From the NCBI GenBank assembly GCA_902826455.1, contig CADEEV010000004.1:1-64000 (forward strand): 64,000 nt of DNA, read 5' to 3'. The first letter of the stretch is position 1, and the number at the start of each line of letters is the position of its first letter. The notes beneath the pieces were generated by a model. The model saw only the letters and a list, made by a program, of their open reading frames with translations. It was not told where the DNA came from and ran no database searches. The position numbers and the translations under genes were made by a program. This DNA is from an uncultured Acidobacteriota bacterium. Lineage in GTDB: Bacteria; Acidobacteriota; Vicinamibacteria; Fen-336. Shown piece by piece: positions 1 through 64,000 of the stretch.

Positions 1-1799
1 TCCGCGACTCAGGAGCACTCGATAGGTGTTCTTGACTAGGTCGACAAACTGCTCTTTCGATCGCTTGACGACCTGGTCAGAAGACTTGCGCTTATCACCG
101 ACCCAGGCTTGCTGATCGAATCGGTAGACGAGGTCCTCTCCCCAGATGACACCCACGTAGTCGAGCTCGAAACCCTGAATGTTGTAGACGCAGCCAACCT
201 GATTGATCCCGTCGGGTCCGTAGCCCAGAGCGAAGCGCTCGGAATGCCTGGGGCGAGCTTCCAGTTTCCAGGCTTGGCGTCCCACGGCCGCCTGTAGTCT
301 CCAATCACGACGTCGTCCACGAGAGTGCCGTCGGCGCGGGGTGGAGACCATTTCCAACAGAAGCCAGCCGCGACCCGGGCGGAGAAACCCTCGGCCGCCT
401 TCGCTCGGATCGCGCTCTCCAATGACTCGGGCGAGTCGAACGTTCGAAAGTCAAAGCCTTCTGCGCCATCCCAGAGGACGTTGGGCGTGCGCTCAATCGC
501 AAGCGTGTTGTTGATCCAGTTGAGAAAGCCCTGGGAGCCTGAGCATCGGAACTGCACCTCCAACTCGAACTCGGAAACGTCGGCTTTCTGGGCTGCTGCT
601 TCCTGCCGGATGTAGTCGGAGGATCCGATCTCGTTGGGTCTGACCACCTGCCTGTCGTCGATGAGAAAGACGGCGACCCGTGCTGCGTCGAGTATCTCGA
701 GAAGTTGAGGTTTCGTTCTGCGTCGTGCGGCGGGAGTGAATCGGTTGTTACTCGTCTCGCGAATCCGATGCGACTCGTCGCAGACGAGGACGTCTACCGA
801 GTTGAGTTCGGCCTCTCCGTAGCTGTTGAAGTACTTGAAGACCCCACGGGAACGGTTTCCAACCAGGCTCCACAGGGTCTCGGTGAATGCCTTTGACCCA
901 GTTGCGTAGTGAGCGTTTATCCCTTCGCGCAGGAACTCGGCCAAGAGGTTGATCGCGATGACTGACTTCCCGGTTCCTGGGCCGCCGCGAATGATGACAA
1001 CCTGTTTCTTTCGGTCTCCTAGCCTGTTGCGGACCAGTGTCCTGATCTTCTCGTAGACCACGAGCTGCTCATCGAGAAGTATCCAGGGCGGCCGAGCAGC
1101 GATGGCCTGCGACACGTGATCCATGAGCTTGCGGCTAGGTCGGAACCGGCTCTGCTCGATGCGATCCAATACAGGCCGGCCCCGGCCGTGGTCTAAGCGA
1201 CTGGTCAGGTAAGACGACAGGCCATCGGTCTCATCCTGGGAAAAGAGCGGACACTCCTGCAGATAGGGATGGAACTTGTCGGCACGGATGGGGTCGTCGT
1301 CGGCTACTGCGTAGTTGTGCAGATAGGAGCAGGCGCTGAGTTCGACAGGCCGGGGACCCTCGTGGAAGGCCGTATGGGTGTCCTGGAGGAACTGCTGATA
1401 CTGCCCTACCTGTACAGAAGGATGAAGAAGCTCCCGCTGCTTGCCGCCTACCCAGCTCCTCACAAGCTTGTCAGAGTCGGAGCGCTCGCATGCGTCCCAC
1501 TGCTTCAGTTCGACAATGACGGCACGTTGAGAGCCCCCCTCGCCCTCTCCGCAGATCAGGCAGTCCAGGCGCTTTGAGGAGAGGGGTAGCTGGTACTCGA
1601 GAAGAACGCCGTGATCGTTGAGTTCAGCTGCGTCCACGACTTGAGCCATGGCACGAAGGGAATTGCGCCAGGAATTCACCTCAGCGGGCGCCGGCTTGTA
1701 GCGGAAGTACTGAAAGAACGCCGTTTCGAGCTTGGACGCGATCTGATTGCGGACTGTATCGCGGACGAAGTCCGGCGACATTCCCGAATAGAGGCGCAT
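1..1799 (-). pseudogene. DUF2075 (Schlafen-3-like) helicase with N-terminal nuclease-like domain, frameshifted and cut by the window edge
   Basis: The start codon is the ATG at 1797-1799. About 530 codons read cleanly as a DUF2075 P-loop ATPase: Walker A GGPGTGKS near residues 272-279 and Walker B ending CDESHR near 335-345. The N-terminal ~150 residues carry D79 and an E97-L-K99 triplet in a strand context, which resembles a PD-(D/E)XK nuclease core; that part is inference. Around base 208-210 the conserved reading jumps frame. The continuing frame reads GINQVGCVYNIQGFE and LDYVGVIWGEDLVYR, the usual C-terminal DUF2075 block, and stays open to base 1. One base appears to be missing, so this is either a true pseudogene or a sequencing error. 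Base composition is lower in GC (37 of 60 bases in 601-660) than nearby genes, which suggests transfer. Nuclease-helicase proteins of this kind often act on foreign DNA or RNA, but that role is not shown here. Confidence 0.8.
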
Positions 1800-1886
1800 C
1801 CCTAGAATGCCTCAAGGAGCAAACCGACCGGTTGCATGGCGGTGGCCGAACGGATTCCGAGATGGTATCCGAAGTTGGTATCTGCG

Positions 1887-3407
1887 CTAGTCCACCACCG
1901 CAAACACCCGTGCCGGTCCTCCACTGCCACCCGCCAGATTGATCGGTGCCACGACGACGGTGAACCCGCGCGCCGAGAGCCCGACGAGGTGCGCGGCGTT
2001 CTCGATGTGGTAGACGTTCAGGCCGAGGCTGACCTGGTGCGCCTCGAACTCGGTCGACGGGCCGAAGTCGATGCTCGGACTGTCGATGCCGATCGCCGCC
2101 ACCTTCCGGTCGCGGGACAGGTAGGCGTCGGCCTCGGCCGACAGGCCCGGATAGTGCTTCACGCCCTTAGTCTCGCCGAGCCAGCGCGCGCGGTCGGGCC
2201 AGCGGGTGTCCCAGCCCGTGGCGATCAGGACGATCGTGCCTTCCTCGATCGGGCCGTTCGCCTTCTCCCAGGCCTGGATGTCGGCCACCGTCACCTGATA
2301 GTCGACGTTCGTCTCGACCTGCTTCTCGACGTTGATGCAGACGCCGGGGCGGTGGAAGCGGTCCACCGGGATCTGGTCGACGGTCCAGCCGTTCGCGGCG
2401 AAGTGCGACGGGGCGTCGACGTGGGTGCCGAAGTGCTCGAGCGCCGAGAACTTGCCTTCGGCGTAGCCGTCCTTCGCCACCGTCGCGAGGTCCGTGCGCT
2501 GATAGCCCGGAGGACCGTTCCAGCTCGGGTCGCCGGGACGGAGCGGATGGCCGAGGTCGAACACCTTGGAAGTCTTGGCCGTGAGGAAGGCCTCGATGCG
2601 GTCGGCGACCAGGGCGGCGCCCTTGCTGTTGAGGTGGATGCCGTCGCTCAGGAGCTGGTAGCCGTTGCCCTGGCCGATCGCGTCGTAGCTGCGGCCGAGC
2701 AGGTAGTGCTTCAGCATCGACTTCGCGATCAGGGACGACGCCGGCTGCGTCGGATGAGGCGACGGTGTCTTCTCCAGGACCTCGGCCATCGACTCGTACA
2801 GTGGCAGGTAGGTCAGGCCTTCCGCTCCGGCGACCTCGCGGATCACCTCGTTGTAGTCGCGGACGTGGGCGTTCTCGACGCTCGCGAGGTCCTCCCCCAT
2901 CACGGGCAACGACAGGATCGCGAGCCGCGGCTGGGCGTCGGTGCGCAGGCGCTTGACGATGCGCACCAGGTTCTCGCGGTAGAACTCGCGCGTGGGCAGG
3001 ACCGGCAGCTTCTTGAGGCGCTGGTAGGACGCGGCGGCTTCGGGGCTCAAGGACGCGTTCACGTCGTTGGTGCCGATCTGCAAGACCACGATGTCGGGCC
3101 TGAGCGCGACAACGGGGTCGAGGCGCTCGGCGAGGTTGTAGGCGAGATCGCCGTTGCGGCCGGCGTTCGCGAACTGGAACCTGGAGCCCAGCTGCTGTTC
3201 CAGGAGTTCCACGTAGCTCTGGCTCATGCTGCCGCGGGTGACGCTCGCTCCGGCTAGGACCACGAGCGCTTTCGAGGGTTCACGGACGAGGCGCTCGGGC
3301 GCGGTCGGGGGCAGGCTCTGGATCCGGTAGCCCATGTAGCCGGCGGCGCAGGCGACCAGCACCACGAAGACGACGGCCGCGCGCAGGATCCGACGCGGGA
3401 GGCTCAT
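1887..3407 (-). CDS. SGNH hydrolase fused to a cyclase/kynurenine-formamidase-like domain
   Basis: A 506-residue protein whose ATG (3405-3407) overlaps the stop of the upstream flavin monooxygenase gene by 4 bp, so translation is probably coupled. An N-terminal membrane anchor or signal (residues ~8-28) is followed by an SGNH/GDSL esterase domain (~40-280): GAS nucleophile block, NAGRNGD, QIGTNDVN and the catalytic DGIHLNSKG. From ~residue 288 a second domain begins with DLGHPLRPGD and contains HFGTHVDAPSH, the metal-binding HxGTHxDxPxH signature of the PF04199 cyclase family, which includes kynurenine formamidase. Both domains look complete, so a two-activity enzyme acting outside the cytoplasmic membrane is likely. 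The substrate is unknown. No stop or frame change lies between the domains, so the fusion is not an artefact of merging two frames. Confidence 0.85.
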   Translation of the reverse strand: MSLPRRILRAAVVFVVLVACAAGYMGYRIQSLPPTAPERLVREPSKALVVLAGASVTRGSMSQSYVELLEQQLGSRFQFANAGRNGDLAYNLAERLDPVVALRPDIVVLQIGTNDVNASLSPEAAASYQRLKKLPVLPTREFYRENLVRIVKRLRTDAQPRLAILSLPVMGEDLASVENAHVRDYNEVIREVAGAEGLTYLPLYESMAEVLEKTPSPHPTQPASSLIAKSMLKHYLLGRSYDAIGQGNGYQLLSDGIHLNSKGAALVADRIEAFLTAKTSKVFDLGHPLRPGDPSWNGPPGYQRTDLATVAKDGYAEGKFSALEHFGTHVDAPSHFAANGWTVDQIPVDRFHRPGVCINVEKQVETNVDYQVTVADIQAWEKANGPIEEGTIVLIATGWDTRWPDRARWLGETKGVKHYPGLSAEADAYLSRDRKVAAIGIDSPSIDFGPSTEFEAHQVSLGLNVYHIENAAHLVGLSARGFTVVVAPINLAGGSGGPARVFAVVD

Positions 3408-4474
3408 GTGAAGTGCGGCATCACGTCCTCGGCGAAGGTGCGCAAGGACTCGAGGACGATCTCCTGGGGCACGGTGCCGAGCTGCATCACGAGGATCAGC
3501 TCGTCGACGCCGGCAGCCTGGTAGCGGGACACGGTCTCGCGGGCCGACGTGGGATCGCCGTTGATCGCCACGAGCTGGGAGCCCGGACGGTTGCGGGCGG
3601 CCATGGCTTCTTCGAGGGCGCGCGGGCTGAAGCGCTCGCGCGAGATGTCCAGCGGACCCACGGGCCTTTGGCCCCCGAAGAAGTACGTGCCGAGGCACTC
3701 GGCGAAGAAGCGGCCGCCGCGGAAACCGTACTCGCAGGCCTTGCGGTCGTCCTTGAGCACGATCGCCGTCGGCGTGCAGGCGAAGTGGTTGTTGACGCGC
3801 TTGCCGGCCGCACCGGCGCCCGCGAGGGCGTCGCGGTAGGTCTTCACGCGCTCCACGAGCTCCACGTCCGTGCCGGCCGAGAAGTGCAGCGAGCCGGCGC
3901 CCAGGCTCCCGGCGAGCGCCGCGCTCTGGTTGTGGGAGCAGGCCACGAACATCGGCGGGTGCGGCTTCTGGACCGGCTTCGGCACGATCGCCGTGGGCGG
4001 GATCTTGTAGAAGCGGCCCTTCCACTCGAAGACGTCCGAGCGCCACATGCGCGGGATCATCTCGAGGGCCTCGAGCCACTGGTCGTGGAGCGTCTCCGGG
4101 TCGATCTCGAAGGCCTCCTTCTCGACCCGCGAGGCGCTCTTGCCCGAGCCCCAGTTCACGCGGCCCTCGGAAAGGATGTCGAGGGTCGCGACGCGCTCGG
4201 CCACCCGGATCGGGTGGTTGTAGCGCTGGGCCGTCAGGCTGACGCCGTGGCCGATCCGGATCCGCTTGGTCTTCGCCGCGGCGAAGGCGAGCAGCGTCTC
4301 CGGGGCCGACGAGTGCGAGAACTCGAACAGGCCGTGGTGCTCGGTCGCCCACACCGCGTGGTAGCCGAGCTGGTCGGCGAGGACCACCTGCTCGATGCAC
4401 TCGAAGAACATCCGGCGCTCGGTCTCGGGCGTCGGTTCGGAGATCTGGGCCTCCAGCAGGATCGAGAATTTCAA
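3404..4474 (-). CDS. LLM-class flavin-dependent oxidoreductase (luciferase-like monooxygenase)
   Basis: A 356-residue TIM-barrel monooxygenase of the bacterial luciferase family, normally using reduced FMN or F420 and oxygen. The sequence shows the usual features: an N-terminal strand KFSILLEAQ, then WATEHHGLFEF, the RIRIGHGV strand and the VATLDILSEGR block with G-rich NWGSGKS. The start is a TTG (4472-4474); the nearest upstream ATG in the same frame is followed at once by a stop codon, so TTG is the best choice. No clear Shine-Dalgarno precedes it. It heads a two-gene unit with the SGNH-cyclase fusion and is divergent from the phospholipase-PKS operon, with 94 bp between. It might oxidise a lipid or polyketide from that operon, but only the position suggests this. 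Confidence 0.88.
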   Translation of the reverse strand: MKFSILLEAQISEPTPETERRMFFECIEQVVLADQLGYHAVWATEHHGLFEFSHSSAPETLLAFAAAKTKRIRIGHGVSLTAQRYNHPIRVAERVATLDILSEGRVNWGSGKSASRVEKEAFEIDPETLHDQWLEALEMIPRMWRSDVFEWKGRFYKIPPTAIVPKPVQKPHPPMFVACSHNQSAALAGSLGAGSLHFSAGTDVELVERVKTYRDALAGAGAAGKRVNNHFACTPTAIVLKDDRKACEYGFRGGRFFAECLGTYFFGGQRPVGPLDISRERFSPRALEEAMAARNRPGSQLVAINGDPTSARETVSRYQAAGVDELILVMQLGTVPQEIVLESLRTFAEDVMPHFT

Positions 4475-4568
4475 GCGGTGATCTTAGACCATGCAGAGCG
4501 CGCTCCGAGCGGACGGATTGTAGTAGGCTCGCGCTTCGACCCAAGCCATCAGGGAGGCGGCCATCGGA

Positions 4569-6401
4569 GTGCGTCCGGACCGTGACGTCATCCGCACTCG
4601 CGCCCTCGCCCAGGTCCCGCTCTTCAAGGGCCTGGAGCTCGAGGTGCTGTCGGTGCTGGACAAGGAGTGCGAGCACGTCAGCCTCGCGGGCGGCGCCGAC
4701 CTGTTCCGCCAGGGCGACGCCGGCGACGCGCTCTACGTCGTGCTGAGCGGCCGCCTCGAGGTGGTGAGCGAGCCCGCGGCCGGCGAGCGCGTGGTCGTGG
4801 GCGAGCTCACGCGCGGGGCCTGCGTCGGCGAGATGTCGTTGCTCACGGGCGCGCGGCGCTCGGCCAGCGTCCGGGCCATCCGCGACTGCGAGCTGCTGCG
4901 CATCGAGAACAGCCGCTTCGCGGGCTTCCTCGGCACCCACCCCCAGGTGGGCGCCGCCCTCGCCCGCACCCTGGCGGAGCGGCTGGCCGACACCACGGCC
5001 GCGGTCTCCGAGGCGCGCCGCGAGCGCGTCGCGACGATCGCCGTGGTGCCGCTGCTGGGCGAAGAGCTGCCGCCCACGTTCGTGCCCACGCTGATGGAGT
5101 GCTTCGCGCGCCTCGGGCACCCGGCCCAGCGCCTCAACCGCCACATCCTCGACGAGCGGCTGTGGAAGGGCGCGAGCGACATCGCGATGGGCGACCCGGC
5201 CGGCGAGGCCGTCGTGCAGTGGCTGGCCGAGCAGGAAGAGGCCGCTGAATACCTCATCTATGAGGGCGACTCGCGCGACGACGCCTGGGTCGAGCGCTGC
5301 CTGAGGCAGGCCGACCACATCCTGTTCGTGGCCCGGGCCCGGGTCGAGCCCGGCCGCGTCGACGACCGCTGGGCGCGCCTCGGCGCCGCGTCGTCCGACT
5401 CCGTGGGCAAGGAGCTCGTCCTGCTCCACGACGGCGCCGACGTCCCGCGGGGCTCGGCGGGATGGCGCACCGGCACGGCCCTCAGCGGTCTGCACCACGT
5501 CCGGCCGGCGCGGCGCCAGGACTACGAGCGCCTGGTGCGGCTGGTCACCGGCCGGGCGATCGGCCTCGTCCTGAGCGGCGGCGGGGCCCGCGGCTTCTCC
5601 CACATCGGCGTGGTGCGGGCCATGCAGGAGCTCGGCGTCCCCATCGATCGCGTCGGCGGCACCAGCATGGGCTCGATCGTCGCGGCGCAGATCGCCATGG
5701 AGTGGACGCCCGAGGAGATGGTCGAGCGCAACCTGGCGGGCTTCCGCGGCATGATCGGGCTGCGCGCCCTGAGCGACGCGACGCTGCCCTTCGTCTCGCT
5801 GCTCAGCTCCCGCGCCACGGTCAAGATGCTGCGCAACATGTTCGACGAGCGGGACATCTCGGACCTGTGGCTCCCCTACTTCTGCGTCTCGGCCAACCTG
5901 AGCCGCGCCCAGGCCGTGGTCCACGACACGGGGCCGCTGTGGTTCTGGGTCAAGACGAGCTGCGCGGTGCCGGGCATCCAGGCCCCGACCTTCCACGGCG
6001 GCGACGTCTACGTGGACGGCGGCTTGCTCAACAACCTTCCGGCCGACGTGATGCGCGAGCGCAACGCCGGCCCCGTGGTGGCCGTCGACGTGAACCCGCC
6101 CCTGGAGTTCGCGGCGCCGCCCGAGCCGCAGGCGACGCTGTCCGGGCACTCCGCCTTGTTCAGCCGCTTCCGGAAGGCCGAGGCGGGCCTGGCCCTGCCC
6201 AGCATCTTCTCGCTGCTGTCGCGCTCCGTGGGCCTCAACAGCATTCACAACCGGAAGCGGATCAGCGAGTACGCGAGCCTGTCCCTGTATCCGCCCCTGC
6301 AGGAGATCGAGCCGTTCAACTGGGGCGCCGCCCGAGACGCCGCCGAGCGCGGCTACCGTCACGCTCTTCCCCTCGTCGCCGCCTGGCAGGCGGCGCAGTG
6401 A
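4569..6401 (+). CDS. Cyclic-nucleotide-binding patatin-like phospholipase (neuropathy-target-esterase type)
   Basis: A 610-residue protein. Residues ~15-135 form a cyclic-nucleotide-binding beta-roll (LFRQGDAGDALYVV, VGEMSLLTGARRSASVRA). The patatin domain follows at ~330-510, with oxyanion block SGGGARGF (~336), nucleophile GTSMG (Ser366) and the catalytic DGG (Asp483). All three patatin signatures are intact, so an active Ser-Asp phospholipase or lysophospholipase is expected. This matches NTE/YlbK-like esterases, where the cNMP domain may gate activity. The start is GTG at 4569, with GGGAGG about 10 nt upstream. The gene ends 17 bp before the PKS start codon, so the two are almost certainly co-transcribed. 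Deacylating phospholipids would make the lyso-lipid that the PKS C-terminal acyltransferase could use; this is inference from context. Confidence 0.9.
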   Translation: MRPDRDVIRTRALAQVPLFKGLELEVLSVLDKECEHVSLAGGADLFRQGDAGDALYVVLSGRLEVVSEPAAGERVVVGELTRGACVGEMSLLTGARRSASVRAIRDCELLRIENSRFAGFLGTHPQVGAALARTLAERLADTTAAVSEARRERVATIAVVPLLGEELPPTFVPTLMECFARLGHPAQRLNRHILDERLWKGASDIAMGDPAGEAVVQWLAEQEEAAEYLIYEGDSRDDAWVERCLRQADHILFVARARVEPGRVDDRWARLGAASSDSVGKELVLLHDGADVPRGSAGWRTGTALSGLHHVRPARRQDYERLVRLVTGRAIGLVLSGGGARGFSHIGVVRAMQELGVPIDRVGGTSMGSIVAAQIAMEWTPEEMVERNLAGFRGMIGLRALSDATLPFVSLLSSRATVKMLRNMFDERDISDLWLPYFCVSANLSRAQAVVHDTGPLWFWVKTSCAVPGIQAPTFHGGDVYVDGGLLNNLPADVMRERNAGPVVAVDVNPPLEFAAPPEPQATLSGHSALFSRFRKAEAGLALPSIFSLLSRSVGLNSIHNRKRISEYASLSLYPPLQEIEPFNWGAARDAAERGYRHALPLVAAWQAAQ

Positions 6402-6418
6402 CGACGCGCGGAGGAGAC

Positions 6419-14778
<8,360 letters not shown>

Positions 14779-14782
<4 letters not shown>

Positions 14783-16104
14783 GCGAGCCTCTCGGCCGCC
14801 ACGCGGCCGTGATCGGGGCGAGCATGGCCGGCTTGCTGGCGGCCCGCGTCCTCAGCGACCACTTCGCGTCGGTGACGATCCTCGAGCGCGACGAGGTCGT
14901 GGACGAGGCGATCGCGCGCAAGGGCCAGCCCCACGCGCGCCACCTCCACGCCCTGCTGGCCGAAGGCCTCAGGCGCCTCGAGCACTACTTCCCCGACCTG
15001 CGCCGCGACCTGTCCGATGGCGGCGCCGTGATCGGCGACATGGGCCAGGACATCCGCTGGTACGCCTTCGGCGGCTTCCGGCGGCAGTTCCCGAGCGGCA
15101 TGACCGGCGCCCTGATGAGCCGGCCGTTCCTGGAGCAGTGCATACGGCGCCGGGTGCAGGCCCTGCCGAACGTGACGATCCGCGGCGGCACCCAGGTCGA
15201 CGCTCTCGTCCCCGACCCGGGGCGGGCACGTGTCACGGGCCTGCAGCTGAAGGCGCGCGACGGCTCGGCCGAGGTCCTCGCCACCGACCTGGTGGTGGAC
15301 ACGAGCGGCCGCGGCTCCGCGACCCCGAAGTGGCTCGAGGCGCTCGGCTATTCCCGGCCCGCGGAGACGGCGATCACGATCCACATGGGCTACGCGACGC
15401 GGGTGTTCCGCCGCAAGCCCGGCGATCTCGACGGCGCGAAGCTCCTCATGGTGCTCGGGACGAGCCCGGTCGAGCGGGCCTGCAACGTGATCCCGGTCGA
15501 GGGCGAGCGCTGGATCGCGACGCTCACGGGATGGGGCGGCGACTACCCTCCCGACGACGAGGCCGGCTTCCTCGAGTTCGCCCGGAGCCTTCCCTGCCCC
15601 GACGCCCACGCGATGCTGACCCGCCTGGAGCCGATCTCCGACATCGTGCAGCACCGCCTGCCCGCGAACCTGCGCCGGCACTACGAGCGCCTCCCGCGCT
15701 TCCCCGAGCGCTACCTCGTGATGGGCGACGCGGTGAGCAGCTTCAACCCCGCCTACGCCCAGGGCATGACCTCCGCGGCGATGCAGGCCGGGGCCCGCGC
15801 CGAGGCGCTCCGCGGCAGCCGCGACCTGACCTGCCTCACCCGCCGCGTCTTCCCGCGCCTCGCGGCCATGGTCGACCGGCCCTGGCAGCTCGCGGCCGGC
15901 GAGGACTTCCGCTTCCGCGCCACCACCGGCCCGAAGCCCTTCGGCACCGACCTCGTGAACGCGTACGTGGAGCGCGTGCACCGCGCGACCCACACCGACA
16001 CGGTCGTCTACGGCGTCTTCCTGGACGTGATGAACCTGGTGCGGCCGCCCACGAGCCTCATGCACCCCGGCATCGTGTGGCGCGTGCTGCGGGCGACGGC
16101 CTAG
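14779..16104 (+). CDS. FAD-dependent oxidoreductase (aromatic hydroxylase/geranylgeranyl-reductase-like fold)
   Basis: A 441-residue flavoprotein. A GTG start at 14779 overlaps the PKS stop (GTGA), which fixes the start and implies coupled translation in the same operon. The N-terminus has a Rossmann FAD-binding fingerprint, AAVIGASMAGLLAARVL, ending in acidic LERD (~residue 35). The second FAD motif is GDAVSSFNPAYAQGM (~315), as in group A flavin monooxygenases and related halogenase or reductase folds. ARKGQPHARHLHAL resembles the substrate-side motif of the same families. It may hydroxylate, epoxidise or desaturate the polyketide chain or lipid head group. The exact reaction cannot be assigned. 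Its stop shares the CTAG at 16101-16104 with the convergent GMC gene. Confidence 0.87.
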
Positions 16105-17672
16105 GTCTTCCGCGGGATGAAGGTCATGGCCCGCTCGGCCAGGGCCGCGATCGTGAGCGACGGGTTGACGCCCGGGTTCGCGGAGATCGCCGAGCCGTCG
16201 ACCACGTAGAGCCCGTCGTAGCCGAACACGCGGTGCCGGTGGTCGATCACGCCGTTCTCGGCCGAGTCCCCCATGCAGGCGCCGCCCAGGATGTGGGCGG
16301 TCGTCGGGATGCCGCCCACCGTGTCGGTGACGAGGGCCATGGCCTTGCCGTCCAGGCTGCGCGCCACGCGGTGCGCGAGCTCCACGGCCTCGGGAATGTT
16401 GGCCGTGGGGCGCGGGCCGCCGTCGAGCCGGCTCGTGAGGCCCTCGCGGAAGCCCGTGAAGAGGTTCCGGCCGAGGCGCAGCGTCAGGCCCCCCTCGAGG
16501 GTGCGCATGTACAGGAGGATCACCGTGGACTTCGCCCAGTCGCGCACCGTAAAGGCGCGCAGCGTGTCGAGCGGATGCCGGAGCGTCTCGAGCATCACGC
16601 GGCCGAGGCGGCCGAGGATCGTGGTCCCCATCACCGTGGGCGCCCCGAAGAGCCGGAAGAAGCCCGAGCCCGCGGGATAGCGCACCGGCTCGAGGTGCGA
16701 GTGGGCGTCGGTCTCGAGGATCGAGCCGATCGCGATGCCCTTCGAGAGGTCGAGGTCCTTGCGGCGCGTCGTGACGCCGATGATCGCCTCGGAGTTCGTG
16801 CGGACCAGGCGGCCCACCTGCGCCGACAGTCGTGGCAGTCCCGCCGCGTGGCGCCTGAGCCGGAGCAGCAGCGGCACGGTGCCCAGCACGCCTCCGGCGA
16901 ACACGACGTTGCGCGTGGTGTAGGCGACGGGCGTGCGCCGCCCCGGCTGCAGGCCCTGGAGGCCCTCGACCGCGTATCCGCCCTCGGGCCGGGTCCGGAC
17001 CCAGTTCACCTCGGTCTCGGCCTGCAGCGTGAGGCCGCGCTTCTCGGCCAGGTAGAGATAGTTCTTGTCGAGGGTGTTCTTGGCGCCGAAGCGGCACCCG
17101 AGCATGCAGCCGCCGCAGTGGTTGCACCCGGTGCGCTCGGGACCCTCGCCACCGAAATAGGGATCGGCCACCGTGACGTTCGGCTCCCCGAAGTGGACCG
17201 CGACCGTCGTGGGCGCGTGGTGCAGGCCCAGCTCCCGGCCCATGTCCGCGAGCACCGTATCGGTCACGGTCTGGAACGGCGTGGGCACGGCTCCGAGCAT
17301 GCGTCGCACCGTCTGGTAGTGGCTCGCCAGCTCGTCCTTCCAGGCGGCCAGGTGGGCCCACGACGTGGACGCGAAGAAGGCGTCCTTCGGAATCGGCAGC
17401 GTGTTCGCGTAGACGAGCGAGCCGCCCCCGACGCCGACGCCCGAGAGCGCCGTGACGTGGGGGAAGAACATCATCTGGAACAGCCCATGGAAGCCGAGGG
17501 CGGGCCGCCAGAGCCAGCGCCGCAGGTCCCAGTTGGTCTTCGGGAAGTCCTCGGGAGCGAAGCGCCGGCCCTTCTCGAGCAGCAGCACCTTGTAGCCCTT
17601 CTCCGTCAGGCGCAGGGCGCTGACGCTGCCGCCGAACCCGGATCCGATGACGACGTAGTCCCACTCGAGCAT
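16101..17672 (-). CDS. GMC-family oxidoreductase (cholesterol-oxidase-like) with four-Cys cluster
   Basis: A 523-residue FAD enzyme. The N-terminus YVVIGSGFGGSVSALRLTEKG is the dinucleotide-binding fingerprint, followed by LEKGRRF and the GMC signature GVGVGGGSLVYAN. The C-terminus has GGACMGDSAENGVID and VVDGSAISANPGVNPS, typical of GMC enzymes that oxidise alcohols, sterols or long-chain lipids. Near residues 183-193 lies CNHCGGCMLGC, a CxxCxxCxxxC pattern like a [4Fe-4S] ferredoxin site; some members of this branch carry it. The ATG at 17670-17672 is preceded by TACAAT with an 8-nt gap and no Shine-Dalgarno, suggesting a leaderless mRNA. The gene is convergent with the PKS operon. It could act on the same lipids, but only position supports that. 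Confidence 0.9.
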   Translation of the reverse strand: MLEWDYVVIGSGFGGSVSALRLTEKGYKVLLLEKGRRFAPEDFPKTNWDLRRWLWRPALGFHGLFQMMFFPHVTALSGVGVGGGSLVYANTLPIPKDAFFASTSWAHLAAWKDELASHYQTVRRMLGAVPTPFQTVTDTVLADMGRELGLHHAPTTVAVHFGEPNVTVADPYFGGEGPERTGCNHCGGCMLGCRFGAKNTLDKNYLYLAEKRGLTLQAETEVNWVRTRPEGGYAVEGLQGLQPGRRTPVAYTTRNVVFAGGVLGTVPLLLRLRRHAAGLPRLSAQVGRLVRTNSEAIIGVTTRRKDLDLSKGIAIGSILETDAHSHLEPVRYPAGSGFFRLFGAPTVMGTTILGRLGRVMLETLRHPLDTLRAFTVRDWAKSTVILLYMRTLEGGLTLRLGRNLFTGFREGLTSRLDGGPRPTANIPEAVELAHRVARSLDGKAMALVTDTVGGIPTTAHILGGACMGDSAENGVIDHRHRVFGYDGLYVVDGSAISANPGVNPSLTIAALAERAMTFIPRKT

Positions 17673-17680
17673 TCGCCCCG

Positions 17681-17686
17681 ATTGTA
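17681..17686 (-). promoter_or_regulatory. -10 element for the GMC oxidoreductase gene (leaderless type)
   Basis: TACAAT on the minus strand, separated from the ATG by 8 nt. There is no recognisable -35 and no Shine-Dalgarno. The expected transcription start falls 1-2 nt before the ATG. Inferred from the hexamer and its spacing, which recurs at many gene heads in this window. Confidence 0.5.
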
Positions 17687-17710
17687 TCGGCTCGAACGCC
17701 GAGCGCCCGG

Positions 17711-18637
17711 TCAGGGCTCGGGAAATTCGGCGGGCTCGGCGGCCGAGGTCGGGCTGGCGCGCACGGGATCGATCTCCCGGACGCTGAGGCGCTGGTACTT
17801 CATGGTCCCGAACTCGTGGCGGAAGTAGACCGAGAGCTCGGGGCGTTTCGTCTCCGAGTGGACCAGCAGTCGGGAGCGCACGGGAAGCGCCGCGGGATCG
17901 GCGCCCGGCGCGCAGGCGGCCTTGCCGACGCCCCACGTCTTGCCCGCGTCGGTGTACTCGGTGACCTTCACCCAGGTGCCGCCCGCGGCGCCGCGGGTCG
18001 TGTCGACGTACAGCGCGACCGTGACGGCGATGATCCGGCCCGCGCCGTTCAGGACGTTGCGCACGACGTACTTCACGCCGATCGCCACGCCCACCGGAAA
18101 GCCCGCGGCCCAGTGCTTCCTGGCCCCCGCGGTCGCGTACCCGTCGCCGCCGTGGCGCGTCTCCTTCTCGAAGGCCCACGTGCCGCCCAGGTTGATCTTG
18201 GCGCCCACGCCGCGGTCGTCGCAGGGCGTCTCCTCCTCGCCGTCGAACGCGCCCGTGAACGTGCCGTGGTTGGTGCGCGCGAAGATCTGCGGTCCGCTGT
18301 AGTCGAGCCGCCGGCTCTCGGAGACCCGCGTCAGGTACGCGGTGATCTCCAGGTTCTCGCCCCACTCCGTCTTCCGGTTGGGATGGTGGACGTACATGCG
18401 CACGTAGTCGCCGCTGGCGCTGAGCGTGCCGTGGCCGTCGATCGCGTAGCGGCCCGAGCCGTGGCCGGCGTCGAACCAGGGATCGAGCGGATCGACCGAA
18501 TCGAGGAAGGTGCGGGGCTGCTGGTTCGCCCAGCTCGTGGCGTAGTAGGTGACGCCCTGGGGGCGCGTCGGGAACAACATCCGGATGCCGAAGGGGTCGG
18601 TGGCGGCGAGCAACAGGACGAGGGGAAGCAGGGACAT
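17711..18637 (-). CDS. Secreted protein of unknown function
   Basis: A 308-residue protein with a short hydrophobic leader, MSLLPLVLLLAATDPFG, suggesting export. The mature part is rich in aromatic and Gly residues with repeated beta-strand patterns (GRYAIDGHGTLSASGDYVRM, RNVLNGAGRIIAVTVALY), as in lectin-like or jelly-roll carbohydrate-binding folds. I do not recognise the family, and the fold is only a guess. An in-frame extension upstream to about 18772 exists, but it runs through the inverted-repeat promoter region, and the ATG at 18635-18637 precedes the natural signal-peptide sequence. The gene lies 38 bp upstream of the GMC gene on the same strand, which however has its own promoter-like hexamer. 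Confidence 0.75.
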   Translation of the reverse strand: MSLLPLVLLLAATDPFGIRMLFPTRPQGVTYYATSWANQQPRTFLDSVDPLDPWFDAGHGSGRYAIDGHGTLSASGDYVRMYVHHPNRKTEWGENLEITAYLTRVSESRRLDYSGPQIFARTNHGTFTGAFDGEEETPCDDRGVGAKINLGGTWAFEKETRHGGDGYATAGARKHWAAGFPVGVAIGVKYVVRNVLNGAGRIIAVTVALYVDTTRGAAGGTWVKVTEYTDAGKTWGVGKAACAPGADPAALPVRSRLLVHSETKRPELSVYFRHEFGTMKYQRLSVREIDPVRASPTSAAEPAEFPEP

Positions 18638-18832
18638 CGGAGGGCCTCGGGGGAACGTTGGTGGACCGAGTCCTGCAAGAGGCTGCAGACCCAAGGACGG
18701 GAGGTCAGTCTGAACTCCCGGACCCCACAGGGTCAAGCCTTCCCTCCCGCTAGCCACGACGACCAGGGCCACGGCGACCCTGTACGGGTCGCATCGCAGT
18801 CAAGCAACCGTCTTGGCGAGGCGCACTAGTCG
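18638..18832. other. Intergenic region with three inverted repeats, between the secreted-protein gene and the low-GC cassette
   Basis: No gene fits this region. Three inverted repeats stand out: 18699-18719 (10-nt arms with one mismatch around a central T, containing TCAG/CTGA), 18721-18734 (GACCC-N4-GGGTC) and 18774-18792 (GCGACCC-N5-GGGTCGC). The last two share the GACCC/GGGTC half-site and lie about 50 bp apart, as expected for operators of one dimeric regulator or for RNA hairpins. The spacing places them just upstream of the TATACT hexamer of the cassette. Confidence 0.55.
18774..18792. repeat. Perfect inverted repeat GCGACCC-N5-GGGTCGC
   Basis: Two 7-bp arms flank TGTAC. The repeat lies about 40 bp upstream of the TATACT -10 hexamer of the following gene, a usual place for an operator. 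A related shorter repeat sits at 18721-18734. Confidence 0.6.
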
Positions 18833-18838
18833 TATACT
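18833..18838 (+). promoter_or_regulatory. -10 element for the hydrolase/unknown cassette
   Basis: TATACT, close to the consensus TATAAT, 10 nt before the GTG at 18849. No convincing -35. The predicted transcript begins about 4 nt before the GTG, which excludes the upstream TTG at 18813 as a start codon. Confidence 0.5.
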
Positions 18839-18848
18839 TACGGCACAC

Positions 18849-19679
18849 GTGGACACGCATATCCAAGCCGACATTCCGAACCCTACGACGCAGTACCCCT
18901 CCCTTGCCTACTGGTCCCTCCACCCCGACGGCACACTGTTCCTCTTCGTGCACGGCTTTGGCGGTGGGGCGACCTCCACGTGGTCGGAGTTTGAGAATCG
19001 GCTTCCGCGGCGGCAGCATGGTGCCGACCTGATTTTCTTCGGATACGACGGGCTCTTTCGGCATGCCTCCGAGAGCGCCGAGCACTTGTACGAGATGCTC
19101 GACAACCTGCTCAGCGCGCCTGGCCGGGTGTTCAGCCAGGCACGCCCTGGCCCCCGCCGCCAAGCGTCTTTCGCTTACACGCGCCTCGTTCTCGTGGCGC
19201 ATTCCCTCGGCGCTGTGGTCGCGCGTATTGCGCTCGTCGCGGCACACGATCGGCAAGCGGCCTGGGCCTCGCTCGTGCATCTCGTCCTGTTTGCACCAGC
19301 GCACAACGGAACTCGGCTAGGAGCACTCGTCGACCACGCCGTCTCGGGAATTTCGATCCCGGGAGCGTCCTTTGCGACTTCTGCCATCACCGGCACCCTG
19401 AGAGCGTACGAGGACCTCAAGGAGGGATCGGCAGTTCTGACCACACTCCGCGATGACGTCCGCGAGGCGCGCAAGGCAGGAGCACAGCACGTCGCGGCGA
19501 AGGTCGTCGTCTGGGCCATTGATGACCCGGTCGTCGTCAATGGCCCTTTCCCGGGTGACCCCCCCGTGCCGCAGGATCAACAATTCGCTCTGCCGCTCTT
19601 GACTCGTCACACCGCCGTTTGCAAGCCACGCGACACTCATCTCGCTCCTGTCTACCTCGTGGAGCAGGCCCTCGTATGA
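18849..19679 (+). CDS. Alpha/beta hydrolase, lipase/esterase-like
   Basis: A 276-residue protein. FLFVHGFGGGATSTW is the strand plus oxyanion-hole region of alpha/beta hydrolases, and LVLVAHSLGAVVARIAL (~residues 115-131) carries the nucleophile elbow with Ser in AHSLG. A late Asp region (VVWAIDDPVVV) and a His near the C-terminus (RDTHLAP) are plausible triad members. The start is set at GTG 18849 because a strong -10 hexamer lies between it and an alternative TTG at 18813. The gene overlaps the next by ATGA, so the two form one unit. GC is well below the neighbours, marking an acquired cassette. The fold resembles PGAP1/DUF676-type lipases that deacylate membrane lipids; the substrate is unknown. 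Confidence 0.8.
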   Translation: MDTHIQADIPNPTTQYPSLAYWSLHPDGTLFLFVHGFGGGATSTWSEFENRLPRRQHGADLIFFGYDGLFRHASESAEHLYEMLDNLLSAPGRVFSQARPGPRRQASFAYTRLVLVAHSLGAVVARIALVAAHDRQAAWASLVHLVLFAPAHNGTRLGALVDHAVSGISIPGASFATSAITGTLRAYEDLKEGSAVLTTLRDDVREARKAGAQHVAAKVVVWAIDDPVVVNGPFPGDPPVPQDQQFALPLLTRHTAVCKPRDTHLAPVYLVEQALV

Positions 19680-20680
19680 CACCCGCCGAACTGCAGCGGT
19701 TGCGCCTTGAGGGACTCGAGGCTCGCTTCTACTCCGACGAGCGCACGGAGTTGGCACGGGGACGTCTCGCGCGACCCACGATCCTGGCCCTTGAGCTTCC
19801 GCTGGATCGTCTCCTCAGAAACCACGTGGTGGACCCGATCCGAACCGAACGCGAAGTCCTCGAGAGAGACAGCTTCGATTTTCTTCTGAGCTATTACGGC
19901 CTTGTCGAGATTGCACTGATCGCGGGACATCTCACCGAACCGCTTCCGGAGGATTTCGTCGAACGGACCCTGAGCGAACTCGAACAGGTCGAAGTTGTCC
20001 GCTACTACGAGGTGCACTACCCACTTCTTCTTCCGCAGCTACTCAGGAGGCGCCTGCAGAAACCCCACGGCAGGAACCGGGTCGCACCTGAGCATGCCGA
20101 GAAGGCGGAAGAGTTGTACATGCTGTTCCTCGCATTGACGGCAAGCCGGCAGAGGGACGCCAACATCGAGGGGTTCCTTTGGCTTCTCGACGACGGAATC
20201 GACCCGGAGACAGGCAGCAATTGGACGCAGCTGATCCAAAGGCTGGACCACCCAGAGGAGGTCCAAAGCTCTCTGCGCCGATTCGCATCAGCTCACGACC
20301 GTCGGGAGGCTCTCGATGTCGCGCTGGTCGGTTTGTTCAGATATCTCGACCACTGTCACTCCCTCGCGCGCCTGATTCGTGATGCCGAGGCTCTTCCAGA
20401 GTTGGCATCCGGCTTCTGGCACCTAGACGCCTACTGGTTCCGCCATCTCCGAACCAAGGTGGGCAGCCACCTGGATGCGGCGTTGGAAGCGATGGCGAAG
20501 TGGGACGGTGGCTCTGTCGGGGCTCAGAGCGACGTTCGCCGCGCGCTATTGGAACTCTTGAGCGGCGAGTACGCTCAGCCGCTCGACGACCTTGCAGGTC
20601 CCGCGCCTGCCGACCTAGAGACCTACCTCCGGAAGGTTCAACTCGAACTCAGGGCGGAGTCCGAAGAGTCGGGTCACTAA
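19676..20680 (+). CDS. Unrecognised helical protein, partner of the alpha/beta hydrolase
   Basis: A 334-residue protein that I cannot assign to a family. The ATG at 19676 overlaps the preceding stop (ATGA). The sequence is rich in Leu, Glu and Arg and looks almost wholly alpha-helical, with no signal peptide and no obvious membrane span. Notable stretches are FDFLLSYYGLVEIALIAGH, a hydrophobic helix that could pack as a core, and RYYEVHYPLLLPQLLRRRL. There is no P-loop, no metal motif and no zinc cluster. Base composition is low for this genome (28 G or C in 19861-19920). Coupled translation with a lipase-like enzyme suggests a partner, inhibitor or sensor of it. Its stop overlaps the convergent membrane-protein gene. 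Confidence 0.8.
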   Translation: MTPAELQRLRLEGLEARFYSDERTELARGRLARPTILALELPLDRLLRNHVVDPIRTEREVLERDSFDFLLSYYGLVEIALIAGHLTEPLPEDFVERTLSELEQVEVVRYYEVHYPLLLPQLLRRRLQKPHGRNRVAPEHAEKAEELYMLFLALTASRQRDANIEGFLWLLDDGIDPETGSNWTQLIQRLDHPEEVQSSLRRFASAHDRREALDVALVGLFRYLDHCHSLARLIRDAEALPELASGFWHLDAYWFRHLRTKVGSHLDAALEAMAKWDGGSVGAQSDVRRALLELLSGEYAQPLDDLAGPAPADLETYLRKVQLELRAESEESGH

Positions 20681-21186
20681 CGCAGCCTGAAGTTCGGGAA
20701 GTAGCGGCTCCAGCCGCCGAACACGATCATCACGAGGACGGCGCCGCCGAGCACGACCGCCCCGAAGAACGCCGACGCGAGCACGCCGGCCCAGCCCTGG
20801 GCGTCCTCCTCCAGCTCCGCGTTCCTCGGGAACAGCGGGTCGTAGAGGACCGTGAGCTGCGTGCCGATCGGGTACGGCGCGCCGACCTGGTGGACGAGGC
20901 CCGAGAACTCCACGGCCTCACCGGCGACCGTGAAACGGAAGACGGGCGCCTGTCCCCGGAACTTGTCGGTGACGAGGCGTGTCTCGAGACCCTTCCCGTG
21001 GATCTGCGTGGTCTCGCTCCGCGCGGTCGAGCCCTCTTTCTCGACGTAGCCCACGACCACGGCGTCGGCACGGCGCGCCATCAACGCGAAGCGCGCCTGC
21101 TCCGCCGCGCTCGCGACCACGAGGAGGCCGAACAGCGCGACCGCGAGCACGGCCAGCTTCGGCAGGAACGGGAGACGGTGCGACAT
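20677..21186 (-). CDS. DUF3592-type membrane protein
   Basis: A 169-residue protein with an N-terminal membrane helix (LAVLAVALFGLLVVASAA), an extracytoplasmic beta domain and a C-terminal helix (AGVLASAFFGAVVLGGAVLVMIV). The middle contains YPIGTQLTVLYDPLFPRNAEL, matching the DUF3592 hallmark (usually PVGxxVxVxYDPxNP). Family function is unknown. GGAGG precedes the ATG by about 11 nt. The gene converges on the low-GC cassette and shares its stop palindrome CTAA (20677-20680). High GC marks it as native. Confidence 0.82.
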   Translation of the reverse strand: MSHRLPFLPKLAVLAVALFGLLVVASAAEQARFALMARRADAVVVGYVEKEGSTARSETTQIHGKGLETRLVTDKFRGQAPVFRFTVAGEAVEFSGLVHQVGAPYPIGTQLTVLYDPLFPRNAELEEDAQGWAGVLASAFFGAVVLGGAVLVMIVFGGWSRYFPNFRLR

Positions 21187-21213
21187 CGAGGAGCGGCCTC
21201 CGATGGCGAGAGA

Positions 21214-21630
21214 CTACCCCACAACCACCAGCGCCATCCCGATCGTGTACGGCCCGTCCTTATGCGCCTCGGACCGCGCCTCGAGGAGCTCCGCAGGCCC
21301 GCCGGGGATCTCCACGGAGAGGCGGTGCGACCATCCCTTCTCGATGTGGTTGAAGGCCCAGAACAGCCGGTACGTGCCCGGCGACAACGGGCCGGAGCTC
21401 TCGCGGCGGTCCACGAGGCCGTACATCAGCGGCCGGTCGTCGAAGATCACCATGTACGGGAGCGCGACGTTCTCCACGTCCACGACCACCGTCAGGCGGT
21501 CGCCGGGTGCGAGCCGCACGATCGTCGTGCCCTGGGCCCCGGGACTCGGGGCGAGGGACAGCTTCTGCAGCGCCGGACGACGTGCGGCCTTCGCTCCCTG
21601 GATGGTCGGGATCGACTCGGCCTTGGACAT
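21214..21630 (-). CDS. Small beta-rich protein of unknown function
   Basis: A 138-residue protein with ATG at 21628-21630 preceded by a good GGAGG. The first ~35 residues are polar and probably disordered. The rest alternates hydrophobic strands (TIVRLAPGDRLTVVVDVEN, LPYMVIFDDRPLMYGLVD, GTYRLFWAFNHIEKGWSH), as in a small immunoglobulin-like or C2-like sandwich. There is no signal peptide. I do not recognise the family. It sits 27 bp upstream of the DUF3592 gene on the same strand and may be co-transcribed with it. Confidence 0.7.
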   Translation of the reverse strand: MSKAESIPTIQGAKAARRPALQKLSLAPSPGAQGTTIVRLAPGDRLTVVVDVENVALPYMVIFDDRPLMYGLVDRRESSGPLSPGTYRLFWAFNHIEKGWSHRLSVEIPGGPAELLEARSEAHKDGPYTIGMALVVVG

Positions 21631-21713
21631 TCCTCGCCTCCACCCGGGTTAACGACCGGCCCGACCCGAACGAACAGGATTTGTGGGATGCTCCCGGGGC
21701 TTCGGGAGGGACG

Positions 21714-23099
21714 ATGAGCAGGCAGATCCTGGCGATGGTCGCGACGATGGCCCTGGCCGCACCAGCCGGGGCGGAGGCGATCGACGGCAAGGCCCGCGAG
21801 ATCTACGCGAAGGTCGTCGGGTTCCGCACCGCCGCCGGCCAGAACCAGACGGGTGCGATGCAGGCCTACCTCGCCGGCGTCCTGAAGGCCGGCGGCGTGC
21901 CCGAGGCGGACATCGCCACCCTCGACGTCGGCGAGGCGCGGGCCATGGTCGTGCGCCTTCCGGGCCTGAAGCCCGGCCGGCCGATCCTGTTCTCGGCCCA
22001 CATGGACGTGGTCGACGCCCGGCCCGAGGACTGGCTCAAGGATCCGTTCACCCTGATCGAGGAGGGCGGCAACTTCTACGGCCGTGGGACGCTGGACGAC
22101 AAGGCCGGCGTCGTCGCTCTCGCGACCACGATCCTCCGCTTCAAGGCGGAGCGACTGCAGCCGGCCCGCACCCTCGTCTTCGGCTTCGTGGCCGACGAGG
22201 AGACGAACATGAAGACGACCCAGGCCATCGCCGCGCACCCCTGGGTCAAGGACGCCGAGTTCGCGATCAACGCCGACGCGGGCGGCGGCCTCCTCGACGA
22301 GACGACCGGCACCGAGCTCATCTACCTGATCCAGGGCGCCGAGAAGACCTACGCGACGTTCGACCTCACGGTGACCAACCCCGGCGGCCACAGCTCGCGG
22401 CCGCGCGACGACAACGCGATCTACCAGCTCGCCCATGCCCTGCTGAAGGTCGAGGCCTACCGCTTCCCCGTCATGGCCAACTCCCTGACCCGCGCCTACC
22501 TCGGGGCCGTCGGCCAGGCGCAGACCGGCCCCCTCGGCGAAGCTCTGCGCCGCTTCGCCGCCGACCCCACGGACGCCGCCGCCATCGAGACCCTGCGCGG
22601 CGCGCCCGAGTTCGTCGGCACCACGCGCACGACGTGCGTCGCGACGATGCTCGACGGCGGTCATGCCGAGAACGCCCTGCCGCAGAAGGCCAAGGGCACG
22701 ATCAACTGCCGCATCTTCCCCGGCGTCGCTCCGGAGACCGTGCGCGACGCCCTCGCGGCGGCGATCGCGGATCCCGCAGTCGTGATCACGACGCGCGACA
22801 AGCCCGCGGCGAGCCCGGTCTCCGAGATGCGGCCCGACGTCGTCGCGGCGATCACGCGGGCGGTGCACGCGAAGCATCCCGGCGTCCCGGTCGTTCCCTA
22901 CCTCGAGTCCGGCGGCACGGACGGCAAGGTCTACCGGACCGCGGGCATTCCGACGTTCGCGAGCTCCGGCCTGTTCGCGAAGCCGAGCGAGATGTTCGCC
23001 CATGGCCTCAACGAGCGGCTCCCGGTCACGGCCTTCTACGAGGGACTCGAGCACATGTACCAGCTCGCGGTGGAGCTGGGCGGGGCGAAGGAGAACTAG
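21714..23099 (+). CDS. M20 family metallopeptidase, exported
   Basis: A 461-residue protein with signal peptide MSRQILAMVATMALAAPAGAEA. M20 zinc ligands and catalytic residues are present: SAHMDVVDA (His, Asp), GRGTLDDKAG (bridging Asp), VADEETN (catalytic Glu and Glu ligand), INADAG (Asp) and a late FAHGLNE (His). A dimerisation/lid insert lies between ~residues 210 and 330, starting at TNPGGHSSRP. Enzymes of this type cleave dipeptides, carboxypeptidase substrates or N-acyl amino acids; a periplasmic di- or carboxypeptidase is likely. GGGAGGG lies just upstream of the ATG. The stop TAG shares the CTAG palindrome 23096-23099 with the convergent helicase gene. Confidence 0.92.
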   Translation: MSRQILAMVATMALAAPAGAEAIDGKAREIYAKVVGFRTAAGQNQTGAMQAYLAGVLKAGGVPEADIATLDVGEARAMVVRLPGLKPGRPILFSAHMDVVDARPEDWLKDPFTLIEEGGNFYGRGTLDDKAGVVALATTILRFKAERLQPARTLVFGFVADEETNMKTTQAIAAHPWVKDAEFAINADAGGGLLDETTGTELIYLIQGAEKTYATFDLTVTNPGGHSSRPRDDNAIYQLAHALLKVEAYRFPVMANSLTRAYLGAVGQAQTGPLGEALRRFAADPTDAAAIETLRGAPEFVGTTRTTCVATMLDGGHAENALPQKAKGTINCRIFPGVAPETVRDALAAAIADPAVVITTRDKPAASPVSEMRPDVVAAITRAVHAKHPGVPVVPYLESGGTDGKVYRTAGIPTFASSGLFAKPSEMFAHGLNERLPVTAFYEGLEHMYQLAVELGGAKEN

Positions 23100-26000
23100 A
23101 TCAGGCGAAGCTGGACGGGCGGCCCCACGGACTGTGCTGGGGCTGGCGCCGGCGCGGGCGGCGTGTTCTCCGCGTGCTCGAGGTATTGACAGAACGCGTT
23201 CGCCAGCCGCATCTGTTCCGGCGTCTGGCAGCGGAAGCGCAACAGCTCCGGGCTGCAGACGAGGATCGCGAGCGCGCGAGCGCGCGAGATGGCGACATTG
23301 AGGCGGTTCCGCGAAAACAGGAACTCCATGTTGCGGGGCGCGTCCTCGGGCGACGACGTCGCCATCGAGAAGATGACGACGGCGCCTTCCTGGCCCTGGA
23401 ACTTGTCGACGGTGCCCACCCGGGGTTCGAGCCCCCGCTTGCGAGCCTGCCGCCGGATCTCGGCCACCTGCGCGTTGTAGGGAGCGACGACGACGATGTC
23501 GTCCGCGGTCAGGGCGCGGGTCTTTCCTTCCTGATCCGTCCAGTCACGCCCCACGAGCGCCTCGACGAGGGCCGCCACGCGCTCCGCCTCCTCGGGCGAG
23601 CGCGCGGCGTTCGCGGAGTGTGGCAGCGCGACGAAGCGCACGCCCGTACCTTCGAGCTCGCCGCCCGCCGCCACCTGCTGGCCGTGCGTCGAGGGATGCG
23701 ACTCCACCCGGCTTTCGTAGAACGCGTCCGAGATGAACCCGCACACCTCGGGATGCATCCGCCAGGTTTGCGACAGGAAGACGCCCTGCTCCTCCCGCAG
23801 TGTCGGAGCCCCGCCCAGGACGTGCTCGAGCGCCGAGGCTTCGGCGCCGGGCGGATGGGTCCCCTGGCTGACCTGGGCCAGCTGGTTCGGGTCCCCCAGG
23901 AGAACGATCGATGTCGCCGCGCCCGCCATGGAGAGGACGTTCGCGAGCGACATCTGCCCCGCTTCGTCCACGAAGAGGACGTCGAGGCGATCCTGCATCT
24001 CAGGGCGGGCGAACAGCCACTGGGTCCCCGCCGCGACTTGCGCCGTTCCGCCGTCGAGGGCCGCGACGACCTCGGGGTTCTTGAACGCGATGCGGATCTC
24101 GTCGCGAGTGGACGTGACGGCATCGGTCTCGCTCCGCTTGTGAACCATCGCGATCGGAACGCCGCGCCGGTTGGCCGCCTTGCAAGCCGCCTCTTCCAGG
24201 TTGGTCACGGCCTCGTGGGTCGTGGCGACGATCCCGACGCGTTTGCCGCTCGCGACGAGGCTGACGATCTCCTCGGCGCCCGTGTAGGTCTTCCCCGTTC
24301 CCGGCGGACCCTGGATCGGCAGGCAGACGCTGACTCCCGAGGTCAGCGATCGAGTCGAAGGGTTCGCGCGCAGCAGCAGGTCGAGACCGGCCCGATAGCG
24401 GCCCGGCTCGTGAAGTCCATGGGCGATCACGTGGTCCGCGACCCTCAGGAGTCCGTCCTGCAGGACGTCGGTCGGGATGGGCTTGGCGTGGATCAAGCCG
24501 CGCGGGTGCGGGGTCTCCGCCTTCGCACGCTTCAAGTCGATGAAGCCGTTCTCGGGGTCGACCTCCCAGACCTCACCCGCCGGCTTGTCCGTGATCGGGT
24601 CGATCGCGTCCCTGCCGCGATGGAACTTGTGCTCCTGCCTCGGGTCGTAGGAGTAGCGGTAGACCTGGGACCGCGCCACCTTTCCCACGATACCGACGTA
24701 GCGGAGGTCGCCCAGCGTCGAGCTGTCCCGGACGAGCTCCTCGAGCGACTTCTGCCGGCTGTCGAAGTAGGTCCACCACGCGGGCTTGTCTTCCCGCCGA
24801 TGCCATTCGAGCAACTGAGCCAACAGCCATCGGGCCCTGTCGTCCGCCGTCCACCGCGCCGGGTCCTCCGGAAGATCCCGGGTCAGGGCGTCCACGCGCG
24901 CCTTGGTCGCGATGGCGCGCGCCTTGAGCTCCTCGCTCGGCTCGGCCGGCTTCACCTCCCCGCGTCCCAGCTCCAGCCCGAACTGTTCCTCGACTTCGGG
25001 CCGCCGCGCCTCGAGCCAGCTCCGGAGCAGGAACGTCGACACGCAGTCGTCCTGGTTGTACGCGAGGATGTCGGCCTTGATGGCCGGCTCGTGCGTCCGC
25101 ATCCACTTCTCGTAGGCCGTGAGGGCGAACCCCGGCTCGGTGGAGGGGCCCAGGCGCTTGGGCATGTAGAGCTTCTCGACCTTCTTCAGCGAGTACGACT
25201 CCTGGGAAACCCGCACGCCCTGGCGCACCACCTCGAAGAGGTCGACGAAGACCTCGGCCCGCAACAAGGCGTCGACCTCCTCCTCGCGGGTCGCGTGGCG
25301 ACCCATCAGGCGACGCAGGGCCGCGCGTTCGTAGGCGCCGTAGTGGTAGACGTGCATGGCCGGGTCGCGCCGGTAGCGCTCGGCGATGAAGTCCACGAGG
25401 GCCTCGAAGGCCTGCTTCTCCTCGAGCAGGGTGTCGGCCCAGCGGGCGACATAGGCCGGCCCGCCTCCCTCCTCGACCACGGTGCCCATCAGGTACTCGA
25501 GGCCGCCGTCCTGCGCCCACAGGTGCGACTCGAAATCCAGGAAGACGTCGAGGGCATTCGGCACCGGCAGGCGCGCGAGGCCGCGGCCGACCTGGTCGGG
25601 GTCGGGCGGGATGAGCTCGTGCCGGACGATCCCGTCGGCGTACTGCCGCAGCTGGAGCCGGGCCTGTTCGCGCAGGCGCACGAGCGTCAACGGTGCGACG
25701 TCCTCGACCTCGCGCTCCGGCGGCAAGGAGCCCAGGGCGGTGAGTGTTGGGATGTCGGCGTCGACCAACGCCTTCGCATGCGAGCGGCTCAGGCCAGCCA
25801 CGCGGCTGAGGTGATCGTCCTTCCGCCGCTGGTCCTGGCAGAGCGCGTACCACCGGCAGACGCGGCAATGGTCCACGGGCTCGGGGTACGTCTCGACCTC
25901 CCTGCCGAGACGCTCCTCGAACAGCCGACGCGCCCTGCGGTAGTACGCGGCATAGTCGGCGACGCGGTGCGATTGAACCGCTCCGTCTCCCGTGACGACG

Positions 26001-26512
26001 TGGAGGGTCTCGGGCGGGACACCCTGCGCCTCTGCGAGGAGGTCCGAGTAGAGCGAGCACTGGACGAGTGCCGAAGCCCTGACCTGGCGCGCCAGCTTGG
26101 CATCGGCCACCTCGTAGCTCCAGGCGCCGAAACGGCTCGGCGTCTCGACGCGCACCAGGAAGTCGGGGTGCCCGCGCCACGTGCCGTCGAAGAGCGTGCC
26201 CTGGTAGACGACGTCGGCTCCTCCACGCATCGCGTCGAGCGTCGCGGCATGGGCGAGGCTCAGGTCGGCCGGGTTCCGCCGCGGCAGGTGTTCCAGGTTC
26301 GCGACGCGCTTCCCGACCGACACGCGCGCGAGGTAGGCCTGCTCGTGCTCCAGGCCCCGCTGCTCCACGAGCTCGAGCTGGTCGTCTTCGCGGAAGGGGC
26401 GCACGCGGAGGCCGTGAGCGGCGTCGTGCTCGAGGCCGGTCAGGTGCTCGCAGGCGAGCTCCCCCACCAGATCGGTGGCGCTCAGCAGGAGTTGTCCGTC
26501 GACCGACTGCAC
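23096..26512 (-). CDS. TM0106-family RecB-like nuclease, DEDD exonuclease and UPF1/DNA2-type helicase fusion
   Basis: A 1138-residue multi-domain protein. Residues ~10-230 form a Cas4/RecB-like nuclease with GHPDFLV, a VADAK active-site block and a probable Fe-S site made of an early Cys in ACEH plus CRVCRWYALC. A DEDD/RNase H-like domain follows (~315-490) with LDVFLDFESH and a late YNQDDC. The C-terminal half is a superfamily 1 helicase: Walker A GPPGTGKT (~735-742), LDVLFVDEAGQ (~846) and the late block VDKFQGQEGAVV followed by NVAISRAR. The architecture matches TM0106-type proteins linked to a UPF1-like helicase, which presumably process DNA or RNA ends. The start is GTG at 26510-26512 with TATAAG 6 nt upstream and no Shine-Dalgarno. 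The physiological role (repair or defence) is not resolved. Confidence 0.9.
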   Translation of the reverse strand: MQSVDGQLLLSATDLVGELACEHLTGLEHDAAHGLRVRPFREDDQLELVEQRGLEHEQAYLARVSVGKRVANLEHLPRRNPADLSLAHAATLDAMRGGADVVYQGTLFDGTWRGHPDFLVRVETPSRFGAWSYEVADAKLARQVRASALVQCSLYSDLLAEAQGVPPETLHVVTGDGAVQSHRVADYAAYYRRARRLFEERLGREVETYPEPVDHCRVCRWYALCQDQRRKDDHLSRVAGLSRSHAKALVDADIPTLTALGSLPPEREVEDVAPLTLVRLREQARLQLRQYADGIVRHELIPPDPDQVGRGLARLPVPNALDVFLDFESHLWAQDGGLEYLMGTVVEEGGGPAYVARWADTLLEEKQAFEALVDFIAERYRRDPAMHVYHYGAYERAALRRLMGRHATREEEVDALLRAEVFVDLFEVVRQGVRVSQESYSLKKVEKLYMPKRLGPSTEPGFALTAYEKWMRTHEPAIKADILAYNQDDCVSTFLLRSWLEARRPEVEEQFGLELGRGEVKPAEPSEELKARAIATKARVDALTRDLPEDPARWTADDRARWLLAQLLEWHRREDKPAWWTYFDSRQKSLEELVRDSSTLGDLRYVGIVGKVARSQVYRYSYDPRQEHKFHRGRDAIDPITDKPAGEVWEVDPENGFIDLKRAKAETPHPRGLIHAKPIPTDVLQDGLLRVADHVIAHGLHEPGRYRAGLDLLLRANPSTRSLTSGVSVCLPIQGPPGTGKTYTGAEEIVSLVASGKRVGIVATTHEAVTNLEEAACKAANRRGVPIAMVHKRSETDAVTSTRDEIRIAFKNPEVVAALDGGTAQVAAGTQWLFARPEMQDRLDVLFVDEAGQMSLANVLSMAGAATSIVLLGDPNQLAQVSQGTHPPGAEASALEHVLGGAPTLREEQGVFLSQTWRMHPEVCGFISDAFYESRVESHPSTHGQQVAAGGELEGTGVRFVALPHSANAARSPEEAERVAALVEALVGRDWTDQEGKTRALTADDIVVVAPYNAQVAEIRRQARKRGLEPRVGTVDKFQGQEGAVVIFSMATSSPEDAPRNMEFLFSRNRLNVAISRARALAILVCSPELLRFRCQTPEQMRLANAFCQYLEHAENTPPAPAPAPAQSVGPPVQLRLI

Positions 26513-26518
26513 CCGTCG

Positions 26519-26524
26519 CTTATA
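26519..26524 (-). promoter_or_regulatory. -10 element for the nuclease-helicase gene (leaderless type)
   Basis: TATAAG on the minus strand, 6 nt before the GTG start. No Shine-Dalgarno fits in the gap, so the transcript should start at or next to the GTG. Inferred from spacing. Confidence 0.45.
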
Positions 26525-26557
26525 GCACTCGAGGTGGCGCCACGAGGTCCGTTGTCC

Positions 26558-27895
26558 CTAGGGCTCCGCGAGGATCTCGGCGGGCCGCCGCGGCACGCCG
26601 GCGTGGACGACCCACTCGATCTGCCGCGCGTTGGCGATGCCGGCCGTCGGGTCGGCGCGGAGCACCACCAGGTCGGCCTGGAGGCCTTCCTGGACGCTGC
26701 CGACCTCCTTCTCGAGATGCAGCGCCTCCGCAGCGCCGCTGGTCGCCATCTTCAGCACCGCGCCGGCCGGGATGCCCGACTCCACCAGCAGCGCCATCTC
26801 GCGGTGGAAGCTCGTCCCCGGGACGACCCAGGGCGTCGGGGTGTCGGTCCCGACCGTGAGCCTCACGCCGGCCTCGTGGAAGCGCTTGACGAGGGCCTCG
26901 AGCTTCGGCCAGGCCGCGTGGGCCGCGGCGTACTGCGCCGGGGTCCAGGACGCGGTAAAGCTGCCGGCGGGCCAGCCGTCGGTGACGCTCGTCGGCAGGA
27001 GCGCCAGGTCCGGGGACTGCCGGTAGCTCGGATCGTCGCCGAAGAGCTTGCTGTGCATCGCGATCAGCGTCGGATCGACCACGACCTGGCGACTCGTGAG
27101 GGCCGCGAGCATTTCCTTCATGAAGGGACCGTCGAGGTCCAGTTTCTCGAGCCAGGCCACGCGCCCGAACAGCGTGTCGCTCGTCCAGGGCCCGTGCTCG
27201 ATGCCGTCGATGCCGAGGCGGGCCGCCTCGGTCCAGCTCGTGCGGCCCAGGTGGCCGATCACGGGCAGCTTGCGAGCGTGGGCCGTCTCGATCGCGACCT
27301 GGACGAGGTCCGGCGGAAGCGACCCGTAGACCTTGATCGCGTCGACGCCGGCGGCCGCCTGCCACTCGACCTCCCGGCGCACGTCGTCGGCCGTCGCGAC
27401 GGGCTGGAACGGCTCGGGATCGAAGGAGCTGCCGTTCACGATGCGGCCGGCCGTGAGGATGCGCGGCGAGACGATCGCGCCGTCCTTCGCGAGCTTCCGG
27501 AAGGTCAGCGCCGCTTCGGTCTCGGAGCCGGGGTCGCGCAGGGTCGTGACGCCGTGGGCCAGGAGGAGACGCAGCGAGCGCAGCACTGCGGTCCGGTCGT
27601 AGCGGGGCGACAGGCCGCCGTCGGCCTTCCAGGGATGCAACAGCACGTGGGCGTGCATGTCGACGAAGCCGGGGGTGACGAAGCGGCCGGGCAGCTCGAG
27701 GACGCGGCCCGCGAAGCGCGGCAGCTCCCCGGTCGGCGCGATGCGCGCGATGACGCCGTCGGAGATCAGGATGTCGCGGTGCGGCTCCGGCGCGCCGCCG
27801 CGGCCGTCGAGCACCGTGACGTCGACGAGAAGGATCTCGGCGTTCGGCGCTGGCGCCGCCGCGAGGGCCAGGGTCAGGAGGAGGCTCGAGAGCAC
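26558..27895 (-). CDS. Amidohydrolase family protein, exported
   Basis: A 445-residue protein with an N-terminal signal (MLSSLLLTLALAAAPAPNAE). It has an amidohydrolase metal site: VDMHAHV (HxH), AIKVYG (Lys), GHLGRTS (His), IEHGP (His) and GTDTPTP (Asp). The beta-sandwich halves flank the barrel, with ILISDGVIARI early and LQADLVVLRADP late, as in imidazolonepropionase-like and prolidase-like hydrolases. Substrates in this family are cyclic amides or dipeptides; the one here is unknown. It is the last gene of a four-gene minus-strand unit that begins with a Ser/Thr kinase, starting 7 bp after the acid phosphatase stop. Confidence 0.9.
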   Translation of the reverse strand: MLSSLLLTLALAAAPAPNAEILLVDVTVLDGRGGAPEPHRDILISDGVIARIAPTGELPRFAGRVLELPGRFVTPGFVDMHAHVLLHPWKADGGLSPRYDRTAVLRSLRLLLAHGVTTLRDPGSETEAALTFRKLAKDGAIVSPRILTAGRIVNGSSFDPEPFQPVATADDVRREVEWQAAAGVDAIKVYGSLPPDLVQVAIETAHARKLPVIGHLGRTSWTEAARLGIDGIEHGPWTSDTLFGRVAWLEKLDLDGPFMKEMLAALTSRQVVVDPTLIAMHSKLFGDDPSYRQSPDLALLPTSVTDGWPAGSFTASWTPAQYAAAHAAWPKLEALVKRFHEAGVRLTVGTDTPTPWVVPGTSFHREMALLVESGIPAGAVLKMATSGAAEALHLEKEVGSVQEGLQADLVVLRADPTAGIANARQIEWVVHAGVPRRPAEILAEP

Positions 27896-27902
27896 GGAGC
27901 CC

Positions 27903-28580
27903 CTACGGGAGGAAGTAGACCGGGTTGGGCAGCTTGAAGGTCTTCTCGGCGAAGCCGCCGTCGAGATCGCTCTGCTGGTCCCCCATCGAGAGCAGGATCG
28001 TGTAGCCCTCGTCCTGGATCCTCTTGCGCTCGGGCGCCTTGAAGTCCACGGCGCTCTTGAACGTCTTCCCCTCGGGAAGCACGACGACCCGCGTCGGCGT
28101 GAAGCCTTCGTCCTTCAGGTTCTTCTCGGTGGCTTCGAGGAGCGCGGGCGGGCGGCCGCTGATGAAGAACACGGCGACGCCGAGCTCCTTCGCGCGCTTC
28201 GCGAGCTCGAGCGTGGGCTCGATCGCCTTCGACTTCCCCATGCCCTGCCAGGTCCTGAGGCCGCACGGGCCCTTCTCCACGTCGCACGGGCCGCTCGTGA
28301 TGCGGCCCCAGCCGTTCGCGCGGTAGGCGGGCCAGTTCGAGAGCGAGGTCTCGTCGATGTCGAGGACGATGGCCGGCTTCGTGGCGAGCCTGGCCCGGTT
28401 CTCCATGTAGGTCTGGGCCTGGGCGACCACCTGGCCGAGGTCGGCGAGGTAGGCGCCCGAGTCGATATAGCTCACGACCGCCACCTGGGCCTGGTAGAGG
28501 TTGGGAGTCTTGGGCGCCGCGCTCGCGCAGGCGTTCAAGACCAGGGCGGCGCCGGCGAGGACGAAGCGGGAGCGTGTCAT
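27903..28580 (-). CDS. HAD-superfamily acid phosphatase lipoprotein (class C/IIIB type)
   Basis: A 225-residue protein. A lipobox LNAC (Cys18) indicates a lipoprotein. IVLDIDETSLSN is the HAD motif I of the acid phosphatase subclass (DxDET), FFISGRPP is motif II and the late MGDQQSDLDGG provides the acidic motif IV. It resembles the e(P4)-type nucleotidase/acid phosphatase family that removes phosphate from nucleotides or other monoesters at the cell surface. Its ATG abuts the stop of the HEAT gene directly (TAGATG), giving tight coupling. Role in the operon unknown; phosphate scavenging is one possibility. Confidence 0.88.
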   Translation of the reverse strand: MTRSRFVLAGAALVLNACASAAPKTPNLYQAQVAVVSYIDSGAYLADLGQVVAQAQTYMENRARLATKPAIVLDIDETSLSNWPAYRANGWGRITSGPCDVEKGPCGLRTWQGMGKSKAIEPTLELAKRAKELGVAVFFISGRPPALLEATEKNLKDEGFTPTRVVVLPEGKTFKSAVDFKAPERKRIQDEGYTILLSMGDQQSDLDGGFAEKTFKLPNPVYFLP

Positions 28581-29522
28581 CTATTTGCCTCCGAGCTCGG
28601 CGATCGCGTCTCGCAGGGAGCTCTTCACGAAGGTGTCCTTCTCGGTCGCCGCCAGGGCTTGCAGGGCCGGCAGCGCGTCCTTCAGCTTCAGGTCGGCGAG
28701 GGCGTCGGCGGTCTTGCTGCGCACCGTGCTCTCCTTGTCCTTGAGGCGCGCCACGAGGGCCGCGGAGACCTCGGGAGTGGCGGCGCCGCTCTCGCCCAGC
28801 GCGGAGACCGCGCTCAGTCGCACCAGGGACTCGCCGTCGCGCAAGGCGTCCAGGTAGAGCGGCACGTGGCTCGGGGCGCGCTTCGCGTCGGCATGGGCCA
28901 GCGTGTCGAGCGCGTAGCGCCGCACGCTCCAGTACTTGTCCTTCGTCGCCGCCTTCGCGACCTCGAAGCCGTCGGCCGGCAGCGCCTTGATCCCGAACAA
29001 GACCTTCATGGCGGACTCGCGGACGTCCTGCCGCGAGTCGCGCATCGCACCCGCGATCGCTTGCACCGCATCGGCCGGGCTCCCCTTGAGCGCGAGCCAG
29101 ACCTTCGCGGCCTCGGCGCGGGTGCGGCCGTCCTCGACGGCCATGGCGACGGACACGACCGGCCGTACTTCGCCGAGGGGCACGCCGATGTGGGCGAGCG
29201 TCTCGGCCGCGTTGACCCGCACGACCCCGTCCTTGTCCTTGAGGGCGGTGCGGAGCGCGGGCTCGGCGGCCTTCGCGAGGGGCGCGCCGATGTTGTAGAG
29301 CGCCACCGCGGCGTTCACCCGCACGGCGGCCGAGGTGTCGTTCAAGGCCTTCACCAGGCCGGCGACCGCCTCGGGGGACTTGTACTCCCCCAGGTTGAAG
29401 GCCGCGTCGATCCGGATGCTCTCTTCGCTGCTTCCGACGTGCTTGAGCTCTTCCTTCAGGTCGGCGTAGGTCGGTGACGCCAGGGCCAGGACGAGTCCCC
29501 ACGACGCGGCGATCCGCTTCAT
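28581..29522 (-). CDS. Exported HEAT-repeat protein
   Basis: A 313-residue protein with signal peptide (MKRIAASWGLVLALASPTYA). The rest is made of HEAT/PBS-lyase-like repeats, each with the pattern VRxxAxxAL: VRVNAAVALYNIG, VRVNAAETLAHIG, VRESAMKVLFGI, VRRYALDTLAHA, VRLSAVSALGESG and VRSKTADALADL. Such scaffolds bind proteins rather than catalyse. The ATG immediately follows the kinase stop (TGAATG), so it is co-translated with the kinase, and the phosphatase follows without a gap. A periplasmic scaffold that connects a transmembrane kinase with the surface phosphatase is conceivable, but this is inference. Confidence 0.88.
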   Translation of the reverse strand: MKRIAASWGLVLALASPTYADLKEELKHVGSSEESIRIDAAFNLGEYKSPEAVAGLVKALNDTSAAVRVNAAVALYNIGAPLAKAAEPALRTALKDKDGVVRVNAAETLAHIGVPLGEVRPVVSVAMAVEDGRTRAEAAKVWLALKGSPADAVQAIAGAMRDSRQDVRESAMKVLFGIKALPADGFEVAKAATKDKYWSVRRYALDTLAHADAKRAPSHVPLYLDALRDGESLVRLSAVSALGESGAATPEVSAALVARLKDKESTVRSKTADALADLKLKDALPALQALAATEKDTFVKSSLRDAIAELGGK

Positions 29523-32150
29523 TCAGTCCTCCAGGAGCGGCCGGCCGAACAGCGGCTTGCCGGCCAGCGACGTGTGGAACGCGTACAGCCCCAGGCCCAG
29601 GACCGTCGCGAGCACCGGCAGGGCCAGCGGGCTGTACCAGGGCGTGAGGTCGAAGCTGAGCGGCGTCTCGATGAGGCTGAAGCCGACGAACAGGCCCACC
29701 GCCAGGGCCAGCAGCCCGAAGCGCGTGACCGCGACGAGCAGCACGATCGCCCGCAGCGCCCCCAGCATCCAGCCCACGACCGGGTCCTCGATCGCCACCG
29801 GGGCCGCGATCATCGCGAGCCAGACGGCGAACGCCAGGTAGCGGTTGCGGAGCAGCAGCCTCAGCAGGACCAGGAGGAACAGGAACGCGAGGGCGTAGAG
29901 GACGGCGCTGAACTGGTTGACGAAGAGCCGGTAGCCGACGCTCCGGAAGCCCAGCAGCGTCGCGCCGTCGACCCAGGTGGACGGCATCACGGAGGGCCGC
30001 CCGATCCAGTCGGGTGCCAACGTCGTGAGGCGGTAGAGCACGGTCACGAGGCCTCCGCCCGCGACGCCCACGAGCACGTCACGGCCCACGAGGGGGTCGT
30101 CGAAGCGGCCCGCGATCAGCCGTTGCCACGAGATGAGGCTCCGGGGCCAGCGTCGCCGCACGTAGGGCTCGAGGGCGATGTACACGATCCAGACCTGCAG
30201 CGCCCAGAACGCCGGGTAGGCGAAGACCTTGATGAGCGTCCACAGCTCGTCGCCCGCCGCGCCCGCGTGGTTCGCCCGCAGCAGCCGCGCGAGGGCGAAG
30301 CTCGCGAAGACGTAGCCCGCGACGCGGTAGGCGGCCCGGCGATCGCCACGGTTGAGCAGCAGGTTGCGGCGGGCCAGGAGCGCGCCTCCGATCGGCATGG
30401 CGAGCGCCAGCAGCCACAGGCCGACGCCCCCGACCGGGACATCGGGGCGCGTCGGCAGCCCGGGCTCGAGCATCCGTGTCGGGTGCGCCCAGGGCGGGAG
30501 GATCTCGAACCAGACGGGACGGCCGCGGAACGAGGCCGCCTCGATCCGGATCGGCACGTCGCCCTGGCCGGGGTAGATGCCGCGCCAGGCGGCCTTGCGG
30601 TCGGAGTCGACCGGCGCCGCCCAGGTCGGCGTCTCGGCGGCGAAGGACGCGACGTCCAGCCCGGCTTCCCGGAACAGCGGCGCCCAGTCGACGTCGACTG
30701 TGGGCCCCGGCGTCGCCTCGAACTGCGGCGGCACGACGAGCAGGCGGACCAGGCGTCCGCGCGGGTCGAGCACGACCTCGGCCATGCCCGAGAACGTGGG
30801 GGCCGGATCGTTCGGCGTGACGACCGCGTCGCGATTCGCGGGAACCAGGTTGCGCGGGCTCTCGCGGTAGAAGAACCTCACCGGGCCCGGCTGGGCGTCG
30901 CGCAGGCGCTCCCAGCGCTCGGGGGAGGGGTCGGTCGAGGCCACGTGCTTGAGGTAGCCGTAGTCCCACTCGAACGACCAGGCGGCGTCGCGCGGCGGCT
31001 CGTGGGCGACCGTCGCCAACACGCCGCGGGCGCGGTCGACCAGCAGCTCCGGCGAGCGCGGCAGCGTCACGCGCCGCAGCAGGGTGCTCTGGTCGGCCAG
31101 CCAGACCTGCAGGAGCATCGTGCCGAGGAAGAGCGCCAGCAGGGACCAGGCCCACGCGGGCGAGAGGTCCCCCACCCGGCCGGCGGCCGCCACCATCTCG
31201 GGCGACGGCGTCTCCCCCGCCGCCACCGCGGCGTCCAGGGGATCGTCGGCGTTCGGCAGCGCCGCGAGGATGGCACGGGCCGACGCGGGCCGGTGCTCGG
31301 GCCGCTCCTCGAGACACTGGACCACCACCGCCTCGACCGCCGCGTCCACGAGACGCGCGAAGCTCGCGACCTTCGGCCCCTTGGGCGCGCCGTGCTGCTC
31401 CTTCAGCTCCTGGAGCGTGCGCGCGTCGAAGAAGCGCTGGCCCGTGACCATCTCGTGGAGGATGAGGCCGACCGCGTAGAGGTCGCTGCGCAGCGTCACG
31501 TCGTCGCCGGAGAGCTGCTCGGGCGCCATGTAAGACGGCGTCCCCGCCGAGGTCTCCGGCGACGGCGACTCCATGACCAGGGCCAGCCCGAAGTCGGTGA
31601 TGCGGCCGCGGCCGCGGCCGTCGATCATCACGTTCGCCGGCTTCAGGTCGCGATGGATGATGCCCTTCTCGTGGACCGCCGCGAGGCCCGCGCACAGGTC
31701 GCGGGCGATCTCCAGGGCCTTGTCGGGCGGCAGGCGTCCGATGCGCGCGAGGAGCGACGCCAGGTCCTCGCCGTCCACGTACTCCATCGCCAGGAACGTG
31801 TGGTCCTCGACGTCGACCACGTCGTACAGGCGGCACACGTTCGGGTGGGACACCTGGCGACCGATACGCACCTCGGCGTAGAGGCGCTGCCGCAGCTCGG
31901 GCGACAACGACCCGCGCATGAACTTGAGCGCCACGACCTGCCCGAGCGTGAGGTCGTCGGCGCGATAGACCTCCCCCATGCCGCCGCGGCCCAGCAGGCC
32001 GACCACGCGGTACCGGCCGGCCAGGACGGTGCCCGGGGTGAACGCGGTCTCGGGCGGCGGGGCCCCGTCCGCTCCCGCGTCGCGGGTAGCGGTCCAGTCG
32101 GAGAGCGGCACGGCCTCGCCGTCGCTCTTGCCTTGCGGGTCGGAGGGCAT
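29523..32150 (-). CDS. Ser/Thr protein kinase with multi-pass membrane C-terminus
   Basis: An 875-residue protein. The PknB-like kinase domain spans ~47-300: Gly loop GRGGMGEVY (54-62), VALK (Lys76), HRDLKPAN (166-173, Asp168), DFG (186-188) and GTPSYMAPEQ. Lysine, catalytic Asp and DFG are all present, so it should be active. A membrane helix follows around 325-350, then a ~200-residue soluble region, then several more membrane helices to the C-terminus. The soluble part between helices probably faces outside and could sense a signal. The ATG at 32148-32150 has TAGGAT 12 nt upstream. It heads a four-gene operon with HEAT protein, acid phosphatase and amidohydrolase. Confidence 0.92.
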   Translation of the reverse strand: MPSDPQGKSDGEAVPLSDWTATRDAGADGAPPPETAFTPGTVLAGRYRVVGLLGRGGMGEVYRADDLTLGQVVALKFMRGSLSPELRQRLYAEVRIGRQVSHPNVCRLYDVVDVEDHTFLAMEYVDGEDLASLLARIGRLPPDKALEIARDLCAGLAAVHEKGIIHRDLKPANVMIDGRGRGRITDFGLALVMESPSPETSAGTPSYMAPEQLSGDDVTLRSDLYAVGLILHEMVTGQRFFDARTLQELKEQHGAPKGPKVASFARLVDAAVEAVVVQCLEERPEHRPASARAILAALPNADDPLDAAVAAGETPSPEMVAAAGRVGDLSPAWAWSLLALFLGTMLLQVWLADQSTLLRRVTLPRSPELLVDRARGVLATVAHEPPRDAAWSFEWDYGYLKHVASTDPSPERWERLRDAQPGPVRFFYRESPRNLVPANRDAVVTPNDPAPTFSGMAEVVLDPRGRLVRLLVVPPQFEATPGPTVDVDWAPLFREAGLDVASFAAETPTWAAPVDSDRKAAWRGIYPGQGDVPIRIEAASFRGRPVWFEILPPWAHPTRMLEPGLPTRPDVPVGGVGLWLLALAMPIGGALLARRNLLLNRGDRRAAYRVAGYVFASFALARLLRANHAGAAGDELWTLIKVFAYPAFWALQVWIVYIALEPYVRRRWPRSLISWQRLIAGRFDDPLVGRDVLVGVAGGGLVTVLYRLTTLAPDWIGRPSVMPSTWVDGATLLGFRSVGYRLFVNQFSAVLYALAFLFLLVLLRLLLRNRYLAFAVWLAMIAAPVAIEDPVVGWMLGALRAIVLLVAVTRFGLLALAVGLFVGFSLIETPLSFDLTPWYSPLALPVLATVLGLGLYAFHTSLAGKPLFGRPLLED

Positions 32151-32189
32151 CGGAACCTCGCGATCCTAGCAGGCTCGCCGGCCGGAACG

Positions 32190-32195
32190 TAAGAT
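32190..32195 (+). promoter_or_regulatory. -10 element for the MFS-HEAT gene (leaderless type)
   Basis: TAAGAT, 6 nt before the ATG at 32202. No Shine-Dalgarno and no clear -35. It lies opposite the minus-strand TAGGAT (32163-32168) of the divergent kinase gene, so the two promoters share a 51-bp spacer. Confidence 0.4.
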
Positions 32196-32201
32196 GGGCC
32201 G

Positions 32202-34229
32202 ATGCGGACCGCCGCCGTCGTCGCCGCGGCCCTGCTCGTGGGCCCGCAGATCGCCTCCAAGGCCACCCGCGACGCCCTGTTCCTCTCGAGCTTCGACGTG
32301 AGCGCCCTGCCGTACATGACGGCGGGAGCCGCCGTGGCGTCGCTGCTCGCGACGCTCGCCTTCTCGAGGGCTCTCAGCCGCGTCGCGCCCGCGCGCCTGC
32401 TGCCGGGCGTCCTGGCCGCGAGCGCCCTTCTCTTCCTCCTGGAGGCGCTGCTGGCGCCGGCCGAGCCCCGGGCGGCCGCCGTGCTCCTGTACCTCCACTA
32501 CGCGACCCTGGGCGCGGTCGTCCTGTCGAGCTTCTGGTCCCTCGTCACGGAGCGCTTCGATCCCCACGCCGCCAAGCTCTCGATGGGCGCGATCGGATCC
32601 GGGGCCAGCCTGGGAGGCGTCGCGGGCGGCCTCGCGGCCTGGGCCGCCGCGGGCCGCGTGAGCATCCCCTCGCTCCTCCTCGCGCTCGCCGCCGCGTCGA
32701 TCCTGGGCCTCGTCAGCGTCGTGCGCCTGACGCGCGGCTCGGTCGACGTGACGCGCGAGCCCGAGGACGACCTCCCGGCGCCTTCCGGCGTGCGTCTCGT
32801 GCTCGAGGTTCCGTACCTGCGCAACCTCGCGCTGCTCGTGCTGCTCGGCGCCAGCCTCGACACCCTGCTCGACTACGTCCTGGGCGCCTCCGCCAGCGCC
32901 GCGTTCGGCAGGGGCGCGCCGCTGCTCTCGTTCTTCGCGCTGTTCCATGCCGGCACCGCCCTCCTCGCGCTGCTGGTCCAGGCCACCCTCACGCAGCGGC
33001 TGCTCCAGGGACCCGGCATCGCGGCGACCCTCGGCCTGCAGCCGGCGTATGCCCTGGCCGGTGCGGTCGCGAGCTTCGTCTCGCCCCGCCTCGGCACCGA
33101 GCTGGCGCTGCGCGGCGGCCACAGCGTGCTCCGCAACTCGGCGTTCCGGGCCGCCTACGAGCTGCTCTACACGCCGCTGCCGCCCGAGCAGAAGCGTCCC
33201 GCGAAGGTCGTGGTCGACGTGGCCTGCGATCGGCTCGGGGCCCTGCTCGGGAGCGGCGCGGTCGTGGCCTGCCTGGCCCTCGCGGCCCCGGGCGCGGCGC
33301 CGCGCGTCGTGCTCGGGCTCGCCGCGATCCTGGCGGCTCTCGCGCTCGCCCTCACGCCGCGCTTCCGGACGGACTACGTCACCGCCCTCGGCGACAGCCT
33401 GCGCAGCGGCGGCCCGACCCTGGAGCCCGGAGCGACGATCGAAGCCGGCACGCTCCTGACCCTCGCCAGCCTCCGCTTCGCCCCCGAGTCCATGGGCCCG
33501 CGAACGGACCCGCTCGCGGCGGCCATCGCGGCTCTCGGCTCGGGCGACGCGGCGCAGGTCCATGCCGTCCTCGATCGCTCCTGGCTCGATCCGCGACTCG
33601 TGCCGCACGTGCTGCCGCTCCTGGCCGACGACGCCCTCGCGCCGGGCGCGATCCGGTGCCTGCGCCTCGTGGCCGCGCGCGAGACGGCCGCCCTCGCGGC
33701 GGCCCTCGTCGACCCGTTGCTCGATCCGGCCGCGCGCCGCCGCATCCCGCGCGTCCTCAAGACCGTCACGACGCAGGACGCCGCCGACGCCCTGCTGCGG
33801 GCCCTCGCCGACGCGCGCTTCGACATCCGCTACCGCTGCGGGCAGGCGTTGCGGCACATGCGCGAGGAAGGGCCGTGGATCGACTTCCCTGCCGACCGCG
33901 TGCACCAGGCGGCGGCACGCGAAGGCGCGGCGCTGGGGAGCGCCGAGGGCCGCCTCGACCACGTCTTCAACCTGCTCTCGCTCGTGGGCGATCCGGAGGA
34001 GCTCGACCTGGCGCGGCGCGCCCTGCAGGGAGCCGACGTCCACCTGCGCGGCACGGCCCTCGAGTACCTCGACAACGTGTTGCCCGCGCCGGTGCGCGAG
34101 CCGCTCTTCGCCCACGTCGCCGGGGCGCGCCCGGCGGTCTCGCGCCCGGCGGCGGAGATCCGCGACGAGCTGTTGCGCTCGGCGCAGGCCCTGCCGAGGC
34201 CCGCGCCGAGCGACGATCCCGACTACTGA
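32202..34229 (+). CDS. MFS/ADP-ATP-carrier-like membrane protein with C-terminal HEAT-like domain
   Basis: A 675-residue protein. Residues ~1-400 hold about ten to twelve hydrophobic helices (for example YMTAGAAVASLLATLAF, SIPSLLLALAAASILGLVSV and the late VVLGLAAILAALALALTP). The layout is that of MFS or nucleotide-translocase-like carriers often linked to HEAT repeats; the family match is inference. From ~410 the chain is soluble and helical, with paired short helices (RRIPRVLKTVTTQDAADALL, IRYRCGQALRHM) typical of HEAT repeats. The substrate is unknown. The ATG at 32202 is preceded by TAAGAT and no Shine-Dalgarno. It converges on the glutathione peroxidase gene, overlapping by 7 bp. Confidence 0.8.
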   Translation: MRTAAVVAAALLVGPQIASKATRDALFLSSFDVSALPYMTAGAAVASLLATLAFSRALSRVAPARLLPGVLAASALLFLLEALLAPAEPRAAAVLLYLHYATLGAVVLSSFWSLVTERFDPHAAKLSMGAIGSGASLGGVAGGLAAWAAAGRVSIPSLLLALAAASILGLVSVVRLTRGSVDVTREPEDDLPAPSGVRLVLEVPYLRNLALLVLLGASLDTLLDYVLGASASAAFGRGAPLLSFFALFHAGTALLALLVQATLTQRLLQGPGIAATLGLQPAYALAGAVASFVSPRLGTELALRGGHSVLRNSAFRAAYELLYTPLPPEQKRPAKVVVDVACDRLGALLGSGAVVACLALAAPGAAPRVVLGLAAILAALALALTPRFRTDYVTALGDSLRSGGPTLEPGATIEAGTLLTLASLRFAPESMGPRTDPLAAAIAALGSGDAAQVHAVLDRSWLDPRLVPHVLPLLADDALAPGAIRCLRLVAARETAALAAALVDPLLDPAARRRIPRVLKTVTTQDAADALLRALADARFDIRYRCGQALRHMREEGPWIDFPADRVHQAAAREGAALGSAEGRLDHVFNLLSLVGDPEELDLARRALQGADVHLRGTALEYLDNVLPAPVREPLFAHVAGARPAVSRPAAEIRDELLRSAQALPRPAPSDDPDY

Positions 34230-34771
34230 GCCAGGGCCGCCGTGATGGCGTCGCGCAGCTCTTTCGACTCGGGCTCCACCTTGCTGGGATAGAACCCGCG
34301 CACCTTGCCGTCCTTGCCCACGACGTACTTGCAGAAATTCCAGTTGGGCACCTGGCCGCCCTGGGTCAGGAACGCGTACTCCGGCGACTGGTCGGCGCCG
34401 GGCTTCGTCACGAGCTTGTGGAACATCGGGAAGCTCACGCCATAGTTCTTCTGGCAGAACGTCGCGATCTGCTCGGCGCTCCCGGGCTCCTGGCCGCCGA
34501 ACTCGTTGCTCGGGAAGCCCAGGATCGAGAAGCCCTTGGCCGCGTACTCCTTGTGGAGCGCCTCGAGGCCCTTGTACTGGGGCGTGAAGCCGCACTCGCT
34601 CGCGACGTTCACGACGAGCGTCACCTTGCCCTTGTAGTCGGAGAGATTCACGGGCTTGCCCGAGAGGCTCGTGGTCTTGAGTTCGTAGAAGTTCGACACG
34701 GGGGCTCCTTTGTCGACGGCGGACGCGCTGACGGCGAGCATGAGACCGGCACAGGCGGCGATGAGTTTCAT
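34223..34771 (-). CDS. Glutathione peroxidase family protein, exported
   Basis: A 182-residue protein with a signal peptide (MKLIAACAGLMLAVSASA). The GPx site is clear: NVASECGFTPQY with peroxidatic Cys60, FPSNEFGGQEPG (Gln) and VPNWNFCKYV (Trp, Asn). The Cys form of bacterial GPx usually takes electrons from thioredoxin and removes hydroperoxides, including lipid hydroperoxides. The ATG (34769-34771) overlaps the stop of the TPR gene by ATGA. The ends are firm. Export implies a periplasmic role. Confidence 0.93.
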   Translation of the reverse strand: MKLIAACAGLMLAVSASAVDKGAPVSNFYELKTTSLSGKPVNLSDYKGKVTLVVNVASECGFTPQYKGLEALHKEYAAKGFSILGFPSNEFGGQEPGSAEQIATFCQKNYGVSFPMFHKLVTKPGADQSPEYAFLTQGGQVPNWNFCKYVVGKDGKVRGFYPSKVEPESKELRDAITAALAQ

Positions 34772-36519
34772 CGTTCTCCTTCGCCCGCGATGGCGGGCGC
34801 CGTTCCGGATTCTACGGCAGCTCCGAACACGCTCGCGGGCAGCGCGACGTCGGCGCGGGCCCAGGCCTTCTTGAAGCGCGCCTCGACGGCGGCGGCCTCG
34901 GCCGGCTTGCCCTCGGCCTTCAGGGCCTGGGCGAGACCGAAGAGCGCCCAGCCGTTCTCCGGGTAGCGCTTGAGGTCGTCCCAGTAGACGACGGCGGCCT
35001 CGCGCGGACGGCCGGCCTCGAGCAGCACGGCGCCGAGCAGGTGGCGCGGCGGGAAGTTCCACTCCGCCGGCTCGGTGTAGACGAGGCCGTCCTCGAGCCG
35101 CACGGCCCGGTCGAGCATCGCGATGGCCGCGTCGTAGTCCTTGCGCTTCGCCGCCAGCGTCGCCCCCAGGACGTCGGGCGCCAGGGACAGGATCGAGCGG
35201 CCGAGGTTGGGCGAGAAGAGCGGCGAGTCGAGGGCGGGATCGGGCAGGGCCGCCTTCACTCTTGCGAGCTCGGCGTCCGCCTCCTCAAGGCGGCCCTTGT
35301 TCGCGAGCGCCATGCCCCGCGCGTAGTGCCACGTGGCGTCGAGGAACACGTTCTTGCCCGTCGGCTCGGGCTCGGCCAGCATCTCGTCCCACATCCCGAA
35401 GCGCGTGAGGGCGTAGTACGGCACGACCCGGAACCCGGCGAGCAGCGGCAGCGCGGCGAGGGCGTCGTCCTTCACCTGGGAGGCCGTCTTGCGCGCGGCC
35501 GCCACCGCCAGCTCGCGCCGGCCGTCGAAGCTCGCGGCCCACCACAGGAAGTGCAGGTTGTGGGGGTAGTAGGCCATGGGATAGAGGCCCTGGGCGCGGC
35601 ACTGGCTGATGTAGTCCTCGTCCACCGCGATCGCCTTCTGGTTCGCGGTCGCCGCGTCGGCATAGCGGCCGACCCGGACGTAGATGTGACCCGGCATGTG
35701 GACCATGTGTCCGGCGCCCGGCATCAGCTCGGCCAGCCGGTCCGCGGCGGGCTCGGCGCGCTCGGGGTCGTTCGTGGCCTCGACCGCGTGGATGTACAGG
35801 TGGTTCGCTCCCGGGTGGTCCTCGCTCTTCGCGAGCACCGCCTCGAGGATCTTCACGAGCTCCGTGGTGTTCTCGTTCGGGCTCCCGTCGGGCGCCCAGT
35901 AGCCCCAGGGCCGCAGGTCCATCAGGGCCTCGGCGAACAGCGTCGCGATGTCGAGATCGGCCGGGAAGCGCTGGTGGACGCCGCGCATGGCGGCGGCGTA
36001 GGCCTGGTCGCGGGCCGCGCGGTCCTCCTTCTTTCCGGAGTAGCGCTGGGCGACCGCGTCGATCAGGGCCTGCTCCCGCGGCGTCGCCTTTGCCTTCATC
36101 GCGACGGCCTTCTGGGCGAGCTCGAAGGCCTTGGGCTCGTCGTCCGGGTTCATGGCGGCATTGATGTTGCCGCCGAGCACCAGCGCCTGTCCCCAGTAGG
36201 CCATGGCACAGCTCGGGTCGAGGCGCGCCGCCTCGCGGAAGGCGCGGCCGGCCTCGGCGTGGTTGAACGCATACGTCAGGTTCACGCCCTGGTTCACGAA
36301 CGACTGGGCCTTCTTGGACTTCGTGGTCACCGGGAACACGTGGTCGCCGAGGCTCTGCAGGCGCGGCGCCAGCTCACCGGCCGGGCCGGGCTTGCGGGCC
36401 TCCGCGGGCTCCTCGTAGTGCTTGTGCGTGCCCTTGGCGTCGTCGGCCTGGAGCACGGGGGCGGCCACGAGGGCCAGGGCGAGAATTCCGAGCGGGCTGC
36501 GGGAAGAGAGGGGTCCCAT
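34768..36519 (-). CDS. Exported TPR protein
   Basis: A 583-residue protein with a signal peptide (LGILALALVAAPVLQA). The body carries tetratricopeptide-like helix pairs: NQGVNLTYAFNHAEAGRAFREA and AMAYWGQALVLGG near the N-terminus, ATWHYARGMALANKGRLEEA in the middle and ALFGLAQALKAEGKPAEA at the end. A conserved GANHLYIHAVEAT and HMPGHIYVRVGRY block between ~220 and 300 is shared with a family of secreted TPR proteins of unknown function. AGGAG lies just upstream of the ATG. It is translationally coupled to glutathione peroxidase. Possibly part of an oxidative-stress or envelope unit; no direct evidence. Confidence 0.85.
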   Translation of the reverse strand: MGPLSSRSPLGILALALVAAPVLQADDAKGTHKHYEEPAEARKPGPAGELAPRLQSLGDHVFPVTTKSKKAQSFVNQGVNLTYAFNHAEAGRAFREAARLDPSCAMAYWGQALVLGGNINAAMNPDDEPKAFELAQKAVAMKAKATPREQALIDAVAQRYSGKKEDRAARDQAYAAAMRGVHQRFPADLDIATLFAEALMDLRPWGYWAPDGSPNENTTELVKILEAVLAKSEDHPGANHLYIHAVEATNDPERAEPAADRLAELMPGAGHMVHMPGHIYVRVGRYADAATANQKAIAVDEDYISQCRAQGLYPMAYYPHNLHFLWWAASFDGRRELAVAAARKTASQVKDDALAALPLLAGFRVVPYYALTRFGMWDEMLAEPEPTGKNVFLDATWHYARGMALANKGRLEEADAELARVKAALPDPALDSPLFSPNLGRSILSLAPDVLGATLAAKRKDYDAAIAMLDRAVRLEDGLVYTEPAEWNFPPRHLLGAVLLEAGRPREAAVVYWDDLKRYPENGWALFGLAQALKAEGKPAEAAAVEARFKKAWARADVALPASVFGAAVESGTAPAIAGEGER

Positions 36520-36552
36520 GCGCTTCTCCTATCGTTTGAACGAGGTCCGATT

Positions 36553-38088
36553 CTACGCCTCCGGCGCCGGCCGCAGCGCCCGGACCGCCGCGATCGTGTC
36601 GGCGTCGGCGGGGCCCTTGTCGTCGCGGTAGCGCTTGACCCGTGCGAAGCGCAGGGCGACGCCGCCGGGATACTGGGGCGAGTCCTGAACGTCGCCGAAC
36701 GCGATCTCGACCACGAGCTCCGGCCGCACGTACACCGTGTGCCCGTCTCGCGTCGTCTCGCGGGCCAGCAGCTCGCGGGTCTGCCACTCCAGGAGCGCGT
36801 CGGTCAGGCCCTTGAACGTCTTGCCGAGCATCACGAAGTCGCCCGTGTCCGGGTCGCGGGCGCCCAGGTGGAGGTTCGAGAGCCAGCCCTGGCGCCGGCC
36901 GCTGCCCCACTCCGCCGCCAGCACGACGAGGTCGAGGGTGTGGGCCGACTTGAGCTTGAGCCACGAGAACCCGCGCTGCCCGGCCACGTAGGGCGCGTCG
37001 AGGGCCTTCGCCATCAGGCCTTCGTGGCCCTCGGCTAGGGCGCGCGCGAGGAACGCCTCGCCTGCGGCGGCGTCGCGGGTCACGATCCGGGGCAGCAGGT
37101 GGTCCGGCGCGAGGCCGGCCAGTCGCTCGTAGCGCTCGGCATACGGAAGGCCGACGATGGAGCCGGGGCCGTCGACGTAGAGGCAGTCGAAGAAGAAGAA
37201 CGACAGCGGCAGCTGCTTCCGCGCGTCGTCCACGTCCTTCGAGCGCCCGAGGCGCCGCATCGAGACCTGGAAGGGCTGCGGCCGCCCGTCCGCCCGCAGG
37301 GCCAGCGTCTCGCCCTCCACGATGAGTCCCGGCATCTCGAGCGCTTGCGCCCATTCCACGAGCTCGGGCACGCGCCCGGTCACGTCCTGGAGCTGGCGCG
37401 TGAAGACGCGAACCGCGTCGCCCGACTTGTGGAGCTGGACCCGGGCGCCGTCGAGCTTGTACTCGAACGCCGCCTCGCCCAGGCGCTCCAGCACCTCGGC
37501 CACGTCGGCCGCCGGACTCGCGAGCATCGGCGCCACGGGCGACAGCAGGGCGAGGTCGAAGCGGGCCAGCCCCGCGAGTCCTTCGCCGAGCGCCGTGGTC
37601 GCCACGACACCGAGGTCGGGCGCGAACATGGCGGCGCGCCGGACGTCGACCGCGGGGAGGGCGGCGGCCCGCGCGATCGCCTCCTGGACGACGCCTTCGA
37701 GGGCCCCCTGCCGGACCTCGCCCAGGAGCAGCTCCACCAGGAAGCGGCGCTCCTCGGCGCTCGCGCGGCCGAACAGGCTCCTCAGGCGTGCGGCACGCCG
37801 CTCGGCGGACCCGGCCCCGCGCTCGGCCGCGATGGCCGTCAGGGCGTCGTCGACCTCGACGAGGGCGAGGGCGGGCCCGTTCGCCGGCGCGTCGGTCACG
37901 ACCGGCTCCAGGGTCTTCCAGCCGAGCCCGATCCGGCCCTGGGGCAGGACCCCGCAGAGATAGAGGGCGGTGAGGCCGGCCTCGGCGCCGGCCTCGGACA
38001 AGAGCTCGGCCAGGAGGCTCGCCTTCTCGGTCTTCTTCGAGGTGGCCCGGACGCGGGCCACCTGGGCGACGAAGCGCGAGAGGAGCAC
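36553..38088 (-). CDS. ATP-dependent DNA ligase
   Basis: A 511-residue protein. Residues ~1-180 form the helical DNA-binding domain of the archaeal/viral-type ligases. The adenylation domain carries KLDG (motif I, Lys ~211), followed by FTRQLQDVTGR, EGETLAL (motif IIIa-like), EGLMAKAL and WLKLK (motif V). The C-terminal OB domain ends with FARVKRYRDDKG. It seals nicks using ATP; most bacteria rely on an NAD-dependent LigA for replication, so this is probably a repair or accessory enzyme. The start is GTG at 38086-38088, 1 bp after the permease gene stop, so it rides in the transporter operon. Confidence 0.9.
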   Translation of the reverse strand: MLLSRFVAQVARVRATSKKTEKASLLAELLSEAGAEAGLTALYLCGVLPQGRIGLGWKTLEPVVTDAPANGPALALVEVDDALTAIAAERGAGSAERRAARLRSLFGRASAEERRFLVELLLGEVRQGALEGVVQEAIARAAALPAVDVRRAAMFAPDLGVVATTALGEGLAGLARFDLALLSPVAPMLASPAADVAEVLERLGEAAFEYKLDGARVQLHKSGDAVRVFTRQLQDVTGRVPELVEWAQALEMPGLIVEGETLALRADGRPQPFQVSMRRLGRSKDVDDARKQLPLSFFFFDCLYVDGPGSIVGLPYAERYERLAGLAPDHLLPRIVTRDAAAGEAFLARALAEGHEGLMAKALDAPYVAGQRGFSWLKLKSAHTLDLVVLAAEWGSGRRQGWLSNLHLGARDPDTGDFVMLGKTFKGLTDALLEWQTRELLARETTRDGHTVYVRPELVVEIAFGDVQDSPQYPGGVALRFARVKRYRDDKGPADADTIAAVRALRPAPEA

Positions 38089-38089
38089 C

Positions 38090-39355
38090 CTACTCGTAGC
38101 GCAGCGCTTCGATCGGGTCCTGGCGCGCCGCCTTCATCGCCGGCCACATGCCGAACACGATGCCCACCGCCGTCGACACCACGAGGCCGAGGACCACGGA
38201 CCACAGCGGCGTCGCGGCGTCGAAGTCGAAGACGGCCTTCGCGAACAACGCGGCGCCGATCCCGAACGCGATGCCGAGGGCGCCGCCGACCGCCGTCAGC
38301 GTGATCGCCTCGACCAGGAACTGCAGGGCGATGTCCTTGCGCCGCGCGCCCAGGGCCTTGCGCAGGCCGATCTCGCGGGTGCGCTGGGTGACGTTGACGA
38401 GCATGATGTTCATGACGCCCACCCCGCCCACGAGGAGCGCGATGCCCGCGATCACGATCATCGCCGCGGCCACGCCGCCCGTGATCTGCTGGAAGCTGCG
38501 CAGCGTGCCCTCGCTCGTGAACAGCGCGAAGTCGTTCTCCTGGTTCGGGCGCAGGCCGCGGCGCGCCCGGAGGATCGCGGTCTCCTGCTCGATCAGGGCC
38601 TGGAAGTCCTCGGGCCGCCGCGGCACCGTGGCGATGTGGATCGTGTCGCCGCCCCCGTTCTTGATCTCCGGGAACTGCTGGTCGAAGGCCGTGATCGGGA
38701 TGCCCACGAAGTTGTCGTTGCTGCCGCCGAACGCCGAGCCCTTCTTCTCGAACAGGCCGATGACCCGGTAGCCCTTGCCCTGGATCGTCAGCTCCTGGTC
38801 GATGGGATCGCGCAGCGGGAACAGCGCCTCGGCCACGTCGGTGCCGATCACGCACACGGGCGCCGCGTGGGAGATGTCGGCATCGGTGAAGAAGCGGCCG
38901 TCCTGGATGAAGTGGGTGTTGGCCACGGAGTAGTCGGGCGTGATGCCGAGCAGGATCGGGGCGTTCGCCTCCTCGCGGCCCGCCTTCACGTGGACGTTCT
39001 CGAAGACGTAGCGCTCGGCGGACACGGCGGCGGCCAGGGTCGCGAGGCGCTTCAGGGCCTGGGCGTCCTCGATCGTGAGGTCGCGGCGGTTGCGCTCCTC
39101 CTCGGGGATCTCGTTCGGGCCGCCGAAGCGCGGCTCGAACTTCTGGAACTGCACGAGGTGCGCGCCGAAGGAGGTGAAGGCGGCGGTGACGGTGTTGTTG
39201 AAGCCCACCACGAAGCTCACCATCATGATGACGGTCGCGACGCCGGCCATCACCCCGAGCAGGGTGAGGAAGCTGCGCAGCTTGTGGGTGCGCATCGCCA
39301 CGAGGGCGAAGCCCATGTTCTCGGCCCAGTTGAACTGGAGGCGGGCGCGCGCCAT
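38090..39355 (-). CDS. MacB/FtsX-type ABC transporter permease
   Basis: A 421-residue permease: one N-terminal membrane helix (SFLTLLGVMAGVATVIMMVSFVVG), a large extracytoplasmic MacB-type domain, then three helices (IVIAGIALLVGGVGVMNIML, TLTAVGGALGIAFGIGAALF and SVVLGLVVSTAVGIVFGMWPA) ending with the family hallmark KAARQDPIEALRYE. It has no ATPase domain. Its ATG overlaps the upstream permease stop by one base (TGATG). The pair probably makes the two halves of a mechanotransmitting exporter with the upstream adaptor. No ATP-binding subunit is found nearby. Confidence 0.92.
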   Translation of the reverse strand: MARARLQFNWAENMGFALVAMRTHKLRSFLTLLGVMAGVATVIMMVSFVVGFNNTVTAAFTSFGAHLVQFQKFEPRFGGPNEIPEEERNRRDLTIEDAQALKRLATLAAAVSAERYVFENVHVKAGREEANAPILLGITPDYSVANTHFIQDGRFFTDADISHAAPVCVIGTDVAEALFPLRDPIDQELTIQGKGYRVIGLFEKKGSAFGGSNDNFVGIPITAFDQQFPEIKNGGGDTIHIATVPRRPEDFQALIEQETAILRARRGLRPNQENDFALFTSEGTLRSFQQITGGVAAAMIVIAGIALLVGGVGVMNIMLVNVTQRTREIGLRKALGARRKDIALQFLVEAITLTAVGGALGIAFGIGAALFAKAVFDFDAATPLWSVVLGLVVSTAVGIVFGMWPAMKAARQDPIEALRYE

Positions 39356-40575
39356 CAGTCGGCCCTCAGGGCTTCGACGACCGGCAGGTTCGAGGCGCTG
39401 CGGGCGGGCCAGTAGCCGGCCGCGAGGCCGACCCCCGCCGAGAGCAGGATGCCCATGAACACGATGCCCGGCGTCACGGCTGCCGGGAAGTTCAGGAGGC
39501 CGCGCACGCCGAAGGCCGCGCCGGCCCCGAACAGCACGCCGATCAGGCCGCCGAGCAGCGACAGGAGCGCCGCCTCCAGCAGGAACTGGCGGCGGATGTC
39601 GCGCTTCCGCGCGCCCAGTGCGAGGCGCACGCCGATCTCCTGGGTCCGCTCGACGACCGAGACCAGCATGATGTTCATGATCACGATCCCGCCGACGCCG
39701 AGGGACACGGACGCGATGAGCAGCGAGAGCATGAAGGCGGCGGTGGAGATCTGCTTCCAGAGCTCCTGCAGGGCCTCGGCGGTGACGACCCCGAACGGAT
39801 CCGGGGCCTTGAAGCTGGTGTGACGCAGCGCCCGCAGCACGGCGCGCGCCTCGTCCATCGAGGCCTCGAGGCCCGGCACGCCGCCGTGGGCCTTCACCAG
39901 CATGTCGATCGACTCGCGGTTCCCGAACATCTTGTTGAAGGCGCGGATCGGCACGTAGACGCGCTTGTCGCGCTCCTCGCCCAGGGTCTTGCCCTGCTTC
40001 GCCATCACCCCGATCACGCGGAACGAGGAACCGTTGACCAGCACCTCGCGGCCCAGGGGATCGAGCTGCTGGAAAAGCTCGTCCTTCACGTCGGCGCCGA
40101 TGATCGTCACGGGCTGCGCGGTGTCGTCCTCGGTGGGCGTGAAGTAGCGGCCGTTCTCGATGTCCAGGCCGACCATGGTGCCGTAGTTCGCGGTCGTGCC
40201 CTGCACCGCCACGTTGCCGAGCCGCCGGTCGCGGAACTTCACGGCCGTCGTGCTTCCCACCTGGGCCGCGACGCCGTCGGCGAGGCGCAGCGTGCGCTCG
40301 AGGGTCGTGAAGTCCCGCCAGTCGAAGTTCTTGCGCTTCAAGGCGTCCAGGAACTCCTCGCGCGAGCGGATGATCCCGAACTTGGTGACCACGTAGACGT
40401 CGGGAGCGAGCTGGATGATCTTGTCCTGGACGAAGCCGTTGAGGCCGGAGATCACCGAGACGACCCCGACCAGGGTCGCGACGCCGATGATGATGCCGAG
40501 CAGCGTCAGGAAGCTGCGCAGGCGGTGCGCGCGGATCGCGCGCAGGGCCTCCGAGAAGAGCTCGCCCAGGGCCAC
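39355..40575 (-). CDS. MacB/FtsX-type ABC transporter permease
   Basis: A 406-residue permease with the same layout as its downstream neighbour: N-terminal helix (SFLTLLGIIIGVATLVGVVSVISG), extracytoplasmic domain, three C-terminal helices, and the hallmark ending SNLPVVEALRAD. EIGVRLALGARKRDIRRQFLLEA is the FtsX coupling helix region. Together with the 421-residue paralogue it likely forms a heterodimer. The start is GTG at 40573-40575, touching the adaptor gene stop. Substrate unknown; relatives export peptides, lipids or macrolides. The ATPase must be encoded elsewhere. Confidence 0.92.
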   Translation of the reverse strand: MALGELFSEALRAIRAHRLRSFLTLLGIIIGVATLVGVVSVISGLNGFVQDKIIQLAPDVYVVTKFGIIRSREEFLDALKRKNFDWRDFTTLERTLRLADGVAAQVGSTTAVKFRDRRLGNVAVQGTTANYGTMVGLDIENGRYFTPTEDDTAQPVTIIGADVKDELFQQLDPLGREVLVNGSSFRVIGVMAKQGKTLGEERDKRVYVPIRAFNKMFGNRESIDMLVKAHGGVPGLEASMDEARAVLRALRHTSFKAPDPFGVVTAEALQELWKQISTAAFMLSLLIASVSLGVGGIVIMNIMLVSVVERTQEIGVRLALGARKRDIRRQFLLEAALLSLLGGLIGVLFGAGAAFGVRGLLNFPAAVTPGIVFMGILLSAGVGLAAGYWPARSASNLPVVEALRAD

Positions 40576-41811
40576 CTAGTTCTCCGCGGGCTTCGCGTCC
40601 TTCTTCTTCTTCGGATCCTCGAGCTTGACCGGGTCGTCGGGCTTGAGCGTGCGCAGGGCCTTGAAGGGCCCGCTGATCACGGTCTCGCCGCCCTTCAGGC
40701 CCGAGGTCACCTCGAGCGACAGCTCCCCGAGCAGGCCCGACTGGATCGGCAGGAACTTCGCCTTGCCGGCGTCCATGAGGTAGACGCCCTCCTCGTCGCG
40801 CGGCGCGCCGGGCTTGACGCTCTCGCCCGGCTTGCGCTCGATGTCGCGCACGACCAGGGCCTGGATGGGGACCACGATGGCCTGGGCGCGGAAGCCGGTG
40901 AGGATGTCCGCCTGCACCGAGAGTCCCGGCTTGATGCCCTCGGGAGGATCCTTGATCTGGATCTTCACCTTGAACTTGATCGCCTCGGTGGAGTTCGCCT
41001 CCTTGACGATCGGGCTGCTGCCCACCTCGGTCACGACGCCATGGAACGTGCGGTTCGGGTAGGCGTCGATGCGGATCAGCGCCTCCTGGGAGAGCTTCAC
41101 CGAGGGAATCGAGGTCTCGTCGACCTCCATCTCGGTCTCGACCACGGACATGTCGGAGATCTGCAGCAGCACCGTGCCGGGCTGGTTCAGGACGCCGACG
41201 ACCGCCACCTCACCCTCCTCGACGCGCTTCGCGGTCACGATGCCGTCCATCGGAGCGCGCACGGTCGTCTTGGAGAGCTGGTCCTGGGCCCCCTCGAGGC
41301 TGGCGCCGGCCTGCTCGACGCGACGCTCGGCCCCCTGCAGATCGGCCCGGCGGGTGGCGAGAGCCGTCCGCGCCCGGTCGAGGTCGGCGTCGGGGATGAT
41401 GCCGGCCTTGTGGTTCTTCTCGGCCCGGTCGAGGTCCGCCTTGGCCTGGTCCGCGCTGGCGCGCGCCGACTCCACGTCGCGCTCGAGGGCGCGCAGCGAC
41501 GCCTCGCTGCTGCGGGCCGCGGAGCGGGGGTTCACGGGGTCGATCTGGAGCAGGAACTGCCCCTTCTTGACCGCGTCGCCCTCCTCGACCGCGATGCGCG
41601 TGACCTGGCCCGGGATGGTCGCGGACATGTCGACCTTGCGCTGGGCCTGGACCTTGCCGTTGGCCGAGACCTTGGCCTGCAGGTCCTCGCGTCCCACCTT
41701 GACGACCTGGACCTCGGTCGGCTCGGGCCCGCGGTGGGTCGCGTACCACCCGCCCCCGCCGGCGGCGGCCAGTATCAAGACACCCAGCCCGATCTTTTTG
41801 TTTCTGGTCAC
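40576..41811 (-). CDS. MacA/HlyD-type periplasmic adaptor protein
   Basis: A 411-residue membrane-fusion protein: N-terminal anchor (KKIGLGVLILAAAGGGGWYA), lipoyl halves (VSANGKVQAQRKVDM and later VRAPMDGIVTAKRVEEGEVA), an alpha hairpin of about 100 residues rich in Ala, Arg and Glu (~95-185), and a beta-barrel domain. The C-terminal ~20 residues are highly charged (KKKKDAKP). It is the first gene of the transporter unit. GTG start at 41809-41811 with AAGGAG about 12 nt upstream. Pairs with the two permeases downstream to span the periplasm; an outer-membrane TolC partner would be needed. Confidence 0.92.
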   Translation of the reverse strand: MTRNKKIGLGVLILAAAGGGGWYATHRGPEPTEVQVVKVGREDLQAKVSANGKVQAQRKVDMSATIPGQVTRIAVEEGDAVKKGQFLLQIDPVNPRSAARSSEASLRALERDVESARASADQAKADLDRAEKNHKAGIIPDADLDRARTALATRRADLQGAERRVEQAGASLEGAQDQLSKTTVRAPMDGIVTAKRVEEGEVAVVGVLNQPGTVLLQISDMSVVETEMEVDETSIPSVKLSQEALIRIDAYPNRTFHGVVTEVGSSPIVKEANSTEAIKFKVKIQIKDPPEGIKPGLSVQADILTGFRAQAIVVPIQALVVRDIERKPGESVKPGAPRDEEGVYLMDAGKAKFLPIQSGLLGELSLEVTSGLKGGETVISGPFKALRTLKPDDPVKLEDPKKKKDAKPAEN

Positions 41812-41831
41812 TCTGTTGAGGTCTCCTTGCG

Positions 41832-41837
41832 GATTGT
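41832..41837 (-). promoter_or_regulatory. -10 element for the adaptor-permease operon
   Basis: TACAAT on the minus strand, 20 nt before the GTG, with AAGGAG between. Unlike most other promoters in this window it leaves room for a normal ribosome binding site. The -35 is weak. Confidence 0.4.
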
Positions 41838-41878
41838 ACGGCCGACGCCCGCTGCAGGTTCATTTCGGAGCGCTGTTT

Positions 41879-43174
41879 TCACGTCAGCTCCCGGATCGCC
41901 GCCGTGAGCGCGCGCCGGTACGGCAGGGTCCGGACGTAGTTCGCCATCCGCTCGACCTCGAGGAAGCGGATGCCCCCGCGCAGGTCGGGAGCCGGTCCGG
42001 CCAGCCGGCGCGCGAAGCGGGCGGCCGTTTCCGGGCTCTCGCGACGGGCCCGGATCAGGCGCGCCACGAGCTCGCACTGCAGGTCGATCAAGGGGAACGC
42101 TCCCCCGTCGGTCTCGAAGAAGCCGATCACGAACAGGCCCGGATGGCGCCGATGCGCGAGGTTCAGGTAGAGCGAACCGACCTCTCCCTCCCGGTGGACG
42201 TCCGGATCGAGGATCGGGAACGCCCGGCGGTAGCCCGTCGCGAAGATCACCGTGTCGATCGGCTCGCTCCGCCCGTCGGCGAAGACGGCCTGCCGCCCGT
42301 CCAGCGCGCGCACGTCGCCGCGCACGGCCACGTCGCCGTGGGCGAGGGCATGCAGGATCTGGGAGTTGAGCACGGGATGCGTCTGGAAGAGCCGGTGGTC
42401 CGGGGCCGGAAGTCCCAGCCGGGTGACGTCGCCCACCAGCACCTTGAGCAGGCGCTCGAGCACCCGCTGCTCGAGCCAGCCCGGCAGGTGGGGGCCGCGG
42501 GCGCCGAAGACGTCCGCCGGCACGCCGAAGACGTGCTTCGGGATGAACCAGTAGCCCCGGCGCAGGCTCAGGAAGACCGCCTCGGCCTGGGTCGCCGCGT
42601 CCGCCGCGATGTCGCAGCCCGAGTTGCCTCCGCCCACGACCAGCACGCGACGGCCGGCCACCTGCCGTGCCGACCGGTAGGCCGAGGAATGAAAGACCGT
42701 GCCCTCGAAGCGACCGGGAAGCTCCGGCGTCCGCGGCGTCCACTGCTGCCCGAGCGCGAGCACCGCGCCGGCGTAACGCCGCTCGTCCTGGCCTGCAATG
42801 GACACCGAGACGCCGTCCCCGGCCGGCCGCACCGACGTCACCACCACCCCGAACTCGGCGTTCTTGCGGACGGCGTGGCGGTCGGCGTAGGCGCGCAGGT
42901 ACCCCAGGATTTGCCGATGGCCCGGGTAGTCGGGATAGTCGTCGGGCATCGGAAAGTCGCGGAACCCCGAGAGCGTCCGCGACGAGATGAAGTGCGCCGA
43001 CTCGTACATCGGCGAGCCCGCGAACCCGATGTCCCAGATGCCGCCCACGTCCGGATGGCGCTCGAGCAGGTCGAAGGCGAGGCCCTGGTCGGCGAGCCAG
43101 CGGGCTGCGCAGAGGCCGCCGGGGCCCGCGCCGATCACGACGTAGCGGTCCGACCGGTCGATCACGGGCTGCAT
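41879..43174 (-). CDS. FMO/BVMO-like flavin-containing monooxygenase
   Basis: A 431-residue protein. FAD site GAGPGGLCAARWL (~residues 15-27) with ERHPDVGGIW; a family fingerprint FEGTVFHSSAY (FxGxxxHxxxY); second nucleotide site VVGGGNSGCDIA for NADPH; and FATGYRRAFP near the end. These are the hallmarks of flavin-containing and Baeyer-Villiger-type monooxygenases that oxygenate amines, sulfides or ketones. The gene is single, divergent from the LytS/LytTR pair, 67 bp upstream of the adaptor operon and on its strand. The substrate is unknown. Confidence 0.9.
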   Translation of the reverse strand: MQPVIDRSDRYVVIGAGPGGLCAARWLADQGLAFDLLERHPDVGGIWDIGFAGSPMYESAHFISSRTLSGFRDFPMPDDYPDYPGHRQILGYLRAYADRHAVRKNAEFGVVVTSVRPAGDGVSVSIAGQDERRYAGAVLALGQQWTPRTPELPGRFEGTVFHSSAYRSARQVAGRRVLVVGGGNSGCDIAADAATQAEAVFLSLRRGYWFIPKHVFGVPADVFGARGPHLPGWLEQRVLERLLKVLVGDVTRLGLPAPDHRLFQTHPVLNSQILHALAHGDVAVRGDVRALDGRQAVFADGRSEPIDTVIFATGYRRAFPILDPDVHREGEVGSLYLNLAHRRHPGLFVIGFFETDGGAFPLIDLQCELVARLIRARRESPETAARFARRLAGPAPDLRGGIRFLEVERMANYVRTLPYRRALTAAIRELT

Positions 43175-43256
43175 TCTAGGACAGGGCGGGCCGCGCTCCG
43201 CCCCCGTCGGCCGGCGGTTCGCCCCGCGGCAGGGGCCGGGGCCGGCCGCATCGCGC

Positions 43257-43262
43257 TAGACT
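43257..43262 (+). promoter_or_regulatory. -10 element for the LytS/LytTR pair (leaderless type)
   Basis: TAGACT, 7 nt before the ATG at 43270. The gap (CTTGAGG) has only a weak GAGG. The expected start site coincides with the ATG. A TTG at 43264 is an alternative start codon, but it lies too close to the hexamer to be the start. Confidence 0.4.
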
Positions 43263-43269
43263 CTTGAGG

Positions 43270-44349
43270 ATGCCGCGGCGTCTCGCCCCCGTGCTGCTGG
43301 TCCTCGCCCTCTCCACGGGCGCCGGCGTCTATTTCGCGACCCAGCTCCACTACGCCTATCCGCCCAACCTCCGCGAGCCGCTGACGATCGCGCTGATCGT
43401 CAACCTCGTCTACTACTGGGCCTGGGGCGCCGCCGTGCCGCTCGTCCTGCGCCTCGCGCGCAGCCATCCCCTCGACACGCAGTGGAAGAAGGGCCTGGGC
43501 GTCCACGTCCTCGCGAGCCTGGTCCTCACGACCGCGCAGATCGCGGTGGCCGCGCTGATCCTGCGCTCGGTGTGGATGGTCTGGTACCCGAACATGCCGG
43601 TCCGGCCCCTCGCCGACACGGTGGGCGGGGCCATGCGCATCAACTTCCACTCGAGCTACCCCACGTACTGGGTGATCCTGTTCGCCTACCTCACCTTCGA
43701 CTACGCGGCCAAGTACCGCGACCGGGCGCTGCACGCCGCGCGCCTCGAGGGCCGGCTCTCGGAGGCGCGTCTCGAGGCGCTGCGGATGCAGCTCAACCCG
43801 CACTTCCTCTTCAACACCCTCAACTCGATCTCCTCGCTGATGTACTCCGACGTGGACGCGGCCGACGCCATGATGACGCGCCTGTCCGAGCTGCTGCGGC
43901 TCACGCTCCACGGCGACGGCAAGCCCGAGACGAGCCTGCGCCAGGAGCTGGAGCTGCTCAACCGCTACGTGGAGATCGAGCGCATCCGCTTCGAGGAGCG
44001 GCTGCGCGTCAGCGTGGACGTGGACAAGGCCGCCCTCGACGCGAGCGTGCCGGCCTTCTCCCTCCAGCCGCTGGTCGAGAACGCCATCCGTCACGCGATC
44101 GCGCCCCGCGCGGGCGGCGGCAGCCTCGCGATCTCGGCGCGCCGCGACAACGGCTCGGTCCACATCACGCTGCGCGACGACGGACCCGGGCTGCCCGTGG
44201 GCGTGCTGCGCGAGGGCGTCGGGCTCGCGAACACGCGGGCCCGCCTCCAGCAGCTCTACGGCCGCGAGCACCGCTTCGAGCTCCTGCCCGTTCCCGGCGG
44301 CGGCCTCGAGGTCTCGATGGTGATCCCCTACCGGCTGGCTCCGTCATGA
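43270..44349 (+). CDS. LytS-type sensor histidine kinase
   Basis: A 359-residue membrane kinase. About four hydrophobic helices in the first ~130 residues (VLLVLALSTGAGVYFATQL, IALIVNLVYYWAWGA, VLASLVLTTAQIAVAAL and SYPTYWVILFAYLTFD) are followed by the His_kinase (PF06580) domain: LNPHFLFNTLNSISSLM with His178, then LQPLVENAIRHAI (N box) and DDGPGLP / GLANTRARL (G boxes). This is the LytS/AlgZ/YehU layout. It phosphorylates the LytTR regulator encoded by the next gene, with which it overlaps by ATGA. The signal is unknown. Confidence 0.93.
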   Translation: MPRRLAPVLLVLALSTGAGVYFATQLHYAYPPNLREPLTIALIVNLVYYWAWGAAVPLVLRLARSHPLDTQWKKGLGVHVLASLVLTTAQIAVAALILRSVWMVWYPNMPVRPLADTVGGAMRINFHSSYPTYWVILFAYLTFDYAAKYRDRALHAARLEGRLSEARLEALRMQLNPHFLFNTLNSISSLMYSDVDAADAMMTRLSELLRLTLHGDGKPETSLRQELELLNRYVEIERIRFEERLRVSVDVDKAALDASVPAFSLQPLVENAIRHAIAPRAGGGSLAISARRDNGSVHITLRDDGPGLPVGVLREGVGLANTRARLQQLYGREHRFELLPVPGGGLEVSMVIPYRLAPS

Positions 44350-45101
44350 GCGCGAAGCTGCGCACGCTCATCGTCGACGACGAGCGCCTGGCCCGCGAGA
44401 AGGTGCGGCGCCTCCTCGAGACCGAGGCGGACGTGGCGATCGTCGGCGAGTGCTCGAGCGGCGCCGAGGCCGTCGCGATCCTGCGCAGCCAGAAGGTGGA
44501 CCTGGTCTTCCTGGACATCCAGATGCCCGGCCTGTCGGGCTTCGACGTGCTGCGGGAGGTCGGTCCCGGCTCCGTGGGCCACGTGGTCTTCGTGACCGCC
44601 CACGACGAGTTCGCCGTGCGCGCCTTCGACGTGCAGGCCCTCGACTACCTCCTGAAGCCCTTCGACTCCGCGCGCTTCCGCGAGACGCTCGCCCGGGTCC
44701 GCACGCGCGGCGCCGGCGAGCTCGAGCAGAAGATGACCGCGCTGCTCGATCACCTGGGCGCCCGCGAGACCTACGCGGAGCGCATGCTGATCAAGGGATC
44801 GGGCCGCCTGAGCTTCGTGCGGGTCGACGAGATCGACTGGATCGAGGCCGCCGACAACTACGTGCGGCTGCACTCCGGGCGCGACGAGCACCTGTTGCGC
44901 GAGACGATGAACGGCGTCGAGTCGCGTCTCGACCCCAACCGCTTCGTGCGTGTGCACCGGAGCGCCATCGTCAACGTCGACGCCGTGAAGGAGGTCCAGC
45001 CGATGTTCCACGGCGACTACGAGGTCCTGCTGCGGACCGGCACCCTCGTCCCCGTGGGCCGGAACTACCGCGAGAAGCTGCTCAAGACCCTCGGCGGCTA
45101 G
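44346..45101 (+). CDS. LytTR-family response regulator
   Basis: A 251-residue protein. The receiver has acidic pair D11-D12, phospho-acceptor Asp57 in FLDIQMPG, T in FVTAHD and K in LLKPFD. The LytTR DNA-binding domain spans ~148-250: ERMLIKGSGRLSFVRVDEIDWIEAADNYVRLH, whose core strand is YVRLHSG, then FVRVHRSAIVNVDAVKEV and the ending VPVGRNYREKL. LytTR proteins bind tandem direct repeats upstream of target promoters. It is translationally coupled with the sensor kinase. The large inverted repeat just after its stop and the permease gene 128 bp downstream are possible targets. Confidence 0.94.
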   Translation: MSAKLRTLIVDDERLAREKVRRLLETEADVAIVGECSSGAEAVAILRSQKVDLVFLDIQMPGLSGFDVLREVGPGSVGHVVFVTAHDEFAVRAFDVQALDYLLKPFDSARFRETLARVRTRGAGELEQKMTALLDHLGARETYAERMLIKGSGRLSFVRVDEIDWIEAADNYVRLHSGRDEHLLRETMNGVESRLDPNRFVRVHRSAIVNVDAVKEVQPMFHGDYEVLLRTGTLVPVGRNYREKLLKTLGG

Positions 45102-45140
45102 CTGTCCGGGCGCGGCACCGGGCGTGCCGGAAGCGGACAG
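45102..45140. repeat. Two-tier inverted repeat after the LytTR regulator
   Basis: Outer arms CTGTCCG (45102-45108) and CGGACAG (45134-45140), inner arms CGGCAC (45113-45118) and GTGCCG (45124-45129), with a 5-nt loop and symmetric 4-nt internal loops. It begins at the base after the stop codon. A U-tract is missing, so it is not a classic intrinsic terminator; an RNA stabiliser, factor-dependent terminator or protein site is possible. Confidence 0.6.
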
Positions 45141-45229
45141 CGCCAACGTCGGCGGTTTGAACGACGTGAGCGCCGTCAACGTCTTACGCGTGCGCCACGG
45201 GCGGCACGGGATTCGCCAGAGGCCGGCCC

Positions 45230-47641
45230 ATGGACACCTTCCGTCAGGACCTCGCCTACGCCTTGCGGCGCCTGCGTCAGGCGCCCGCGTTCACGCTCGT
45301 GGCTCTCGCTACCCTCGCCCTGGGGATCGGCGCGAACACCGCGATCTACAGCCTCGTGAACGGGGTCCTCCTCAGGCCGCTGCCCTATCCCGAGCCCGAG
45401 CGCCTGGTGTCGGTCAGCCAGGTCTGGGAAGGACGGCGCGCGGTCTACTCGCCGCCGAACTTCCTCGACGTCCAGGCCCAGAGCCGGAGCTTCGCGGCGC
45501 TCGCGGCCCATGCCGAAGGCGAGGCGACGCTCACCGGTCGCGGCGAGCCCGTCTCGGTGCCCGGCGCGGAGGTGAGCGCGACGTTCTTCGACGTGATGGG
45601 CGTGCACCCGCTGCAGGGCCGGTTCTTCCTACCAGGCGAGAACGACCCGGCGCGGAACAAGGTCGTCGTGATCAGCCACCGGCTCTGGAGCGAGCGCTTC
45701 GGAGCCGACCCGGCGGTGATCGGGACGAGCCTCACCCTCGACCGGCAGCCGTTCACGGTGGTCGGCGTGGCGCCTCCGGGCTTCGACTTTCCCGCCGAGC
45801 GGGCGCTCTGGAACCCTCTCGCCTACGACGACAACTTCCGCTCGGGCCGCGGCGCCTGGTACCTGCGCGTCGTGGGACGTCTCGGTCCCGGAATCAACGT
45901 CGCCCAGGCCAGCAGCGAGGTCGCGACGATCGCCGCCCGCCTCGCGAAGGCCTACCCGGACATGAACGAAGGCGTCGGCGGGAGCGTCGTCGGCCTGCAG
46001 GAGTCCCTGGTGGGCGACACGCGCCCGGCCCTTCTCGTCCTCATGGGGGCGGTGGGTCTCGTGCTCCTGATCGCGTGCGTGAACGTGGCCAACCTGATGC
46101 TGGCCCGGGTGCTCTCGCGGGAGACGGAGCTGGCGGTCCGGACCGCCCTGGGCGCCGGCCGCGGCCGGCTCGTCCGGCAGCTCCTGACCGAGAGCCTGCT
46201 GCTCGGGGGGCTCGGCGGTCTCCTGGGACTGGCGCTCGCGAGCGTGCTGAAGGACGCGCTCCTCGCGACCCAGGGCCCGGCGCTGCCCAGGTCCATCGAC
46301 GTGCCGCTCGATGCGAGCGTCCTGACCTTCGCGGCGCTCCTCTCGGTCGGCACGGGGCTCGTCTTCGGCCTCGTGCCTGCGCTCGTGGTCGCGCGCAGGG
46401 CGACGTCCCAGTCCCTCCGGGAGGGCGCGCGCGGACTGCTCCGTGGCCGCGGCGGGCGCCTGCGCAGCGGCCTCATCGTGGGCGAGATCGCCCTGGCCAT
46501 GGTTCTCGTCTCGGGCGCCGGCCTCCTGGTGCGCAGCTTCAGCCAGCTCTCCCGGGTCGACCCGGGCTTCCGGCCCGGCCAGGCCCTCACGTTCCGGCTC
46601 TCCCTCCCCGAGACGGCGTATCCCGACGACGCGCGCCGGACCCAGTGGGTCACGCGGCTCCTCGAGCGCCTGCAGGGCCTCCCGGGCGTCGACGCCGTCG
46701 GAGGGGTCCTGGCCCTGCCTCTCTCCGGCTCGCGCTGGAGCTTCTCGTTCGAGGTCGACGGCCGGCCCCGCCTGCCCGCGGCGCAACAACCGTCCCTCGA
46801 GACGCGCGTCGCGACGCCGGGCTACTTCCACGCCCTCGGGCTTCGCGTCGTGCGCGGACGCGGCTTCAGCGAGGCCGACGGGCCGGGCGCCCCGCGGGTG
46901 GTGCTGCTCAGCGAGTCGGCGGTGAAGCGGCACTTCCCCGACCAGGACCCCCTGGGCCAGCGCCTGACGATCGGCTGGGACTCGAGCGCGACGCCACCGA
47001 CCGGCGGAGAGATCGTCGGCATCGTGGCCGACGTCAAGGAGGCCGGCCTCGGCGAGCCCAGCCCGCCCCAGGTCTATCTCCCGTACGCCCAGAAGCCGAT
47101 CGGCGCGCTGTCCTTCGTCGTGCGCAGCTCCGTGCCGCCCGCCAGCCTGGGCCCGTCGGTGCGCCGCGTCGTGGCCGAGCTCGATCCGTCCCTCCCGGTC
47201 GCGCGCCTGCGCACCTTCGACGAGATCGTCGCGCGCTCCGTCGCCGAGCCGCGCCTCAACGCGCTGCTGCTCGGTGTCTTCGCCGCCGCCGCGCTACTGC
47301 TCGCGGCCCTCGGCATCTTCGGGGTCGTGTCGTACGGCGTCGCGCAGCGCGAGCGCGAGTTCGGCATCCGGGTGGCCCTCGGCGCCGACCCGGGCGCCGT
47401 CCTGCGCCTGGTCCTGCGCGGCGCGGCCGGGCTCTCGGTCCTGGGCGTCGCGCTCGGCCTCCTGGGCACCCTGGGTCTCTCGCGCTTCCTGGCCGGCCTG
47501 TTGTTCGAGCTGAGCCCCACCGACCCCGTCACCCTGGGGAGCGTGGCCGCGGGCCTTGCCCTGACCGCTCTCGTCGCGAGCTACGTCCCGGCCCGCCGCG
47601 CGACTCGCGTCGATCCCCTCGTCGCCTTGCGCAGCGAGTAG
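45230..47641 (+). CDS. ADOP-type duplicated orphan ABC permease
   Basis: An 803-residue protein with two MacB/FtsX permease units. It opens with the family signature LAYALRRLRQAPAFT and LALGIGANTAIYSLVNGVLL. The first set of helices (~285-400) follows EVLS-type ELAVRTALGAGRGRLVRQLL; the second set (~680-800) follows EFGIRVALGADPGAVLRLVL and ends VDPLVALRSE. This tandem form without ATPase is the acidobacterial duplicated orphan permease family, a useful lineage marker. Function is assumed to be export or envelope signalling. It follows the LytS/LytTR pair on the same strand, after a 128-bp spacer with an inverted repeat, so it could be the regulon target. Confidence 0.92.
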   Translation: MDTFRQDLAYALRRLRQAPAFTLVALATLALGIGANTAIYSLVNGVLLRPLPYPEPERLVSVSQVWEGRRAVYSPPNFLDVQAQSRSFAALAAHAEGEATLTGRGEPVSVPGAEVSATFFDVMGVHPLQGRFFLPGENDPARNKVVVISHRLWSERFGADPAVIGTSLTLDRQPFTVVGVAPPGFDFPAERALWNPLAYDDNFRSGRGAWYLRVVGRLGPGINVAQASSEVATIAARLAKAYPDMNEGVGGSVVGLQESLVGDTRPALLVLMGAVGLVLLIACVNVANLMLARVLSRETELAVRTALGAGRGRLVRQLLTESLLLGGLGGLLGLALASVLKDALLATQGPALPRSIDVPLDASVLTFAALLSVGTGLVFGLVPALVVARRATSQSLREGARGLLRGRGGRLRSGLIVGEIALAMVLVSGAGLLVRSFSQLSRVDPGFRPGQALTFRLSLPETAYPDDARRTQWVTRLLERLQGLPGVDAVGGVLALPLSGSRWSFSFEVDGRPRLPAAQQPSLETRVATPGYFHALGLRVVRGRGFSEADGPGAPRVVLLSESAVKRHFPDQDPLGQRLTIGWDSSATPPTGGEIVGIVADVKEAGLGEPSPPQVYLPYAQKPIGALSFVVRSSVPPASLGPSVRRVVAELDPSLPVARLRTFDEIVARSVAEPRLNALLLGVFAAAALLLAALGIFGVVSYGVAQREREFGIRVALGADPGAVLRLVLRGAAGLSVLGVALGLLGTLGLSRFLAGLLFELSPTDPVTLGSVAAGLALTALVASYVPARRATRVDPLVALRSE

Positions 47642-47648
47642 GCCGGCC

Positions 47649-48209
47649 TCAGCTCCAGCTCAGGCGGTAGCGGCACACGTGGCCGCCGCGAGCGCGGCAT
47701 TCCTCCTCGACCACCCGGGGCGAGCGCGCCCCGCACATCTCGAGGGCACGGCGATGCCATCCGACCACCGTGGCGCAATCCGGAACGCTGAAGGTCTCGG
47801 CGTCGTGGGTCGTGAGGACGGCCTCGCTGGGCCCGACCTTCTGGTACTCGCGTCGACCCTTGTCGTAGTAGAACGAGTAGATCATCGGCGTCCGCTCGAG
47901 GAACGCGTGGGGATTGCCGGCGACGAGGAACTCCTTGTGGACGCCCGTCAGGTTCTTCTCGGCCGATGCGACGCCGAGCTTCTCGAAGAAGGACGACTGC
48001 CCGCGCCCGAGCTCCGCGACGATCGCCTCGTCGAGGTCCCGGCCCAGCGTGAAGGGATACCACTTGGTCGCGAGAAGCCCCTTGAGCTCGGCCTGCTGCG
48101 CGGGCGCGAGACGGCCCAGCACGCGGGCGACGCCCGCCTCCTGGGCGAGGTCCTGGACGAAGGCGAGGCGCGACTTCAGGACGCTGCCCTTGATGCGCAC
48201 GCTGGTCAT
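47649..48209 (-). CDS. V4R/DUF2378-like small protein
   Basis: A 186-residue protein. It has the layout of the TIGR02265/DUF2378 family and V4R domains: an N-terminal VRIKGSVLKSRLAFVQ strand-helix unit, a central helical part, and a C-terminal block EECRARGGHVCRYRLSW whose Cys pattern recalls the V4R tail. V4R domains bind small ligands or form regulatory dimers; the family assignment is moderate. A second member lies at 53383-53961. The ATG at 48207-48209 is preceded by a perfect TATAAT with an 8-nt gap. Confidence 0.78.
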   Translation of the reverse strand: MTSVRIKGSVLKSRLAFVQDLAQEAGVARVLGRLAPAQQAELKGLLATKWYPFTLGRDLDEAIVAELGRGQSSFFEKLGVASAEKNLTGVHKEFLVAGNPHAFLERTPMIYSFYYDKGRREYQKVGPSEAVLTTHDAETFSVPDCATVVGWHRRALEMCGARSPRVVEEECRARGGHVCRYRLSWS

Positions 48210-48217
48210 GGCTGCGG

Positions 48218-48223
48218 ATTATA
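48218..48223 (-). promoter_or_regulatory. -10 element (perfect TATAAT) for the V4R-like gene
   Basis: TATAAT on the minus strand, 8 nt before the ATG, with no Shine-Dalgarno. It lies back to back with the plus-strand GATAAT at 48230-48235; the two start codons are only 35 bp apart. Confidence 0.55.
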
Positions 48224-48229
48224 GGGTGC

Positions 48230-48235
48230 GATAAT
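48230..48235 (+). promoter_or_regulatory. Extended -10 element for the kinase-TPR gene
   Basis: GATAAT preceded by TGC (TGnGATAAT, an extended -10), 9 nt before the ATG at 48245. The predicted transcript has 2-3 nt of leader at most. Confidence 0.5.
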
Positions 48236-48244
48236 GCCGTCACG

Positions 48245-50599
48245 ATGATCGGCGAGACCGTGTCGCACTACCGCATCGTCCAGCGACTCGGCCAGGGCGG
48301 CATGGGCGAGGTCTACCTGGCCGAGGACACGCGTCTCAAGCGCCCGGTCGCCCTCAAGGTGCTGCGAGCCGACGGCAACCGCGACGGCGCCGCCCGGGAG
48401 CGGCTCCTCGCCGAAGCCCGCGCGGCCTCGGCCCTCAACCATCCCCACATCGCCGTGGTCTACGAGATCGACGAGGTGGTGAGGCCCGACGGCCTGCTGC
48501 GCTTCATCGCGATGGAGTACGTCTCCGGCGACAGCTTCGCGCAGCTCGCGCGGCGTCGCGACGTGGAGCTCGACACGGTGCTCGATCTCGGCCTGCAGGT
48601 GGCCGACGCCCTGAGCGAGGCCCATGCCCGCGGCATCGTCCACCGGGACATCAAGCCCTCGAACCTCCTCGTCACCGACAGCGGCCGCGTCAAGGTCCTC
48701 GACTTCGGCCTGGCGCAGTACCAGCCGCCGCCGGGCGAGAAGGACTCGACCTGGACCCGGGGCCCGGAGCGCGAGCACGAGCAGCACGGGCTCCTGGGCA
48801 CCCTCGCCTACATGGCGCCGGAGCAGGCGCGCGGCGACGAGATCGACGGCCGCGCCGACGAGTTCTCCCTGGGCGCCGTGCTCTACGAGCTCGCGAGCGG
48901 TCGCTCCCCTTTCGGCCGTCCGAATCCCGCCCATACCCTCGACGCGCTCCTGAACCAGGAGCCGCCGCCCCTGCTTCCCCGCAACCCGGACGCGCGCTGG
49001 CCCGTGGTGGAGGCCGTCCTGCGTCGCATGCTGGCCAAGGACCGGGGCCTGCGCTACGCCGGGCTGCGCGAGGTGGCCGACGACCTGCGGGGCGTGCGGC
49101 TGGGTCAGGGGCCGAGCGCCGCCCGGGCGAGCGGGCCGTTGCCGCGCGCCGTGGCGGTCCTCGACTTCGCGAACATCACGCGCAACGGCGAGGACGACTG
49201 GATCGGCACGGGCATCGCGGAGACGCTGACCGCCGATCTCAAGAGCGTCGAGGGCCTCACGATGATCTCGCGGGCGCGCGTTCACGAGGTGCTGCGCCTG
49301 GCCGGGCCCGCAGCCGCGAGCGACGCCGACCTGCCCGCGCGGCTCGGCCGCGAGGTCGGCGCCCGCTGGGTGGTGAGCGGCGGCTTCCAGCGCGCCGGCG
49401 ACACGGTCCGCGTCACGGCGCAGCTCCTGGAGGCCGCCACGGGCCGCATCGCGCGCACGGTCAAGCTCGACGGCCGGCTCGCGGACATCTTCGAGCTGCA
49501 GGACCGCCTCGTCTGCGATCTCGACGAGGGCTTGCGGCTCGGGCTCGCCCCGGTCGAGCGGCCCACCGACGAGACCCATGTGGTCGAGGCCTACGAGGCG
49601 TTCACGCGCGGCCTGCTCAACGCCCGCGTCGAGACCTTCGAGACCCTCGACAGGAGCGTGCTGCTCTTCGAGAAGGCCGTGCGCCTCGATCCCTCGTACG
49701 CTCGCGCGCACCTCGAGCTGGCCTCCGCGCTCTCGAACAAGGCCGACTATCTCGCGGCCTCGGATCTTCACGAGCGCGCCCTCGTGGCGTTCCGGAAAGC
49801 CCTGGAGCTGAAGCCCGACCTGGTCCGGGCCTGGCGCGAGATGGGCTGGGTGTTGCTGAGCCTCGGCCGGCCCGACGACGGCCTCGAAGCGATCGAGCGG
49901 GCCCTCGCCCTCGACCCGGCCGACGCCGGAGCGCGCGCCGGCATGGCCCGGAACCTGTTCGTGGGCCGAGCCGACTTCGCGGGGGCCGCCGAGTGGTTCG
50001 ACCGCGCCCTCGCCAGCAACCCCAAGGGCGGCTGGTACGCGCTCCAGCTCTCCCACTGCGCGGCGCTGCTGCGGCAGTTCGAGCGCGGCGAGGCGGCCGC
50101 GCGGCGGGCCGTGGAGCTGCAGGATGCCTTCCTGTCGGGCCAGGAAGGCATCCGCATCGTCGGGGCCTACATGCGCCTCGGCCATCTCCAGGCGTTGCAG
50201 GGTCATCCCACCGAGGCCCTGGCCCAGTTCGACAAGGAGCTGTCGCTCCTCGACCGCACGGAGCACGCGCTGCGCCCTCGGATCTCGATCGAGCTCCAGA
50301 TGCGGCGCGGCACCGCGCTGCTCGCCCTGGGTCGCAAGCCCGAGGCCGAGGCGGCTCTCGACAGCGCCCTCTCGGCCTTCGACGAGCGGGTCCGGCTCGG
50401 GGCCGACGATCCCTACACCCGGTACTACGCCGCCGCCGTCCACGCCCAGCGCGGCGAGCTCCAGGAAGCCCTCGTGAGCCTCGAGAAGGCCGCTCGCCAG
50501 CTGCGACGCTACACCGCGGCCCGCGCCCGCATCGAGCCGGAGTTCGCGCCGCTCCGCAACGAGCCCGCCTTCGGCGTGCTCGTGGCCAGCGCCGGCTGA
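48245..50599 (+). CDS. Ser/Thr protein kinase with TolB-like and TPR regions
   Basis: A 784-residue protein. PknB-like kinase at ~8-285: [13 protein letters not shown] (Lys38), HRDIKPSN (~133-140), DFG and [10 protein letters not shown], all catalytic elements present. From ~300 a segment [19 protein letters not shown] followed by ETLTADLKS resembles the TolB-N/adenylate-cyclase-associated domain. From ~450 the chain is [39 protein letters not shown] and [19 protein letters not shown] are clear repeats. No membrane helix, so it is cytoplasmic. Kinase-TPR proteins of this build are common in Acidobacteriota; the partners are unknown. Confidence 0.92.
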
Positions 50600-50631
50600 C
50601 GGCTCCGGGAATGCCGGCGACCGCGGGGCGT

Positions 50632-50637
50632 TATCCT
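50632..50637 (+). promoter_or_regulatory. -10 element for msrA (leaderless type)
   Basis: TATCCT, 6 nt before the ATG at 50644, with no Shine-Dalgarno in the gap. Weak on its own; its place matches the other start-proximal hexamers. Confidence 0.35.
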
Positions 50638-50643
50638 TGGCGT

Positions 50644-51297
50644 ATGGCCTTCTTCAGCGCGTCCAAGTCCAGCCTTCCCGGGCCCGATCGGGCCCTCCCC
50701 GGGCGTTCCGAGCCGATGCCGGTTCCCGAGCGCCACTACGTCAACGGCCACCCGTTGCAGGCACCCTTTCCCGCCGGCCTCGAGACGGCCGTGTTCGGCC
50801 TCGGCTGCTTCTGGGGCGCCGAGCGCAAGTTCTGGCAGGCCCCCGGGGTGTACTCCACGGCGGTGGGCTACGCCGGGGGCGCCACGCCGAACGCGAACTA
50901 CCGCGAGGTCTGCAGCGGAGGGACCGGCCACGCCGAGGTGGTGCTGGTCGTGTTCGACCCGAAGCAGACGTCGTACGCCCAGCTGCTCCGCCTGTTCTGG
51001 GAGAGCCACGATCCGACCCAGGGCATGCGCCAGGGCAACGACGCCGGGACCCAGTACCGCTCGGCGATCTACACGAGCGACGCCGCCCAGAAGGCGGCCG
51101 CCGAGGCATCGCGCGACGCCTACCAGAAGGAGCTGAGCGCGGCCGGCTTCGGCCCCATCACGACCGAGATCGCCTCCGCCGGGCCGTTCTACTACGCCGA
51201 GGACTATCACCAGCAGTACCTGGCGAAGAATCCCAACGGCTACTGCGGGATCGGCGGGACGGGCGTCAGCTGCCCGATCGGAGTCGGCGCCCGCTAG
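50644..51297 (+). CDS. msrA: Peptide methionine sulfoxide reductase MsrA
   Basis: A 217-residue cytoplasmic enzyme that reduces methionine-S-sulfoxide. The catalytic motif GCFWG places Cys55. [22 protein letters not shown] and GTQYRSAIY are invariant substrate-pocket blocks. Resolving cysteines lie in the tail ([12 protein letters not shown]). The first ~40 residues are an extra N-terminal extension relative to minimal MsrA. The ATG at 50644 is preceded by TATCCT and no Shine-Dalgarno. Its stop shares the CTAG palindrome 51294-51297 with the convergent ATP-grasp gene. Confidence 0.95.
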
Positions 51298-52586
51298 CTC
51301 TCGCGCAGGTAGCCCCAGCTGTGGAGCTTGTCGGAGTCCTCGGCCCAGCGCTCGCCGATGTCGTCGCGGTAGTACATGTTCGGGATCATGATGTTCTTGA
51401 TCCGCGCGTAGGCCTGCTGCTGGGCCTGCTTCATCGTCAGGCCCAGGCCCACGACGACCAGCACCACGCCCGAGGTGCCGGCGACGAGCCACTGCCCGTT
51501 CATCTGCTTCACGTCCTCGATGTGGACTTCCTCGGGCGTGCCGCGCTTGAAGACGATCACGGCATTCTTGGAGAAGGAGTCGAAGGTCGCGTCGTCGTCG
51601 AAGGGGAACGGCGGGACGACGATGCGCACGCCGACCTGGAAGCCGCTCTTGCCCCGGAAGCGCGTGCACTTCCCCGCCGCCAGCTCGTAGAAGAACTGGC
51701 CGATCGGCGTGCTCATGGCTTCCTGCTGGATCATGATCGTCGGGTAGCCGAAGCGTGACGTGAACTCCAGCGGATAGATGCCGTTGCCGTTCACGATGCA
51801 GTTGAGGTCGACGTAGCCGACGTAGCCCTCTTCCGCGAGACGGCCTTCCATCTTCTTCAGCGTCTGGTTGAAGAGCTTGTTGGGCTGGCTCCAGAACATC
51901 GCCGTGCCCATCTCGCCCGTCGAGGGCCCCTGGTTCCCCGGGAACAGCTTCTTGTGCTCGAAGTTGATGTTGACCGGGTAGACGAACTCCTTGCCGTTGA
52001 AGAACGCGCCGACGGCGACCTCGACGCCGGTCACGCGGCGCTGGAGCTGGAAGTTCTTGATCTCGTCGGAGAAGGCCCGCTTGTACGCCTCGAGCATCCG
52101 GATCACGTCCTGGCCGTCGTCCTCTTCGCCGACGAACAGGCGGCGCTTCACGTTCTGGGCTTCCCCGCTCGGCTTGATCACGTAGCGCCCCGGGTTGTCC
52201 TTCACGTGCTCGATCGCGGCGTCGAAGGAGTCGAAGTCGCCGTAGGGAATGATGTTGACGCCGTGCTTCTTGAGCTCCTCCTGGCCGAAGGAGCGGTCGT
52301 CCTCCAGGCGGTCCGTGTACTCGGTGCCGCCGATCACCCGCTTGCCCTGGGCCCGCAGCTCCTGGGCCAGCTTGCCGTGGCCGAGGGTGTCGTCGAACAC
52401 CACGACGTCGGCCCACGCCAGGTCGGCGCGCCAGTCCTCGGACTTCGGCACGAAGCCGTCGGCGATGTCCCGTTCCTTGACGGCCTCGACGTAGTACCGG
52501 ACCTCGTGGCCTTCCTTGTGGATCTGCCAGGCGATGTCGCCGATCAGGCCCGACCACGACACGAACAGGAACTTGCGACTGGACAC
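51294..52586 (-). CDS. PurD-like ATP-grasp ligase
   Basis: A 430-residue ATP-grasp protein. Features: an N-terminal small Rossmann part ([18 protein letters not shown]), the ATP-grasp strand [16 protein letters not shown], a [18 protein letters not shown] block, then [24 protein letters not shown], which matches the metal-binding part of phosphoribosylamine-glycine ligases (GARS). It lacks the canonical GARS N-terminus (GxGxREHA), so the substrate may not be phosphoribosylamine. It is not in a purine operon. Its GTG start lies one base after the stop of the upstream secreted-protein gene, so they are co-transcribed. A peptide- or nucleotide-ligase role is possible. Confidence 0.82.
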
Positions 52587-52587
52587 G

Positions 52588-53334
52588 CTAGCGGCCGCCG
52601 ACCTTGAGGGTGAAGTCCCCGCCCTGGCCCGGCGACGTCCCCTTGCCCTCGACGGAGAAGACGTGGCTGCGGCTCATGTAGACGTTCACCGTCGCCCGGG
52701 TCTTGTCGCTGCCGAAGCCCGACACGACGTCGACCGTGTAGGTGTCCCGCCCGCCGTCCTTCCAGGTCCCCGTCAGGGTGCTGGTCTTCGGCCCGCGCAA
52801 GGTGATCTGGGCCGTCCCGTCCTGCCGCAGGATGACGTGGGCCCGCTCGACCCGCGTCGTGCCGTTGGCGCCGCGGATCTCGCCGGCCTCGCCCAGGTTC
52901 TGGTCGAGGCTGAAGCCGCGCGGGTTCGGGTTCGGCGTGGGACTCGGCACGCTCGCGCTGCCCTGGAAGCTGATCGAGTAGCGGCCCGCGCGGGTCGATC
53001 CGCTGAGCTGGAGCGAGACGAGCCGGTCGCCCTGGACCCGCGCCGTGCCGGACCCGCTGGCGGCGCTGTCGCCAAAGCCCTGCAGGATCGTAAGCCGCAC
53101 GCTGTCGGCGCCCTGGGCGGTCCAGCGTCCCTGGAGCGTGTAGCCCGGCACGTTGGTGCCGCCGAGCTGCAGCGTGGCCGAGCCGGTCAGGGCCATCTCG
53201 AGCCGCGCGGACCGGAGCGCGTCGTTCTGGGTGCCGAAGCTCAGGCTTCCCTGGCCCGCCGACTCCGAGACGTGTTGGGCACTTGCGGGAAGGCCGACGG
53301 CGAGGAGCACGAGGAGCGCGGGAAGCATCTTCAT
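52588..53334 (-). CDS. Secreted beta-rich protein with internal duplication
   Basis: A 248-residue protein with signal peptide MKMLPALLVLLAVGLPASA. Two halves are joined by a PSPTPNPNP linker (~155). A motif recurs: LQGRWTAQG...SVRLTILQGFG in half one and LTGTWKDGG...TYTVDVVSGFG in half two, so the halves are likely duplicated beta-sandwiches. No catalytic motif. The function is unknown. The ATG at 53332-53334 has TACAAT 7 nt upstream and no Shine-Dalgarno. The stop lies directly before the ATP-grasp GTG. An odd pair, but their spacing shows co-transcription. Confidence 0.78.
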   Translation of the reverse strand: MKMLPALLVLLAVGLPASAQHVSESAGQGSLSFGTQNDALRSARLEMALTGSATLQLGGTNVPGYTLQGRWTAQGADSVRLTILQGFGDSAASGSGTARVQGDRLVSLQLSGSTRAGRYSISFQGSASVPSPTPNPNPRGFSLDQNLGEAGEIRGANGTTRVERAHVILRQDGTAQITLRGPKTSTLTGTWKDGGRDTYTVDVVSGFGSDKTRATVNVYMSRSHVFSVEGKGTSPGQGGDFTLKVGGR

Positions 53335-53341
53335 GGGCGGG

Positions 53342-53347
53342 ATTGTA
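53342..53347 (-). promoter_or_regulatory. -10 element for the secreted protein/ATP-grasp unit
   Basis: TACAAT on the minus strand, 7 nt before the ATG. No Shine-Dalgarno. Divergent from GATACT at 53371-53376, with 24 bp between the two hexamers. Confidence 0.5.
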
Positions 53348-53370
53348 GCGTGGCGCCTCGACAAAGGTGC

Positions 53371-53376
53371 GATACT
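53371..53376 (+). promoter_or_regulatory. Extended -10 element for the second V4R-like gene
   Basis: GATACT with upstream TGC (extended -10), 6 nt before GTG 53383. The predicted transcript begins at the GTG itself. Confidence 0.5.
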
Positions 53377-53382
53377 CCGATT

Positions 53383-53961
53383 GTGGCCACGCCGGGCGAC
53401 GCTCGGACGGACGCCGTCAAGGGCACGATGCTCCAGGCCCACGTGGCCTGGGCCCGCCTGCGCCTCGGTCCTCGCGACCTCGAGCGCGTCTCCCAGGCCC
53501 TCGATCCCGAAGCCTCGCGCCTGCTCGCCCATCCGCCTCTCGCCACGGACTGGGTGCCCCTGCGCTGCCTCGTCGCCATCGACCAGGCGGTGGCGGCCGC
53601 CATCGGCGGCCATCCCGCGGAGGCGTATCGCGCCATGGGCCACCACTCCGCGGTCACGAACCTGCAGGGCGTCTACAAGTCGTTCGCGCGGGAGGAGCCC
53701 CACCGCTTCTTCGAGCAGCAGGCGCTCCTGCACCGGCGCTTCCAGAACTTCGGGAGCGCCCACTACGAGCGGGGCGGCCTGCAGTCCGGGCGCCTCAGCA
53801 TCGAGGGCTACGAGCGGCCGTCGTCCGTCTTCTGCGCCAGCGGCCGGGGCTACTTCGAGGGCGTATTGGAGATGATGAAGGTCCCCGGGCCGATCCAATG
53901 CCTTGAAGTCCTGTGCCAGTGCACCGGCGACCCGCAGTGCCTGTACGACCTCAGTTGGTAG
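53383..53961 (+). CDS. V4R/DUF2378-like small protein (paralogue)
   Basis: A 192-residue protein resembling the product of 47649-48209: an N-terminal AVKGTMLQAHVAWAR block aligns with IKGSVLKSRLAFVQ, and the tail LCQCTGDPQCLYDLSW aligns with the RGGHVCRYRLSW end. This alignment argues for the GTG at 53383 as start, because the ATG at 53428 would cut the N-terminal block. Two small-ligand or regulatory domains of the V4R type within 6 kb suggest a shared signalling role. No enzyme motif is seen. The upstream extended -10 is at 6-nt distance. Confidence 0.78.
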   Translation: MATPGDARTDAVKGTMLQAHVAWARLRLGPRDLERVSQALDPEASRLLAHPPLATDWVPLRCLVAIDQAVAAAIGGHPAEAYRAMGHHSAVTNLQGVYKSFAREEPHRFFEQQALLHRRFQNFGSAHYERGGLQSGRLSIEGYERPSSVFCASGRGYFEGVLEMMKVPGPIQCLEVLCQCTGDPQCLYDLSW

Positions 53962-53983
53962 CCGACACCCTTCGTGTTACTCT
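53955..53983 (+). promoter_or_regulatory. Possible sigma70 promoter of the cold-shock gene
   Basis: TTGGTA at 53955-53960, 17-bp spacer, then TACTCT at 53978-53983. The predicted leader is about 118 nt, in line with long structured cspA-type leaders. The -35 overlaps the stop codon of the preceding gene. Confidence 0.4.
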
Positions 53984-54107
53984 TTGGGTCGCATAGTCGG
54001 CGTTGCTCGGCGTTTCGGACTCGGGTCTGCCACGGTGGTCGGCTTTCGATTCGTGAACGCGCGCTGGACGTCGCGTACTAGGCACAAGGGCCAAGGAGGC
54101 CCCGTTC

Positions 54108-54308
54108 ATGATCGAAGGTACGGTGAAGTGGTTCAACGAGTCCAAGGGTTTCGGTTTCCTGTCGCGCGAGGGTGGTCCGGACGTTTTCGTTCACCACTCG
54201 GAGATTCGCGCCGAAGGGTTCCGCACCCTGAACGAGGGTGACCGTGTGCGTTTCGAGGTGGTGGACAGCCCGAAGGGGCCCCGCGCCGCGAACGTCACCC
54301 GCATCTGA
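54108..54308 (+). CDS. Cold-shock protein (CspA family)
   Basis: A 66-residue single OB-fold protein. It shows [12 protein letters not shown] (RNP1 region) and DVFVHHSEI (RNP2), so it binds single-stranded RNA/DNA as a chaperone. The length is typical. An AAGGAGG ribosome site lies 9 nt before the ATG. The 146-bp stretch between the preceding stop and this ATG holds a leader but no gene. A perfect palindrome, CTGACG-CT-CGTCAG (54305-54318), spans the stop codon, and an intrinsic terminator follows, so the gene is monocistronic. Confidence 0.97.
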
Positions 54309-54336
54309 CGCTCGTCAGAACCTAAACACCAAAGAC

Positions 54337-54367
54337 GCCCGGGGCCCGCAAGGCTCCGGGCTTTTTT
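54337..54367 (+). terminator. Rho-independent terminator of the cold-shock gene
   Basis: A 10-bp stem (54337-54346 with 54352-54361, one G-U pair), 5-nt loop CGCAA, then a run of six T (54362-54367). It is the clearest intrinsic terminator in the window. Confidence 0.9.
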
Positions 54368-54377
54368 ACGTTCCGGG

Positions 54378-56300
54378 TCAGGCGGCTCCAGCCACCTCGC
54401 GCAGGCTCTCGCCCACCACGCGCGAGACGTCGCTCGCGTCGAAGGGCTTCGCCAGGTGCGGGCGCTGGGTGCTCGCCAGGAACTCCCGGGTGTCCGCGGC
54501 CAGCGTGTCTCCCGTCAGGAACACGAAGCGACGACCGAGCTGGGGCCAGCGCGCCACCGCCTGTCGATAGAACTCCGGCCCGCTCAGGCCCGGCATCCGC
54601 ATGTCCGCCAGCACGAGGTCGAAGCGCGCCGCCTCGAGCAGCCGCAGCGCCGCCGCCCCGTCCCCTGCAGTCTTCACGCGGTGCCCATCGGCGGACACGA
54701 TGTCCGCCACGAGTTCCGCGACCGTCGCCTCGTCGTCCACGACCAGGATGTGGGCGGAGCGCAGGGCCGGCGTTTGGGCGTCGGCCGGAACCACGGCGTA
54801 GCGCGGCACGACCGGCACCACCGGCAACCGCACGTGGAACACGGCGCCCCGGCCCACCTGGCTCTCGACCGTGATGGTCCCGTCGTGGCCTTCGACGATG
54901 CCGCGACAGAGCGACAGCCCCAGCCCGGTGCCTTCGCCCACGGGCTTCGTGGTGAAGAAGGGCTCGAACAGGCGCCCCATCACCTCGGGGGGAATGCCGG
55001 GGCCGTTGTCCGCGACGTCGATCGCGAGCAGCCCCGTTGCCGGCTCGTGCCAGCTCGTGAGGGACAGCCGGCGCGGGGCCTCGCCGCGCTTCAGCACGTG
55101 GTGGGCGTTCGAGAGCAGGTTGATGAGCATCTGCTGGAGCTGATGGCCGTCCGCCGAGAGCTTCGGCACGTCGGGAGCCACGTCGACGTGGAGCTCGATG
55201 CCGTCGACCCGCAGCGGGTAGATCAGCAGCTCGACGACCTCGCCGATCAGCGTGTCGATGGCCACGGCCGAGCGCGACGGGGGCTGGTGACGCGCCAGGG
55301 CCAGGAAGCTCTTCACGATCCGGGCGCAGCGCGCCGCGGCCTGCTCCATGCGCTCGACGCGGACCTCCTCGGGGCGACCCGCCACCGCGCGCCGCAGCAG
55401 CGCCGACTGGCCGAGCACCACCGAGAGCGGGTTGTTGAGCTCATGGGCGACGCCGGCCAGGAGCTGCCCCATCGCCGCGATCTTCTCCGTCTGGTGGAGC
55501 GCCTCCTGTTGCCGCGCCATCTGTTCCTGGGTGCGCTTCAGCTCCGTCACGTCCTGCAGGATGCCCTGGAGACGCGCCACCGTGCGTTCCTCCGCGCGCA
55601 CCATGCGGGCCTCGTCGCGCACCCAGAGCACGCGCCCGTCGCGCGCCAGCATCCGATACTCGGCCGTGTGCGTGGCCTCCCCGCCCCGCTCCCGCAGCGC
55701 GGCGAACTCGGCGTCCACGCGCGTGCGGTCGTCGGGGTGGGTCTGGCGCGCCCACAGGCCGGGATCGGCGGTCCAGTCCCGCGCCGGAAAGCCGAACATG
55801 GCTTCGATCTGGGGACTCACGTACAGGACCTCCCCGAGGTCGTCGGGCGCCGAGATGTACAGCACCGCGGGGATCTGCTCGACCAGGACGCGGTAGCGCT
55901 CCTCGGCCCGCCGCCGCGCGCGCCTCATCTCGGAATCGCGTAGCTCGCGAGCGACCGCGGGACACAGGCGCGCCAGCCGGTCCTTCAGCAGGAAGTCGTG
56001 GGCTCCCGCCTTCAGCGACTCGACGGCCTGCTCCTCGCCGATCGTTCCGGACACGATGATCAGCGGGATGTCGAGGCCGCGCTTGCGGTAGAGCGCCACG
56101 ACCTCGGGCGCGCTGAAGCGCGGCATCCGGAAGTCCGAGAACAGGATGTCCCAGCCGCCCCGGTCCAGGGCCAGCTCCATCGCCTCCGCGGTATCGACCC
56201 GCTCGTGGGTGACGTCGTAACCGCCGCGGGCCAGCTCGCGAAGCACGAGGGCGCAGTCGTCCTCGTCGTCCTCCGCGATCAGGGCTCGCAGGCGTTCCAT
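54378..56300 (-). CDS. Hybrid histidine kinase, REC-PAS-HisKA-HATPase-REC
   Basis: A 640-residue soluble protein. REC1 (~1-120) has E10-D11-D12 and phospho-Asp56 in FSDFRMP; PAS (~135-258) has VLYVSPQIEAMFG; HisKA has GVAHELNNPLSVV with His286; HATPase carries NLLSNAH, DNGPGIP and GTGLGLSL; REC2 (~515-635) has ILVVDDEATV and a phospho-Asp in LADMRMPG. There is no membrane span, so it probably reads an internal signal through PAS. It is 105 bp from the CRTAC1-like gene on the same strand, with its own leader that holds a TTATAC hexamer (56392-56397). The partners cannot be assigned from sequence. Confidence 0.93.
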   Translation of the reverse strand: MERLRALIAEDDEDDCALVLRELARGGYDVTHERVDTAEAMELALDRGGWDILFSDFRMPRFSAPEVVALYRKRGLDIPLIIVSGTIGEEQAVESLKAGAHDFLLKDRLARLCPAVARELRDSEMRRARRRAEERYRVLVEQIPAVLYISAPDDLGEVLYVSPQIEAMFGFPARDWTADPGLWARQTHPDDRTRVDAEFAALRERGGEATHTAEYRMLARDGRVLWVRDEARMVRAEERTVARLQGILQDVTELKRTQEQMARQQEALHQTEKIAAMGQLLAGVAHELNNPLSVVLGQSALLRRAVAGRPEEVRVERMEQAAARCARIVKSFLALARHQPPSRSAVAIDTLIGEVVELLIYPLRVDGIELHVDVAPDVPKLSADGHQLQQMLINLLSNAHHVLKRGEAPRRLSLTSWHEPATGLLAIDVADNGPGIPPEVMGRLFEPFFTTKPVGEGTGLGLSLCRGIVEGHDGTITVESQVGRGAVFHVRLPVVPVVPRYAVVPADAQTPALRSAHILVVDDEATVAELVADIVSADGHRVKTAGDGAAALRLLEAARFDLVLADMRMPGLSGPEFYRQAVARWPQLGRRFVFLTGDTLAADTREFLASTQRPHLAKPFDASDVSRVVGESLREVAGAA

Positions 56301-56405
56301 GTCAGCCTCGTCCGCTCATGCCCCGCACTCCTCCGCACGATTGCCGCGGGCCAGCGTGGAGGGAGCCGGGATCAGCCGCGGATGCAGAAAGCGTATAAGG
56401 GCATT

Positions 56406-58070
56406 CTAGCGGGATTCCGGGAGCGGCACGAGGCCCTTCCCTTCCTGCATCGTGACCGTACGGTTCGGTGGAACGCCGGTGGCGCTGTCGACGCGGCCGC
56501 TCGGCCACGCGACCTCGACGCGCACCGGCCCCGGCGCCGGGCCCAGCCCGAACGTCGGGGCGAGCTCGCTCTGGGACGCGAAGCTCGAGCCCGTGTGCAC
56601 GAGGGCCCAGCTACTGGTCCCGCCGGACCGGGTCACCGTCACGCGAGCGCCCACGCCGTCGCGATTCGAAGGCCCCCCAACCGTGCGCACGCGAAGCCAA
56701 CCGTTGCGGTTGCCGCCGTCGTTGCGTAGCAGCGTCGGCGCGCCGTTGTTCGTGGTCAGCAACACGTCGAGGTCGCCGTCGTTGTCGATGTCGGCGTAGG
56801 CCGCGCCGCGCCCCACCAGCGGCCGCTGGAGCGCCGGCCCCAGGCGCGCGCCCATGTCCTCGAACTTCCGTCCTCCGAGGTTGCGGAAGACGTGGGGGGC
56901 CTGGGCGTACTTGACCTGGGCCTGGACCGCCGCGATGTCGTCGGCCACGTGCCCGTTGGCAGCCAGCAGGTCCGGCAGGCCGTCGAGGTCGTAGTCGAAG
57001 AAGAAGCAGCCGAAGGCGAGGGTCAGGAGAGACGAGCGGCCGATGACGGTGGTCGGCGCGTCGTCGACGAAGAGCCCGGTGCCCTCGTTGTGATAGAGCG
57101 CCATCATCTCGTTCGAGAAGTTGCCGACGACGAGCCCGGGCCGCCCGGAGCCGTCGTAGTCGGCCGCGTCGACGCCCATGCCCGCGCGCGCGGCGCCGGC
57201 CTCGCTGAAGGCGACGCCCGCGGACACGGCCACGTCCGTGAAGGTCCCGTTCCCGTTGTTGCGGTAGAGCTTGTTGGGCTGGGTGTCGTTCGCGACGAAT
57301 ACGTCCGGCCAGCCGTCCCCGTCGTAGTCGAGCATCGCGAGGCCGAGGGCCTTCGACGCGGCGTTGAGCAGCCCCGCCCGCTGCGTGACGTCGGAAAAGG
57401 CTCCGGCCCCGTCGTTGTGGAACAAGAGCGCGGTCTGGCCGCGGTACGACTCCGGGGTGCAGTACGACTTGTGGGTTCCGTCGAGGGTGCAGAACAGGTC
57501 CTTCTCGAGAGACCACTCGACGTACCGTCCGACCAGCAGGTCGAGACGTCCGTCCTTGTCGTAGTCGAAGAAGAGCGCCGCCGTGGAGAAGCCGCCGGCG
57601 GCGATCCCGGAGCGGGCGGTGACGTCGACGAACCTCCCGCCGAGGTTGCGGAAGAGCCGGTTGCCCCCCACGCCGAACAGGTAGAGGTCCGGCCGGCCGT
57701 CGTTGTCGACGTCGGCCGCGGCCGCGCCGATGCCGTAGCTCTCCACCGCGAGCCCGGCCGCCTTCGTGACGTCCGTGAAGGTGCCGTCGTGGTTGTTGCG
57801 GTACAGGGCGGGATGGACCGGCTGGCCGGCTCGCGGCTTCCAGTTACGGGAGTTCGCCAGGAAGATGTCGATCCAGCCGTCTCCGTCGTAGTCGAGGAAC
57901 GCGCCGCCCGCTCCGATCGTCTCGGGAAGGTACTTCTTGCCGAAGGCTCCGTTCGTGTGCTTGAAGCGGATGCCGGCGGCCTGGGTGACGTCGGTGAACG
58001 CGACGCCGGTCGGGCCCGTCTCCGCCCCGGCGGCGCCGGCCAGGAGGGCGAGGACGAGGACGGTCCTCAT
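56406..58070 (-). CDS. CRTAC1-like secreted FG-GAP/ASPIC-UnbV repeat protein
   Basis: A 554-residue exported protein (signal MRTVLVLALLAGAAGA). Seven FG-GAP/VCBS-like repeats bearing calcium-loop signatures are visible: DYDGDGWIDIFLAN, DVDNDGRPDLYLF, DYDKDGRLDLLVG, DYDGDGWPDVFVAN, DYDGSGRPGLVVG, DYDLDGLPDLLAA and DIDNDGDLDVLL. They form a beta-propeller. The C-terminal ~80 residues are the ASPIC/UnbV domain (GASV-like GVGARVTVTRSGG, SELAPTFGLG). Such proteins bind ligands or surfaces; the role is unknown. ATG at 58068-58070 overlaps the upstream regulator stop (ATGA), so it is the last gene of the sensor-regulator-propeller unit. Confidence 0.93.
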   Translation of the reverse strand: MRTVLVLALLAGAAGAETGPTGVAFTDVTQAAGIRFKHTNGAFGKKYLPETIGAGGAFLDYDGDGWIDIFLANSRNWKPRAGQPVHPALYRNNHDGTFTDVTKAAGLAVESYGIGAAAADVDNDGRPDLYLFGVGGNRLFRNLGGRFVDVTARSGIAAGGFSTAALFFDYDKDGRLDLLVGRYVEWSLEKDLFCTLDGTHKSYCTPESYRGQTALLFHNDGAGAFSDVTQRAGLLNAASKALGLAMLDYDGDGWPDVFVANDTQPNKLYRNNGNGTFTDVAVSAGVAFSEAGAARAGMGVDAADYDGSGRPGLVVGNFSNEMMALYHNEGTGLFVDDAPTTVIGRSSLLTLAFGCFFFDYDLDGLPDLLAANGHVADDIAAVQAQVKYAQAPHVFRNLGGRKFEDMGARLGPALQRPLVGRGAAYADIDNDGDLDVLLTTNNGAPTLLRNDGGNRNGWLRVRTVGGPSNRDGVGARVTVTRSGGTSSWALVHTGSSFASQSELAPTFGLGPAPGPVRVEVAWPSGRVDSATGVPPNRTVTMQEGKGLVPLPESR

Positions 58071-59447
58071 GCCTGGCCCGGCTTGTCGGGATCGATGTCG
58101 TGTTTGCGCAGGTAGTAGCCCATGTTGCGCTGGTCGATGCCCAGGAGCCGGGCCGCCTCCTTGCGCACCGAGCCCGCCCGCCGCAGGGCCTGGATCACCA
58201 TCGCCTTCTCGGTACGTCCGAGTGCGACGCGCAGCGTCAGGTCCTCCTCGCCCTCTGCGGCGCCGTCGGGACTCCCGGCGCCGTGGACCGGCGACAGGTC
58301 CAGGGAGCGCAGGCCCCCGTCGGGATCGAGGATCATCGAGCGCTCGATCACGCTCTGCAGCTCGCGCACGTTTCCCGGCCAGGGGTAGGCCTGCAGCTCG
58401 GCCAGGGTGCGCTCCGGGATCGGCGTGGGCCGGCGCCCGAGGCGCTGCGCGATCTCGGCCACGAGGTGCGTCGCGAGCAGCGCGATGTCGGCCACGCGAT
58501 CTCGGAGCGGCGGTACCTCGATGCGCAGCACGTTCAGCCGGTAGTAGAGGTCCTGACGGAAGCGCCCCGCGGCGATCTCCGCCTCGAGGTTGCTGTTGGT
58601 GGCCGCGACGACCCGCACGTCCACGCGCGTCGCGTGCTCGTCGCCCAGCCGCTGGAACTCGCCTTCCTGCAGGGCCCGCAGCAGCTTGGCCTGGGCCTCC
58701 AGTGGCATCGCGCCGACCTCGTCGATGAACAGCGTGCCCTTGTCCGCCAGGCGGAAGCGCCCGTGGCGATCGTCGGCGGCCCCGGGAAAGGCGCCGCGGC
58801 GATGGCCGAAGAACTCGCTCTCCCACACCTCCGTCGGGATCGCCGCGCAGTCGACGCCGACGAACGGGCCGGCGGAGCGGCGGCTCGCCCTGTGGACCTG
58901 GCGCGCGAGGAGCTCCTTGCCTGTGCCGGACTCCCCGAGCAACAGGACGGTCGAGTCCACCGGCGCCGACGCCCGGACCTTCTCGAGGGTGCGCAGCCAG
59001 GCGGGGCTCGTGCCGATCGGCTGCACGCCGTCGGTGCGCCGGGGGTCGCGCAGGTAGGCGACCTCCATCTCCAGGGAGCGCTGGCGCATCGCGCGCGCGA
59101 AGGCGACCTCGAGGGCGTCGGGGTCCGCCGGCTTGAGGATGTAGTCGGCGGCTCCGGCCTTGACGCACTCCACCGCGGACGCGACCGTGCCGAAGCCCGT
59201 GAGCACGACGACGGGCGTGCCCGGCACCAGGGCCTGGGCCCGCCTCACCACCTCGAGGCCTCCCCCGCCGGGCATGTTGAGGTCGGTGAGGATGAGGTCC
59301 ACCGGCCGCGTCCGCAGCAGCTCCATGGCCGCCTCGACGCCGGCGGCGAGGTCCACCTCGTAGCCCCGGCCTCGCAGCAGGTCGCCCAGGGACTCGCGCA
59401 CGTAGTTCTCGTCCTCGACCACGACGAGGCGGCCCTTGCGCCGCGCT

Positions 59448-59458
<11 letters not shown>
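58067..59458 (-). CDS. NtrC-family sigma54-dependent response regulator, GAFPGA variant
   Basis: A 463-residue protein. REC (~10-125) has phospho-Asp59 in LTDLNMPG; AAA+ (~150-390) has Walker A GESGTGKE (~176), the loop GHRRGAFPGA (~222), GTLFIDEVGA, a VAATNSNLEAE sensor region and PWPGNVREL; the Fis-type helix-turn-helix at the end reads RKEAARLLGIDQRNMGYYLRKH. The canonical sigma54 contact loop is GAFTGA; here Thr is replaced by Pro. It is encoded between the cognate sensor (11-bp overlap) and the CRTAC1-like protein (4-bp overlap). It should switch on sigma54 promoters, unless the loop change prevents it. Confidence 0.94.
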
Positions 59459-61061
<1,603 letters not shown>

Positions 61062-61070
61062 GAGGGGAGC

Positions 61071-61076
61071 ATTTAA
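61071..61076 (-). promoter_or_regulatory. -10 element for the sensor kinase/regulator/propeller operon
   Basis: TTAAAT on the minus strand, 9 nt before the ATG at 61059-61061. The expected leader is about 2 nt. Confidence 0.4.
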
Positions 61077-61106
61077 CACCCGAACCGGTATCCTCGGAGC
61101 TTCTGG

Positions 61107-61136
61107 GGAACTTTCGGGCCGCACCGGCCGAATGAC
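61107..61136 (+). promoter_or_regulatory. Possible autoregulated ECF promoter
   Basis: GGAACTTT at 61107-61114 matches the -35 core of many ECF sigma promoters (GGAAC), followed after ~16 bp by GAATGA as a weak -10. An inverted repeat GGCCG-CAC-CGGCC (61117-61129) lies in the spacer. The gene downstream encodes an ECF sigma factor, so autoregulation is plausible. Confidence 0.3.
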
Positions 61137-61148
61137 CCGGAGAACGCG

Positions 61149-61748
61149 ATGCTCGAAACGGCCCCGGTCGACACCCTGATCCAGCGCCTCAAGGACGGGG
61201 ACGAGAACGCCTTCGTCGAGCTGTACCGGCGCTGGCAACCGCCCCTGTTCCGGTTCGCCTATCGGATGACCGGCTCTTCCGGGCTGGCTGAGGACGCCGT
61301 CCAGGAGGTCTTCCTCGCCGTGATCCAACGCCTCGACCGCTACGACCCGACCCGCGGGCCGATCGGTCCTTATCTATACGGCATGGCGCGCAACCACGTG
61401 TTGCGGAGGCTGGAGCGCGAGCGCCCCTACCTCCAGCTCGTCGAGGGCGCCGAGGATCGCTTCCGCGAGCCGGAGGAGGATGCCCAGGCCGGTCTCCTGC
61501 GACGCGAGCAGAACGAGGCGCTGCGCACGGGCATCCTGTCGCTGCCGGCCCACTACCGCGAAGCCATCGTCCTGTGCGACCTGCAGCTCCTGAGCTACGA
61601 GGATGCCGCCGCCAGCATCGGCTGTGCCGTCGGCACCTTGCGCTCCCGCCTGCATCGCGGACGGTCGATCCTGGCCGAGCGCCTGCGCACGCGGGACGCG
61701 TCGCCGGCCCACGCCACGTTCCTGAAGCACGGGGGGGCATTGTCATGA
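61149..61748 (+). CDS. ECF-type RNA polymerase sigma factor
   Basis: A 199-residue two-domain sigma factor. Region 2 reads FVELYRRWQPPLFRFAYRMTG and AEDAVQEVFLAVIQRLDRY, then GPYLYGMARNHVLRRLER. Region 4 carries LPAHYREAIVLCDLQLLSYEDAA and a helix-turn-helix GCAVGTLRSRLHRGR. No extra domain, so a small ECF. It overlaps the next gene by ATGA, which encodes a membrane protein that looks like its anti-sigma factor. GGAACTTT upstream suggests it may transcribe its own operon. Confidence 0.93.
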   Translation: MLETAPVDTLIQRLKDGDENAFVELYRRWQPPLFRFAYRMTGSSGLAEDAVQEVFLAVIQRLDRYDPTRGPIGPYLYGMARNHVLRRLERERPYLQLVEGAEDRFREPEEDAQAGLLRREQNEALRTGILSLPAHYREAIVLCDLQLLSYEDAAASIGCAVGTLRSRLHRGRSILAERLRTRDASPAHATFLKHGGALS

Positions 61749-62191
61749 CGCCGCAGGAAGAACTCGAGCTTCGCGAACGGCTCCGGGGCCTCGCCGCGGT
61801 CGACGAGGGCCTCGCGGCCCCCCCGGCCCTCGAGGCCCGCCTCGTCGAGGCGTTCCGGAACCGCACCCGACATCGACCCTCGCCCCGCGTGGGCAGCTGG
61901 GCGGTCGCAGCGGTCGCGGCCACGCTGGCTCTCGCGAGCGCCCTGGTCACGTCGCGGCCCGCCAGGGTTCCCGCCGTGGTCGCGGAGCCGGAGGAGGCCT
62001 CGTTCGTCCCGCTGACGTACGGCGATCCACTCTCCGACGTCGACGCCTTCCATGTCGTCCGCGTGGCGGTCGATCGCTCGGCCCTCGCGAGCTACGGGCT
62101 CGCGTCGACCGGCGGCGACACGGGACGCGTCGACGCGGAGCTCCTCGTGGGCCAGGACGGCCTCGCCCGCGGCATTCGTTTCGTGAACTGA
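61745..62191 (+). CDS. Single-pass membrane protein, probable anti-sigma partner
   Basis: A 148-residue protein. Residues 1-48 are cytoplasmic and charged (ELRERLRGLAAVDEG), followed by one membrane helix (~51-70, SWAVAAVAATLALASALVTS) and a small extracytoplasmic tail. The place (ATGA overlap with the ECF gene) and topology fit an anti-sigma factor, but no zinc-binding HxxxCxxC signature is present, so the family is unclear. The tail shows GRVDAELLVGQDGLARGIRFV, a TonB-C-like strand pattern, which is only a guess. Confidence 0.7.
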   Translation: MTPQEELELRERLRGLAAVDEGLAAPPALEARLVEAFRNRTRHRPSPRVGSWAVAAVAATLALASALVTSRPARVPAVVAEPEEASFVPLTYGDPLSDVDAFHVVRVAVDRSALASYGLASTGGDTGRVDAELLVGQDGLARGIRFVN

Positions 62192-62215
62192 AGTGACGGT
62201 ATGAACGGAGGACTC

Positions 62216-63064
62216 ATGCGTCTTGCATTCGTCGTCGCCGCAGCCCTGGCTCTCGCGGGAGCCGCCGGCGCCCAGGACGGACCACCGCCCCACGGACCGG
62301 GCGGCGGGCCGCCCGATCCCCTGATGATGGTGGGCGTCGAGGACGGCTTCGAGCGGGCCGTCGTGAAGGGCCAGCCGTACCAGGCCGAGGCCGTCACCGA
62401 GATCGTGCACCACCTGGCCGACGGCAATACCATCCAGCGCAAGCTCACGTCGCAGGTGTACCGCGACGGCGACGGCCGCACCCGGCGCGAGTCCTCCTTC
62501 GCCGGCCTCGGCCCCTTCGCCCCGGCCGAGGGCCGGGCGCCCAACGTCTTCATCTCAGACCCCGCCGCCGGCGTCGCCTACGTGCTCGACGCCGACACGA
62601 AGACCGCCCGCAAGCTGCCGCGGCCACCCGACTTCGACGGCAAGGGCGGCAAGGACGGCCGTCACGACCGCGTGTTCTTCCACGCGCCCGGCCCCGGCGG
62701 CATGCCCGAGGGCAAGGGCATCGAGCGCGTCTTCAAGAAGCGGCTGCCCGAGCCCACCAAGGAGCCCCTTGGAACCCAGACGATCGAGGGCGTCGAGGCC
62801 GAGGGCACGCGCACCACGATCACGATCCCCGCCGGCGACATCGGGAACGAGAAGCCCATCCAGATGGTCAGCGAACGCTGGTACTCGAACGAGCTCAAGG
62901 CCGTCGTGCTGAGCAAGCACAACGACCCGCGCATGGGCGAGACGACGTATCGCCTCACCAACATCAACCGGGGCGAGCCCGACCGGTCGCTGTTCGAGGT
63001 TCCCTCGGACTACGCGGTGAAGGACGTGCCGACGCGAGGTCGATCCAAGGCCCCGCAGCTGTGA
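62216..63064 (+). CDS. Exported protein of the ECF operon
   Basis: A 282-residue secreted protein (signal MRLAFVVAAALALAGAAGA). The ATG at 62216 is preferred to 62201 because GGAGGA lies 3 nt before it and the signal peptide begins there. The mature chain contains VTEIVHHLADGNTIQRKLTS followed by VYRDGDGRTRRESSF, a pattern I associate with secreted proteins of acidobacterial ECF loci. The function is not known. A Gly/Pro-rich stretch follows the signal. It overlaps the next gene by GTGA. Confidence 0.75.
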   Translation: MRLAFVVAAALALAGAAGAQDGPPPHGPGGGPPDPLMMVGVEDGFERAVVKGQPYQAEAVTEIVHHLADGNTIQRKLTSQVYRDGDGRTRRESSFAGLGPFAPAEGRAPNVFISDPAAGVAYVLDADTKTARKLPRPPDFDGKGGKDGRHDRVFFHAPGPGGMPEGKGIERVFKKRLPEPTKEPLGTQTIEGVEAEGTRTTITIPAGDIGNEKPIQMVSERWYSNELKAVVLSKHNDPRMGETTYRLTNINRGEPDRSLFEVPSDYAVKDVPTRGRSKAPQL

Positions 63065-63648
63065 CATCGACCTTCGCCGCCTTCGGCCTCATCCTCGGCC
63101 TGTCGGCCGCCGGCGCCACGGCGTCGGTGCCGGACGTGGTCGGACGCTGGGTGATCGAGCCCGGAGCGAGCGACGAGGGGGGAAGGCGACCCGAGCCGGG
63201 CGGCGCGGCACCGGCGCGCATCGGAGGCACGCCGCCCGGCGCCTTTCCCGAAGAGGTCCAGCCCGCGGGCGCGTTGCCCGCGGGCGGCGCGAGCGGCAGG
63301 CGTGGCGGCAACCCGGCCGCAGCCTTCGCGGAGTTCAACTCGAATCCCGAAGAGCTCGTCTTCGATCGGGATCCCGACGGCACGCTCACGCTCGACGCCG
63401 GCGACGGCGTCTCCAGGCTCTACCTCGACGGCCGGCGCTTCAAGCGCGCCAACGGCTTGCTGGAGACGACGGTGCGGATCAAGGAGGGGGCCCTGGTCCT
63501 CGACTCCCAGCCGAGCGGGGGCGGCGTGCGCGTGACGATCGCCTACGGCCTCGACGCCCAGGGACACCTGCTCGTCGACGCGACGCTCAAGGCGCCGCAG
63601 GGCAAGCCGGTCGTGAAGCGCCGGGTCTACACGCGCGCCGCGCGCTAG
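63061..63648 (+). CDS. Small exported protein of the ECF operon
   Basis: A 195-residue protein starting at GTG 63061, within the stop of the preceding gene (GTGA). The N-terminus MTSTFAAFGLILGLSAAGATASVPD is a signal peptide. The chain has WVIEPGASDEGG (an early strand), a low-complexity Gly/Pro/Ala middle (~40-80), and a late beta-rich half (LTLDAGDGVSRLYLDGRRFK, VRVTIAYGLDAQGHLLVDATL). I do not recognise it. Co-expression with the ECF factor is implied by overlap. Confidence 0.72.
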   Translation: MTSTFAAFGLILGLSAAGATASVPDVVGRWVIEPGASDEGGRRPEPGGAAPARIGGTPPGAFPEEVQPAGALPAGGASGRRGGNPAAAFAEFNSNPEELVFDRDPDGTLTLDAGDGVSRLYLDGRRFKRANGLLETTVRIKEGALVLDSQPSGGGVRVTIAYGLDAQGHLLVDATLKAPQGKPVVKRRVYTRAAR

Positions 63649-63651
63649 AAT
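63646..63651 (+). promoter_or_regulatory. -10 element for clpS (leaderless type)
   Basis: TAGAAT, whose TAG is also the stop codon of the preceding gene, lies 6 nt before the ATG at 63658. No Shine-Dalgarno fits the CCCCC gap. Confidence 0.5.
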
Positions 63652-63657
63652 TCCCCC

Positions 63658-63972
63658 ATGGCGGACACGGAGAAGGAAGCCGGCGGCGCCCTCGCCGAGA
63701 AGACGCGGCCCAGGACCGAGAAGCCGCGCCAGTACGCGGTCGTGCTCCACAACGACGACTACACGACCATGCAGTTCGTGGTCGACGTGCTCGAGGGCAT
63801 CTTCCACAAGTCCCCCGCCGAGGCGCACCGGATCATGATGCACGTCCACACGCGCGGCCACGGCGTCTGCGGCCTCTACACCCACGACGTGGCGGAGACG
63901 AAGGTCGCCCAGGTCCAGGATCGGGCCCGGCGCGAGGGCTTTCCGTTGAGGGCGAGCGTCGAGGACGTCTAG
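63658..63972 (+). CDS. clpS: ClpS, adaptor of ClpA/ClpP protease
   Basis: A 104-residue protein. The ClpS core reads YAVVLHNDDYTTMQFVVDVL (N-degron pocket with NDD and TM), then IMMHVHTRGHGVCGLYTHDVAETK, and the C-terminal strand RREGFPLRASVED. The first ~28 residues are a charged flexible tail, as usual. It brings N-end rule substrates to ClpAP, and clpA commonly lies directly downstream; here the window ends first. TAGAAT 6 nt upstream and no Shine-Dalgarno. Confidence 0.96.
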   Translation: MADTEKEAGGALAEKTRPRTEKPRQYAVVLHNDDYTTMQFVVDVLEGIFHKSPAEAHRIMMHVHTRGHGVCGLYTHDVAETKVAQVQDRARREGFPLRASVEDV

Positions 63973-64000
63973 GGGACCGGGCCCGGGGCCCCGACGTGCT

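Follow-up and report, generated by a model that had tools for sequence, protein, structure and literature searches.

HxGTHxDxPxH is the motif of the PF04199 cyclases (accessible part of PMC5341072). In KynB, the residues represented by His50, His54, Asp56, His60, His161 and Glu173 of BaKynB are conserved in nearly all sequences (excerpt of PMC4243253), and isatin hydrolases carry the signature GLQC or GLAS at a place where KynB has a Glu (accessible text of PMC6117287). Both enzymes have their fold, as judged by Foldseek, and their metal ligands in common with the cyclase half of the protein described here, whereas that half is fused to another domain and is probably exported. Another PF04199 protein, with a changed motif, has metal-dependent carboxylesterase activity (same part of PMC5341072), and a C-C hydrolase is 25% identical to isatin hydrolase (accessible passages of PMC10470551). 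The cyclase fold gives no reading of the type of reaction. Among solved structures, the one nearest to the cyclase half by sequence, and also its top Foldseek match, is an entry titled Cyclase-Phosphotriesterase from Ruegeria pomeroyi DSS-3 (PDB 8f9x; E 1.9e-41), on which no paper was found in the literature. It is a single cyclase domain of 230 residues, to which the protein described here adds an SGNH hydrolase domain. The SGNH and PF04199 folds are each well known, but their combination is new, with one example found, and among the matches listed in the literature no published SGNH-PF04199 fusion was found.

This example is located in the window, i.e., the whole 64,000-nucleotide stretch of DNA that was analyzed, which comes from an uncultured Acidobacteriota bacterium. 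The SGNH hydrolase-cyclase fusion gene occupies positions 1887-3407 on the minus strand and encodes 506 amino acids from ATG to stop, the stop codon being included in these coordinates. No internal stop codon was found in the translation of 1887-3407 on this strand; the chance of 506 stop-free codons arising from base composition only is about 3e-5. A scan of GC3 minus GC2 across the junction (residues 200-360) gave positive values in the frame of the fusion alone. Using hmmscan, an SGNH/GDSL hydrolase domain (PF13472) was identified at 2616-3251 on the minus strand (residues 53-264; E 5.9e-22, 79.5 bits against a gathering cut-off of 32.9), and the core of a PF04199 cyclase domain at 2067-2561 on the same strand (residues 283-447; E 3.9e-40, 137.8 bits against a gathering cut-off of 23.1). 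The sequence-only reading had described two domains that keep their catalytic motifs in a single frame and had proposed a domain-architecture search as a check. Its description was borne out: the frame is continuous over 506 codons, PF13472 and then PF04199 lie in one protein as complete domains of two unrelated hydrolases, with both scores above the gathering cut-offs, and DGIHLNSKG (beginning at residue 255) and HFGTHVDAPSH (from residue 325) are both present. Two further features, a hydrophobic N-terminus and an overlap of four bases with the upstream gene, were absent from that reading. A longer open frame of 1491 amino acids on the same strand, extending up to position 6362, covers other genes and was regarded as GC-rich read-through.

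In the cyclase half, HFGTHVDAPSH matches the PF04199 motif, and likeness to cyclase relatives continues beyond the Pfam core to residues 505-506. The spacing of His325, His329, Asp331, His335, His457 and Glu469 is identical to that of the six KynB metal or catalytic residues, as these are numbered in the excerpt cited above. Because of this shared spacing, together with a Glu (in HIEN) where KynB has its Glu, the cyclase site is KynB-like in its predicted residues. Two enzyme names were considered for this half and rejected. As a KynB, it scored 45.8 bits against a cut-off of 223.05 for the NCBIfam equivalog TIGR03035; as an isatin hydrolase, it has HIEN at residues 467-470 and neither GLQC nor GLAS, the signatures given in the accessible text on that enzyme. 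The site would be expected to bind one or two divalent metals and to hydrolyze an amide, lactam, lactone or ester.

SGNH hydrolases are defined by sequence blocks that contain the catalytic Ser, a Gly, an Asn, and Asp-x-x-His. All of these residues were found in the fusion (Ser55, Gly86, Asn114, and Asp255/His258), and they are invariant across the fusion and three stand-alone SGNH relatives (L098-L100) in alignment A1. With Ser55-His258-Asp255 as its site and Gly86/Asn114 as its oxyanion hole, this half would cleave an ester or thioester. The three aligned relatives come from Streptomyces plasmids and Nonomuraea, and three others (L101, L135, and L136) from another class of the same phylum; the identity of these proteins to the SGNH half is 34-38%. 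All six are stand-alone SGNH proteins without a cyclase, whereas the fusion carries one. Two further matches to the SGNH half, both weak, were detected in 193 genomes of the window's class at E 1e-6, a few more partial ones at E 1e-3 in 60 relatives, and two weak loci when viral contigs were searched with the SGNH alignment. An AlphaFold2 model of the fusion, built from nine sequences, was of low quality in the SGNH half (mean pLDDT 64.3, pTM 0.48 overall), and is too weak for the relative placement of the two predicted domains. Foldseek matches to SGNH structures start at rank 33 and rest on the low-confidence part of this model.

Proteins that are signal-anchored and lipoproteins have a basic N-terminus followed by a hydrophobic stretch, and lipoproteins additionally have a lipobox with a Cys. 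The fusion begins with a hydrophobic segment at 3330-3395 on the minus strand (residues 5-26), a putative signal anchor or lipoprotein signal. The top hydropathy of the entire protein is reached here (2.27 over 19 residues from residue 7), and residues 5-26 form a helix in the low-confidence AlphaFold2 model. LVAC at residues 17-20, with Cys20, is lipobox-like and would fit a lipoprotein signal. This N-terminus would serve for both export and anchoring, and the protein is probably an exported one that stays attached to the cell envelope. By eye, a hydrophobic N-terminus is also present in the Nonomuraea relative L100 and in L136, whereas L098 and L099 have no such anchor. In a crude hydropathy test of 80 cyclase loci, a hydrophobic stretch was observed ahead of the cyclase domain in 69, and by this measure most of them look exported. 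The remaining 11 include the second cyclase of the window's genome (L002) and two cytochrome-cyclase fusions, whose signal lies further upstream.

The junction between the two domains (2562-2582 on the minus strand, residues 276-282) contains no linker domain and no signal peptide. The single in-frame start codon within residues 261-300 is a GTG at residue 282, inside the conserved start of the cyclase. On the SGNH side, the proteins L098, L099, and L100 stop at the alignment column of fusion residue 280 or one residue later, while L135 ends approximately two residues beyond its last match at residue 275, L136 approximately five beyond its match at residue 280, and L101 approximately 12 beyond residue 275. 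The ends of the six stand-alone relatives hence correspond to fusion residues of about 277-287, at the join or a few residues past it. On the cyclase side, the four nearest stand-alone cyclases (L059, L060, L061, and L062), which belong to the same class, are 53-58% identical to the cyclase domain of the fusion and have the same motif. They are single-domain proteins by Pfam with lengths of 244-251 residues, values that depend on the start codons picked in this analysis. These cyclases have a signal-like N-terminus of their own and no SGNH domain, whereas the fusion has its SGNH domain at that position. Their signal-like N-terminus stops immediately ahead of the residues found after the join in the fusion: a stand-alone cyclase continues after the signal-like stretch with, for example, LAQRVVDLGHPL, and the fusion has LTAKTSKVFDLGHPL at the same place. 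Since the SGNH relatives end at the join and the signal-like stretch of the cyclases stops there as well, the SGNH half, which brings a hydrophobic N-terminus itself, seems to stand in for the signal peptide of the cyclase. In terms of origin, an SGNH gene with its own anchor would have been fused to the sequence for the mature portion of an exported cyclase, replacing the signal peptide of the latter.

The same borders bear on whether an assembly or sequencing error has joined two separate genes, the outcome that the sequence-only reading had named as its refutation. The gene sits 1.9 kb from the contig end, the helicase gene lying between them (36-1799) has a frame change near that end, and the fusion is present in one assembly, with no second genome showing it in the genome sets searched (for the 396 genomes of the phylum, among the matches listed). 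However, a lost stop codon or a small indel would have left the signal peptide of the cyclase at the join, and none is there, which makes an assembly error unlikely; the cyclase has neither its own ATG start nor a signal peptide at this point, and no single base error gives that. A mis-join would moreover have to keep both strand and frame and to meet both domain borders, and GC3 is alike in the two halves (0.94 and 0.91). We therefore regard an artefact of this kind as very unlikely. On the sequence evidence, the SGNH-cyclase fusion is real, and the boundary between its halves is unusually clean.

The fusion had been called unusual, and the searches agree with this: it was rare in the genomes, plasmids, and phages searched, the window's genome giving the one example found. 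Apart from that genome, no match spanning both halves was found in 60 relatives, in 193 genomes of its class, among the matches listed for 396 genomes of its phylum, in 290 genomes of the class of G444, or in 162 genomes of the class of G495; these sets overlap, those of 60, 193, and 396 genomes contain the window's genome, and a diverged SGNH half could escape detection in such searches. Of seven loci in close relatives, five matched the cyclase half, two the SGNH half, and none both. Among the records with a match, coverage of 80% of the fusion query was reached by 0 of 315 from plasmids and 0 of 3 from phages. The SGNH half was also sought in 85 cyclase loci (two of which are the same place), drawn from a subset of the genomes that match the cyclase half, and was found in none of them. 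Several matches that resembled fusions were discarded. A Streptomyces match (H1), reaching residue 312, runs past the end of the gene concerned; H14 and H33, starting from residues 206 and 215, are annotated cyclase genes that start within the match; and in G193, G620, and G676, where the match starts at residue 221, 230, or 236, respectively, the surrounding 5 kb gave no hit for the SGNH half. Since the whole genomes sampled were from this phylum, the fusion may occur elsewhere, beyond those genomes. With regard to the cyclase half, matches at E 1e-30 were obtained in 70 of the 193 class genomes, including the window's own. A tree built from 78 cyclase domains (loci L002, L029, L030, and L107 were left out) places this half in a clade of five with four stand-alone cyclases, with a support of 100/100. 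These partners belong to the window's class but to other families, and the cyclases of its own family, five of which were in the tree, are placed elsewhere.

A parallel to the fusion was observed in two genomes of one other family, where a cytochrome domain is found ahead of the cyclase. The open frames concerned (L080 in G201 and L104 in G495) are 388 and 390 amino acids long and have a c-type cytochrome domain with CxxCH in front of PF04199, the cytochrome domain being confirmed by Pfam for L080 only. No cytochrome domain was found at the loci read in G425 and G902, which belong to the same family. As in the fusion, an extra domain precedes the cyclase, but here it is a c-type cytochrome and not a hydrolase. 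A redox partner on a cyclase was unexpected.

Because the join lies at the position of the signal peptide in the nearest relatives, selection need have kept nothing except export. The SGNH part could then be an export signal, anchor, or scaffold for a cyclase that works alone, or the reverse, with no pathway linking the two domains. The cytochrome domains of L080 and L104, which have no obvious enzymatic link to the cyclase, are consistent with such an arrangement, as is the finding of no second SGNH-cyclase case in the genomes searched (for the 396 genomes of the phylum, among the matches listed). This explanation is a serious rival, more so given the cytochrome fusions. Nevertheless, the catalytic residues of the SGNH half are kept, which would be needless for a mere anchor, and we consider the explanation a real possibility, albeit a somewhat unlikely one.

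The reading that we favor, and judge to be probable, is that the fusion is real and gives a single polypeptide that is exported, anchored in the envelope, and active at two hydrolase sites, as predicted from the conserved residues of each domain. The cyclase domain would oligomerize like its solved relatives and so display two or more SGNH domains. We can only guess that one kind of external substrate is trimmed at both sites, at its ester and its amide or lactone groups, and it is likewise a guess that the two serve one pathway, whose steps the sequence-only reading had suggested they might join, or act in sequence on one substrate. It is a tentative and rather doubtful proposal that this protein is the first natural SGNH-PF04199 bifunctional enzyme, anchored in the envelope, whose esterase removes an acyl group and whose metallo-hydrolase opens the amide, lactam, or lactone thereby exposed. 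If it were true, then, together with the cytochrome fusions, exported cyclases of this phylum would have gained partners that replace the signal peptide more than once, and the partner domains could reveal the substrate of these cyclases. No assignment of a substrate for this exported group was found among the literature matches listed, as far as their accessible text extends. Clues to function such as a fusion partner are rare, and this one offers a single polypeptide for assays; should both sites act on the same substrate, the fusion would give a first lead on what the exported cyclase group as a whole does.

Directly upstream of the fusion, a luciferase-like (LLM) flavin monooxygenase gene is located at 3404-4474 on the minus strand (PF00296; Pfam was run on 3404-4462). 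Its stop codon overlaps the start codon of the fusion by four bases (ATGA), and this overlap suggests that the two genes may be translationally coupled. By eye, no export signal is visible on the monooxygenase, so that a coupled partner would work in another compartment, the cytoplasm, and its location counts against a simple three-step path with the fusion. No match to the monooxygenase was detected in the other class genomes at E 1e-40 or beside the stand-alone SGNH genes of L101, L135, and L136, and two plasmid relatives that were inspected lie in different contexts. In the neighborhoods of stand-alone cyclases, no SGNH gene was found in ten regions, and an SGNH gene was paired with a cyclase in 0 of 85 loci.

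On the plus strand, a polyketide synthase (PKS) gene is present at 6419-14782, with KS, AT, DH, methyltransferase, ER-like, KR, and ACP domains and a terminal PlsC-type acyltransferase (PF01553). It adjoins a cyclic-nucleotide-binding patatin gene, and its product may be a methyl-branched lipid. Genes for FAD and GMC oxidoreductases are also near the fusion. The earlier remark that the fusion is divergent from the PKS unit is correct as to orientation: the patatin and PKS genes point one way and the fusion and monooxygenase genes the other, with 94 bases between the two sets, measured from the chosen start codons. The short gap and the adjoining PKS with its C-terminal acyltransferase, patatin, and FAD and GMC oxidoreductases would suit a polyketide or lipid cluster in which the fusion acts on the product of the divergent PKS, either tailoring or degrading it. 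By contrast, genome G152 has a patatin-PKS pair (37% and 45% identity) with no monooxygenase, SGNH, or cyclase match in 20 kb, and cyclase, SGNH, and PKS matches fall in different sets of class genomes. As the G152 pair stands without the genes of the fusion side, the fusion is provisionally treated as separate from the PKS and patatin, on the strength of this one comparison, and we judge its membership in such a cluster to be very improbable.

Some minor observations were made on the surrounding genes. The helicase at 36-1799 on the minus strand, a Schlafen group 3-type protein (PF09848) whose gene is broken by a frame change close to the end of the contig, has a GC content of 0.59-0.60, compared with 0.71 from 15 kb on, and fits local codon use poorly; it is either foreign or a badly read contig end. 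In two of the ten regions around stand-alone cyclases, families similar to those flanking the fusion were seen: a weak match to the monooxygenase (29%, E 2e-12) approximately 5 kb from the cyclase L067 in G137, and one of the cyclic-nucleotide-binding kind (37% over 134 residues) directly after the cyclase L068 in G152. Both would speak against separating the fusion from its neighbors, but we ascribe them to chance or to common families. Amidohydrolase-like and MFS transporter-like genes (Pfam, for L059 alone) occur near L059 in G058 and L060 in G121, which are among the nearest stand-alone cyclases, and hint that an amide-like compound may be taken up and hydrolyzed. In addition, a genome of candidate division WOR-3 contains tandem cyclase-like stretches, apparently in one frame, at positions 6025-6711 and 6805-7473 of L034.
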